This document shows positions 1 through 32,837 of a stretch of DNA of 32,837 bases, piece after piece. The number at the start of each line of letters is the position of its first letter. Position 1 is the stretch's first letter. Position numbers and translations under genes: made by a program. The stretch is taken from the NCBI GenBank assembly GCA_019638595.1, contig JAHBTJ010000040.1:1-32837 (forward strand), written 5' to 3'. Source of the stretch: Chitinophagaceae bacterium. GTDB taxonomy: Bacteria > Bacteroidota > Bacteroidia > Chitinophagales > Chitinophagaceae. The notes beneath the pieces are model-generated. The model did not search any database. It was not told the origin of the DNA and saw only the letters and a list, made by a program, of their open reading frames with translations.

Positions 1-1129
1 TGCTTATGGTTTTCCGGCGCTGGTCTTCTGTTCCATGCTCCAGCTCGTGTTGCATGATCACCATATCCCTGTCCTGCTGCTTCAGCTTCAGTTTATTTTC
101 CAGTGCCTTTTGCAGCACATCGGCGGCAGTACATACGCCGTTACCGATCTTCTCATCATCATAAAAACCGAGGTAAGCCAGCATGTTTTTTTCCCTGTTG
201 TCACCAATGGCAACTTCGGTAAGGTCGTGCTGTAGCAGATGGGTCTGAAAGAATTCCCTGTAGGTAAGCTCACGTGTATCGTAGGGATGGATTTCGTCGG
301 TCAGATTCAGCTCAATGACCTTTTTCCAGCCCGTGCAAAAATCGGGATGGCGTAAAGTGGTACGGATAAAAGTAGAGCAGTCCTCCAGCGTATACAAGGA
401 AATATAAGCCAGGGAGTCCCTGTTGGGGTACCATGCAAAATAACCATGCCCGGCTATTGCTGTAGTGCGGCTAGGATCAAAAAGCAGATGGTAGGGGAGT
501 TGCCGTATCTCGTTGTTTGATTTATAAACTGCTCCCGTCTTTCCGGCTATTACCACATTGCGCGGGTTCCAGCTTATCTTATAATGCCAGGGATTATCAT
601 CACTTTCAGGGGCTACCAGTCCGCCGCAATGGGAATGAAATGAAGTGATCTTTTCTCCTCCGGCACGAATACGATGAATAAGCTGCATGGCGCTCATATG
701 ATCGATGCCAGGGTCGAGTCCCATTTCACAAAGAAATAAAAGGCCTTTCTTCCTGATCTCCGGCTCCATGCTTTTTATCGTCTCATCCACGTAGGAGGCT
801 GTAAGCAAATGACGACCTGCGGCAACGCAGTTTTCGGCCACCAGCGGGTGTAACCCGGGGGGCAGCATGGAAATGACGATATCGGATTGCATGATCAATG
901 CATTCCTGCTCTCATGGTCTTTTACGTCTACCTGCATGGGAAGGGCAAAGGAGGATACGCCCGATTTGACCTGTGCCTGTTCGAGGTTACCATCTACCAC
1001 AATAACCTGCCAGTTGTGATCTGCAGCCTGTTTGAGCAGGTAATCAATTAAACAGGTGGCCGATTTGCCTGCACCAAAAACAAGGATCTTTTTTTCCGGC
1101 AGGCTGTTTTTTTGCAAAGTCATGCTCAT
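1..1129 (-). CDS. Saccharopine dehydrogenase family protein, N-terminal part (runs off the left edge)
   Basis: I translated the minus strand by hand. It is open from an ATG at 1129 (a second in-frame ATG is at 1123) to the window edge, about 376 codons. The N-terminus carries a Rossmann dinucleotide-binding stretch, KKILVFGAGKSATCLIDYLL (GxGxxA type). Further on are the family-typical MLPPGLHPLVAENCVAAGRH and GLDPGIDHMSAMQLI segments, the latter opening the saccharopine-dehydrogenase C-terminal domain. Family members oxidise saccharopine in lysine breakdown or the alpha-aminoadipate route, in the cytoplasm. The family is usually about 440 residues, so roughly the last 60 are missing, through the window boundary and not through a break in the gene. 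It is divergent from gyrA. No Shine-Dalgarno sequence precedes either ATG, so the exact start is uncertain. The family call is secure; the true substrate is not proven. Confidence 0.88.
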   Translation of the reverse strand, partial: MSMTLQKNSLPEKKILVFGAGKSATCLIDYLLKQAADHNWQVIVVDGNLEQAQVKSGVSSFALPMQVDVKDHESRNALIMQSDIVISMLPPGLHPLVAENCVAAGRHLLTASYVDETIKSMEPEIRKKGLLFLCEMGLDPGIDHMSAMQLIHRIRAGGEKITSFHSHCGGLVAPESDDNPWHYKISWNPRNVVIAGKTGAVYKSNNEIRQLPYHLLFDPSRTTAIAGHGYFAWYPNRDSLAYISLYTLEDCSTFIRTTLRHPDFCTGWKKVIELNLTDEIHPYDTRELTYREFFQTHLLQHDLTEVAIGDNREKNMLAYLGFYDDEKIGNGVCTAADVLQKALENKLKLKQQDRDMVIMQHELEHGTEDQRRKTIS

Positions 1130-1147
1130 GTATTTTGCAGTGCAAAC

Positions 1148-1166
1148 TATCCACACCACGTGGATA
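1148..1166. promoter_or_regulatory. Perfect inverted repeat in the saccharopine dehydrogenase/gyrA divergent promoter region
   Basis: TATCCAC-ACCAC-GTGGATA is a perfect 7-bp dyad with a 5-bp spacer. It lies about 20 bp upstream of the saccharopine dehydrogenase start and 50 bp upstream of the gyrA -7 element. Next to it, GGATAAAAAGG occurs twice (1162-1172 and 1194-1204). Size and position fit an operator; no regulator can be named. Confidence 0.35.
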
Positions 1167-1215
1167 AAAAGGGCAGAAAAAGCCTGAAATTAAGGATAAA
1201 AAGGCTTAAAAACAG

Positions 1216-1223
1216 TACCTTTG
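1216..1223 (+). promoter_or_regulatory. gyrA promoter, Bacteroidetes -7 element
   Basis: TACCTTTG matches the Bacteroidetes -7 consensus TAnnTTTG exactly. No TTTG is seen at the expected -33 position, so only half the consensus is present. It would place the start of transcription near 1230 and give a leader of about 50 nt before the gyrA ATG. Confidence 0.55.
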
Positions 1224-1280
1224 CACTTATTTTAAAACCACTCATCTTAAAATCAGGTTACAGTAGCATATTAGCATATT

Positions 1281-3848
1281 ATGGAAGATAATTTAGAGCC
1301 TTTGGAAACCAGCGACGTTAACCGCATCATCCAGGTCAATATTGAAGAGCAGATGAAAACTGCCTACATCGACTACTCTATGAGTGTAATTGTAGGCAGG
1401 GCCCTGCCCGATGTGCGGGATGGCCTGAAGCCGGTGCACCGCCGTATTTTGTATGCCATGAACGACCTTGGGCTTAATTATAACAGGTCCTATAAAAAGT
1501 CGGCCCGTGTGGTAGGAGAGGTGCTTGGCAAATATCACCCGCACGGTGATGCTTCCGTATACGATGCCATGGTACGTATGGCGCAGGACTGGAATATGCG
1601 CTATACGCTTGTTGACAAACAGGGAAATTTCGGTAACCAGGATGGGGACGACCCGGCGGCAATGCGTTATACGGAAGCCAGGTTGCAGCGCCTTGCCGAA
1701 CATATGCTGGATGATATTGAAAAAGATACGGTTGATTTCCAGCTCAACTTCGACGACTCGGAAAAAGAGCCTACGATCCTTCCTACACGTATTCCCCAAT
1801 TGCTGGTAAACGGTTCAAGCGGTATTGCCGTAGGTATGGCAACCAACATGATGCCCCATAACCTGAGCGAGGTAATAGACGGTTGCATAGCCTATGTAGA
1901 CAACAGGGAAATAACCATTGACGAGCTCATCAAATATGTAAAAGCCCCCGATTTTCCAACAGGCGGTATTATTTATGGTTATGAGGGTATTCGTGCCGCT
2001 ATGCATACCGGCCGCGGCAGGGTAGTGCTGCGCGGTAAGCTGCATGTAGATACCAAGCCCAGCGGCAGGGAGCAGATCATCATTACATCGGTTCCTTACC
2101 AGGTTAGTCGCGATACGCTCACCAACCGCATTGGCGAGCTGGTAAATGAAAAAATAATTGATGGCATTGCCCACGTAAATAACGAGTCTACCGAAAAAGA
2201 AGGTACGCGTATTGTTGTAGACCTGAAGAGGGATGCTATTGCGAACGTGGTGATCAACCACCTGTACAAGCATACCGAATTACAAACTTCTTACGGTATC
2301 AACAACGTAGCTATTGTAAGAGGCAGACCCAAAACGCTCAACCTCAGAGACCTGATCAGCGAGTTTATTGAATTCAGGCATGAGGTGGTTGTGCGCCGTA
2401 CAAAATATGAATTAAGAGAAGCGGAAAAGAAAGCCCATATATTACAGGGCTACCTGATAGCACTTGATCATCTGGACGAGGTGATTTCATTGATCCGGAG
2501 TTCTTCCACGCCCGAAATAGCCAGGGAAAACCTGATAAACGCAGGCTGGGGTTTGGATGAAGTGCAGGCCAGGGCTATACTTGAGCTAAGGTTGCAACGC
2601 CTTACCGGTATGGAGCGCGAAAAGATCAAGGAAGAATATGACGAGATCATGAAACAAATCGCTTATCTCAAAGACCTGCTGGGTGATGAGGGTAAGAGAT
2701 ACGATATAATAAAAGCAGAGCTTACCGAAATTAAAGACAGGTTTGGCGATGAGCGCAGGTCGGAAATACAGTACCTGGCAGACGAAATGCGGATAGAGGA
2801 CCTGATAGAAGAAGAAGACGTGGTGATTACCATCAGCCACCAGGGCTATATCAAGCGTACTTCTGCCAGCGAATACCGGCAGCAGAACCGCGGAGGAAGG
2901 GGAGCCATTGGAGGCCGCACCAAGGAAGAGGACTGGATTGAGCACCTGTTTGTGGCCTCTACCCACCATACTTTGTTGTACTTTACTGAAAAAGGCAGGT
3001 GCTACTGGTTAAAAGTATACCAGTTGCCCGAAGGGGACAAGAACAGCAAGGGCAGAGCCATCCAGAATTTGATACAATTACCGCCGGACGACAAGGTAAG
3101 GACCATTGTAGATGTAAAAAATTTGGACGACGGAGATTTTGTGAAGAATAATTATATTGTACTTTGTACACGGAAAGGCATTATTAAAAAAACACTTTTA
3201 GAAGACTTTAGCAGACCACGTGCAACCGGGGTGAATGCAATTACGATCGTAGAAGGAGACCAGCTACTGGATGCCAGGCTTACAGATGGTAACAGTGAAA
3301 TTATGATGGCGGTTAAAAGCGGCAGGGCTATCCGCTTCCCGGAAGATAAAGTAAGAGTAACCGGGCGTGGAGCGATAGGAGTATCCGGTATTGAAGTGGA
3401 TAACGGAAATGATGAAGTGGTTGGCATGATTTGTGTCAAAAAAGACGACAAATCACGGACCGTGCTGGTAGTAAGCGAAAAGGGATTTGGTAAACGTACT
3501 CCTATAACAGATGAATCGGGAGAAGATAATTACCGCATCACCAACCGCGGAGGCAAAGGTGTAAAAACCATCCATGTAACCGAAAAAACCGGCTCGCTTG
3601 TTGGAATACTGGATGTGAGTGAAAATGAAGATCTGATGATCACCTGCAAGTCGGGAATTACCATTCGTATGGCGGTTAGCCAGGTAAGCGAACAGGGCCG
3701 GGCTACCCAGGGAGTAAAGCTTATCAGGCTTGATGAAGATGACGCTATAGCAGCTATTACCCAACTGGCCAGGTATGAAAATGATAATGGAAATGGCGCC
3801 GAACCGCAAGACGGAACATTCAATGAAAGTTTAGATTCCCAAATATAA
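1281..3848 (+). CDS. gyrA: DNA gyrase subunit A
   Basis: This is the DNA-cleaving and rejoining subunit of gyrase, acting with GyrB to introduce negative supercoils. At 855 aa it is full length. The breakage-reunion domain fills roughly residues 1-500 and has the catalytic tyrosine at Tyr130 in [10 protein letters not shown]. The quinolone-determining segment is [12 protein letters not shown], with Ala91 at the position of E. coli Ser83 and Asp95 at that of Asp87. The C-terminal beta-pinwheel DNA-wrapping domain starts around residue 510 and contains the GyrA box [11 protein letters not shown] at 534-544, which separates it from topoisomerase IV ParC. The acidic tail ends in a short divergent stretch. 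A secreted TPR gene follows 43 nt downstream on the same strand and may be cotranscribed. The alanine at position 91 is unusual; see findings. Confidence 0.98.
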
Positions 3849-3891
3849 TCCACTAAAAACCAGTAGATTAATGTATTTTAAAACAATCAAC

Positions 3892-5160
3892 ATGAAGAAA
3901 GTAATATTAACGACCCTGATTGCGGGTTTCGCCTTAAGCCTGTCGGCCCAAAACCTTAACAAGGTAAAAGACATGCTTAAGAACAATGAATTGGACAAGG
4001 CAAAGGATGGAATAGAACAACTGCTCACTAACCCCAAGCAACAAAAAAACGCGGAAGTATGGTTTACAAAAGCTAAAATATACGGCGCCATTGCTGCCAG
4101 CGACCAGTTTAAAACACTGGTGCCCGATGGACGGGCTGACGCGTTTGAGTCCATAAAAAAAGCGGTAGAGATAGATAAGAACCAAACCACTACCTACCTG
4201 ACGCTGGAAAATTACAAACCCGTTTACGATTTATATGGTGGCTATTTTGACCAGGCGGCCGCTCAATACAATGCCGAAAAGTACGAGGATGCGTTGGCAA
4301 ACTTTAAAAAATCGGGTGCTATAGGCGATTTTATTTTTGCGCAGGGATGGGGACTTTCCAAGCTTGATACTACATTGCTATATTATTCCGCATTAGCGGC
4401 AATGAACGCCAAAAAAGACGAGGATGCGGTAGTTGCTTTTCAAAAGCTCGCAGACGCTAAAATAGGCGGTACCAAGCCGGAGCATGTAACCATTTATCGT
4501 TACCTGGCAAAATACTATCTCGACAAAAAGGATATTCCCAATATGCAGAAGTATATCAAGATGGGAACTGAGCTATATCCCAAGGATGATTATCTGCCAC
4601 TGGTAGAATTTGATTACCTGCGCAACCAGGGCGACAAAAAAGCGATATACGCCAAATACGAAGAGCTGATTAAGAGTAACCCGGAAAATTTTGAGATGAT
4701 CGTTGATTATGCGAACGAGCTGTTTAATGAAACGCATGTAAGTGATATTAAAGACAGACCTGCAGACTATAATGAACGTGTAACCAAGATAGAAGGCTTG
4801 TATAAACAGGCCCTGGCTTTAAAGCCCGACGCGCTGGAAGCCAATCTTAACCTGGCCAAGCACTATTTCAACCAGGCTTTGTTTATTGAAGAAGATGCCA
4901 ATAAAATTAAAAGTACCAAACCCGAAGATGTAAAGAAGAAAGATGAACTGAAGGCGCAGGTAGTTGCTCTTTGCGATAAAGCCATTCCTCCGTTTGAAGT
5001 AGTATTCAATACCCTGGACCAAAAAGACAAGCTGAAATTGTCTGAAAAATCTGAATACAAGTCGGCTTGTAATAACCTGTCATATTGCTACGACAGGAAA
5101 AAAGACAAAGCTAAATCCGATTTTTACCAGAAGAAATACGATGAGGCTGATAATAAATAA
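3892..5160 (+). CDS. Exported tetratricopeptide-repeat protein
   Basis: The product has 422 aa from the ATG at 3892. I prefer this to the ATG seven codons upstream (3871) because it begins directly with a signal peptide, MKKVILTTLIAGFALSLSAQ, probably cleaved near LSAQ. The rest is mostly alpha-helical with TPR-like repeats, for example KNNELDKAKDGIEQLL, YNAEKYEDALANFKKSG and LYKQALALKPDALEANLNLA. The C-terminal half is Lys/Asp/Glu rich. TPR proteins act as protein-protein scaffolds; after export this one should sit in the periplasm or on a membrane surface. Its partner is unknown. It follows gyrA by 43 nt with no obvious promoter of its own, and a hairpin terminator comes right after its stop codon, so gyrA and this gene probably form one transcription unit. 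Confidence 0.85.
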   Translation: MKKVILTTLIAGFALSLSAQNLNKVKDMLKNNELDKAKDGIEQLLTNPKQQKNAEVWFTKAKIYGAIAASDQFKTLVPDGRADAFESIKKAVEIDKNQTTTYLTLENYKPVYDLYGGYFDQAAAQYNAEKYEDALANFKKSGAIGDFIFAQGWGLSKLDTTLLYYSALAAMNAKKDEDAVVAFQKLADAKIGGTKPEHVTIYRYLAKYYLDKKDIPNMQKYIKMGTELYPKDDYLPLVEFDYLRNQGDKKAIYAKYEELIKSNPENFEMIVDYANELFNETHVSDIKDRPADYNERVTKIEGLYKQALALKPDALEANLNLAKHYFNQALFIEEDANKIKSTKPEDVKKKDELKAQVVALCDKAIPPFEVVFNTLDQKDKLKLSEKSEYKSACNNLSYCYDRKKDKAKSDFYQKKYDEADNK

Positions 5161-5180
5161 TTCTTTTTTGTAAGAAATTT

Positions 5181-5213
5181 AAAAGGGAGGTTATTGTATA
5201 GCCTCCTTTTTTA
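5181..5213 (+). terminator. Intrinsic terminator after the TPR gene
   Basis: GGAGGTTA (5186-5193), a 5-nt loop TTGTA, then TAGCCTCC (5199-5206) form an 8-bp stem including one G-T pair. The stem is preceded by AAAAG and followed by six T residues. The A and T tracts make it usable in both directions, which suits its position between convergent genes. Confidence 0.8.
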
Positions 5214-5251
5214 TTTATGCCTTGCAGGAGGGATATTGTAATAAATTGTAT

Positions 5252-6205
5252 TTATTGCAGGCGGTAAATGTACAGTACAGATGCGTCATCTTCGGGTATA
5301 AAATAATATTGCAGCATCCCGTTGGCTTCCTCAATATAAAATGGATTGTTGGTAATTATGATGCCCTTGCCGGTATATTTGTTTACAGGCAACTGCAAGC
5401 CTGCTGTATAATCATCCATATCTATCAATTCCAGTCCGCCCAGCCGGATAGGTACGTCTTGGACGTTTTTATAGACTCGTAGCCCCGAGCAGATCATTTT
5501 ATTATTGCCTGCATAATTGCAATCCTGGAAGTCAACATAAAAATGAGGATTATTAGTACCCTTTTCTTTTTGCAGCTCAGCCCTTGGAGTTCCTTTTGTA
5601 TACCTGATCTTCCATTTATAAAATACCCTGCTGCCCCAATTCATACCTGTTAACTCGTTGGTTGCACGGTTATATGCAACAGCTCCTATAGCATCTGGCA
5701 GCGTGGCAACAAGCACAGCTTCCAGGGTTTCGGGGTGTACCCGGTAGATGAACGACTTTCCAAAAGGGCGGTATTCGCATACGGGTACCCATATATAGGT
5801 ACCGTCAAAGTCAATACCTCCCGGATGATACAGCCCGTTTTCACCCAGGCAAACGCTGTCGGTCAGCCTGCCGTCCATACCGAACTTAAAAAGGTAACCT
5901 GTTCCGTCTCCGGGATCCCGGTCAAAGCCGTCAACAGGAGCGGGATATTTTTTTGGCCAGCGGTTTACCTTTACGGAGCTCAGAAAATAAAAGTTACCGG
6001 CCCTGGTAAGTCCCTGTGTATGATAGGTAGTAAAATGCAGGGGAACGCTGTCAACCAGTTGCCAGGATACATCCTGCCGCAGTTGGTTAAAGTACCGGTA
6101 GGTAAGGGGTTCTGCGCCCGCTTTTTCCTGCTGGGCGATAGCCGGATGATACAACTGCATTAAAATACACAGTACAATGGCAGAACAGGTTCCATGTAGT
6201 TTCAT
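5252..6205 (-). CDS. Exported protein of unknown function, beta-propeller-like
   Basis: The product has 317 aa. It begins with a hydrophobic export signal (TCSAIVLCILMQLYHPAIAQ) ending at an AIAQ/QE cleavage site. The mature part has repeated short beta-strand patterns such as THYTQGLTRAG-like, GYLFKFGMDGRLT, YHPGGIDFDGTYIWVPV and AIGAVAYNRATNELTGMNWG, the look of a six-bladed beta-propeller that binds or hydrolyses a small ligand. From memory it resembles an uncharacterised Pfam family (DUF6454-like), which I could not verify. No catalytic residues can be named. It starts 18 nt after the stop of the small membrane-anchored gene 6224-6640, so the two are probably cotranscribed. It converges on the gyrA-TPR unit with a terminator between them. 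Confidence 0.7.
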   Translation of the reverse strand: MKLHGTCSAIVLCILMQLYHPAIAQQEKAGAEPLTYRYFNQLRQDVSWQLVDSVPLHFTTYHTQGLTRAGNFYFLSSVKVNRWPKKYPAPVDGFDRDPGDGTGYLFKFGMDGRLTDSVCLGENGLYHPGGIDFDGTYIWVPVCEYRPFGKSFIYRVHPETLEAVLVATLPDAIGAVAYNRATNELTGMNWGSRVFYKWKIRYTKGTPRAELQKEKGTNNPHFYVDFQDCNYAGNNKMICSGLRVYKNVQDVPIRLGGLELIDMDDYTAGLQLPVNKYTGKGIIITNNPFYIEEANGMLQYYFIPEDDASVLYIYRLQ

Positions 6206-6223
6206 TATATCATATTTACAAAG

Positions 6224-6640
6224 CTAAAGGCTGTTTTGTGGTAAATGAGTTTTTCCTCTTTCAATTTCTACCAGTTGCGCGTTTTGCATTTCGTTGTTGT
6301 TGAATGTACCCTCTTTTATTTTTTTAAGGTCGGCATACGAAAAGCTTAATAGCTGGCTGATATCAAATTCACTTAAAAATACATCGCTTACATTCCAGCC
6401 GCTGAGTTTACCCCGATAAAAGAATACCGCGTCTTCCCCAATTTCGGCAACCTTAAAATACCGTACCGAACGGCCACCGCCTAAATCGGTATACCGTATT
6501 TTATATACATCGCCGGGTTGAGGTTTGGCGAATAACAGTTGAATGCTGTCACTTCTTTCCTGCTGCACATTTCTTATATAAAAGAAAAGCGCGATGCCCA
6601 TCGCAATGGTAAGAATGAGTATGTTTTTTCCGTAGCGCAT
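6224..6640 (-). CDS. Small membrane-anchored hypothetical protein
   Basis: The product has 138 aa with one N-terminal transmembrane helix (residues about 6-23, ILILTIAMGIALFFYI). It is followed by an extracytoplasmic beta-rich domain with VYKIRYTDLGGGRSVRYFKV and DAVFFYRGKLSGWNVSDVF. I do not recognise a family. It lies upstream of the exported beta-propeller-like gene on the same strand with an 18-nt gap, which suggests a two-gene operon acting at the envelope. Confidence 0.65.
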   Translation of the reverse strand: MRYGKNILILTIAMGIALFFYIRNVQQERSDSIQLLFAKPQPGDVYKIRYTDLGGGRSVRYFKVAEIGEDAVFFYRGKLSGWNVSDVFLSEFDISQLLSFSYADLKKIKEGTFNNNEMQNAQLVEIERGKTHLPQNSL

Positions 6641-6761
6641 TTTAAATGTATGATTTCTGATTGTTGATTTGTGACGTAATAACCACGCTGTTACAATTTC
6701 AGGTTTAAAATGTGAGATCCGCCACGTTCGAAAATAAGCTTGAGATCGGAATGTATAAAAG

Positions 6762-7541
6762 CTATAGCATAGAGGCGGCGATCAGTTCCGCTATATCCAG
6801 CACCTGTACCTGTTCTTCTTTTTCGCGATTTTTTACACCGTCTGTGAGCATGGTATTGCAAAAAGGGCAGGCAGAAGCGATCACTTCCGGCTGTATTTCC
6901 AGGGCTTCATTCGTTCTTTCCAGGTTTACCCTTATGTTACCTTTTTCTTCTTCTTTAAACATCTGCGCACCACCCGCACCGCAACACAGTCCCTTGCTTT
7001 TGCATCGTTTCATTTCTACCAGTTCGGCATCCAGCGCCTCCAGCACCTTTCGCGGCGCTTCATAAATATTATTGGCCCGCCCCAGGTAGCAACTATCGTG
7101 GTAGGTAATGCGCTTTCCTTTAAAACTACCCTCTTCTTTCATTTTTATTTTTCCCTCGTCTATCAACTGCTGCAGGAAAACAGAATGGTGGATCACTTCG
7201 TATGTACCTCCTAAAACCGGGTATTCGTTTTTAAGCGTGTTAAAGCAATGCGGGCAGGCAGTTACGATCTTTTGGATATTATAGTTGTTTAGGGTCTGGA
7301 TATTCTGGTAGGCCATCATCTGGAATAAAAACTCGTTACCGGCCCTGCGCGCAGGATCGCCGGTGCAGGCTTCTTCTTTACCAAGAATGGCATATTTTAC
7401 CTGCACTTTATTAAGGATGCTGATGAATGCTTTGGTAATTTTTTGAGCCCTTTGATCAAAGCTGCCTGCACAACCTACCCAGAATAATACTTCCGGTGTT
7501 TCTCCATTCGCAAAATAATCCGACATCAGGGGAACATGCAT
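6762..7541 (-). CDS. CCG-domain (Fe-S) protein, HdrB-like subunit
   Basis: The product has 259 aa with two cysteine-rich CCG domains of the HdrB/GlpC/LldE type. The first includes Cys24, Cys59 (EACTGDPARRAG) and the pair ACPHC (96 and 99). The second includes Cys151, the diagnostic LCCGAGG (186-190) and ACPFC (225 and 228). These cysteines bind cubane or noncubane Fe-S clusters in enzymes that pass electrons between soluble carriers and quinones. The natural partner is the 8387-9712 product, which supplies the ferredoxin and membrane heme-type modules. Together they match, in two polypeptides, the layout of DUF224-type ETF:quinone oxidoreductases (EMO). There is no signal peptide, so it is cytoplasmic and would bind the inner face of the membrane. 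The YceI gene sits between the two, in opposite orientation. Confidence 0.88.
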   Translation of the reverse strand: MHVPLMSDYFANGETPEVLFWVGCAGSFDQRAQKITKAFISILNKVQVKYAILGKEEACTGDPARRAGNEFLFQMMAYQNIQTLNNYNIQKIVTACPHCFNTLKNEYPVLGGTYEVIHHSVFLQQLIDEGKIKMKEEGSFKGKRITYHDSCYLGRANNIYEAPRKVLEALDAELVEMKRCKSKGLCCGAGGAQMFKEEEKGNIRVNLERTNEALEIQPEVIASACPFCNTMLTDGVKNREKEEQVQVLDIAELIAASML

Positions 7542-7560
7542 GCTAAAAATGATTTTGTTC

Positions 7561-7568
7561 CAAAACTA
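7561..7568 (-). promoter_or_regulatory. Promoter -7 element for the CCG gene
   Basis: On the minus strand this reads TAGTTTTG, an exact TAnnTTTG match, about 20 bp upstream of the ATG at 7541. No TTTG is found at -33. It implies a leader of only about 13 nt. Confidence 0.45.
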
Positions 7569-7658
7569 AACGAAAAATGCCATTTACCTATTTCATATCT
7601 CAGGTATTGCTGCGCACTAAATTTCAAATATTAAGAACTGTATTAACAAATCTGTTAA

Positions 7659-7666
7659 TATCTTTG
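7659..7666 (+). promoter_or_regulatory. Promoter -7 element for the YceI gene
   Basis: TATCTTTG matches TAnnTTTG exactly, 24 bp before the ATG at 7691. No TTTG at -33 is visible. Its position downstream of the earlier in-frame ATG at 7577 supports 7691 as the real start. Confidence 0.5.
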
Positions 7667-7690
7667 AAATACCCCGAAAAACCTGCGCCC

Positions 7691-8233
7691 ATGAAGCATT
7701 TTTTAGGATTTCTATTTTTAATGGGTTTTACAAATTGGGCCCTTGGCCAGCAGTTTATTCCAAAAGATGAGGATTCGGAAGTAAAATTCAGGATCAAAAA
7801 TTTTGGTGTGAATGTAACTGGTACACTAAAAGGGCTGGAAGGTAAGATCAGCTTTTACGCAGATAGTCTTGCAGGAGCGCACTTTGATGTTTCTGTTAAA
7901 ACAGGCACTATTAATACCGGTATTGATCAACGGGACAATCATTTGCAGCAGGAAGAATACTTTGATGCAAAAAAGTACCCCACCATTCATTTTGTATCAA
8001 CAAAAGTTACCAGCAGCACCAATAAAGAATATCTTTTTGTATTTGGCAATCTTACCATTAAAGATGTAACAAAAGAGATCTCCTTTCCTTTTAAAGCCAC
8101 GCCCAGGGGCGATGATTACTTGTTTGAAGGAGAATTTACATTGAACCGGCGTGATTATAATGTAGGTGGTGGCAGTATTACCATGTCTGATAACCTCACG
8201 GTATTGTTGTCTGTACTGGCAAAGAAGGAGTAG
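7691..8233 (+). CDS. YceI-family periplasmic lipid-binding protein
   Basis: The product has 180 aa from the ATG at 7691, which begins a signal peptide (MKHFLGFLFLMGFTNWALG, cleaved before QQF). Starting at 7577 would add 38 residues of non-signal sequence and is disfavoured, since a promoter element lies in between. The mature protein is a YceI/TT1927b lipocalin-like barrel: EVKFRIKNFGVNVTGTLKGL, SVKTGTINTGIDQRDNHLQ, EEYFDAKKYPTIHFVSTKV and GNLTIKDVTKEISFPF are all family hallmarks. YceI proteins bind isoprenoid chains such as polyprenols or quinones in the periplasm. It is divergent from the CCG gene and lies between the two genes of a quinone-linked Fe-S oxidoreductase, which makes a quinone-related role plausible but unproven. 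Confidence 0.92.
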   Translation: MKHFLGFLFLMGFTNWALGQQFIPKDEDSEVKFRIKNFGVNVTGTLKGLEGKISFYADSLAGAHFDVSVKTGTINTGIDQRDNHLQQEEYFDAKKYPTIHFVSTKVTSSTNKEYLFVFGNLTIKDVTKEISFPFKATPRGDDYLFEGEFTLNRRDYNVGGGSITMSDNLTVLLSVLAKKE

Positions 8234-8251
8234 GTTGCAGGTTATTTAAAG

Positions 8252-8380
8252 AATTTGATATTTGAAATTTGATATTTGAAATTGACTTCGCTTATGGCCG
8301 ATAGCCGAAAACTCACAGCCCATAGCTCATAGCCGATAGCCCATAGCAGAAAGCTCATCGCTCATCTCAAATCTCAAATT
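8252..8380. repeat. Composite intergenic repeat: 14-bp tandem units, 7-bp iterations and an inverted end
   Basis: AATTTGATATTTGA occurs twice in exact tandem (8252-8265, 8266-8279). The middle (about 8291-8366) is a degenerate 7-bp periodic array of units like CATAGCC, GATAGCC, CATAGCT and CATCGCT. The right end, TCAAATCTCAAATT (8367-8380), is the inverse complement of the left unit with one mismatch. It lies between convergent YceI and Fe-S membrane genes and is not coding. It may be an intergenic repeat family member or a large hairpin ending both transcripts. Confidence 0.75.
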
Positions 8381-8386
8381 TTCATA

Positions 8387-9712
8387 CTACAGCATCTCGC
8401 TTGCCCATTTATCCCTGTCATCGGGACTGAACTTCCACGGGGCAAAATTGTTTTCGATATTAGATGACATTACATTCCATTCCTGGGGCGCATTGCTTTC
8501 TTCCATGATCAGGCAGCGGCGCAGCTCCATAATAATTTCCAGCGGGCTGATGCTCACAGGGCATTCTTCCACACAGGCGTTGCAGGTAGTACAGGCTCTT
8601 AGCTCTTCTACCGAAATATAGTTATGCAGCAAGCTTTTATTGTCGTCAACGAATGTTCCGTTGGCATGTATATTCCTGCTTACTTCTTCCAGCCTGTCTC
8701 TTGTATCCATCATAATTTTACGGGGCGACAATAATTTTCCTGTCATATTAGCCGGGCAGGCGGCGGAGCATCGCCCGCATTCTGTACAGGAATAGGCATC
8801 CAGCAGGTTGCGCCAGGTTAAATCAAATACATCTTTGGCGCCAAAACGTGCGGGAGCGGCATTGGTATCCGGGGCAGGAGCCAGCTCGGGCTGCATGGCA
8901 TACAGTACCTCATTTTGTATGGCCGGCATATTATTTATGATGCCCAATGGCTGAAGACGTGCGTAATAAGCGTTAGGAAATGCAAGTATGATGTGCAGGT
9001 GCTTTGAATAAGGCAGGTAGTTCATAAAAGCCAGTATCCCCAGTATATGCAGCCACCAGCAGCTTCTTTCTATTGCTACCAGCATGCCGTTGCTTAAGCC
9101 GGCAAATAAAGGCGCTATCCATCCTGAAATCAAAAACGGGCCGGTCGGATGTGCTGCATAATGCCCATATCCTTTTGATTGTAATACCTGGTCTGTACTG
9201 TTCATGGTAAGAAAGAGCAGCATCAACACGATTTCGGTGATCAGTATGTAGTTGGCGTCGCTGCGCGGCCAGCCGTCCAGGTCTTTGCTGATGAAACGTT
9301 TAAGCTTAATAATGTTTCTTCTTGCCAGGAAAGTGGCGCAGGCGAATATTACCAGTACGGCCAGTATTTCAAAGCTGTTGATAAGAAAGGAATAGAATGC
9401 GCCCAGTACCGGGGCAAATAAACGGTGTGTGCCCAGTATACCGTCGAGTATTATTTCCAGCACTTCTATATTGATAATAATAAAGCCGGCATATACAAAA
9501 AAATGGAGTATAGCCACCAGCGGGTTCCTGAACATTTTCTTTTGCCCGAACGCCAGCAATAATACATTCTTCCTGCGCGCCGAAGGTTGATCGGTATAGT
9601 TGGCATCCCTGCCCAACAAAATATTTTTCCGTATGCCCATTAGCCTGCGAACAAACAATCCGATGCCCGCAATAGCAATAATGGTAAATATCAATTGTAA
9701 TACTATCTGCAT
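8387..9712 (-). CDS. Membrane (Fe-S) oxidoreductase: NarI-like membrane domain plus two 4Fe-4S ferredoxin motifs
   Basis: The product has 441 aa. The N-terminal 250 residues are a polytopic membrane domain of the nitrate-reductase-gamma type, with helices near residues 2-22, 65-90, 103-130, 155-172, 192-212 and 218-235. Histidines at 70, 222, 238 and 240 could ligate hemes. The C-terminal cytoplasmic part has two clusters of the CxxCxxCxxxCP type: Cys309/312/315/319 and Cys374/377/380/384, as in HdrC. Such proteins carry electrons between a soluble donor (often ETF, lactate or glycolate type flavoproteins) and the quinone pool. The matching CCG/HdrB-like subunit is 6762-7541. No flavoprotein is encoded nearby, so the donor is unknown. 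Confidence 0.88.
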   Translation of the reverse strand: MQIVLQLIFTIIAIAGIGLFVRRLMGIRKNILLGRDANYTDQPSARRKNVLLLAFGQKKMFRNPLVAILHFFVYAGFIIINIEVLEIILDGILGTHRLFAPVLGAFYSFLINSFEILAVLVIFACATFLARRNIIKLKRFISKDLDGWPRSDANYILITEIVLMLLFLTMNSTDQVLQSKGYGHYAAHPTGPFLISGWIAPLFAGLSNGMLVAIERSCWWLHILGILAFMNYLPYSKHLHIILAFPNAYYARLQPLGIINNMPAIQNEVLYAMQPELAPAPDTNAAPARFGAKDVFDLTWRNLLDAYSCTECGRCSAACPANMTGKLLSPRKIMMDTRDRLEEVSRNIHANGTFVDDNKSLLHNYISVEELRACTTCNACVEECPVSISPLEIIMELRRCLIMEESNAPQEWNVMSSNIENNFAPWKFSPDDRDKWASEML

Positions 9713-9832
9713 TCTGCCTGTTGTAACGCTAAGATAGGATGTTTAGTACGAATAGTTGTCCCGAAAACGGCGTAGTGATTGTTTCCCGCCTGTAGTACTT
9801 TAAAGCCGGCTTGCAAATAAATGCTGCGAAAA

Positions 9833-9863
9833 TTTGAAAAACACCTGATACCGCTTAGTTTTG
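9833..9863 (+). promoter_or_regulatory. Full Bacteroidetes promoter for the phosphoribosyltransferase gene
   Basis: TTTG at 9833-9836, a 19-bp spacer, then TAGTTTTG at 9856-9863. Both elements and the spacing match the Bacteroidetes sigma-factor consensus (TTTG-N19-TAnnTTTG). The expected transcript start near 9870 gives a leader of about 15 nt. Confidence 0.75.
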
Positions 9864-9884
9864 GAAAGTTTAATTGAATGATGA

Positions 9885-10379
9885 ATGAAAAAGTATATTC
9901 TTACTTATGAGCAGATAGAAAAAAAGCTGCAACGGATGGCCTACGAAATTGCGGAGCAGAATGTGGGAGAAGAAAAGCTGCTTTTAGCGGGTATAAAAGA
10001 TAACGGCGTGGTAATAGCGCACCGGTTAAAATATTTGCTGAAACCTGTTTTTAAAGGTGAGGTAACAGTAACCGAACTGGGAGTGGACGACAAGAGATTT
10101 CCGCGTACGATAACGATTGATACTGCCCTTAACTTTGAAAAGCAGGTGGTGATAGTGGTGGATGATGTTGCCAATAGCGGCAAAACCATGTTATACGCCC
10201 TTCAGCCTTTTTTGAAAGATCAACCCAAAAAAATACAGACATTGGCCCTGGTAGACAGGACCCACAAAACATTCCCGGTGCATACCGATTATATAGGTTT
10301 TGCCATAGCCACTACTTTGCAGGAACATATTTTTGTGGAGGTAGACAATGATAAAGTTACGGGCGCCTGGCTGGAATAG
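9885..10379 (+). CDS. PyrR-like phosphoribosyltransferase
   Basis: The product has 164 aa of the type I phosphoribosyltransferase fold. The PRPP-binding loop is IVVDDVANSGKT (residues 90-101), preceded by LLLAGIKDNGVVIAHRL, the first hood/loop region. The arrangement resembles PyrR (uracil phosphoribosyltransferase or pyrimidine attenuation regulator), with TVTELGVDDKRFPRTITID in place of the usual PyrR middle segment. Whether it transfers phosphoribose to a base, and which base, cannot be decided from sequence. No pyr genes or attenuator are nearby, so regulation of a pyr operon in cis is unlikely. It has its own promoter; the phosphohexomutase gene follows after 72 nt. Confidence 0.85.
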   Translation: MKKYILTYEQIEKKLQRMAYEIAEQNVGEEKLLLAGIKDNGVVIAHRLKYLLKPVFKGEVTVTELGVDDKRFPRTITIDTALNFEKQVVIVVDDVANSGKTMLYALQPFLKDQPKKIQTLALVDRTHKTFPVHTDYIGFAIATTLQEHIFVEVDNDKVTGAWLE

Positions 10380-10451
10380 TTGTTGATATTCTTATTTTCT
10401 ACGATATTCGGATAAATATTTACTGATTGCAAACTCTAATGCATATTTATT

Positions 10452-12176
10452 ATGGACACTAAAATTAACGAACGCGTAGACTCATGGCTGAATGGCGCTT
10501 TTGACGAAGCCACCAAAGCCGACATAAAAAAGATACAATCGCAAAATCCTGATGAGCTTGTGGACGCTTTTTACAGGAACCTGGAGTTTGGTACCGGCGG
10601 GTTGCGTGGTATTATGGGAGTAGGAACCAACCGCATTAATAAATATACGATCGGTATGGCTACGCAGGGCTATGCCAACTATCTTAATAAAACATATCCC
10701 GGGGGGGAAATAAGAGTAGCCATAGCGCACGACAGCCGTAATAACAGCCGGCAGTTTGCCGAAATTACAGCCAATGTAATGGCCGCCAATGGTATTAAAG
10801 TATATTTATTTGAATCGTTGCGCCCCACCCCGGAACTATCGTTCGCTATTCGTACGCTGGGCTGCCAGGGAGGAGTAGTGTGTACCGCATCACATAATCC
10901 TAAAGAGTATAACGGTTACAAGGCTTACTGGAATGACGGGGGACAACTGGTGCCGCCGCACGATAAAAATGTAATAAAAGAAGTGGATAAAATCGCTTCG
11001 GTGGACGAAGTAAAATGGAGTGGGGGAGAAGAACGTATTGTGCTGATAGGGAAAGACATGGACGAAAAGTATTGGGAAATGGCGAAGGGACTGAGCGTGT
11101 ATCCCGATGTAATTGCCAAACAACACGACCTGAAAATCGTGTATACACCCATACATGGAACAGGCATTGTGCTGGTGCCTGAATTATTAAAGCGTTACGG
11201 CTTTACCAATGTAACGATCGTAGAAGAACAGGCAAAGCCCGATGGCAATTTCCCAACGGTAGTGTATCCCAATCCGGAAGAAAGCGAGGCGATGAGCATT
11301 GGTTTGAAAAAAGCCAAAGAGCTGAATGCTGATATATTGCTCGGCACGGATCCGGATGCAGACAGGGTGGGTATAGCGGTAAAGGATACCAAAGGCAACT
11401 GGTTGCTGGTAAACGGCAATCAAACTGCCGTACTGGCTTTCAGCTATTTGATAGAAGCGCGTAAGTCGAAAGGGATAGCCAAGTCCAACGACATGGTGGT
11501 AAAAACCATAGTAACCACTGATATGATAGACCGCTTTGCCGAGCAAAATGGTGTGGCCTGTTATAATGTGCTTACCGGTTTTAAATGGATCGCAGAGCTG
11601 ATAAAGGAAAAAGAAGGAATAGAAGATTATATTATTGGTGGTGAAGAAAGCTATGGCTTACTGGTTGGTCCCAAGCTGCGCGATAAAGATGCCGTAAGCG
11701 CTGTGGCAATATTGTGCGAAATGGCAGCTTACGAAAAAAATAAAGGCAGAAGCCTGTTCGAGAAGCTGATTGATCTGTACGTGCAGTATGGATTTTATAA
11801 AGAGCATCTGATATCCATCACTAAAAAAGGCATGCGCGGACAGGAAGAAATTGCTGAAATGATGCAGTCGTACAGGGACAATACTCCTAAATCCATTAAC
11901 GGGTCGCCTGTGGTGCAACTGCTCGATTATGAATTGCGCAAAGGGAAGAACCCGCAAACAGGAGAGGAGTGGGATATTACATTGCCCAAGTCGAACGTAC
12001 TGCAGTTTATCCTGGCTGATGGAAGCAAAATCTCCGCGCGTCCTTCGGGAACGGAGCCTAAAATAAAATTTTATTTTAGTGTAAACGACAGGCTAAGCAG
12101 CGCAGCAGCGTACGAATCAGTGAACGAGCAGTTGAATGAACGCATCAAGAGCATCATTGCCGACATGAAGCTGTAA
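10452..12176 (+). CDS. Phosphoglucomutase/phosphomannomutase (alpha-D-phosphohexomutase)
   Basis: The product has 574 aa, the usual length of the PGM2-like branch. All four active-site loops are present: phosphoserine loop TASHNPKEYNGYK with Ser147, metal loop GTDPDADR (298-305; Asp300, 302 and 304 bind Mg2+), sugar-binding loop GGEESYG (396-402), and phosphate-binding loop RPSGTEPK (530-537). It interconverts hexose 1-phosphates and 6-phosphates in the cytoplasm, feeding glycogen, nucleotide sugars and exopolysaccharide. The FGTGGLRGIMG motif near residue 46 is typical of this branch. It ends at a convergent terminator shared with the truncated BamA remnant. Substrate preference (glucose, mannose or deoxyribose/pentose) is not visible. 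Confidence 0.95.
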   Translation: MDTKINERVDSWLNGAFDEATKADIKKIQSQNPDELVDAFYRNLEFGTGGLRGIMGVGTNRINKYTIGMATQGYANYLNKTYPGGEIRVAIAHDSRNNSRQFAEITANVMAANGIKVYLFESLRPTPELSFAIRTLGCQGGVVCTASHNPKEYNGYKAYWNDGGQLVPPHDKNVIKEVDKIASVDEVKWSGGEERIVLIGKDMDEKYWEMAKGLSVYPDVIAKQHDLKIVYTPIHGTGIVLVPELLKRYGFTNVTIVEEQAKPDGNFPTVVYPNPEESEAMSIGLKKAKELNADILLGTDPDADRVGIAVKDTKGNWLLVNGNQTAVLAFSYLIEARKSKGIAKSNDMVVKTIVTTDMIDRFAEQNGVACYNVLTGFKWIAELIKEKEGIEDYIIGGEESYGLLVGPKLRDKDAVSAVAILCEMAAYEKNKGRSLFEKLIDLYVQYGFYKEHLISITKKGMRGQEEIAEMMQSYRDNTPKSINGSPVVQLLDYELRKGKNPQTGEEWDITLPKSNVLQFILADGSKISARPSGTEPKIKFYFSVNDRLSSAAAYESVNEQLNERIKSIIADMKL

Positions 12177-12199
12177 AAGCATTAGCAGAATTGATTCAT

Positions 12200-12232
12200 A
12201 ATAGCCCGGCTTTTGAAAATTGCCGGGCTATT
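12200..12232. terminator. Bidirectional hairpin between the phosphohexomutase gene and the BamA remnant
   Basis: AATAGCCCGGC (12200-12210), an 11-nt loop, and GCCGGGCTATT (12222-12232) form a perfect 11-bp GC-rich stem. No long T run follows, but position and strength fit a shared terminator for converging genes. Confidence 0.7.
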
Positions 12233-12290
12233 GTGTCAGTATAAGGGCCTGTTTTTATTTTATTGATATTATAAAATGTAATAAATTTCA

Positions 12291-12647
12291 CTAAAACGCC
12301 TCTGCAAAATTGATATAAAAGGCTTTGATATTGCCGCGGCCGAAACCCATATCAAAGTGCAGGTTCGTATTGTTCCGGCTATCTACCTTTATCCTTAGCC
12401 CACCCCCATATGAAACCCAGAAGTCATTTAATTGAAGCACTCCGTAGCGGGGGGCTACCTGCCCTGCCCCAACAAAAGTGCTTAGCCCAAAAATGCTCCA
12501 TGCCGGTATCCGCAATTCCATCTGCGCGTCTATAGCTGTTTTATCCCTGAGCGCTCCCATGTAATAACCTCTCATCCTGCTGTCGCCACCAAGCATGCCA
12601 AACTCATAGAACGGAACCGTACCTCTTACATAAATAGTTTTTAACCT
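12291..12647 (-). pseudogene. Truncated BamA/TamA (D15)-family outer-membrane protein, C-terminal remnant
   Basis: The last ~118 codons of a BamA-like beta-barrel survive. Homology-like sequence runs from TIYVRGTVPFYEFGMLGG through the RGYY motif and GGGLRIKVDSRNN, ending with FYINFAEAF, the C-terminal Phe beta-signal. Complete barrels of this type need about 350 residues, so the 5' two thirds are missing. The first in-frame stop upstream is TAA at 12648-12650, which is also the stop codon of the adjacent response regulator, so the remnant is fused in frame directly behind that gene. It has no start or promoter of its own unless an internal ATG (12596) is used. It probably marks a rearrangement breakpoint at the border between core genome and the signalling island. 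Confidence 0.8.
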
Positions 12648-13274
12648 TTATATCATTCCTGATTCAACAGCTTTTTTAAGAAGAGCGGTTGCGGAATTTA
12701 CACCCATTTTTTCCATCATATTCCTGCGGTGAGATACGATAGTGTGCTTACTCAGGAATAAGTTCAATGCAGTTTGTTCGATCGTTTTTCCTGACGCAAT
12801 ATATTTTAGTATTTCATATTCCCTCGGAGTAAATAAAGCTCTGCGCGTTCGTTGTACATTATTTGTCATTATTGACCGTACATCGGCACTCATAAAAAAC
12901 CTTCCATTCTCAATAGCGCACAGGCATTCTTCAATTTCATGCCGCTCCGAAGTTTTTGAGATAAAGGCATTGGCACCCTCTTTCTGTAAATGCGCCATCA
13001 CATTGGTGTTTGTCAGGCTGCTGACAACAATTATAAAAATGCCCGGATAGCCCGCCCGTATGCCGGCTATTTCAGCCAGGGTGTTCACCTGCGGCATCAT
13101 ATAATCAATAAACAGATGCGTAGATTCTCCTTTAACCAGCAATTGCTTTACTTCATCAATACTTTGAGCACATATGGTATTGTTAAAGCAATTTGTTTCT
13201 TTTAACAGGCAAGCCCATGCGAGCGAAAAAAGTTTGTGATCATCAAGCACAACAGCATTCCGATGGTTGTTCAT
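12648..13274 (-). CDS. LuxR/NarL-type response regulator
   Basis: The product has 208 aa counted from the ATG at 13274. The receiver domain has the acidic pair Asp11-Asp12, phospho-acceptor Asp57 (LFIDYMMP), Ser in VVSS and Lys in FISKTS, so it looks phosphorylatable. The C-terminal DNA-binding domain is a four-helix LuxR HTH: FTPREYEILKYIASGKTIEQ, then LFLSKHTIVSHRRNMMEKMG. An upstream in-frame ATG at 13325 would add 17 residues (MFRSLFNLFIHYSKKCC) and start 3 nt after the kinase stop, which would suit translational coupling; receiver homology does not need it. It is paired with the soluble kinase 13329-14087 immediately upstream. Its stop codon abuts the BamA remnant. Confidence 0.88.
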   Translation of the reverse strand: MNNHRNAVVLDDHKLFSLAWACLLKETNCFNNTICAQSIDEVKQLLVKGESTHLFIDYMMPQVNTLAEIAGIRAGYPGIFIIVVSSLTNTNVMAHLQKEGANAFISKTSERHEIEECLCAIENGRFFMSADVRSIMTNNVQRTRRALFTPREYEILKYIASGKTIEQTALNLFLSKHTIVSHRRNMMEKMGVNSATALLKKAVESGMI

Positions 13275-13328
13275 ACAGCACTTTTTGGAATAATGAATAA
13301 ATAAATTGAACAGGCTGCGGAACATTTT

Positions 13329-14087
13329 TTAACCGGAAAGCGGTAGCGAAACTTTCAGCGCGCATCCGTTTCCAACAGCGCTTTTTATTTCCATAGCTCC
13401 ATTAAATTTAACGATCCTTGCATATATGTTCGACATTCCGGTACCTGCTGCCGCCCTGGATGTATCAAAGCCCACACCGTCGTCTGAGATCATCAGAACG
13501 GCTTTTTTGCTCCGGCATATCAGCCTGATGTCGACATGTTTTGCCTTACTGTGTTTTATAATGTTGTTTAATTGCTCCTGGAAGATGCGGAATAACATTA
13601 GCCGGCGTTGTGCACATATTTTTGTCAGATCATTGTTCCTGCTATGCTTAAAACTTATTTTAAAGATACCAAGGGCTTTTATTTTCGCAACCAGGTCGGT
13701 TATTAGCTGTAAAAGCGATACATCCTTTTTTTGAGATACCACAAGTTCCGCCGAAATAATCCTGATATTGTCAATTGCAGATGTAAGTATAGAAAGCGCC
13801 TGCTCCCGGGCGGCCATTCCTTTTACAGTATCAACTTCAATGCAATCAATATATAATTTAACCACCGCTAACAGGGAGTTCACTCCATCGTGAAGTTCCC
13901 GCCCTATTTTTGTTCTTTCCTCCTCCTCGATCATGAGCTGTATATCAAGAAATTCTTTTTCGGAAATACCTTTCCCTTTCAGATTACGGCGATAAAAATC
14001 CAGGCTGGAAACATCTGCTTTCTCACCGTTGCAATACAATGGGCTGGTTGGCTCAGGATTGGAATACATTTTTCTTTCAAAAGGCAT
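13329..14087 (-). CDS. Soluble HisKA_3-type sensor histidine kinase without a sensor domain
   Basis: The product has 252 aa. The H-box EEERTKIGRELHDGVNSLLA contains the phospho-acceptor His66 and is of the NarL-partner (HisKA_3) type. The ATPase domain has an N-box (EQLNNIIKHSKAKHV), G1 box DDGVGFD and G2-like GTGMSNI, ending in GNGCALKVSLPL. There is no signal peptide, transmembrane helix or recognisable input domain; only about 55 polar residues precede the H-box, so its input must come from a partner protein. It is followed by its likely cognate regulator 12648-13274 on the same strand. The divergent neighbour is the TPR sensor 14801-16900, a candidate partner by position only. Confidence 0.9.
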   Translation of the reverse strand: MPFERKMYSNPEPTSPLYCNGEKADVSSLDFYRRNLKGKGISEKEFLDIQLMIEEEERTKIGRELHDGVNSLLAVVKLYIDCIEVDTVKGMAAREQALSILTSAIDNIRIISAELVVSQKKDVSLLQLITDLVAKIKALGIFKISFKHSRNNDLTKICAQRRLMLFRIFQEQLNNIIKHSKAKHVDIRLICRSKKAVLMISDDGVGFDTSRAAAGTGMSNIYARIVKFNGAMEIKSAVGNGCALKVSLPLSG

Positions 14088-14506
14088 AGGATAAGATTTA
14101 CTGTTTTAATTAAAAAAGAAACAGGGCAGGATTGGATAATGGATTAAAAATAGAAGTACGGATCATATTTGGTTTCACAGGAATAAGGTACTTTGTACAC
14201 TAATGTGCGAAATGATTCAACCGGTTTTCATATTGTTCTCCCCCGTTTCTTTTTTGTTTCTGCCGATCAGCCAGATACTTTCTTCGAAAATTATCATTTG
14301 ATTGACGATACAAAGTAACTACCTCAGATGCTTGTGTAAAATAGAGAAAGTGTAAAACCACGGTACTATTTTTAAAAAACAGATGTAGAAAATTTACTAC
14401 ATGCATTGCCTGCAACAAACTCTTTGCAGGAGTTGGCACCGGCATGTGGCAGGAAATGTTGTTGTATAAACAATAAAAGTCAATATGCTGCATCGCTACA
14501 GGTGAT

Positions 14507-14522
14507 TATACACAAAAGTGTA
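14507..14522. promoter_or_regulatory. Island palindrome, copy 1
   Basis: ATACACAAAAGTGTAC is the GTACAC-AAAA-GTGTAC dyad with one mismatch. It is 278 bp upstream of the split-kinase operon (14801) and 419 bp upstream of the opposite kinase (14087). The four copies in the island share the core TACACAAAAGT; see findings. Confidence 0.65.
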
Positions 14523-14729
14523 CTATCAGGTAAGTATAGCATTTTATAATTTAGGTTTCAATCATAATGGCTTTAATCCGCTTATTAAAGTAAAATAGGC
14601 TTTGTTGATCAATAATCTATTAAAAGGTGAATAGCCCGGACCAGCCTGACTGCTATGTAATTTTCAAAAAAGTTTTATATAAACAACAGGATAGTAAGAT
14701 GAAATATTTAATAACTGTATTAGTTCAAT

Positions 14730-14752
14730 TGAGCTAAGCTCAGTTTTAACTG
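14730..14752. promoter_or_regulatory. Two adjoining short palindromes upstream of the split-kinase operon
   Basis: TGAGCT-A-AGCTCA (14730-14742) is a perfect 13-bp palindrome. It overlaps CAGTT-TT-AACTG (14741-14752). They sit 50-70 bp before the ATG at 14801 and could be an operator or an mRNA-leader hairpin. Confidence 0.4.
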
Positions 14753-14800
14753 ACCCGTTAATGAATCGTTGCTGGCTTTTGATCTCTGGAAAGTGAATAT

Positions 14801-16900
14801 ATGAATAGAGATAAAAAAGTAAGGAAGATATTATTAATTACAGAGAAAGGAACTCCGGGTTACTCTTTCTCTCATCCGTTTTACCTGCTCATAACATACT
14901 GTAGCATTGTATTATTCTTGTCCTGTAAAGAAAATCCATCTCAATACTACCATCCTGAGTATTTTGATAGTATTTATCAGAAAATCCCCCTGCCAGACAG
15001 CAATGTAACCGCCGCCGATATTCAGTTCCTGGATGCCTCTTACAACGCTTTTGTTCATCCCGGTATTGGCGATATATACCGCAAATACAATTATAAACGT
15101 CATTTTTTTTATGATGCGCACAGGGATTATCAGCGGGGAATGCTTTATTGTGACAGTATTATTGACCTGTTATACAATTATACCTCCAACAAAGAAATTG
15201 CATGGTATTACGCAGATGCGATTTTTGTGAAGGGTGATATACTGATGCATACTCAGAAATTTGAAGAAAGCATGAGAATGTACCTGGAGGGTAAGAATAT
15301 CGTGCTGAATCTGTTAAAAGATTCATGTCTGCTTAATGAATATAACGGACGGGTGGGTAAACTGTTATACGAGCAGGGCGATTTCCTTGAGTCAGCCAAA
15401 AGCTATAAAGCGGGTTTTAACGATCAACAGAAGTGTAAATGGGACAATGCGAGAAAGTTTGCTTCCATGCAGGAGTACCTGGATAATATAGGCATTTGCT
15501 ATAGTCTTGCCGGCATGTACGATAGTGCTGATCTTTATTTTTCTTCAACGCTTGATTTTATTGACCGTAATAAAGGGAATGCCACCGTAACTAAAGGTTT
15601 TGTGACGCTTGCCAAAGCAGTTGTATACAGTAACCAGGCAGAGGTAGCTGGTAAAAAAGGGAACTTTCAGATGGCAGAGGAACTTTTTTTAAAAAGTATT
15701 GAAGGTACTGCTAACGTGGATCATTCTTTTACTCACGACACGCAATTGAAACTGGTGTCCTTTTATTTCCGGAACAATTATCCCGAAAAAGCAGCTAAAG
15801 TGCTGACTGACGTGAAAAGCTCGCTTGGAAACTTTCCTGATGATATTTCGCTACTCCATTGGTACCAGCATATGAAGTATTATGCTCTCAGGCAACATAA
15901 ACCCGGCGATGCCGTGACGTTCATGAAATTATATCTCCGCCTGAAAGATTCTGTTGAGATGCGAGACATGCAAATAGTTGCCCGGGACATAAGCAATGAG
16001 TTTGAAACAATAGAACAAAAGTCTTTGCGACGGTCTTTAGAAAGTGAAAACAAACGTAAGTCGGTTTTTATAGCAATGGTCATAACATTTTGCGTATTGA
16101 CAGGAGGAATATTGCTCTTGTTGTGGTATAATATACGCCGGTCGCACCGTTTTGCCGGGGTTATGACAGGCTTAAACAAAGAGATCGGCTTAAAGAACCA
16201 GGACCTGCAGGAAGCTTTTAATATCCTGGAGCAAACCTATAATGAAAACAGTAAAATTATCCGGGCCGTTTCATTCAATTTAAAAAGCCATATTGCTAAT
16301 ATCATACGAACCACAGCACGGTTGCAAAGCAGGCAGTACAGCAGGGAAATTAAAAACAAACTCGATATTATTGAAAACACCTGTGCCAACTCCTTACAAA
16401 CAATTTCCGAGATGACACCCGGTGTAAAAACGGGTATGAAATTCAGGATGGAACGCACGGACCTTGCCGTACTGCTTGAACAATGCGTAGAGCTGCTTCG
16501 ATCCAAAGCAGAAGAAAAAAATCAATCTATCCGGTTAAGGGCTGAAAGCATTATAACGAAAGTAGATACCCAAAGGTTCATGCGGGCCATTAACAACCTT
16601 TTGCACAATTCAGTAAAATTCAGCCCGGATCATTCGGTAATTGAGATCAGCCTGGAGAAAGAGGGTGGTGTTGCCCTGGTATCTGTACTGGATAAGGGTA
16701 TAGGCATACCGGATGAAATTAAAGAAAATATATTTTCGTTAAACACGGCCGGGAGCAGAAGAGGAACAAGCGGCGAAGAATCTTATGGCATGGGGCTTTT
16801 TATAACTAAAAAGGTTGTAGATGAACATCACGGGCGTTTGTGGTTTAGTAATCGCAATAAGGGAGGTACCGCATTCTACATAGAAATACCATTATCCTGA
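14801..16900 (+). CDS. TPR-transmembrane histidine-kinase-like protein with intact ATPase domain but no phospho-acceptor His
   Basis: The product has 699 aa. An N-terminal hydrophobic export segment ends in VLFLSC (Cys42, a non-ideal lipobox). A periplasmic TPR array follows to about residue 410 (repeats such as NIGICYSLAGMYDSADLYFS), then one transmembrane helix at 422-444 and a coiled-coil linker. The dimerisation helix reads IIRAVSFNLKSHIANI, where the classic S-H-E-L-R-T-P pattern has become S-F-N-L-K-S-H, putting Phe492 in place of the phospho-acceptor. The HATPase_c domain looks intact: N-box RAINNLLHNSVKFSPD (592 onward), G1 DKGIGI (631-636), G2 SYGMGLF (661-667), and final GGTAFYIEIPLS. 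It should bind ATP but cannot phosphorylate itself at the usual site. The next gene (9 nt to its ATG) has the His without an ATPase domain. Confidence 0.9.
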   Translation: MNRDKKVRKILLITEKGTPGYSFSHPFYLLITYCSIVLFLSCKENPSQYYHPEYFDSIYQKIPLPDSNVTAADIQFLDASYNAFVHPGIGDIYRKYNYKRHFFYDAHRDYQRGMLYCDSIIDLLYNYTSNKEIAWYYADAIFVKGDILMHTQKFEESMRMYLEGKNIVLNLLKDSCLLNEYNGRVGKLLYEQGDFLESAKSYKAGFNDQQKCKWDNARKFASMQEYLDNIGICYSLAGMYDSADLYFSSTLDFIDRNKGNATVTKGFVTLAKAVVYSNQAEVAGKKGNFQMAEELFLKSIEGTANVDHSFTHDTQLKLVSFYFRNNYPEKAAKVLTDVKSSLGNFPDDISLLHWYQHMKYYALRQHKPGDAVTFMKLYLRLKDSVEMRDMQIVARDISNEFETIEQKSLRRSLESENKRKSVFIAMVITFCVLTGGILLLLWYNIRRSHRFAGVMTGLNKEIGLKNQDLQEAFNILEQTYNENSKIIRAVSFNLKSHIANIIRTTARLQSRQYSREIKNKLDIIENTCANSLQTISEMTPGVKTGMKFRMERTDLAVLLEQCVELLRSKAEEKNQSIRLRAESIITKVDTQRFMRAINNLLHNSVKFSPDHSVIEISLEKEGGVALVSVLDKGIGIPDEIKENIFSLNTAGSRRGTSGEESYGMGLFITKKVVDEHHGRLWFSNRNKGGTAFYIEIPLS

Positions 16901-16963
16901 TCAATTAAAATGTAACAGGCAAAAAAGTATTTTATCAACCCAGGACTGAACATATTATTATTC

Positions 16964-18502
16964 GTGTTTTTAACATGCCTGGCGGCATGCAGAGAAGAAT
17001 TTGCCAATGATGAGCATCCGGCATACTTTGACCGGGCCATAAACGCCTTTGACAGTATGGGAACAACAGAGCCATTGCGGAGCGTGGAAATACTTGATTC
17101 TTCTTACCATGCTTTTCCCCGCCCGGGTATTATTGACCAGCAAAATGTAATGCTTGCCAAGCTGATTTTTTTCTATGAAATCAAAAGAGATACTCCTCTT
17201 ACTTATCTGTACCTTGACAGTGCCATAAACTTGATAAAGAACAACGTTAAAGCTAACGAAAAAAGGGCAGTGGCATACGCACTGATGCTCAGGAGCAAGG
17301 CTTATTGTTTAAAAACCGTACGGAACTATAACGAAGCTTTGCATTATTACCTGATGGCCAGCCAGGTAGTTGCAGCGTATGTTAAAGATCCCTGTTTTGC
17401 AGAAGCAGATAAAAGTTACATAGGCGATATCATGTTCGCGCAGGGCAAGTATATGCTGGCTGCGGAGAACTACCGTGCAGATAATGAAAAAGTTACCCGG
17501 TGCGGAGAAAAGGTATTTGTCCGCTTCTTTCTTATTCAGAAAAATCTTTCAAACATAGGTCTTTGTTATTTTAAAATGGGGTTGTACGATAGTGCTTATA
17601 TATACTATAACCGGTCGCTTGAGTTCATCAACCAAAACTGGCGGGTGTATGGTCTGGATAAGAACCTGCCATTTCTAAATATTGCCCGCGCTACAGCCAG
17701 CGGTTTTATGGCAACCGTGCTGGTACAAAAACTGGAATATCAGCAGGCAGAAGAATTATTCGCTCAGTCAATTGAAGGGGTAAAAGTGGCTGATCCGGGT
17801 TTTTGCGAGATGCTTATGGCAAGCCAGGCTGCAATGTATGTGCAGTTGAAAGAAACGAACAAGGCATTATTGGCCCTGCGGGTGCTGGACAGCATGCTTA
17901 ACAAGCACAAAAACACGGAAATACTGTTGGAAAGCTACAGGATAAAATCTGACTTGTATGACGCTCAAAAAAATGATTACCTGTTCCTGCAATATGCGGA
18001 ACGCTATACGAGCCTTAAAGATTCGGTAAAAAATGCCGCTAAGTTGTTTGACAGGAAGAACCTGGAGTTAGAGTTTGAAAATAATGAAGGAGAAGGTATT
18101 AATCAACGCCTGGAGGAACGCAGCCGCGAAAAAAACCGCTTGCTTATGGGAGCAACCGGAAGCGCTGTTTTGCTTTGTTGCATTGTTGCTTTAATATGGC
18201 GGAGCCTGAAAAATACGCGTAAATACCTGGAACGTTTACGGCATTTAAATAAAATTGTTGTAACCAAAAAGCAGGCGCTCGAAAACGCGTTGGTATCCGT
18301 TGAGCAAAGTAATCATGAAAACAGTCGTATGATGAAAATCGTTGCCCATGATCTCAGAAGCCCGGTAACAGGCATTAGCCATATTGTATTTTCTATACTT
18401 GCCGGTTGCCGGGATACTGATATTAAAAAAGACCTTGAGCTTATACAGGAGGAATGTAAAAATTGCGATACGCTTATACAGGCGCTGTTATTAAAAGGCT
18501 GA
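16964..18502 (+). CDS. TPR-transmembrane protein with HisKA-like His helix but no ATPase domain; start codon uncertain
   Basis: The product has 512 aa if counted from GTG at 16964. The signal sequence FLTCLAAC has a good lipobox, but the GTG would leave it without its N-terminal half. In-frame codons upstream encode KKYFINPGLNILLFVFLTCLAAC back to an ATG at 16910 whose next codon is TAA (16913-16915). The natural start therefore seems to carry a stop at codon 2, and initiation may use a non-AUG codon such as CTG at 16946. A TPR array follows, then a transmembrane helix (393-412) and a coiled coil, and the helix SRMMKIVAHDLRSPVTGIS with intact phospho-acceptor His462. The protein ends at residue 512, about 50 residues later, where the HATPase domain would start. 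It is clearly paralogous to the preceding gene throughout. It could be phosphorylated in trans by 14801-16900, or be decaying. Confidence 0.75.
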   Translation: MFLTCLAACREEFANDEHPAYFDRAINAFDSMGTTEPLRSVEILDSSYHAFPRPGIIDQQNVMLAKLIFFYEIKRDTPLTYLYLDSAINLIKNNVKANEKRAVAYALMLRSKAYCLKTVRNYNEALHYYLMASQVVAAYVKDPCFAEADKSYIGDIMFAQGKYMLAAENYRADNEKVTRCGEKVFVRFFLIQKNLSNIGLCYFKMGLYDSAYIYYNRSLEFINQNWRVYGLDKNLPFLNIARATASGFMATVLVQKLEYQQAEELFAQSIEGVKVADPGFCEMLMASQAAMYVQLKETNKALLALRVLDSMLNKHKNTEILLESYRIKSDLYDAQKNDYLFLQYAERYTSLKDSVKNAAKLFDRKNLELEFENNEGEGINQRLEERSREKNRLLMGATGSAVLLCCIVALIWRSLKNTRKYLERLRHLNKIVVTKKQALENALVSVEQSNHENSRMMKIVAHDLRSPVTGISHIVFSILAGCRDTDIKKDLELIQEECKNCDTLIQALLLKG

Positions 18503-18603
18503 ACCTGCTAATCCGACACGCAGGCTTATTACCTTAGGAATAAAACGTGAAGCTTAACCCAACCTTATTACATTATTATATCGCGTTTCAATGATTAGCA
18601 GGT
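18503..18603. repeat. 101-bp segment bounded by perfect 11-bp inverted repeats
   Basis: ACCTGCTAATC (18503-18513) and GATTAGCAGGT (18593-18603) are perfect inverse complements 79 bp apart. The left end begins directly after the TGA of the truncated kinase. It could be a small terminal-inverted-repeat element or a long-loop hairpin ending the transcript. No clear target-site duplication is visible. Confidence 0.5.
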
Positions 18604-18651
18604 ACTGACTTTAACCATCCATCATATTCCTTGTTTTTCGGGCGCACATGC

Positions 18652-18698
18652 CCGGCTAATTTTAAATGATAAATGTAGCCGGCATTTTAAATGATAAA
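18652..18698. repeat. Two-copy tandem repeat, about 27-bp period
   Basis: CCGGCTAATTTTAAATGATAAA (18652-18673, given in two parts: CCGGCTAA, TTTTAAATGATAAA) is repeated as CCGGCATTTTAAATGATAAA (18679-18698). The two copies differ by a 2-bp gap and lie 80-130 bp upstream of the response-regulator gene. Confidence 0.6.
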
Positions 18699-18723
18699 AA
18701 AGAATTGTAAATTTAGTGTAGCG

Positions 18724-18765
18724 GGTTATAATACAATAATAACCAGAATACTGATCTTACAGTAT
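18724..18765 (+). promoter_or_regulatory. Two inverted repeats upstream of the response regulator 18779
   Basis: GGTTAT-N9-ATAACC (18724-18744) and ATACTG-N6-CAGTAT (18748-18765) are perfect dyads stacked just before the ATG at 18779. They are candidate operator sites, possibly for autoregulation. No TAnnTTTG element was found. Confidence 0.4.
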
Positions 18766-18778
18766 AAATATTAAATCA

Positions 18779-19405
18779 ATGAAAATTATTATTGCTGACG
18801 ATCATTTGGTGGTACGGTTTGGACTTACAGAAATGTTACGCTCTTCTTTTCCTTCGGCGGAAGTAGAAGAAGCTGACGATGCTGAAGGGCTTTTTAAAAA
18901 GATGCTGAGAGGAAAATATGACCTGGTAATTCTTGACCTGTCGATGCCCGGCAGGTCGGGGTTAGAAGCATTGCAGCAAATTAAAACAAGTTATCCCGGC
19001 ACCCCGGTACTTATTTTCAGCGGGCAGCCCGAAGAGCAATATGCGGTCAGGGTTTTAAAAGCAGGCGCTTCCGGGTACCTCACAAAAAGCTCTGCTCCGG
19101 ATGAAGTGATAAAAGCTGTAAACGCATTGCTTCTTGGAAAAAAATATATTACTCCTTCAATAGCCGATCAGCTGGTGCTTTCTCTTGATGAAAAAAGAAA
19201 CAAGCTCCCGCATGAGCTGCTGTCCACGCGTGAGTTTGAGGTAATGAAACTGATCGCCTCAGGAAAAACAGTTTCAGAAATAGCCGAACAAATGATGCTG
19301 AGTGTCACCACTATCAGCACTTACCGGGCAAGGATATGCGATAAAATGAACCTGGGCTCTAATGCGCAGATGGTTGTTTATTGTATTGAGAACAAGCTGC
19401 TTTAA
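18779..19405 (+). CDS. LuxR/NarL-type response regulator
   Basis: The product has 208 aa. The receiver starts directly at residue 1 (MKIIIADDHLVVRFGL) with Asp7-Asp8, phospho-acceptor Asp53 (LVILDLSMPG), Ser in IFSGQ and Lys in GYLTKSS, all conserved. The LuxR HTH covers about residues 145-208: LSTREFEVMKLIASGKTVSE, then MMLSVTTISTYRARICDKM. It lies 276 bp downstream of the split kinase pair on the same strand and is the most likely target of phosphate from His462 of that pair. A hairpin follows the stop codon. Confidence 0.95.
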   Translation: MKIIIADDHLVVRFGLTEMLRSSFPSAEVEEADDAEGLFKKMLRGKYDLVILDLSMPGRSGLEALQQIKTSYPGTPVLIFSGQPEEQYAVRVLKAGASGYLTKSSAPDEVIKAVNALLLGKKYITPSIADQLVLSLDEKRNKLPHELLSTREFEVMKLIASGKTVSEIAEQMMLSVTTISTYRARICDKMNLGSNAQMVVYCIENKLL

Positions 19406-19413
19406 CTTACTGC

Positions 19414-19437
19414 TTTTGTAGTTGGAATTCTACAAAA
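19414..19437 (+). terminator. Hairpin after the response regulator
   Basis: TTTTGTAG, an 8-nt loop TTGGAATT, and CTACAAAA form a perfect 8-bp stem 9 nt after the stop codon. No immediate T run follows, so termination is plausible but weak. Confidence 0.45.
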
Positions 19438-19477
19438 AGCCCATTGCAATACTATATTTTTTCCCTGCAGGCGGCTC

Positions 19478-19485
19478 TATATTTG
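19478..19485 (+). promoter_or_regulatory. Promoter -7 element for the stand-alone receiver gene
   Basis: TATATTTG is an exact TAnnTTTG match 21 bp upstream of the ATG at 19507. No TTTG is seen at -33. It suggests the receiver gene can be transcribed separately from the upstream regulator. Confidence 0.5.
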
Positions 19486-19506
19486 CGCTAATCTTTCAAT
19501 GTAAGC

Positions 19507-19893
19507 ATGGGCCTGAAAAAACACAAATTACTGGTCGTTTGTGATTCCTCTTTTATCTGTAACCACCTGAAGCATATATTAAGTACTTTAGATGCTAATG
19601 TACATGTAAAAGAGGTTAACTCATTTACAGAAACCGCGCGAATGCTTGATAAAGAGAAACCACATGTTATCATACTTGATATCCCTGTTATTCAATCGTC
19701 TGAGCTCGGTTTGCTGTCGGTGATCAAAGATCTGTATCCCGACGTTTCTATTGTAATATTAATGGGAAGCCATAATAAGATATACCTGGAACAAAGCAGG
19801 AAAATTGGTTCGGGATATTTCATAAAGAATATACATGAAATTGAAGGGATCAATGAAATAGCCGGGTTGGAAAATAGTTTCAAAAAAAACTAA
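19507..19893 (+). CDS. Stand-alone degenerate receiver (CheY-like) protein
   Basis: The product has 128 aa, a single receiver domain with no output domain. The acidic pocket is half lost: canonical Asp-Asp is Cys12-Asp13 (LLVVCDSSF). The phospho-acceptor position keeps Asp58 (VIILDIPV), but the usual MPG after it is missing. The conserved Thr/Ser after strand 4 is Met86 (VILMGSH). The switch Lys is present (Lys107, GYFIKN). With Mg2+-binding and Thr switch residues altered, it may not be phosphorylated normally and could act as a phosphate sink, an adaptor or a pseudo-receiver. It is the last gene of the split-kinase cluster and converges with the large T9SS gene. Confidence 0.85.
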   Translation: MGLKKHKLLVVCDSSFICNHLKHILSTLDANVHVKEVNSFTETARMLDKEKPHVIILDIPVIQSSELGLLSVIKDLYPDVSIVILMGSHNKIYLEQSRKIGSGYFIKNIHEIEGINEIAGLENSFKKN

Positions 19894-19919
19894 ATCATTT
19901 CCGGGTAGCAGCATGCATT

Positions 19920-19939
19920 CCGGGTAATGATATTCCCGG
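19920..19939. terminator. Hairpin between convergent receiver and T9SS genes
   Basis: CCGGG-T-AAT, loop GAT, ATT-CCCGG make a short GC-capped stem with one bulged T. A related CCGGGTA copy lies 19 bp upstream. Its position between two stop codons suggests shared termination. Confidence 0.45.
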
Positions 19940-19964
19940 TGCCTGACCAAATAACAGTAACAAC

Positions 19965-22900
19965 TTATTTCTTCATTAGCTTCTCATGATGTACTACTTT
20001 TCCTGACGTATCTGTTATATGGATAAAGTACATGCCTGAAGGAAGCTGCTGAATATCTGCCGGCAAAGTATTGCCGCTTGCCTTTAAAGTGCGTAAGCGC
20101 TGACCGGTAATATTCATAATGTGTACGGTTTCATTGCCCTTTAGTCCCGTAATTTTTATGACGTCTTTAGCAGGATTGGGATAGATATGTATGTTTGCTT
20201 TACTTATAAAAGTTATAGCTCTAACGGGACTGTAGCTGTATGTGCCGTCAAAATCAATCTGCCTCAGGCGATAATAATTGATGCCGGTTTGCGACTGCTT
20301 ATCATTAAATGTATAAGACAGTTCAATACTGCTGTTACCATTGGCAGATAATGAGGATACAAAACCTATACTTTTCCATTCTCTGCTGTCGGCACTATGC
20401 TCTATGCTAAAGCCGCTGTTGTTTTGCTCTGCAGCAGTGGTCCATTGCAATAATGCTGTATTACCCTGCTTATATACTTCAAAGCGCTTAAGTGTTACAG
20501 GCAACGGCGTTCCCCAATGAATCACAAAAGTTCCCGGTTCCTCACTCTTTACACCGGCATCATCTAAAAATGAATAATCAAACTCCACACTAACAGAACC
20601 GGTTGTAATATTTTCAAACGATAACAAAGAAGAGTTAAAGCCTGTTATTGTATCGCCGGCATTTACCGGAATAGCATTGTATAGCATGATAGCATTACCA
20701 GGCAGGACATCAATAATGATTGCTGCATTGCTTCCGTTAAGCGTGCCTTGCTCCGGGTCCGTTCCTTCCACATCGGAAGTTATAGCACCCGCACCTATAA
20801 TGGCTCCGGCAGGATAGGCTACAGTTTGTAATATATTGTTGCTGAACGGTTGCTGATCTGCACCGAAGTTGGCCTCTGTAACAGGAACGGTAATGATCCC
20901 CAATGATAATATGCCATCAGCAATACCATCGTGTCCTGCACAGGCAGGAGTGATGCCGCAATTGTTTTCTCCCGTCACTTTCCAGCCACCGGGAAAGCTT
21001 ACCACGGGCAGGGTTTCCTGTCCGATCGTAGCCGGTGTAGCGCTGATATAAATACTGGCGCTGTTGCCGGCAACTGCCTTCAGCGAAAAAGAACCATCGG
21101 AGCTTATCTTCACCGTATCGGTTACCTTTTCCTCTGTATTATCATAAAGAATGGCATACAGTGTAGCACTCGCATCCGTACCCGGTCCGTTCACGGTATT
21201 ATCTGTTAGCCCGTTACTATCATTAAATACATTACCGCAAACAGCGTGTTTTACGGTATCAGTTATACTGCTGATGCAGTCGGTTGCCGATGCATAGCGG
21301 GTATAAACAGTGTATATGCCTGCAGTAAGATTTGTAAAGTCAGGAGAGCTTTGCCAGTCTATATCATTAATGCTATATTCATAAGCAGCACCAACAGGAT
21401 ATGTAACGGTAATGTTTCCGGCAGAGGAACCGCAGGCTGTATTTGCAACAGTAGCCGGTGTAGACGGAGGAGATATGGCAAGCGTAATATCGTCAAGAGC
21501 AAGATCATTACCAGTACCTCCAATAGTATTGTTCACCAGCAAAAGATCTATACTGCTTGATGTGGGCACAAATGTTAAACCATATTGATTCCATTGCCTG
21601 TAGCCTGATATATCTCCGGTTGAAACAGATGCGAGAATACTGTAATCCCCTGGGTTAATTGCCTGAAAAGTGACATTTGGTTTAATACCTGAGTTAAAAA
21701 TGCTGGCAATCCACGCTGAAAAGTTATAACTCGCGCCCGGTATTAAACCGCTAAAACGCCTTCGAAAGAAATCGTTTTTGTCGTAAGAAGCATTGACAAC
21801 CATCATTCTTCCATTGCCGGTACCATCCGTGTGATCATACATCTGGGGACTGCCGGGACCGAATCCTATATCCGTTACCCGGCTTATTACTTTATAATAG
21901 CCATCCTCCGCTGACCCGCTTACATCCTGGTGATGATAGGAAGTTTGCCCCGTCATCGGAGGTCCATAGGTACCCACAGCGCCTGTTCCGAAATCTTCAA
22001 TATAAATGTTAGTGCAACTGTTATCCATAGCAAAGGAGTTAACCAGCCCATTCGTAAAAATTACATGTACTGTTTCCCCGGAGCTAACATTCAGTGTAAC
22101 AGAATTGCTAACAAGATCGGCAGTAGAATTATTGGTAGGGTCGAATATCTCTATCTTCTGGAGGTCCCATCCTCCGGGAACAGTTTCCGTAATGGTATAA
22201 GTGCCCTCAATCACTTCAAACATCTGAGCATTTCCTGCTGCCGGGCTTGTTCTTACTCTTTCATCATCTATCCACCAGATATTTCCATTGCCGTCTGTCG
22301 AACGGGAAAATACAGGTTGGGTGAACCCGGTGCCCGAACCCTGATGGCGCAGCCATACCTGTCCGCCAATGCCTGCTGTGATGAAAGCTACCCGCCTCGA
22401 TGTAACCTCTTCAGTACTCCAACCCGTTCCTCCCAAAAATTTATACACATAGGCGGTGGATCCTATTGAATACACTCCGTAAATGGCGCCGGATGCATCT
22501 ACCGCAATATCTCCTACACTACCGCTGCTTACACCTGCAGGTTTGCCAAGATTGGTTTCTACACCTCCGGAAGTAATACGATAAACATTGCCACCGGTTT
22601 TGCCAACAATTGCATTTCCCGTAACAGGGTCGGCATCTAACCTGTTCGTATTGTTAGTACTGGTACCAACCCTGATCCATGAACCGCTGGTATAACGCCA
22701 TAAAGCGCCCGCGGCGGTAGTAATATAAACCGTACCTCCCCAGGTATTAGCAACATCTGCCGGATTGGATCCTCCAAAAGCAGCGTTATTGACATTGAGG
22801 GCAGTACTGGTAGTGCCGTTAAATGTAAATACCTGTTGACCTGAAATATAGGTAACCTGCCCGCCGGAGCCTCCGTCTATCCTGCCATTAGCTGTGGTAA

Positions 22901-23198
22901 CCGCTGTCTGTACCCAATCTGCACTGCCCATATCCCGGTAGTATAAAGTATTATTATTGCTCACAGCCCATAACCTTCCGTTTTGCGAGCTGCCGATATC
23001 TCTTATTAATATATTATCCGGCCTGTCATTCAGCATAAAGTCGGGCACCGGTGTTATTCCCCCGGAGACTGAGTAGGTAAAATCCACTGCAGAAGATTCG
23101 TCCAGCGTTTTATTATGAATATAAATATAGCCCTGCTGGGCAGTAAGATGATTTACCAGTAAGGTCAAAGCAAAGATCAGTATGGTAAAATTTTTCAT
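19965..23198 (-). CDS. Large T9SS-exported multidomain protein
   Basis: The product has 1077 aa from the ATG at 23198, which opens the signal peptide MKNFTILIFALTLLVNHLTAQ; an ATG 34 codons upstream (23300) is possible but would bury it. The first 300 mature residues carry tectonin/propeller-like repeats (GRLWAVSNNNTLYYRD, GGTVYITTAAGALWRYTSGSW, GAIYGVYSIGSTAYVYKFLG). Next is a prealbumin-like segment (GTYTITETVPGGWDLQKIEI), then a jelly-roll, carbohydrate-binding-like region with EDFGTGAVGTYG and DLALDDITL, a SprB-like repeat (YEYSINDIDWQSSPDFTNLT) and an Ig-like region. The C-terminus is a type A T9SS sorting domain (IYPNPAKDVIKITGL to the last Lys-Lys). It should be exported through the outer membrane and anchored or released at the surface, probably as an adhesin or lectin. 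No catalytic site is seen. The island palindrome lies 267 bp upstream. Confidence 0.88.
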   Translation of the reverse strand: MKNFTILIFALTLLVNHLTAQQGYIYIHNKTLDESSAVDFTYSVSGGITPVPDFMLNDRPDNILIRDIGSSQNGRLWAVSNNNTLYYRDMGSADWVQTAVTTANGRIDGGSGGQVTYISGQQVFTFNGTTSTALNVNNAAFGGSNPADVANTWGGTVYITTAAGALWRYTSGSWIRVGTSTNNTNRLDADPVTGNAIVGKTGGNVYRITSGGVETNLGKPAGVSSGSVGDIAVDASGAIYGVYSIGSTAYVYKFLGGTGWSTEEVTSRRVAFITAGIGGQVWLRHQGSGTGFTQPVFSRSTDGNGNIWWIDDERVRTSPAAGNAQMFEVIEGTYTITETVPGGWDLQKIEIFDPTNNSTADLVSNSVTLNVSSGETVHVIFTNGLVNSFAMDNSCTNIYIEDFGTGAVGTYGPPMTGQTSYHHQDVSGSAEDGYYKVISRVTDIGFGPGSPQMYDHTDGTGNGRMMVVNASYDKNDFFRRRFSGLIPGASYNFSAWIASIFNSGIKPNVTFQAINPGDYSILASVSTGDISGYRQWNQYGLTFVPTSSSIDLLLVNNTIGGTGNDLALDDITLAISPPSTPATVANTACGSSAGNITVTYPVGAAYEYSINDIDWQSSPDFTNLTAGIYTVYTRYASATDCISSITDTVKHAVCGNVFNDSNGLTDNTVNGPGTDASATLYAILYDNTEEKVTDTVKISSDGSFSLKAVAGNSASIYISATPATIGQETLPVVSFPGGWKVTGENNCGITPACAGHDGIADGILSLGIITVPVTEANFGADQQPFSNNILQTVAYPAGAIIGAGAITSDVEGTDPEQGTLNGSNAAIIIDVLPGNAIMLYNAIPVNAGDTITGFNSSLLSFENITTGSVSVEFDYSFLDDAGVKSEEPGTFVIHWGTPLPVTLKRFEVYKQGNTALLQWTTAAEQNNSGFSIEHSADSREWKSIGFVSSLSANGNSSIELSYTFNDKQSQTGINYYRLRQIDFDGTYSYSPVRAITFISKANIHIYPNPAKDVIKITGLKGNETVHIMNITGQRLRTLKASGNTLPADIQQLPSGMYFIHITDTSGKVVHHEKLMKK

Positions 23199-23464
23199 AA
23201 AATATGTTTTAGGCAGCGGCAATTCGGTCAGTGAGCCGGCTGCTTTCGTATTTTGATCAGTCAAACGGGTGAAAAGAATATTTACATTTATACCTGCCAT
23301 ACATGTGGCTTTTGAGCGAAATGAGATATGATTTTTACAATGGGTTTGTATGTTTATGGGGTTGTTCGTACGCAGTTGTTTTTGTATGCAGGTTGCCTTA
23401 CATCAAATAAAATGTCAGGCGCTCAGATGCAGGGCCAAATTCCAATACTTTAGTCATTTTCACC

Positions 23465-23482
23465 AGTACACAAAAGTGTACT
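23465..23482. promoter_or_regulatory. Island palindrome, copy 2 (perfect)
   Basis: AGTACAC-AAAA-GTGTACT is a perfect 7-bp dyad, the best copy of the motif. It is 267 bp upstream of the T9SS gene start at 23198 on the opposite-strand side. Confidence 0.7.
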
Positions 23483-23734
23483 TATTCCTCCCCGGCGATC
23501 ACCCTATATTTAAAAATTATAAGGCAGAGAGATACCAGATCCCCCGTAATTTTTTAAGATGGAAGCCCTTTTTGCAAACGCTGTTTACAACGCCGGTGTT
23601 GACCTGTGAAATGTTTCTATAATCACCTCAGCAACGATAGCAATCCCATAAAAGATTACATGGGGAAGCTTTCTGCTGTATTAATATAAATACTATGTGC
23701 AATAACAGCGAATGCTTAGGTGCGAGTGCAGGGA

Positions 23735-23787
23735 TTGCTTCGCCGCGCATCAGTCCTGATTTTTAGAATACATGCGGCGGCTCGCAA
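23735..23787. other. Imperfect GC-rich inverted repeat
   Basis: The arms TTGC-TTC-GCCG-CGCAT and ATGCG-GCGGC-TC-GCAA pair over about 13 positions with bulges around a 21-nt loop. It lies 60-110 bp past the stop of the minus-strand T9SS gene 23849-25204, so it may end or protect that transcript. Confidence 0.35.
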
Positions 23788-23848
23788 ACGCACGGGTGGT
23801 TGAGTTAATGTATGCTTTGCTTTAGTGAAATACAATCCTCATAAGCTG

Positions 23849-25204
23849 CTATTCCATCTTAACTATTTTTTCCCTTAATATCAATTTGTTTTTTTCCGCT
23901 ACTACTACATAATACATGCCAGCAGGTATCGACGCCAAAGACAACAATACCTTTGATGGGCTACTTACCTTTATAAACATTATTCTCGTTCCCAGCGTAT
24001 TAAACAATTGCACTTCGGGATGCATGACAGATGCAGGAAGTGTAATATGTATTACAGATCGCGCAGGATTCGGATAAACATTCCCGCTGCCTGATGTAGC
24101 CTGGAATTGCACAACCTCTGTTTTGCTATAAGTAAATTGCCCATCTTTATCAATTATGGCAAGCCTGTAGTAATTGCGTCCGGACTCAGGTGAGATGTGT
24201 TTCCATGAATAGCTGCTCTTGTGGTCGTTGTATCCTTTTGCATTAACACTTCCAACAGGAGTAAATTTTAACCCGTCAGTGCTGTGTTCGATCACAAATG
24301 AACTGACGTCCCCTTCTTTTGACGTTTGCCAGTTCAGTCTTACCGCATCGTTCAACAGCAGCGCCTGAAAATCCAGCAAACCGACAGGCAATACGGAGAG
24401 GGTTTGAGCAGCAATAAACAGCCGATAGGAAGTAAGATTGATATCCTGCAGGTTATAAAAATGGAATATCAGTGATTTTACCGGCACATCGGGTTCGAAA
24501 TAAGCAAATGCGCCAACACCTTCATACAAGCTGCTGCTTAGTGTGGTTCGCCTTGTGCAGGGCGAAGTAATAGCGCCGGATCCTACTACGGTTGAACTAC
24601 CCGGAGTCCAACAGGGTTTTGCATTATCGGCGGCCACATCAGCGTCTCCAACAGCCCTGAACCACGAATGAATTGCTGCATTGGAATAAAAATTCCCAAA
24701 TTCATCTGTAGCCTCAATATCTATTTGCTCAACATCCACATCCAGCAGCATAAATCCCCAGCCATTACCTGCAGCGGGCGAATTAAAAGTGATAGTAGTT
24801 GTAATCGGTATCCCCAACGGTGCACCTGCTACACTGGAGTTTCCTCCGTGCCTGGCTATCAGGCAGGAGGTTGCTGTGCTGATATTGCCATACTTACTTT
24901 CCCATGCATTGGGATCGGGCATTTCATCTGAGGTAAGTGTAAAAGACAGCTTGTTCAATTTATTTGAAGAAGTGATGACCTGCCAGTTGAAATCTGGAAT
25001 GACCGCGGGGCTGGAAAAAGTGCCTGTGCCGGAAGCTGCATTAGCAGGAAAGGCCGGAATTGTGCCGGAAAATTGAGCATATTGATAGCTTTGACTGAAA
25101 CCATATTTTACCGGAACAATAAAAAGCCAGCAAATCATGATTATCACTTTAATATCGGGGTATATTCCCCTTTGGTGTAAAGGTTTGGGCATGTTCATTT
25201 TCAA
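23849..25204 (-). CDS. T9SS-exported protein
   Basis: The product is up to 451 aa. Possible starts are Met1, Met3 and Met5 (25204, 25198, 25192), all before the signal helix IKVIIMICWLFIVPVKYGFS, cleaved near SQS. The N-terminal 240 mature residues form a beta-rich domain of unknown family (GWGFMLLDVDVEQIDIEATD, AIHSWFRAVGDADVAADN). A fibronectin-like module follows (LPVGLLDFQALLLNDAVRLN, SSFVIEHSTDGLKFTPVGSV, NYYRLAIIDKDGQFTYSK), closely like the one in 19965-23198. It ends in a type A sorting domain (VYPNPARSVIHITLPA to IVKME). It is probably displayed at the cell surface. A copy of the island palindrome lies about 208 bp upstream. Confidence 0.87.
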   Translation of the reverse strand: MKMNMPKPLHQRGIYPDIKVIIMICWLFIVPVKYGFSQSYQYAQFSGTIPAFPANAASGTGTFSSPAVIPDFNWQVITSSNKLNKLSFTLTSDEMPDPNAWESKYGNISTATSCLIARHGGNSSVAGAPLGIPITTTITFNSPAAGNGWGFMLLDVDVEQIDIEATDEFGNFYSNAAIHSWFRAVGDADVAADNAKPCWTPGSSTVVGSGAITSPCTRRTTLSSSLYEGVGAFAYFEPDVPVKSLIFHFYNLQDINLTSYRLFIAAQTLSVLPVGLLDFQALLLNDAVRLNWQTSKEGDVSSFVIEHSTDGLKFTPVGSVNAKGYNDHKSSYSWKHISPESGRNYYRLAIIDKDGQFTYSKTEVVQFQATSGSGNVYPNPARSVIHITLPASVMHPEVQLFNTLGTRIMFIKVSSPSKVLLSLASIPAGMYYVVVAEKNKLILREKIVKME

Positions 25205-25411
25205 GTGTTGACAACGGAGAATTTACTTCTTGCAAATTTTCCGGTTTAATGAATAAGTGGTTTTATATTTTGCATACAAAATTTGTACTTATTACATACA
25301 CATACAATCGCAAATTTTTGCTATATAGAAGCATGCCTGTTGAAATAAAGAAAGTTAGATTGATAAATATGCCTGTTATTGAAAGTAATATTACATTCTA
25401 TCGCAGTACTA

Positions 25412-25427
25412 CTACACTTTTGTGTAC
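25412..25427. promoter_or_regulatory. Island palindrome, copy 3
   Basis: CTACACTTTTGTGTAC is the dyad in the other orientation with one outer mismatch. Extra symmetric bases in the flanks (AGTACTAC to the left, CTACTA to the right) extend it imperfectly. It is 208 bp upstream of the T9SS gene 23849-25204. Confidence 0.65.
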
Positions 25428-25429
25428 TA

Positions 25430-25642
25430 CTATGTTACATTTTCATTATCTGCTGTTTTATTTGCTATCAGCTTTTCTATCGCCAGCCCGTTATTCATTT
25501 GCTTGATTACAAAACAGGGAAAGAATGTTTCATCTTTTTCATAAAATGATAATAATGACCAGTAACGCCAGTGAGCAGGCAACAGGAAAATAATACCTGC
25601 AATAAACGTATCACGCAGTTGATATAACTTTTTTTTGAACAT
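25430..25642 (-). pseudogene. Possible frameshifted membrane-protein remnant
   Basis: Seventy codons start MFKKKLYQLRDTFIAGIIFL, like the N-terminus of an inner-membrane protein (RDTFIAGIIFLLP is a helix-entry pattern I associate with DUF502-like proteins, unverified). After LLP the hydrophobic stretch continues in a different frame (SLALLVIIIIL), while the open frame gives non-hydrophobic sequence. This suggests a frameshift and loss of the rest. A chance open frame is also possible. Confidence 0.3.
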
Positions 25643-25697
25643 AGCGCTAAAGCATCTTCACGGCTATATTCTGCTGCTTCAGCTCCCTTTCCGGTGG

Positions 25698-26318
25698 TTA
25701 ATTCGACATGTATTTCTTTATCACTTCGCTGCGGTTGCGTACCTGTAGCTTTTCATAAATGTTGTGCGCATGTTTTTTAATGGCGTCAATGCCAACATTA
25801 AGCTTTGCCGCAATCTCTTTATACAGAAAGCCCTCTACGATCAAAGCAAGCACTGATTTTTCTTTTTCGGTAAGGGCATTAAAGCGCAGCTTCTCGTCAT
25901 CGCGTTGAAAATAGGCGATCACTTTCCTGGCTATTTCCGGCGACATGGGGGCGCCATTATTATACAGTTCTGTTATTTCAGTAATAAGGTGATCGAAAAA
26001 AAGCTTTTTCAGCAGGTATCCGCCGGCGCCGGCTTTTAACGCGGTAAAAACTTTTTCATCGTCATTAAAAATGGTTAGCACCAGGAACTTGGCCCGTGGA
26101 TAGCTGGATTTGATCTTAAAGATCGCTTCGGTGCCAGACATGCCCGGGAGGTCCAGGTCGGTTACGGTAATATCCGGCTGAAGCTCTTCATACTTTTCAA
26201 TAAACATTTCTGCATTGGAAAATGAACCAATACAGGAAATGCTGTCACTGGCATTCAATATATCCTCTATTGCTTTGCGTACCATGTGCTGATCCTCAAC
26301 AATACAAACGGTAATCAA
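25698..26318 (-). CDS. LuxR/NarL-type response regulator
   Basis: The product has 206 aa. The receiver has Glu8-Asp9 (CIVEDQHMVRKAI), phospho-acceptor Asp54 (TVTDLDLPGMSG), Thr in VLTIF and Lys in GYLLKK, all functional. The LuxR HTH fills the C-terminus: LTEKEKSVLALIVEGFLYKE, then LNVGIDAIKKHAHNIYEKL. It follows the TPR histidine kinase 26544-28466 on the same strand after 225 bp and is its likely partner. The gap contains a copy of the island palindrome about 160 bp upstream of this gene, so it may have its own regulated promoter. Confidence 0.95.
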   Translation of the reverse strand: MITVCIVEDQHMVRKAIEDILNASDSISCIGSFSNAEMFIEKYEELQPDITVTDLDLPGMSGTEAIFKIKSSYPRAKFLVLTIFNDDEKVFTALKAGAGGYLLKKLFFDHLITEITELYNNGAPMSPEIARKVIAYFQRDDEKLRFNALTEKEKSVLALIVEGFLYKEIAAKLNVGIDAIKKHAHNIYEKLQVRNRSEVIKKYMSN

Positions 26319-26478
26319 TTTATTATTCTTTTAATAGATATAAATGCCGGTTATTATGATTGATCATTGGGTGTTATATCAAATATGAGATGAACTTTCA
26401 CATCAAATGCCTCACTTCTCACAATAACCACAACAAGGTTGCACCGGCAATAATACGTTCCATCCTGGTTTGGAAAAA

Positions 26479-26494
26479 GTATACTTTTGTGTAC
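26479..26494. promoter_or_regulatory. Island palindrome, copy 4
   Basis: GTATACTTTTGTGTAC matches the dyad with one mismatch (C to T at position 4). It lies 160 bp upstream of the response-regulator start at 26318 and 49 bp past the kinase stop at 26544. Confidence 0.65.
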
Positions 26495-26543
26495 TATTCT
26501 TACTTTATTGTAAATTTTCGTTGTAGCTGCAACCGGCGTTATT

Positions 26544-28466
26544 TTATGGTTCCTTCAGCTCCGCAGGTATATCAATGGTGATCTGCAATCCCCCCCGGTT
26601 CTCAAATAAAATATTACCGTTTATGCTGCTTATTCTCTTTTTCATGTTATTGATACCGTTCCCTTCTGAGTTTTGGATTTCATGTAAACCTATACCATTG
26701 TCCTTTGCTATTATCCTTATCTTCTTTTCGCTGCAGGAAAAACCGATCAAAAACTGATTGGCTTTCGAATGTTTTATTACATTATGGAATATTTCTTTAA
26801 CTACCAGCAAAAGATTCCTTTGCTGAATGTTGTTGATATGATGATCTTCCTTACAGTTGTTTTTAAAATCAAGGGAAAGATTGATATCTGTTCTCTGGAT
26901 ATACTCGGCCATATATACTCTTAAATGTGCCATCAATCCATTAACGCTCCCTACGGTATCCTTCAGCATCCACACAATTTCGCTCATCTGGTCAATCGCT
27001 TCGCCCGATATCTGCGAAATGTTCTTCAGGATTGTTCCTGAACTTTCTCCCGGGTTGGTAGACAACCTGTTGACGACGATCTGCAGGCAGGTGAGACTGC
27101 TGCCTAAATCGTCATGCAACTCTCTTGATATTCTTTCTCGTTCGTTTTTTAATGCAAGCTTTCTCTGCAGCCTGGCTGACCGTTTATAGTTATTTCTCAT
27201 CAAGATGGAAATGACTATAATCATCAGGGCTATGGAAATAGCTGCAAGAAGGTAAGCCTGCTTTAGCTGGATATCTTTCGTGAGCGCTTCATTCACCGCT
27301 TTCTGGTACCTCTTCTCCATGTCTGCACTGATATTGACAGACGTAAATTTTTTATTGGCTTCATCCACTGAATCTTTAAACGAAATATATTTTTTGAGTT
27401 GTGCAACAGCTTCCCCTGTCTCACTCAACTTTAAATGATGATCGGCCCTGACCTGGTAATATTTAAGGTGGTTATTCGCATCTGGCAGCGTACCCAGCGA
27501 ATCCCTCACCTTGTCCAGCCATTTTCCGGCTTCATCAAGCCTGCCGGTAAATGTAAGCATATCAGCAAGCTCCAATTGCAGGTTCTGGGCAAAATTATCA
27601 TTGCGCCTTTCGAACACCGCAAGTGATTTGATGTATAAGGATTCTGCTTCGGTGCGGTTGTTTTTTTGCGCATAATAACCTGCCAGGTTTCCCCATACTA
27701 CTGCTTTTGCTGTTTGTATATATTGCTGCCGGGTTGGGAACTTCGGCTCCTGCTTCAGGATATATTCCATAGCCGCATTGAAATAATGTACAGCGCTATC
27801 CCATTGATGCAGCTTTGCATAACATAAACCCACATTATCCAGATTAGCTTGTGAATAAACAAATGTCAGGAATTCGTTGGTGACGCTACTGCAATTGATC
27901 TCTTTTATTGCAAGCTTAAAATATTCAGCAGCAGCGTTGAAGTCTTTTTGTTTATACATGAGGCTGGCAAGGCGTTGCGTGTAACTGTGTGTGCTACAGC
28001 TATCCGTAAACGTCTTTTCTGCGATCACACGCGATCTCGTATAGCACACAAAGCTCTCATCATAGTTTTGCACCGCCAGGTATATATCTCCTTTGGAGGC
28101 CAGCGTGGAGGCATACCATTTTGCAAATTTGACCTGATTGATCTTGTTTGCCGTCAGGTCAAGCATACTGTCAGCATATTTAAACGCTTCCTCAAAGTTG
28201 CGTTGCCGCTGGTAAAAAGCGCATTTAAAGCCATAGAACTCCAGCCAGTCTTCCGTACCGGGATATTTTATATGATGGAAAGCCGAATCAAGAAAATCCA
28301 TTTGTTCCCGGCTATTTTCAGGCAAAGTATTTACCTGTGCCAATAAAGCTTTTACCTGCTGCCCCGGCGCTTTATCCACCTGGTTACAAGAGGCATTAAG
28401 TGCCACAAGAAACGCAAAAAACGGTACCAGGTAATAGGAAATAACAATCTTTTCTTGTCCTCTCAT
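26544..28466 (-). CDS. TPR-transmembrane sensor histidine kinase (HisKA_3 + HATPase_c)
   Basis: The product has 640 aa. A signal-like N-terminus (YYLVPFFAFLVALNASC, imperfect lipobox) leads into a periplasmic TPR array to about residue 395 (NVGLCYAKLHQWDSAVHYFN is one repeat). One transmembrane helix is at 406-423, then a short linker. The H-box ERERISRELHDDLGSSLTCL has phospho-acceptor His451. The ATPase domain has the N-box VVKEIFHNVIKHSKAN, G1 KDNGIGL and G2 GNGINNMKKR, ending GGLQITIDIPAEL. Architecture and TPR sequence (FLDSAFHHIKYPG) match the two plus-strand TPR sensors, but this one is complete and has a different, HisKA_3-type dimerisation domain. The partner regulator is 25698-26318. 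Confidence 0.94.
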   Translation of the reverse strand: MRGQEKIVISYYLVPFFAFLVALNASCNQVDKAPGQQVKALLAQVNTLPENSREQMDFLDSAFHHIKYPGTEDWLEFYGFKCAFYQRQRNFEEAFKYADSMLDLTANKINQVKFAKWYASTLASKGDIYLAVQNYDESFVCYTRSRVIAEKTFTDSCSTHSYTQRLASLMYKQKDFNAAAEYFKLAIKEINCSSVTNEFLTFVYSQANLDNVGLCYAKLHQWDSAVHYFNAAMEYILKQEPKFPTRQQYIQTAKAVVWGNLAGYYAQKNNRTEAESLYIKSLAVFERRNDNFAQNLQLELADMLTFTGRLDEAGKWLDKVRDSLGTLPDANNHLKYYQVRADHHLKLSETGEAVAQLKKYISFKDSVDEANKKFTSVNISADMEKRYQKAVNEALTKDIQLKQAYLLAAISIALMIIVISILMRNNYKRSARLQRKLALKNERERISRELHDDLGSSLTCLQIVVNRLSTNPGESSGTILKNISQISGEAIDQMSEIVWMLKDTVGSVNGLMAHLRVYMAEYIQRTDINLSLDFKNNCKEDHHINNIQQRNLLLVVKEIFHNVIKHSKANQFLIGFSCSEKKIRIIAKDNGIGLHEIQNSEGNGINNMKKRISSINGNILFENRGGLQITIDIPAELKEP

Positions 28467-28521
28467 AAGCTAAGATTACAGGTATATGCAATAGAAAACC
28501 AGTGAAATTTCAGAGGAAGAA

Positions 28522-28547
28522 AAATAAGTGCAGGTTCATACTTATTT
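28522..28547. promoter_or_regulatory. Inverted repeat at the transcript start of the TPR kinase gene
   Basis: AAATAAGT-N10-ACTTATTT is a perfect 8-bp dyad. It lies just downstream of the -7 element, right where transcription should start, 56 bp before the ATG. It could be an operator that blocks initiation or a leader hairpin. Confidence 0.45.
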
Positions 28548-28553
28548 CTGTTG

Positions 28554-28585
28554 CAAAAATAGAAGTAGCGTGAGATAAATACAAA
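28554..28585 (-). promoter_or_regulatory. Full Bacteroidetes promoter for the TPR kinase gene
   Basis: On the minus strand TTTG (28585-28582), a 20-bp spacer, and TATTTTTG (28561-28554) match both consensus elements. The repeat AGATAAATAC occurs at 28573-28582 and 28597-28606, overlapping and upstream of the -33 element, and may bind a regulator. Confidence 0.65.
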
Positions 28586-28654
28586 TATAAACTCGCAGAT
28601 AAATACTGTTTTTTACAGTTGCGAAGCAATGCGGCTTTCAAGTATAGGTTATGA

Positions 28655-29683
28655 TCAATTTTGTACTGCCAGCCTGTTCGTTTTCAACCGTTGCTTTACT
28701 TCTTTGGGAGTAGCTTTTGTCCATACTTTAAAAGCACGCCTGAATGCAGGCAGATCGTTATACCCTAATACTTCTGCAACTTCTGTTATTGTACCGGCGC
28801 GGTTCTTCATCAGGTGCAGGGCCAGCTCTTTTTTCACTTCTGCTGCTATTTCCCTGAAATTGGTCTGCTCTTCGGTAAGCTTGCGCTGTAGTGAGCGAAC
28901 GGTCATATTCAAACCTGCCGCCGCATCTTCAATAGTGGGTATCTGCCCTTTGAACTGCATCAGCAGCAAATGCTTCACCACATCCCTGCAACTGGATTGT
29001 ATAGCCAGCGATTTCTTTTGCCCCAGGATGGAATTGAACATATCGTACAGGGAAGCGTCACTTGTAAGAATAGGGGTTTGCACATCTTCTGCCCGGAATA
29101 TCATACGATGCAAAGGAGCATTGAATAATACCTGGCAATGCAATACGTCAGTATACGCTTTAACCGCGTCCTTAGCATATTCCACTTCCACGGCCTGCGG
29201 GTAAATGCTCCTGCCGCTCAGCGCTTTTATATGGTTCACAGTAGATGCCAGGATAAAATCTATGGCAATTCTTGCATTACGGGGATAGGTTGTTTTCCAG
29301 AGCGTATTCTGATGCAATTCAATAATAGCCTGCCTGCCTTCTGTTTTGTAATTATACACGATCATCGGGCATACCATATGCCCGTATTGGCAATATACCT
29401 TTATGGCTTCTTCGAGATTTTTACTGGCCTGCATCATAAAGCCTACCATGCCCGTCATTGATATAGGCACATTGCCTCCCATTAATAAGCCAATCTGTTC
29501 GTTATTCGTTATATCGGCGAGCAGGTCATATAGCTTTGCAGCTTTTTGCCATTCCACCATTTTGCCGGAATCGCTGATCTCTTCCTGTGTAAAGCCTGCC
29601 ATTTCCCTCAATGTATCATAAGCCTCTCCATACGTAGCGGCGGCATAAAGCATATCTCTTATAGCAGTTGCCTGTAATCCCAT
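28655..29683 (-). CDS. AraC-family transcriptional regulator (arabinose-binding-like N-terminus)
   Basis: The product has 342 aa from the ATG at 29683 (MGLQATAIRDMLYAAATYG), the usual family start; an ATG 23 codons upstream (29752) would add a polar tail and run close to the divergent gene. The N-terminal 200 residues match the arabinose-binding-like domain of OruR/GadX-type regulators (GLLMGGNVPISMTGMVGFMM, then NLEEAIKVYCQYGHMV). The C-terminal two-HTH AraC domain includes IEDAAAGLNMTVRSLQRKL and ITEVAEVLGYNDLPAFRRAF, ending in TPKEVKQRLK. It probably controls the divergent glycosyltransferase at 29768, with the two starts only 84 bp apart. A half copy of the island palindrome (AAAAGTGTACTT on the minus strand) is 25-40 bp upstream of its ATG. 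Confidence 0.92.
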   Translation of the reverse strand: MGLQATAIRDMLYAAATYGEAYDTLREMAGFTQEEISDSGKMVEWQKAAKLYDLLADITNNEQIGLLMGGNVPISMTGMVGFMMQASKNLEEAIKVYCQYGHMVCPMIVYNYKTEGRQAIIELHQNTLWKTTYPRNARIAIDFILASTVNHIKALSGRSIYPQAVEVEYAKDAVKAYTDVLHCQVLFNAPLHRMIFRAEDVQTPILTSDASLYDMFNSILGQKKSLAIQSSCRDVVKHLLLMQFKGQIPTIEDAAAGLNMTVRSLQRKLTEEQTNFREIAAEVKKELALHLMKNRAGTITEVAEVLGYNDLPAFRRAFKVWTKATPKEVKQRLKTNRLAVQN

Positions 29684-29767
29684 GGCGTAAAATGACCTGT
29701 TTGCGGCACAAAGTACACTTTTTCTCCCTTTGTTATCACCGTTCTTTTGCAATCAAAATAAAAGAAT

Positions 29768-31123
29768 ATGATACATACAAGACCAGGAAATGCAAACAAT
29801 GCCGTTACCCCGATAAGGGGACACGTAAAAAGGAAAATACTATTCGCGAATATCCCGGCCGACGGGCACTTCAGCCCGCTGACCGGGCTGGCGGTACAGC
29901 TAAAAAATGCAGGGCATGATGTGAGATGGTACACCGGGCCCAGCTATGCCCACAGGATTAAAAAGCTGGGTATTCCCTACTATCTTTTTAGCAAAGCGAA
30001 GGAAGTAACTATTCACAATATTGATGAAGTATTTCCAGAAAGGAAGGCGATCAAAAATCATGTAAAAAAGATCATCTTCGACATCTGCACTTATTTCATT
30101 GAGCGGGGAACAGAATTTTATGAAGATATCAGGGATATCAACAAGAGCTTTGATTTTGACATCCTGGTTTGCGACAGCGCTTTTACCGGCATGTCGTTCG
30201 TAAAAGAAAAGCTGGGCAAGCACGCGGTGGCTATCGGCATCCTTCCTTTATGCGAATCTTCCAGGCAATTGCCGCCGCCTATTATGGGACTTACCCCGGC
30301 AAAGAGCTTTGCAGGCAAAGCCTTTCATGCATTCCTGCGCCTGCTTACCGATAAGGTTTTATTTAAAAAACCTCATGCGCTGATAGAGGAACAATATCAT
30401 CATGCCGGTATGAACAGAAATGGTAAAAACCTGTTTGATGTGCAGATTGATAAATCCACGTTGTTCTTACAAAGCGGTACACCCGGGTTTGAATACAGGA
30501 GGGAGAATATGAGCCCGCACATTCACTTCATCGGCCCTTTGCTGCCTTATAATAACGGTAAGCCGTACACGCTAAGATTTGAGGATAAGCTGTACAGGTA
30601 CAGCCGGGTGCTGCTGGTTACACAGGGCACCTTTGAAGGAGATGTGAACAAGCTGATCGTGCCAGCTATAGAGGCCTTCAAAAATACGGACAAACTGGTG
30701 GTAGTTACCACTGCGGGCTGGCATACGGGTATATTGCGCGAACAGTATAAAGCATTTGACAATATCGTTATTGAAGATTTTATCCCGTTCAACGAGATCA
30801 TGCCTTTTGCAGATGTATTCGTTTCAAACGGCGGATATGGCGGCGTGATGCAAAGCATTACCAGCAAGCTGCCGATGGTAGTAGCGGGCATACATGAAGG
30901 GAAGAATGAGATCTGCGCACGGGTAGGCTATTTTAAATTAGGCATTAACCTGCGCACGGAAAACCCCAAACCGGAAAAAATAAAAAAAGCTGTAAACGCA
31001 GTGTTGACTAACCCGCTTTACCAGAGAAATGCAGAAGCGCTCTCCGTTGAATTTGCACGGTACAATCCATACCAATTATGCGAACAATTCATCAACAATT
31101 TACCGGTTGGCAGTAACCGTTAG
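29768..31123 (+). CDS. GT1/MGT-like glycosyltransferase
   Basis: The product has 451 aa, a GT-B glycosyltransferase similar to macrolide and flavonoid-type nucleotide-sugar transferases. Homology begins at about residue 21 (RKILFANIPADGHFSPLTGL, the acceptor-side N-terminal Rossmann domain, with His34 at the usual catalytic-base position). The C-terminal nucleotide-sugar domain has LLVTQGTFEGDVNKL, IEDFIPFNEIMPFADVFVSN, and GGYGGVMQSITSKLPMVVAG. The typical THGG-x-GT segment is SNGGYGGV, so the usual His that holds the donor phosphate is Asn here. The first 20 residues look extra; no nearer ATG exists. It would transfer a sugar to a small-molecule or lipid acceptor in the cytoplasm. Substrate unknown; AraC regulation from the divergent gene is likely. 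Confidence 0.87.
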   Translation: MIHTRPGNANNAVTPIRGHVKRKILFANIPADGHFSPLTGLAVQLKNAGHDVRWYTGPSYAHRIKKLGIPYYLFSKAKEVTIHNIDEVFPERKAIKNHVKKIIFDICTYFIERGTEFYEDIRDINKSFDFDILVCDSAFTGMSFVKEKLGKHAVAIGILPLCESSRQLPPPIMGLTPAKSFAGKAFHAFLRLLTDKVLFKKPHALIEEQYHHAGMNRNGKNLFDVQIDKSTLFLQSGTPGFEYRRENMSPHIHFIGPLLPYNNGKPYTLRFEDKLYRYSRVLLVTQGTFEGDVNKLIVPAIEAFKNTDKLVVVTTAGWHTGILREQYKAFDNIVIEDFIPFNEIMPFADVFVSNGGYGGVMQSITSKLPMVVAGIHEGKNEICARVGYFKLGINLRTENPKPEKIKKAVNAVLTNPLYQRNAEALSVEFARYNPYQLCEQFINNLPVGSNR

Positions 31124-31685
31124 GACAGACTGCAAAACTAAAATGGCAGACACATAAAAACAGAATAAGATGAATAATGAACTGACAACAAAAAACAGTG
31201 TTGAAATAAACGCAGACAGAGCAAAAGTCTGGGACGCTTTGATAAATCCTGAAAAAATCAAAATGTATCTTTTCGGGACAAAAACCGTAACCGATTGGAA
31301 AAAAGGAAGTGAACATTAGGTATATCAATCCATTCAATCCAAAGCCGGTGCTGATGAACAGCAGGCGGTCGGGATAATCCGCCCTGCCAGGATCAGCCGG
31401 GCGGATGGTGCGGCTTTCAAACACCGCTCCATTGATGTTTTGGTGGTAGTGGTTTATCTGTAATGAATAGCCTCATTTATCCGCCTGCCGCAACGTTGCC
31501 TGTCAACGCACAAGCTAAGCACGGGCAGACATTGCGGAGAACTCCTAAGACAATGACAGTGGACACTCGTTGGAGAAGAAATTTGCCTGTTATTATTGCG
31601 AAACAAGTAATACTCATGCATCCCGCTTGTGCCGCCTGCAGACAACACATTTTTTCACCTGCCAGGTATATTCTATCTTTCCGGC
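31124..31685. other. Gene-poor region with gene fragments
   Basis: About 560 bp. It contains a truncated SRPBCC gene (31170-31319) and, on the minus strand around 31325-31470, an open stretch without a start codon (GAVFESRTIRPADPGRADYP, then DRLLFISTGFGLNGLIY) that reads like the end of a real protein. I cannot name it. The remaining sequence to 31685 shows nothing convincing on either strand. Confidence 0.5.
31170..31319 (+). pseudogene. Truncated SRPBCC (AHSA1-like) gene, N-terminal third
   Basis: Forty-nine codons: MNNELTTKNSVEINADRAKV, then WDALINPEKIKMYLFGTKTV and TDWKKGSEH, ended by TAG. This is the opening of an activator-of-Hsp90 ATPase-homologue/SRPBCC ligand-binding domain; complete members have about 145 residues. 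What follows the stop does not continue the domain on the plus strand. It lies 46 nt after the glycosyltransferase and is most likely a dead remnant. Confidence 0.6.
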
Positions 31686-32804
31686 ATGAAAGGCGTTATC
31701 ACCATCCTTATATTTTTATACTCGGCAAATGCACTTGGTCAAAAAAATGCTTCTCCGGATAATGCACGCATTGATTTTTCAAAATTTCGGGTGCATAAAA
31801 TCACATTACATAAACCGCTTACCACTTTCAGCACCGGGTGTATGCTCTCTGATATTATAGTGGAAGATAACAGGTTTGATACAAGTACTCTTGGATTTAT
31901 GCACAAAGGAAGTGTGGACATGGAAAGCCTGATAAAATTTAAAAATGGATTCTCAAATGAAATATGCAATTACCTTGTCAATTCAATAGACCGTCCGGAT
32001 TCAGCTACCTCCACCACTTCATATAAATTGATCTGTTTCATAAAAAAATTATGGCTCACTGATGAAATATATGAGAAAGAAGAGAAAAAGAACTTGCCTG
32101 CATCTATTCAAAGCGGTATCATTTTCAGAGCTGAATATTGGGTAGAAAAAGAAAACGTTTATATACCGCTATACCGGTTTGACACTACAATAACAAGGGA
32201 TAAAAACATTTATCGCTCCGGAAATAATTATATTGAGGAAGCCTTAATGTTCAGCTTATCAAAACTAAGTTCGTTTACAGAAAACAAAATAGAACAAATA
32301 AAAAGCAAATATTCAAGGAGTGAAATTGAGCAGAATAATAAGCGGCGGTTTGATCTGCCGATTCTTACAGATACGCTTAGAAGAGGAATTTATATAACAT
32401 TTGAAGAATTTAAAAATAACCAACCGTCTATAAAAGAATTTACTATTAAGCCGGATAAGAAGGATGATGCCTTATATGTAACAGATGAAAAAGGAAAAGA
32501 AGTTCTTTTAAGAGAATTATACGGGTATACTGATGGTAAGGATATCTTCATCAGTTCCGCAGGAAATTTTTTCAGGCTTTATAGAAGTGGAAATTCATTT
32601 AATGTTTATGGAATTAAATCTCTTAAAAAAGTTCGAGACCTAAGAGTCGTAGAAAGTGGAGTAGCCGGCATAGGGCTTGGAGCAAGTCAGGTACCCTTTT
32701 TCCCTACAGGCACTAAATCCGGGTATATTTACAAACTCCGCCCTGCACCCTTTCAGCTTGATATGGAAACAGGTGAAATATCATTAGTGTCCGGTAAAAA
32801 ATAA
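31686..32804 (+). CDS. Exported hypothetical protein
   Basis: The product has 372 aa from the ATG at 31686, which begins a signal peptide (MKGVITILIFLYSANALGQ, cleaved before KNA). An ATG 19 codons upstream (31629) would bury it. The mature protein is rich in Lys and Glu, with segments such as SYKLICFIKKLWLTDEIYE and AEYWVEKENVYIPLYRFDTT, and a C-terminal part with IYITFEEFKNNQPSIKEFTI. I recognise no family and no catalytic motif. It is probably periplasmic or outer-membrane associated. Nothing on its strand is close enough to call an operon. Confidence 0.75.
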   Translation: MKGVITILIFLYSANALGQKNASPDNARIDFSKFRVHKITLHKPLTTFSTGCMLSDIIVEDNRFDTSTLGFMHKGSVDMESLIKFKNGFSNEICNYLVNSIDRPDSATSTTSYKLICFIKKLWLTDEIYEKEEKKNLPASIQSGIIFRAEYWVEKENVYIPLYRFDTTITRDKNIYRSGNNYIEEALMFSLSKLSSFTENKIEQIKSKYSRSEIEQNNKRRFDLPILTDTLRRGIYITFEEFKNNQPSIKEFTIKPDKKDDALYVTDEKGKEVLLRELYGYTDGKDIFISSAGNFFRLYRSGNSFNVYGIKSLKKVRDLRVVESGVAGIGLGASQVPFFPTGTKSGYIYKLRPAPFQLDMETGEISLVSGKK

Positions 32805-32837
32805 CATTAGTTCTTTGAAAGTCTTATTGGATAAAGG

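Follow-up and report, generated by a model that had tools for sequence, protein, structure and literature searches.

Two neighbouring genes in a 32,837-nt window (the whole stretch of DNA that was analysed) from a Chitinophagaceae bacterium each encode only part of a sensor histidine kinase, and the question is whether their products could act together as one enzyme or whether they are duplicates in decay. Both open reading frames (ORFs), here termed FIRST and SECOND, were confirmed at the coordinates given below, where they lie on one strand and are separated by 63 bp.

Complementary losses in two neighbouring genes

14801-16900, plus strand: FIRST (699 aa); TPR lipoprotein-like sensor, transmembrane (TM) helix, DHp without the acceptor His, HATPase_c
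16274-16276, plus strand: codon of Phe492 of FIRST, at the acceptor-His position (H in 44 of 45 alignment rows)
16289-16291, plus strand: codon of His497 of FIRST, where the box normally has its conserved Pro; candidate shifted acceptor under a rival reading
16565-16894, plus strand: HATPase_c domain of FIRST, residues 589-698 (domain match E 3.1e-21)
16964-18502, plus strand: SECOND (512 aa from GTG); TPR sensor, TM helix, DHp with the acceptor His, no ATPase
18320-18490, plus strand: HisKA (DHp) domain of SECOND, residues 453-509 (E 5.9e-7)
18347-18349, plus strand: codon of His462 of SECOND, the acceptor in AHDLRSP

FIRST and SECOND are homologous over ~400 residues (108/407 identical) spanning the TPR region, lipobox Cys, TM helix and coiled coil. 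Both have the layout of the TPR-lipoprotein HisKA family, keeping 15/19 (FIRST) and 17/19 (SECOND) of the family columns conserved at the 90% level; that family combines the His box and HATPase_c within one protein, as neither FIRST nor SECOND does. The initial annotation had described adjacent paralogues, of which FIRST has Phe492 at the acceptor position and a full HATPase_c, and SECOND keeps His462 and then ends without an ATPase. Our analysis agrees: Phe492 aligns with His462, both domains were recovered with the E values listed above, and no ATPase remnant lies 3' of SECOND. The complementary loss of kinase halves in two neighbouring genes is confirmed.

More specifically, FIRST has no HisKA among the domain matches listed at E up to 1, and its box reads F-N-L-K-S-H where relatives have H-D-L-R-N-P, N replacing the conserved D and H the conserved P. 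It is the sole ORF without the box His among 31 inspected HisKA-type ATPase ORFs of its own genome. Among 49 ORFs of the family whose DHp is HisKA-type, all but FIRST (48) have that His, as do all 18 further rows, so its absence represents more than chance. When we set the conservation threshold at 90% or more of 42 relatives, FIRST had lost all four in the box and kept 30 of 34 in the ATPase (Fisher p 0.0009, a test chosen after the data were seen), the four ATPase misses being K to R, A to S, Q to K, and I to L. The several box substitutions suggest, as we infer from the sequence, that the loss is old and that the ATPase was retained throughout it. Relaxed selection is also possible, since the ATPase score of 30/34 ties with the lowest value of any of the 42 relatives, and the score of 38/52 obtained with a 70% threshold falls below all 42 (40-51). 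The DHp of FIRST is identical to those of four intact relatives at 10-12 of 56 positions.

Only FIRST presents the DivL-like pseudokinase pattern, i.e., an ATPase kept and the box His replaced; DivL, which has a pseudokinase role, carries Tyr at the box-His position, versus Phe in FIRST. The name DivL is supplied by the entry title of PDB 4q20, which was among the fold matches. FIRST could alternatively be self-sufficient, with His497, five residues past the usual place, as its acceptor. A His does stand in place of the conserved Pro at box+5, but the adjacent acidic residue is gone (D to N) and a five-residue shift puts the side chain on another face of the helix, so we regard this reading as very improbable.

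SECOND has the opposite profile. It keeps 4/4 box residues, as well as 11/11 DHp residues when the threshold is 70%; compared with the four intact relatives, 20-24 of its 56 DHp positions are identical, and its reading frame is open over 512 codons of coding-like composition. No HATPase is among its listed domain matches, its stop falls where the second DHp helix ends, and it is the sole ORF without an ATPase among 29 HisKA ORFs of its own genome. We searched for an ATPase remnant by tblastn, with the last 190 aa of long ORFs of the family as queries and 18400-18778 as the target. This gave seven matches, the best of which (19 aa, E 6.6e-4) is SECOND's own DHp helix 2; two other displayed matches, one of 16 aa on the minus strand (E 0.017) and one of 21 aa (E 0.031), fall outside SECOND, and both correspond to the region preceding the ATPase and were taken as chance. 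A sequencing frameshift concealing SECOND's ATPase was rejected because 18400-18778 holds no ATPase-like sequence. In the same test, two short family genes (L149 and L150) had their ATPase in another frame, i.e., they are frameshifted. Two other short family genes, L019 (G052) and L186 (G526), run off contig ends.

The start of SECOND and the search for the pair elsewhere

16910-16915, plus strand: ATG in frame with SECOND and upstream of it, with TAA as the very next codon
16916-16963, plus strand: in-frame stretch completing SECOND's lipoprotein signal, with no ATG, GTG or TTG before 16964

The ATG at 16910 is the only in-frame ATG upstream of SECOND. The GTG lies only 8 codons before the lipobox Cys, the single such case in 45 rows, and SECOND alone among these rows has no ATG, GTG or TTG at least 15 codons before that Cys. 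Judged from these sequence features, the translation start of SECOND is doubtful and may be broken. Such a start is consistent with local decay, whereby SECOND would be a dying copy, FIRST a pseudokinase or also decaying, and their complementarity a coincidence in a tandem duplicate. The low conservation of FIRST's ATPase fits as well, and other family genes are broken by frameshifts or stops (L149, L150, and L025). Against decay stand the open, coding-like frame and intact His box of SECOND, together with the retention of FIRST's most conserved ATPase residues while its box was lost.

Conservation of the pair bears on the same question. The adjacent pair, for which the initial annotation had proposed a search of related genomes, was seen in none of the other genomes searched (among the candidates scored per genome) and hence in one genome and one species only, whereas intact relatives of FIRST and SECOND carry His and ATPase in one protein; together, these results give no evidence of a conserved system and largely match the outcome that the initial annotation had named as pointing to local decay. 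Likewise, in seven same-genus stretches we found none of the window genes from the segment around the pair beyond phosphoglucomutase, as local decay would also have it. Taking both sides together, we consider decay a serious possibility, although not the probable one. Among named genomes, with records of the own or very near genome possibly omitted, SECOND gave 16 pattern matches and 0 relatives, and FIRST gave 40 pattern matches and 10 loci. These 10 loci were rejected as relatives, as they are kinases in general that match only residues 420-699 at 21-40% identity.

In the phylogenetic tree, FIRST, SECOND, and an intact single-gene kinase of genome G424 form one clade (100/96 and 98/95), an exclusive FIRST plus SECOND clade was not rejected (p-AU 0.298), and the branches of FIRST and SECOND are long (1.34 and 1.78, respectively, versus a median of 0.74). 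The surroundings of the intact G424 relative (L118) include a surface protein whose C-terminus is similar, as well as genes for a LuxR-type regulator and a HisKA_3-like kinase; synteny with our locus is only loose. Genome G284 has a separate tandem pair, in which an intact upstream kinase is followed by a copy that ends at the DHp without an ATPase. These copies are 51% identical and group with each other (100/100), apart from FIRST and SECOND, and the upstream copy has both His and ATPase, so we rejected the G284 pair as an orthologue. Since that upstream copy keeps both halves, loss of the ATPase downstream need not mean a split enzyme. No second pair of this type was found in 61 genomes drawn from G284's genus (9 with a match). 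In G490, two neighbouring pieces resemble one interrupted gene.

The host genome itself has two intact paralogues (C2 and C10), which FIRST and/or SECOND might modulate as regulatory partners, FIRST as an ATPase-bearing pseudokinase and SECOND as a decoy acceptor or phosphatase. The G284 arrangement, an intact kinase beside an ATPase-less copy, is in keeping with such a role, and HisKA proteins without an ATPase are known, with acceptor or phosphatase roles suspected (PMC5847659). However, FIRST is identical to L003, the C2 paralogue, at only 11/56 DHp positions, making cross-pairing doubtful, while SECOND (24/56) is less excluded as a partner. We regard this reading as improbable.

A possible split kinase and its output

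Our tentative reading, plausible yet somewhat short of an even chance, is that tandem duplicates with complementary half losses act as a split kinase, perhaps a recently damaged one. A HisKA-type TPR sensor kinase would have duplicated in tandem, each copy losing the opposite half. FIRST would thereby have become an ATP-binding subunit that is not phosphorylatable at the usual place, and SECOND an acceptor and phosphotransfer subunit, perhaps a phosphatase too. If both are made, pairing would run through the coiled coil and the DHp bundle. His462 of SECOND would be phosphorylated in trans by the ATPase of FIRST, and the phosphate would pass from SECOND to a receiver, possibly that of the regulator at 18779. 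As each gene lacks the half kept by its neighbour, the two could work only together; if the family phosphorylates in cis, a simple FIRST/SECOND heterodimer could not work. We modelled the heterodimer by folding FIRST and SECOND as one fused chain. With alignment A3, which holds rows for the FIRST half only, the model has a mean pLDDT of 68.6 and a pTM of 0.43, block means of 81-98 in the FIRST ATPase, and both DHp hairpins helical.

18638-18655, plus strand: hairpin resembling a terminator (consensus match only), located after SECOND and before the regulator gene
18779-19405, plus strand: response regulator of the LuxR type (GerE) whose receiver residues are canonical; candidate target
19507-19893, plus strand: stand-alone receiver that retains the acceptor Asp and the Lys but differs at one acidic residue and at the Thr/Ser switch residue

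The initial annotation had placed the output at the 18779 regulator and the pseudo-receiver at 19507. Our data do not demonstrate output to the 18779 regulator: the hairpin and a promoter-like site (18705-18732, consensus match only) separate its gene from SECOND, and its closest homologue in the genome adjoins a 717-aa kinase whose best match in the window is the HisKA_3-type kinase at 13329-14087.

The obligate split system proposed initially stands in part. The defects are complementary, each unique among the inspected kinases of the genome, and the retained halves are conserved; the pair itself was seen in none of the other genomes searched, and the start of SECOND is doubtful. The shared clade, the G284 tandem, and the CheA3/CheA4 precedent would also favour a split kinase, and the long branches and low FIRST ATPase score count against it. 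It may be that the pair is a true split enzyme, or that it is fading. That it forms an obligate heterodimeric membrane histidine kinase with two full sensors, derived from an ordinary HisKA kinase through tandem duplication and complementary loss, in which both proteins and possibly both signals are required for output (a two-sensor gate), seems to us rather unlikely.

Comparison with known divided kinases

Intact TPR-lipoprotein HisKA kinases share the TPR-TM-coiled coil-DHp layout of our pair but carry both halves in one protein. HK1 and HK2 divide the kinase between them, the ATPase belonging to one protein and the acceptor to the other; these are two partial kinases, whereas FIRST and SECOND are full sensors. 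The HK1-HK2-TcrA system (Rv0600c-Rv0601c-Rv0602c) resembles our locus in having two adjacent kinase genes and one regulator (PMC8965865, PMC9274095, PMC5309233). Archaeal 'HisKA, no HATPase' proteins resemble SECOND in joining a sensor to a HisKA with its His and lacking an ATPase; no neighbouring ATPase-only partner is mentioned in the section that describes them, whereas SECOND lies beside FIRST (PMC5847659). In Synechocystis, Hik36 and Hik43 are separate genes for the part with the acceptor (HPt) and the catalytic part, and their products interact in two-hybrid tests; they differ in being a cheA homologue split between two distant genes, with no duplicate sensors (PMC7656254).

An ATPase without an acceptor in FIRST and an acceptor without an ATPase in SECOND constitute a split-kinase anatomy of the CheA3/CheA4 kind. 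In Rhodobacter sphaeroides, the catalytic domain is in one of these two proteins and the acceptor in the other, each lacking its partner's part; neither CheA3 nor CheA4 autophosphorylates alone, and CheA3 becomes phosphorylated when they are mixed (PMC3591291). The initial annotation knew of no described family with such a division, but CheA3 and CheA4 divide the work likewise. They differ from our pair in being CheA-type, with a separate P1, in a cytoplasmic chemotaxis cluster, and in having neither membrane sensor paralogues nor a shared DHp. We recognised no described case of paralogous HisKA sensors with complementary losses in the literature searched, which was mainly non-subscription. 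If decaying, FIRST and SECOND are a snapshot of kinase duplicates being lost, with little wider meaning. The split kinases compared here are CheA-type (CheA3/CheA4, Hik36/Hik43) or partial kinases; if active, FIRST and SECOND would represent a route from an ordinary homodimeric sensor kinase to an obligate heterodimer via different half losses in two copies, and a natural two-input gate.

Complementary losses in two neighbouring sensor proteins

Two adjacent + strand genes, separated by 63 bp, encode members of a single family of TPR lipoprotein-like sensors, built of a transmembrane (TM) helix, a coiled coil, a HisKA dimerisation domain (DHp), and HATPase_c.

14801-16900, + strand: FIRST, 699 aa, HATPase_c kept, Phe492 at the acceptor His position
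16964-18502, + strand: SECOND, 512 aa from GTG, acceptor His462 kept, no ATPase

The initial annotation had proposed that FIRST carries an ATPase without an acceptor His and SECOND the His without an ATPase, and both domain matches and aligned columns bear this out: the complementary pair is real. More specifically, a domain search matched FIRST to HATPase_c (3.1e-21) and not to HisKA, and SECOND to HisKA (5.9e-7) and not to HATPase. We aligned 45 rows, i.e., the 53 family rows minus L155, L024, L021, L004, L149, L150, L025, and L019 (dropped for being a fragment, HisKA_3-like boxes, frameshifts, an interrupted ORF, or a contig end). Within the acceptor-His motif (the box), 44 of 45 rows carry H at the acceptor column, D at box+1, and P at box+5, with FIRST having F, N, and H, respectively. 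A HisKA-type DHp is found in 49/53 family rows, the His being present in 48 of these 49. Further family loci gave a row in 18 of 19 cases (L191 gave none), all 18 with the His; 16 of them passed a simple ATPase pattern, the exceptions being L186, which reaches a contig end, and L197, whose evident ATPase domain the pattern missed.

Within the genome, HisKA and HATPase matches were paired by place and frame length, and 28 of 29 HisKA matches share one open frame with a HATPase match, SECOND being the exception. From the 63 HATPase matches, 31 were counted as HisKA-type (the 28 sharing a frame with HisKA, plus 3 at E < 1e-20 where a HisKA match is absent); acceptor inspection covered these 31 ORFs, out of a total that includes 32 further matches at E 7.4e-16 or weaker. 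Two of the three ORFs lacking a HisKA match show an H-E box by eye, and the remaining one is FIRST. The odd ones out (SECOND, 1/29 HisKA; FIRST, 1/31 inspected HATPase) are adjacent genes because they are tandem paralogues, a matter of descent; the telling point is that both losses fall on the same pair and are complementary, not the adjacency itself.

Retained halves and the start of SECOND

That FIRST and SECOND form a working split kinase is plausible, if tentative; local decay of the pair is a serious contender that we rate somewhat lower. Conservation was judged against 42 rows, excluding FIRST, SECOND, and the second copy of a tandem pair in genome G284. At columns at least 90% conserved, FIRST retains 30/34 ATPase residues (relatives 30-34, mean 33.0) and 0/4 box residues, versus 4/4 box residues in SECOND; box and ATPase losses in FIRST differ at Fisher p 0.0009, for a contrast picked post hoc from the data. 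At the 70% level, FIRST keeps 3/11 and SECOND 11/11 DHp residues (relatives 6-11). The corresponding ATPase count for FIRST, 38/52, lies under every relative (40-51, mean 47.1), which is evidence of some relaxation and counts against the split-kinase reading.

Confidence in a split kinase is limited mainly by how SECOND begins. In the ORF list it starts at GTG 16964, 8 codons ahead of the lipobox Cys, while all 44 other rows of the 45 have ATG, GTG, or TTG at least 15 codons ahead of that Cys. In-frame codons upstream of GTG 16964 encode the remainder of a lipoprotein signal, preceded by an in-frame TAA at 16913 with an ATG immediately before it. SECOND has either an unusual start codon, a recent interruption, or a local assembly error.

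Descent and distribution

A tree of the 45 rows, using the region N-terminal of the box, placed FIRST, SECOND, and L118 (the intact kinase of G424, a genome of a different genus) in one clade (100/96), as did another tree, built after adding 14 rows of that genus and removing 16 rows (98/95). The programme flagged L118 and SECOND as two long branches meeting each other, and an exclusive FIRST and SECOND clade was not rejected (p-AU 0.298). FIRST and SECOND share 108/407 residues across the TPR/TM part, a level indicative of an old duplication. Among the genomes searched, no intermediate was found.

SECOND matched 55/148 genomes (E <= 0.001) and 83/394 in a larger sample (E <= 1e-12), own genome counted, and the family is patchy in the window's taxonomic family; scoring took in at most 10 or 3 of the best candidates in each genome, which makes these counts minimum values and leaves any absence provisional. 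With FIRST as the query, 148/148 genomes matched, mainly via the common ATPase domain. The initial annotation had suggested searching related Chitinophagaceae for the adjacent pair. Among best candidates per genome, no such pair was seen in 11 same-genus genomes, and no other similar pair in 394 family genomes or in 33 of G424's genus. Scans of named genomes for FIRST and SECOND gave nothing close. Seven same-genus stretches at phosphoglucomutase (10452-12176) showed none of the window genes beyond it (hits > 60 bits). In the closest same-genus genome, G004 (phosphoglucomutase 96% identical), a counterpart of the pair is absent from the 13.5 kb after that gene (L091). GC content is 0.416 in 12177-32837 versus 0.444 left of it.

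The tandem pair of G284 (L137 5958-9654, C1) consists of a full upstream kinase (699 aa, His and ATPase) and a 534-aa downstream copy, overlapping it by 8 bp, that ends at the DHp without an ATPase; a tblastn search for the ATPase in 3.5 kb beginning close to the end of this copy produced nothing stronger than E 0.086. These copies are 209/419 identical in the TPR/TM part and cluster together in the tree, and therefore represent an event separate from FIRST and SECOND. ATPase loss in a downstream tandem copy was seen twice, and loss of the partner's His only once.

Putative output, predicted fold, and known split kinases

Two genes follow the pair:

18779-19405, + strand: LuxR-type response regulator
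19507-19893, + strand: stand-alone receiver

The acceptor Asp, Lys, acidic residues, and Thr/Ser of receivers have well-known roles. The regulator has the canonical residues; the stand-alone receiver retains the acceptor Asp and Lys but differs at one acidic residue and at the Thr/Ser. Between SECOND and the regulator there is a terminator-like hairpin (8 such sites found versus 5.1 expected in shuffles). Elsewhere in the genome, the closest homologue of the regulator (contig C51, 56% identical) lies next to a stand-alone receiver and a 717-aa kinase; among window genes, that kinase best matches the HisKA_3-type kinase at 13329-14087. On contig C2, the intact paralogue of the pair has, 187 bp after it, a receiver sharing 42% identity with the regulator's own, an arrangement that speaks for a link of the regulator to FIRST and SECOND. 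The six counterparts of the C2 kinase in other genus members had no regulator directly adjoining, with one weaker match 3.6 kb off.

Several features of the surroundings were also recorded. The gene directly after the C2 kinase (G000:C2:92103-92459) is receiver-only, and no such gene was seen adjoining the six counterparts in the genus. Regulator followed by stand-alone receiver is the order both at G000:C51:78332-79485 and in the window (18779-19893), and 10/11 same-genus genomes hold a regulator 53-57% identical to the one at 18779. Directly after the receiver, on the opposite strand, 19965-23300 encodes a large protein with a Por-type secretion sorting domain; a similar C-terminal domain adjoins the G424 kinase. 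A second two-component pair, a regulator and a small HisKA_3-type kinase (252 aa), occupies 12648-14087 and is read away from FIRST. The third set (25698-28466) comprises a response regulator and a 640-aa kinase with a HisKA_3-like box, its TPR part 29% like FIRST, with a similar protein in G007 (L021).

A fused chain from the coiled coil of FIRST to the end of SECOND, stops read through, was folded with 49 relatives' rows covering the FIRST half only (mean pLDDT 68.6, pTM 0.43). The ATPase part of FIRST was predicted confidently, and Foldseek matched the model to DHp-ATPase kinases, HK853 (5uht) among them, as well as to DivL (4q20).

The principle of a split kinase is already known: PMC3591291 describes, for CheA3/CheA4, the division of kinase halves between two proteins. 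What would be new, if true, is the route, namely complementary losses in two full membrane sensors of the HisKA type.
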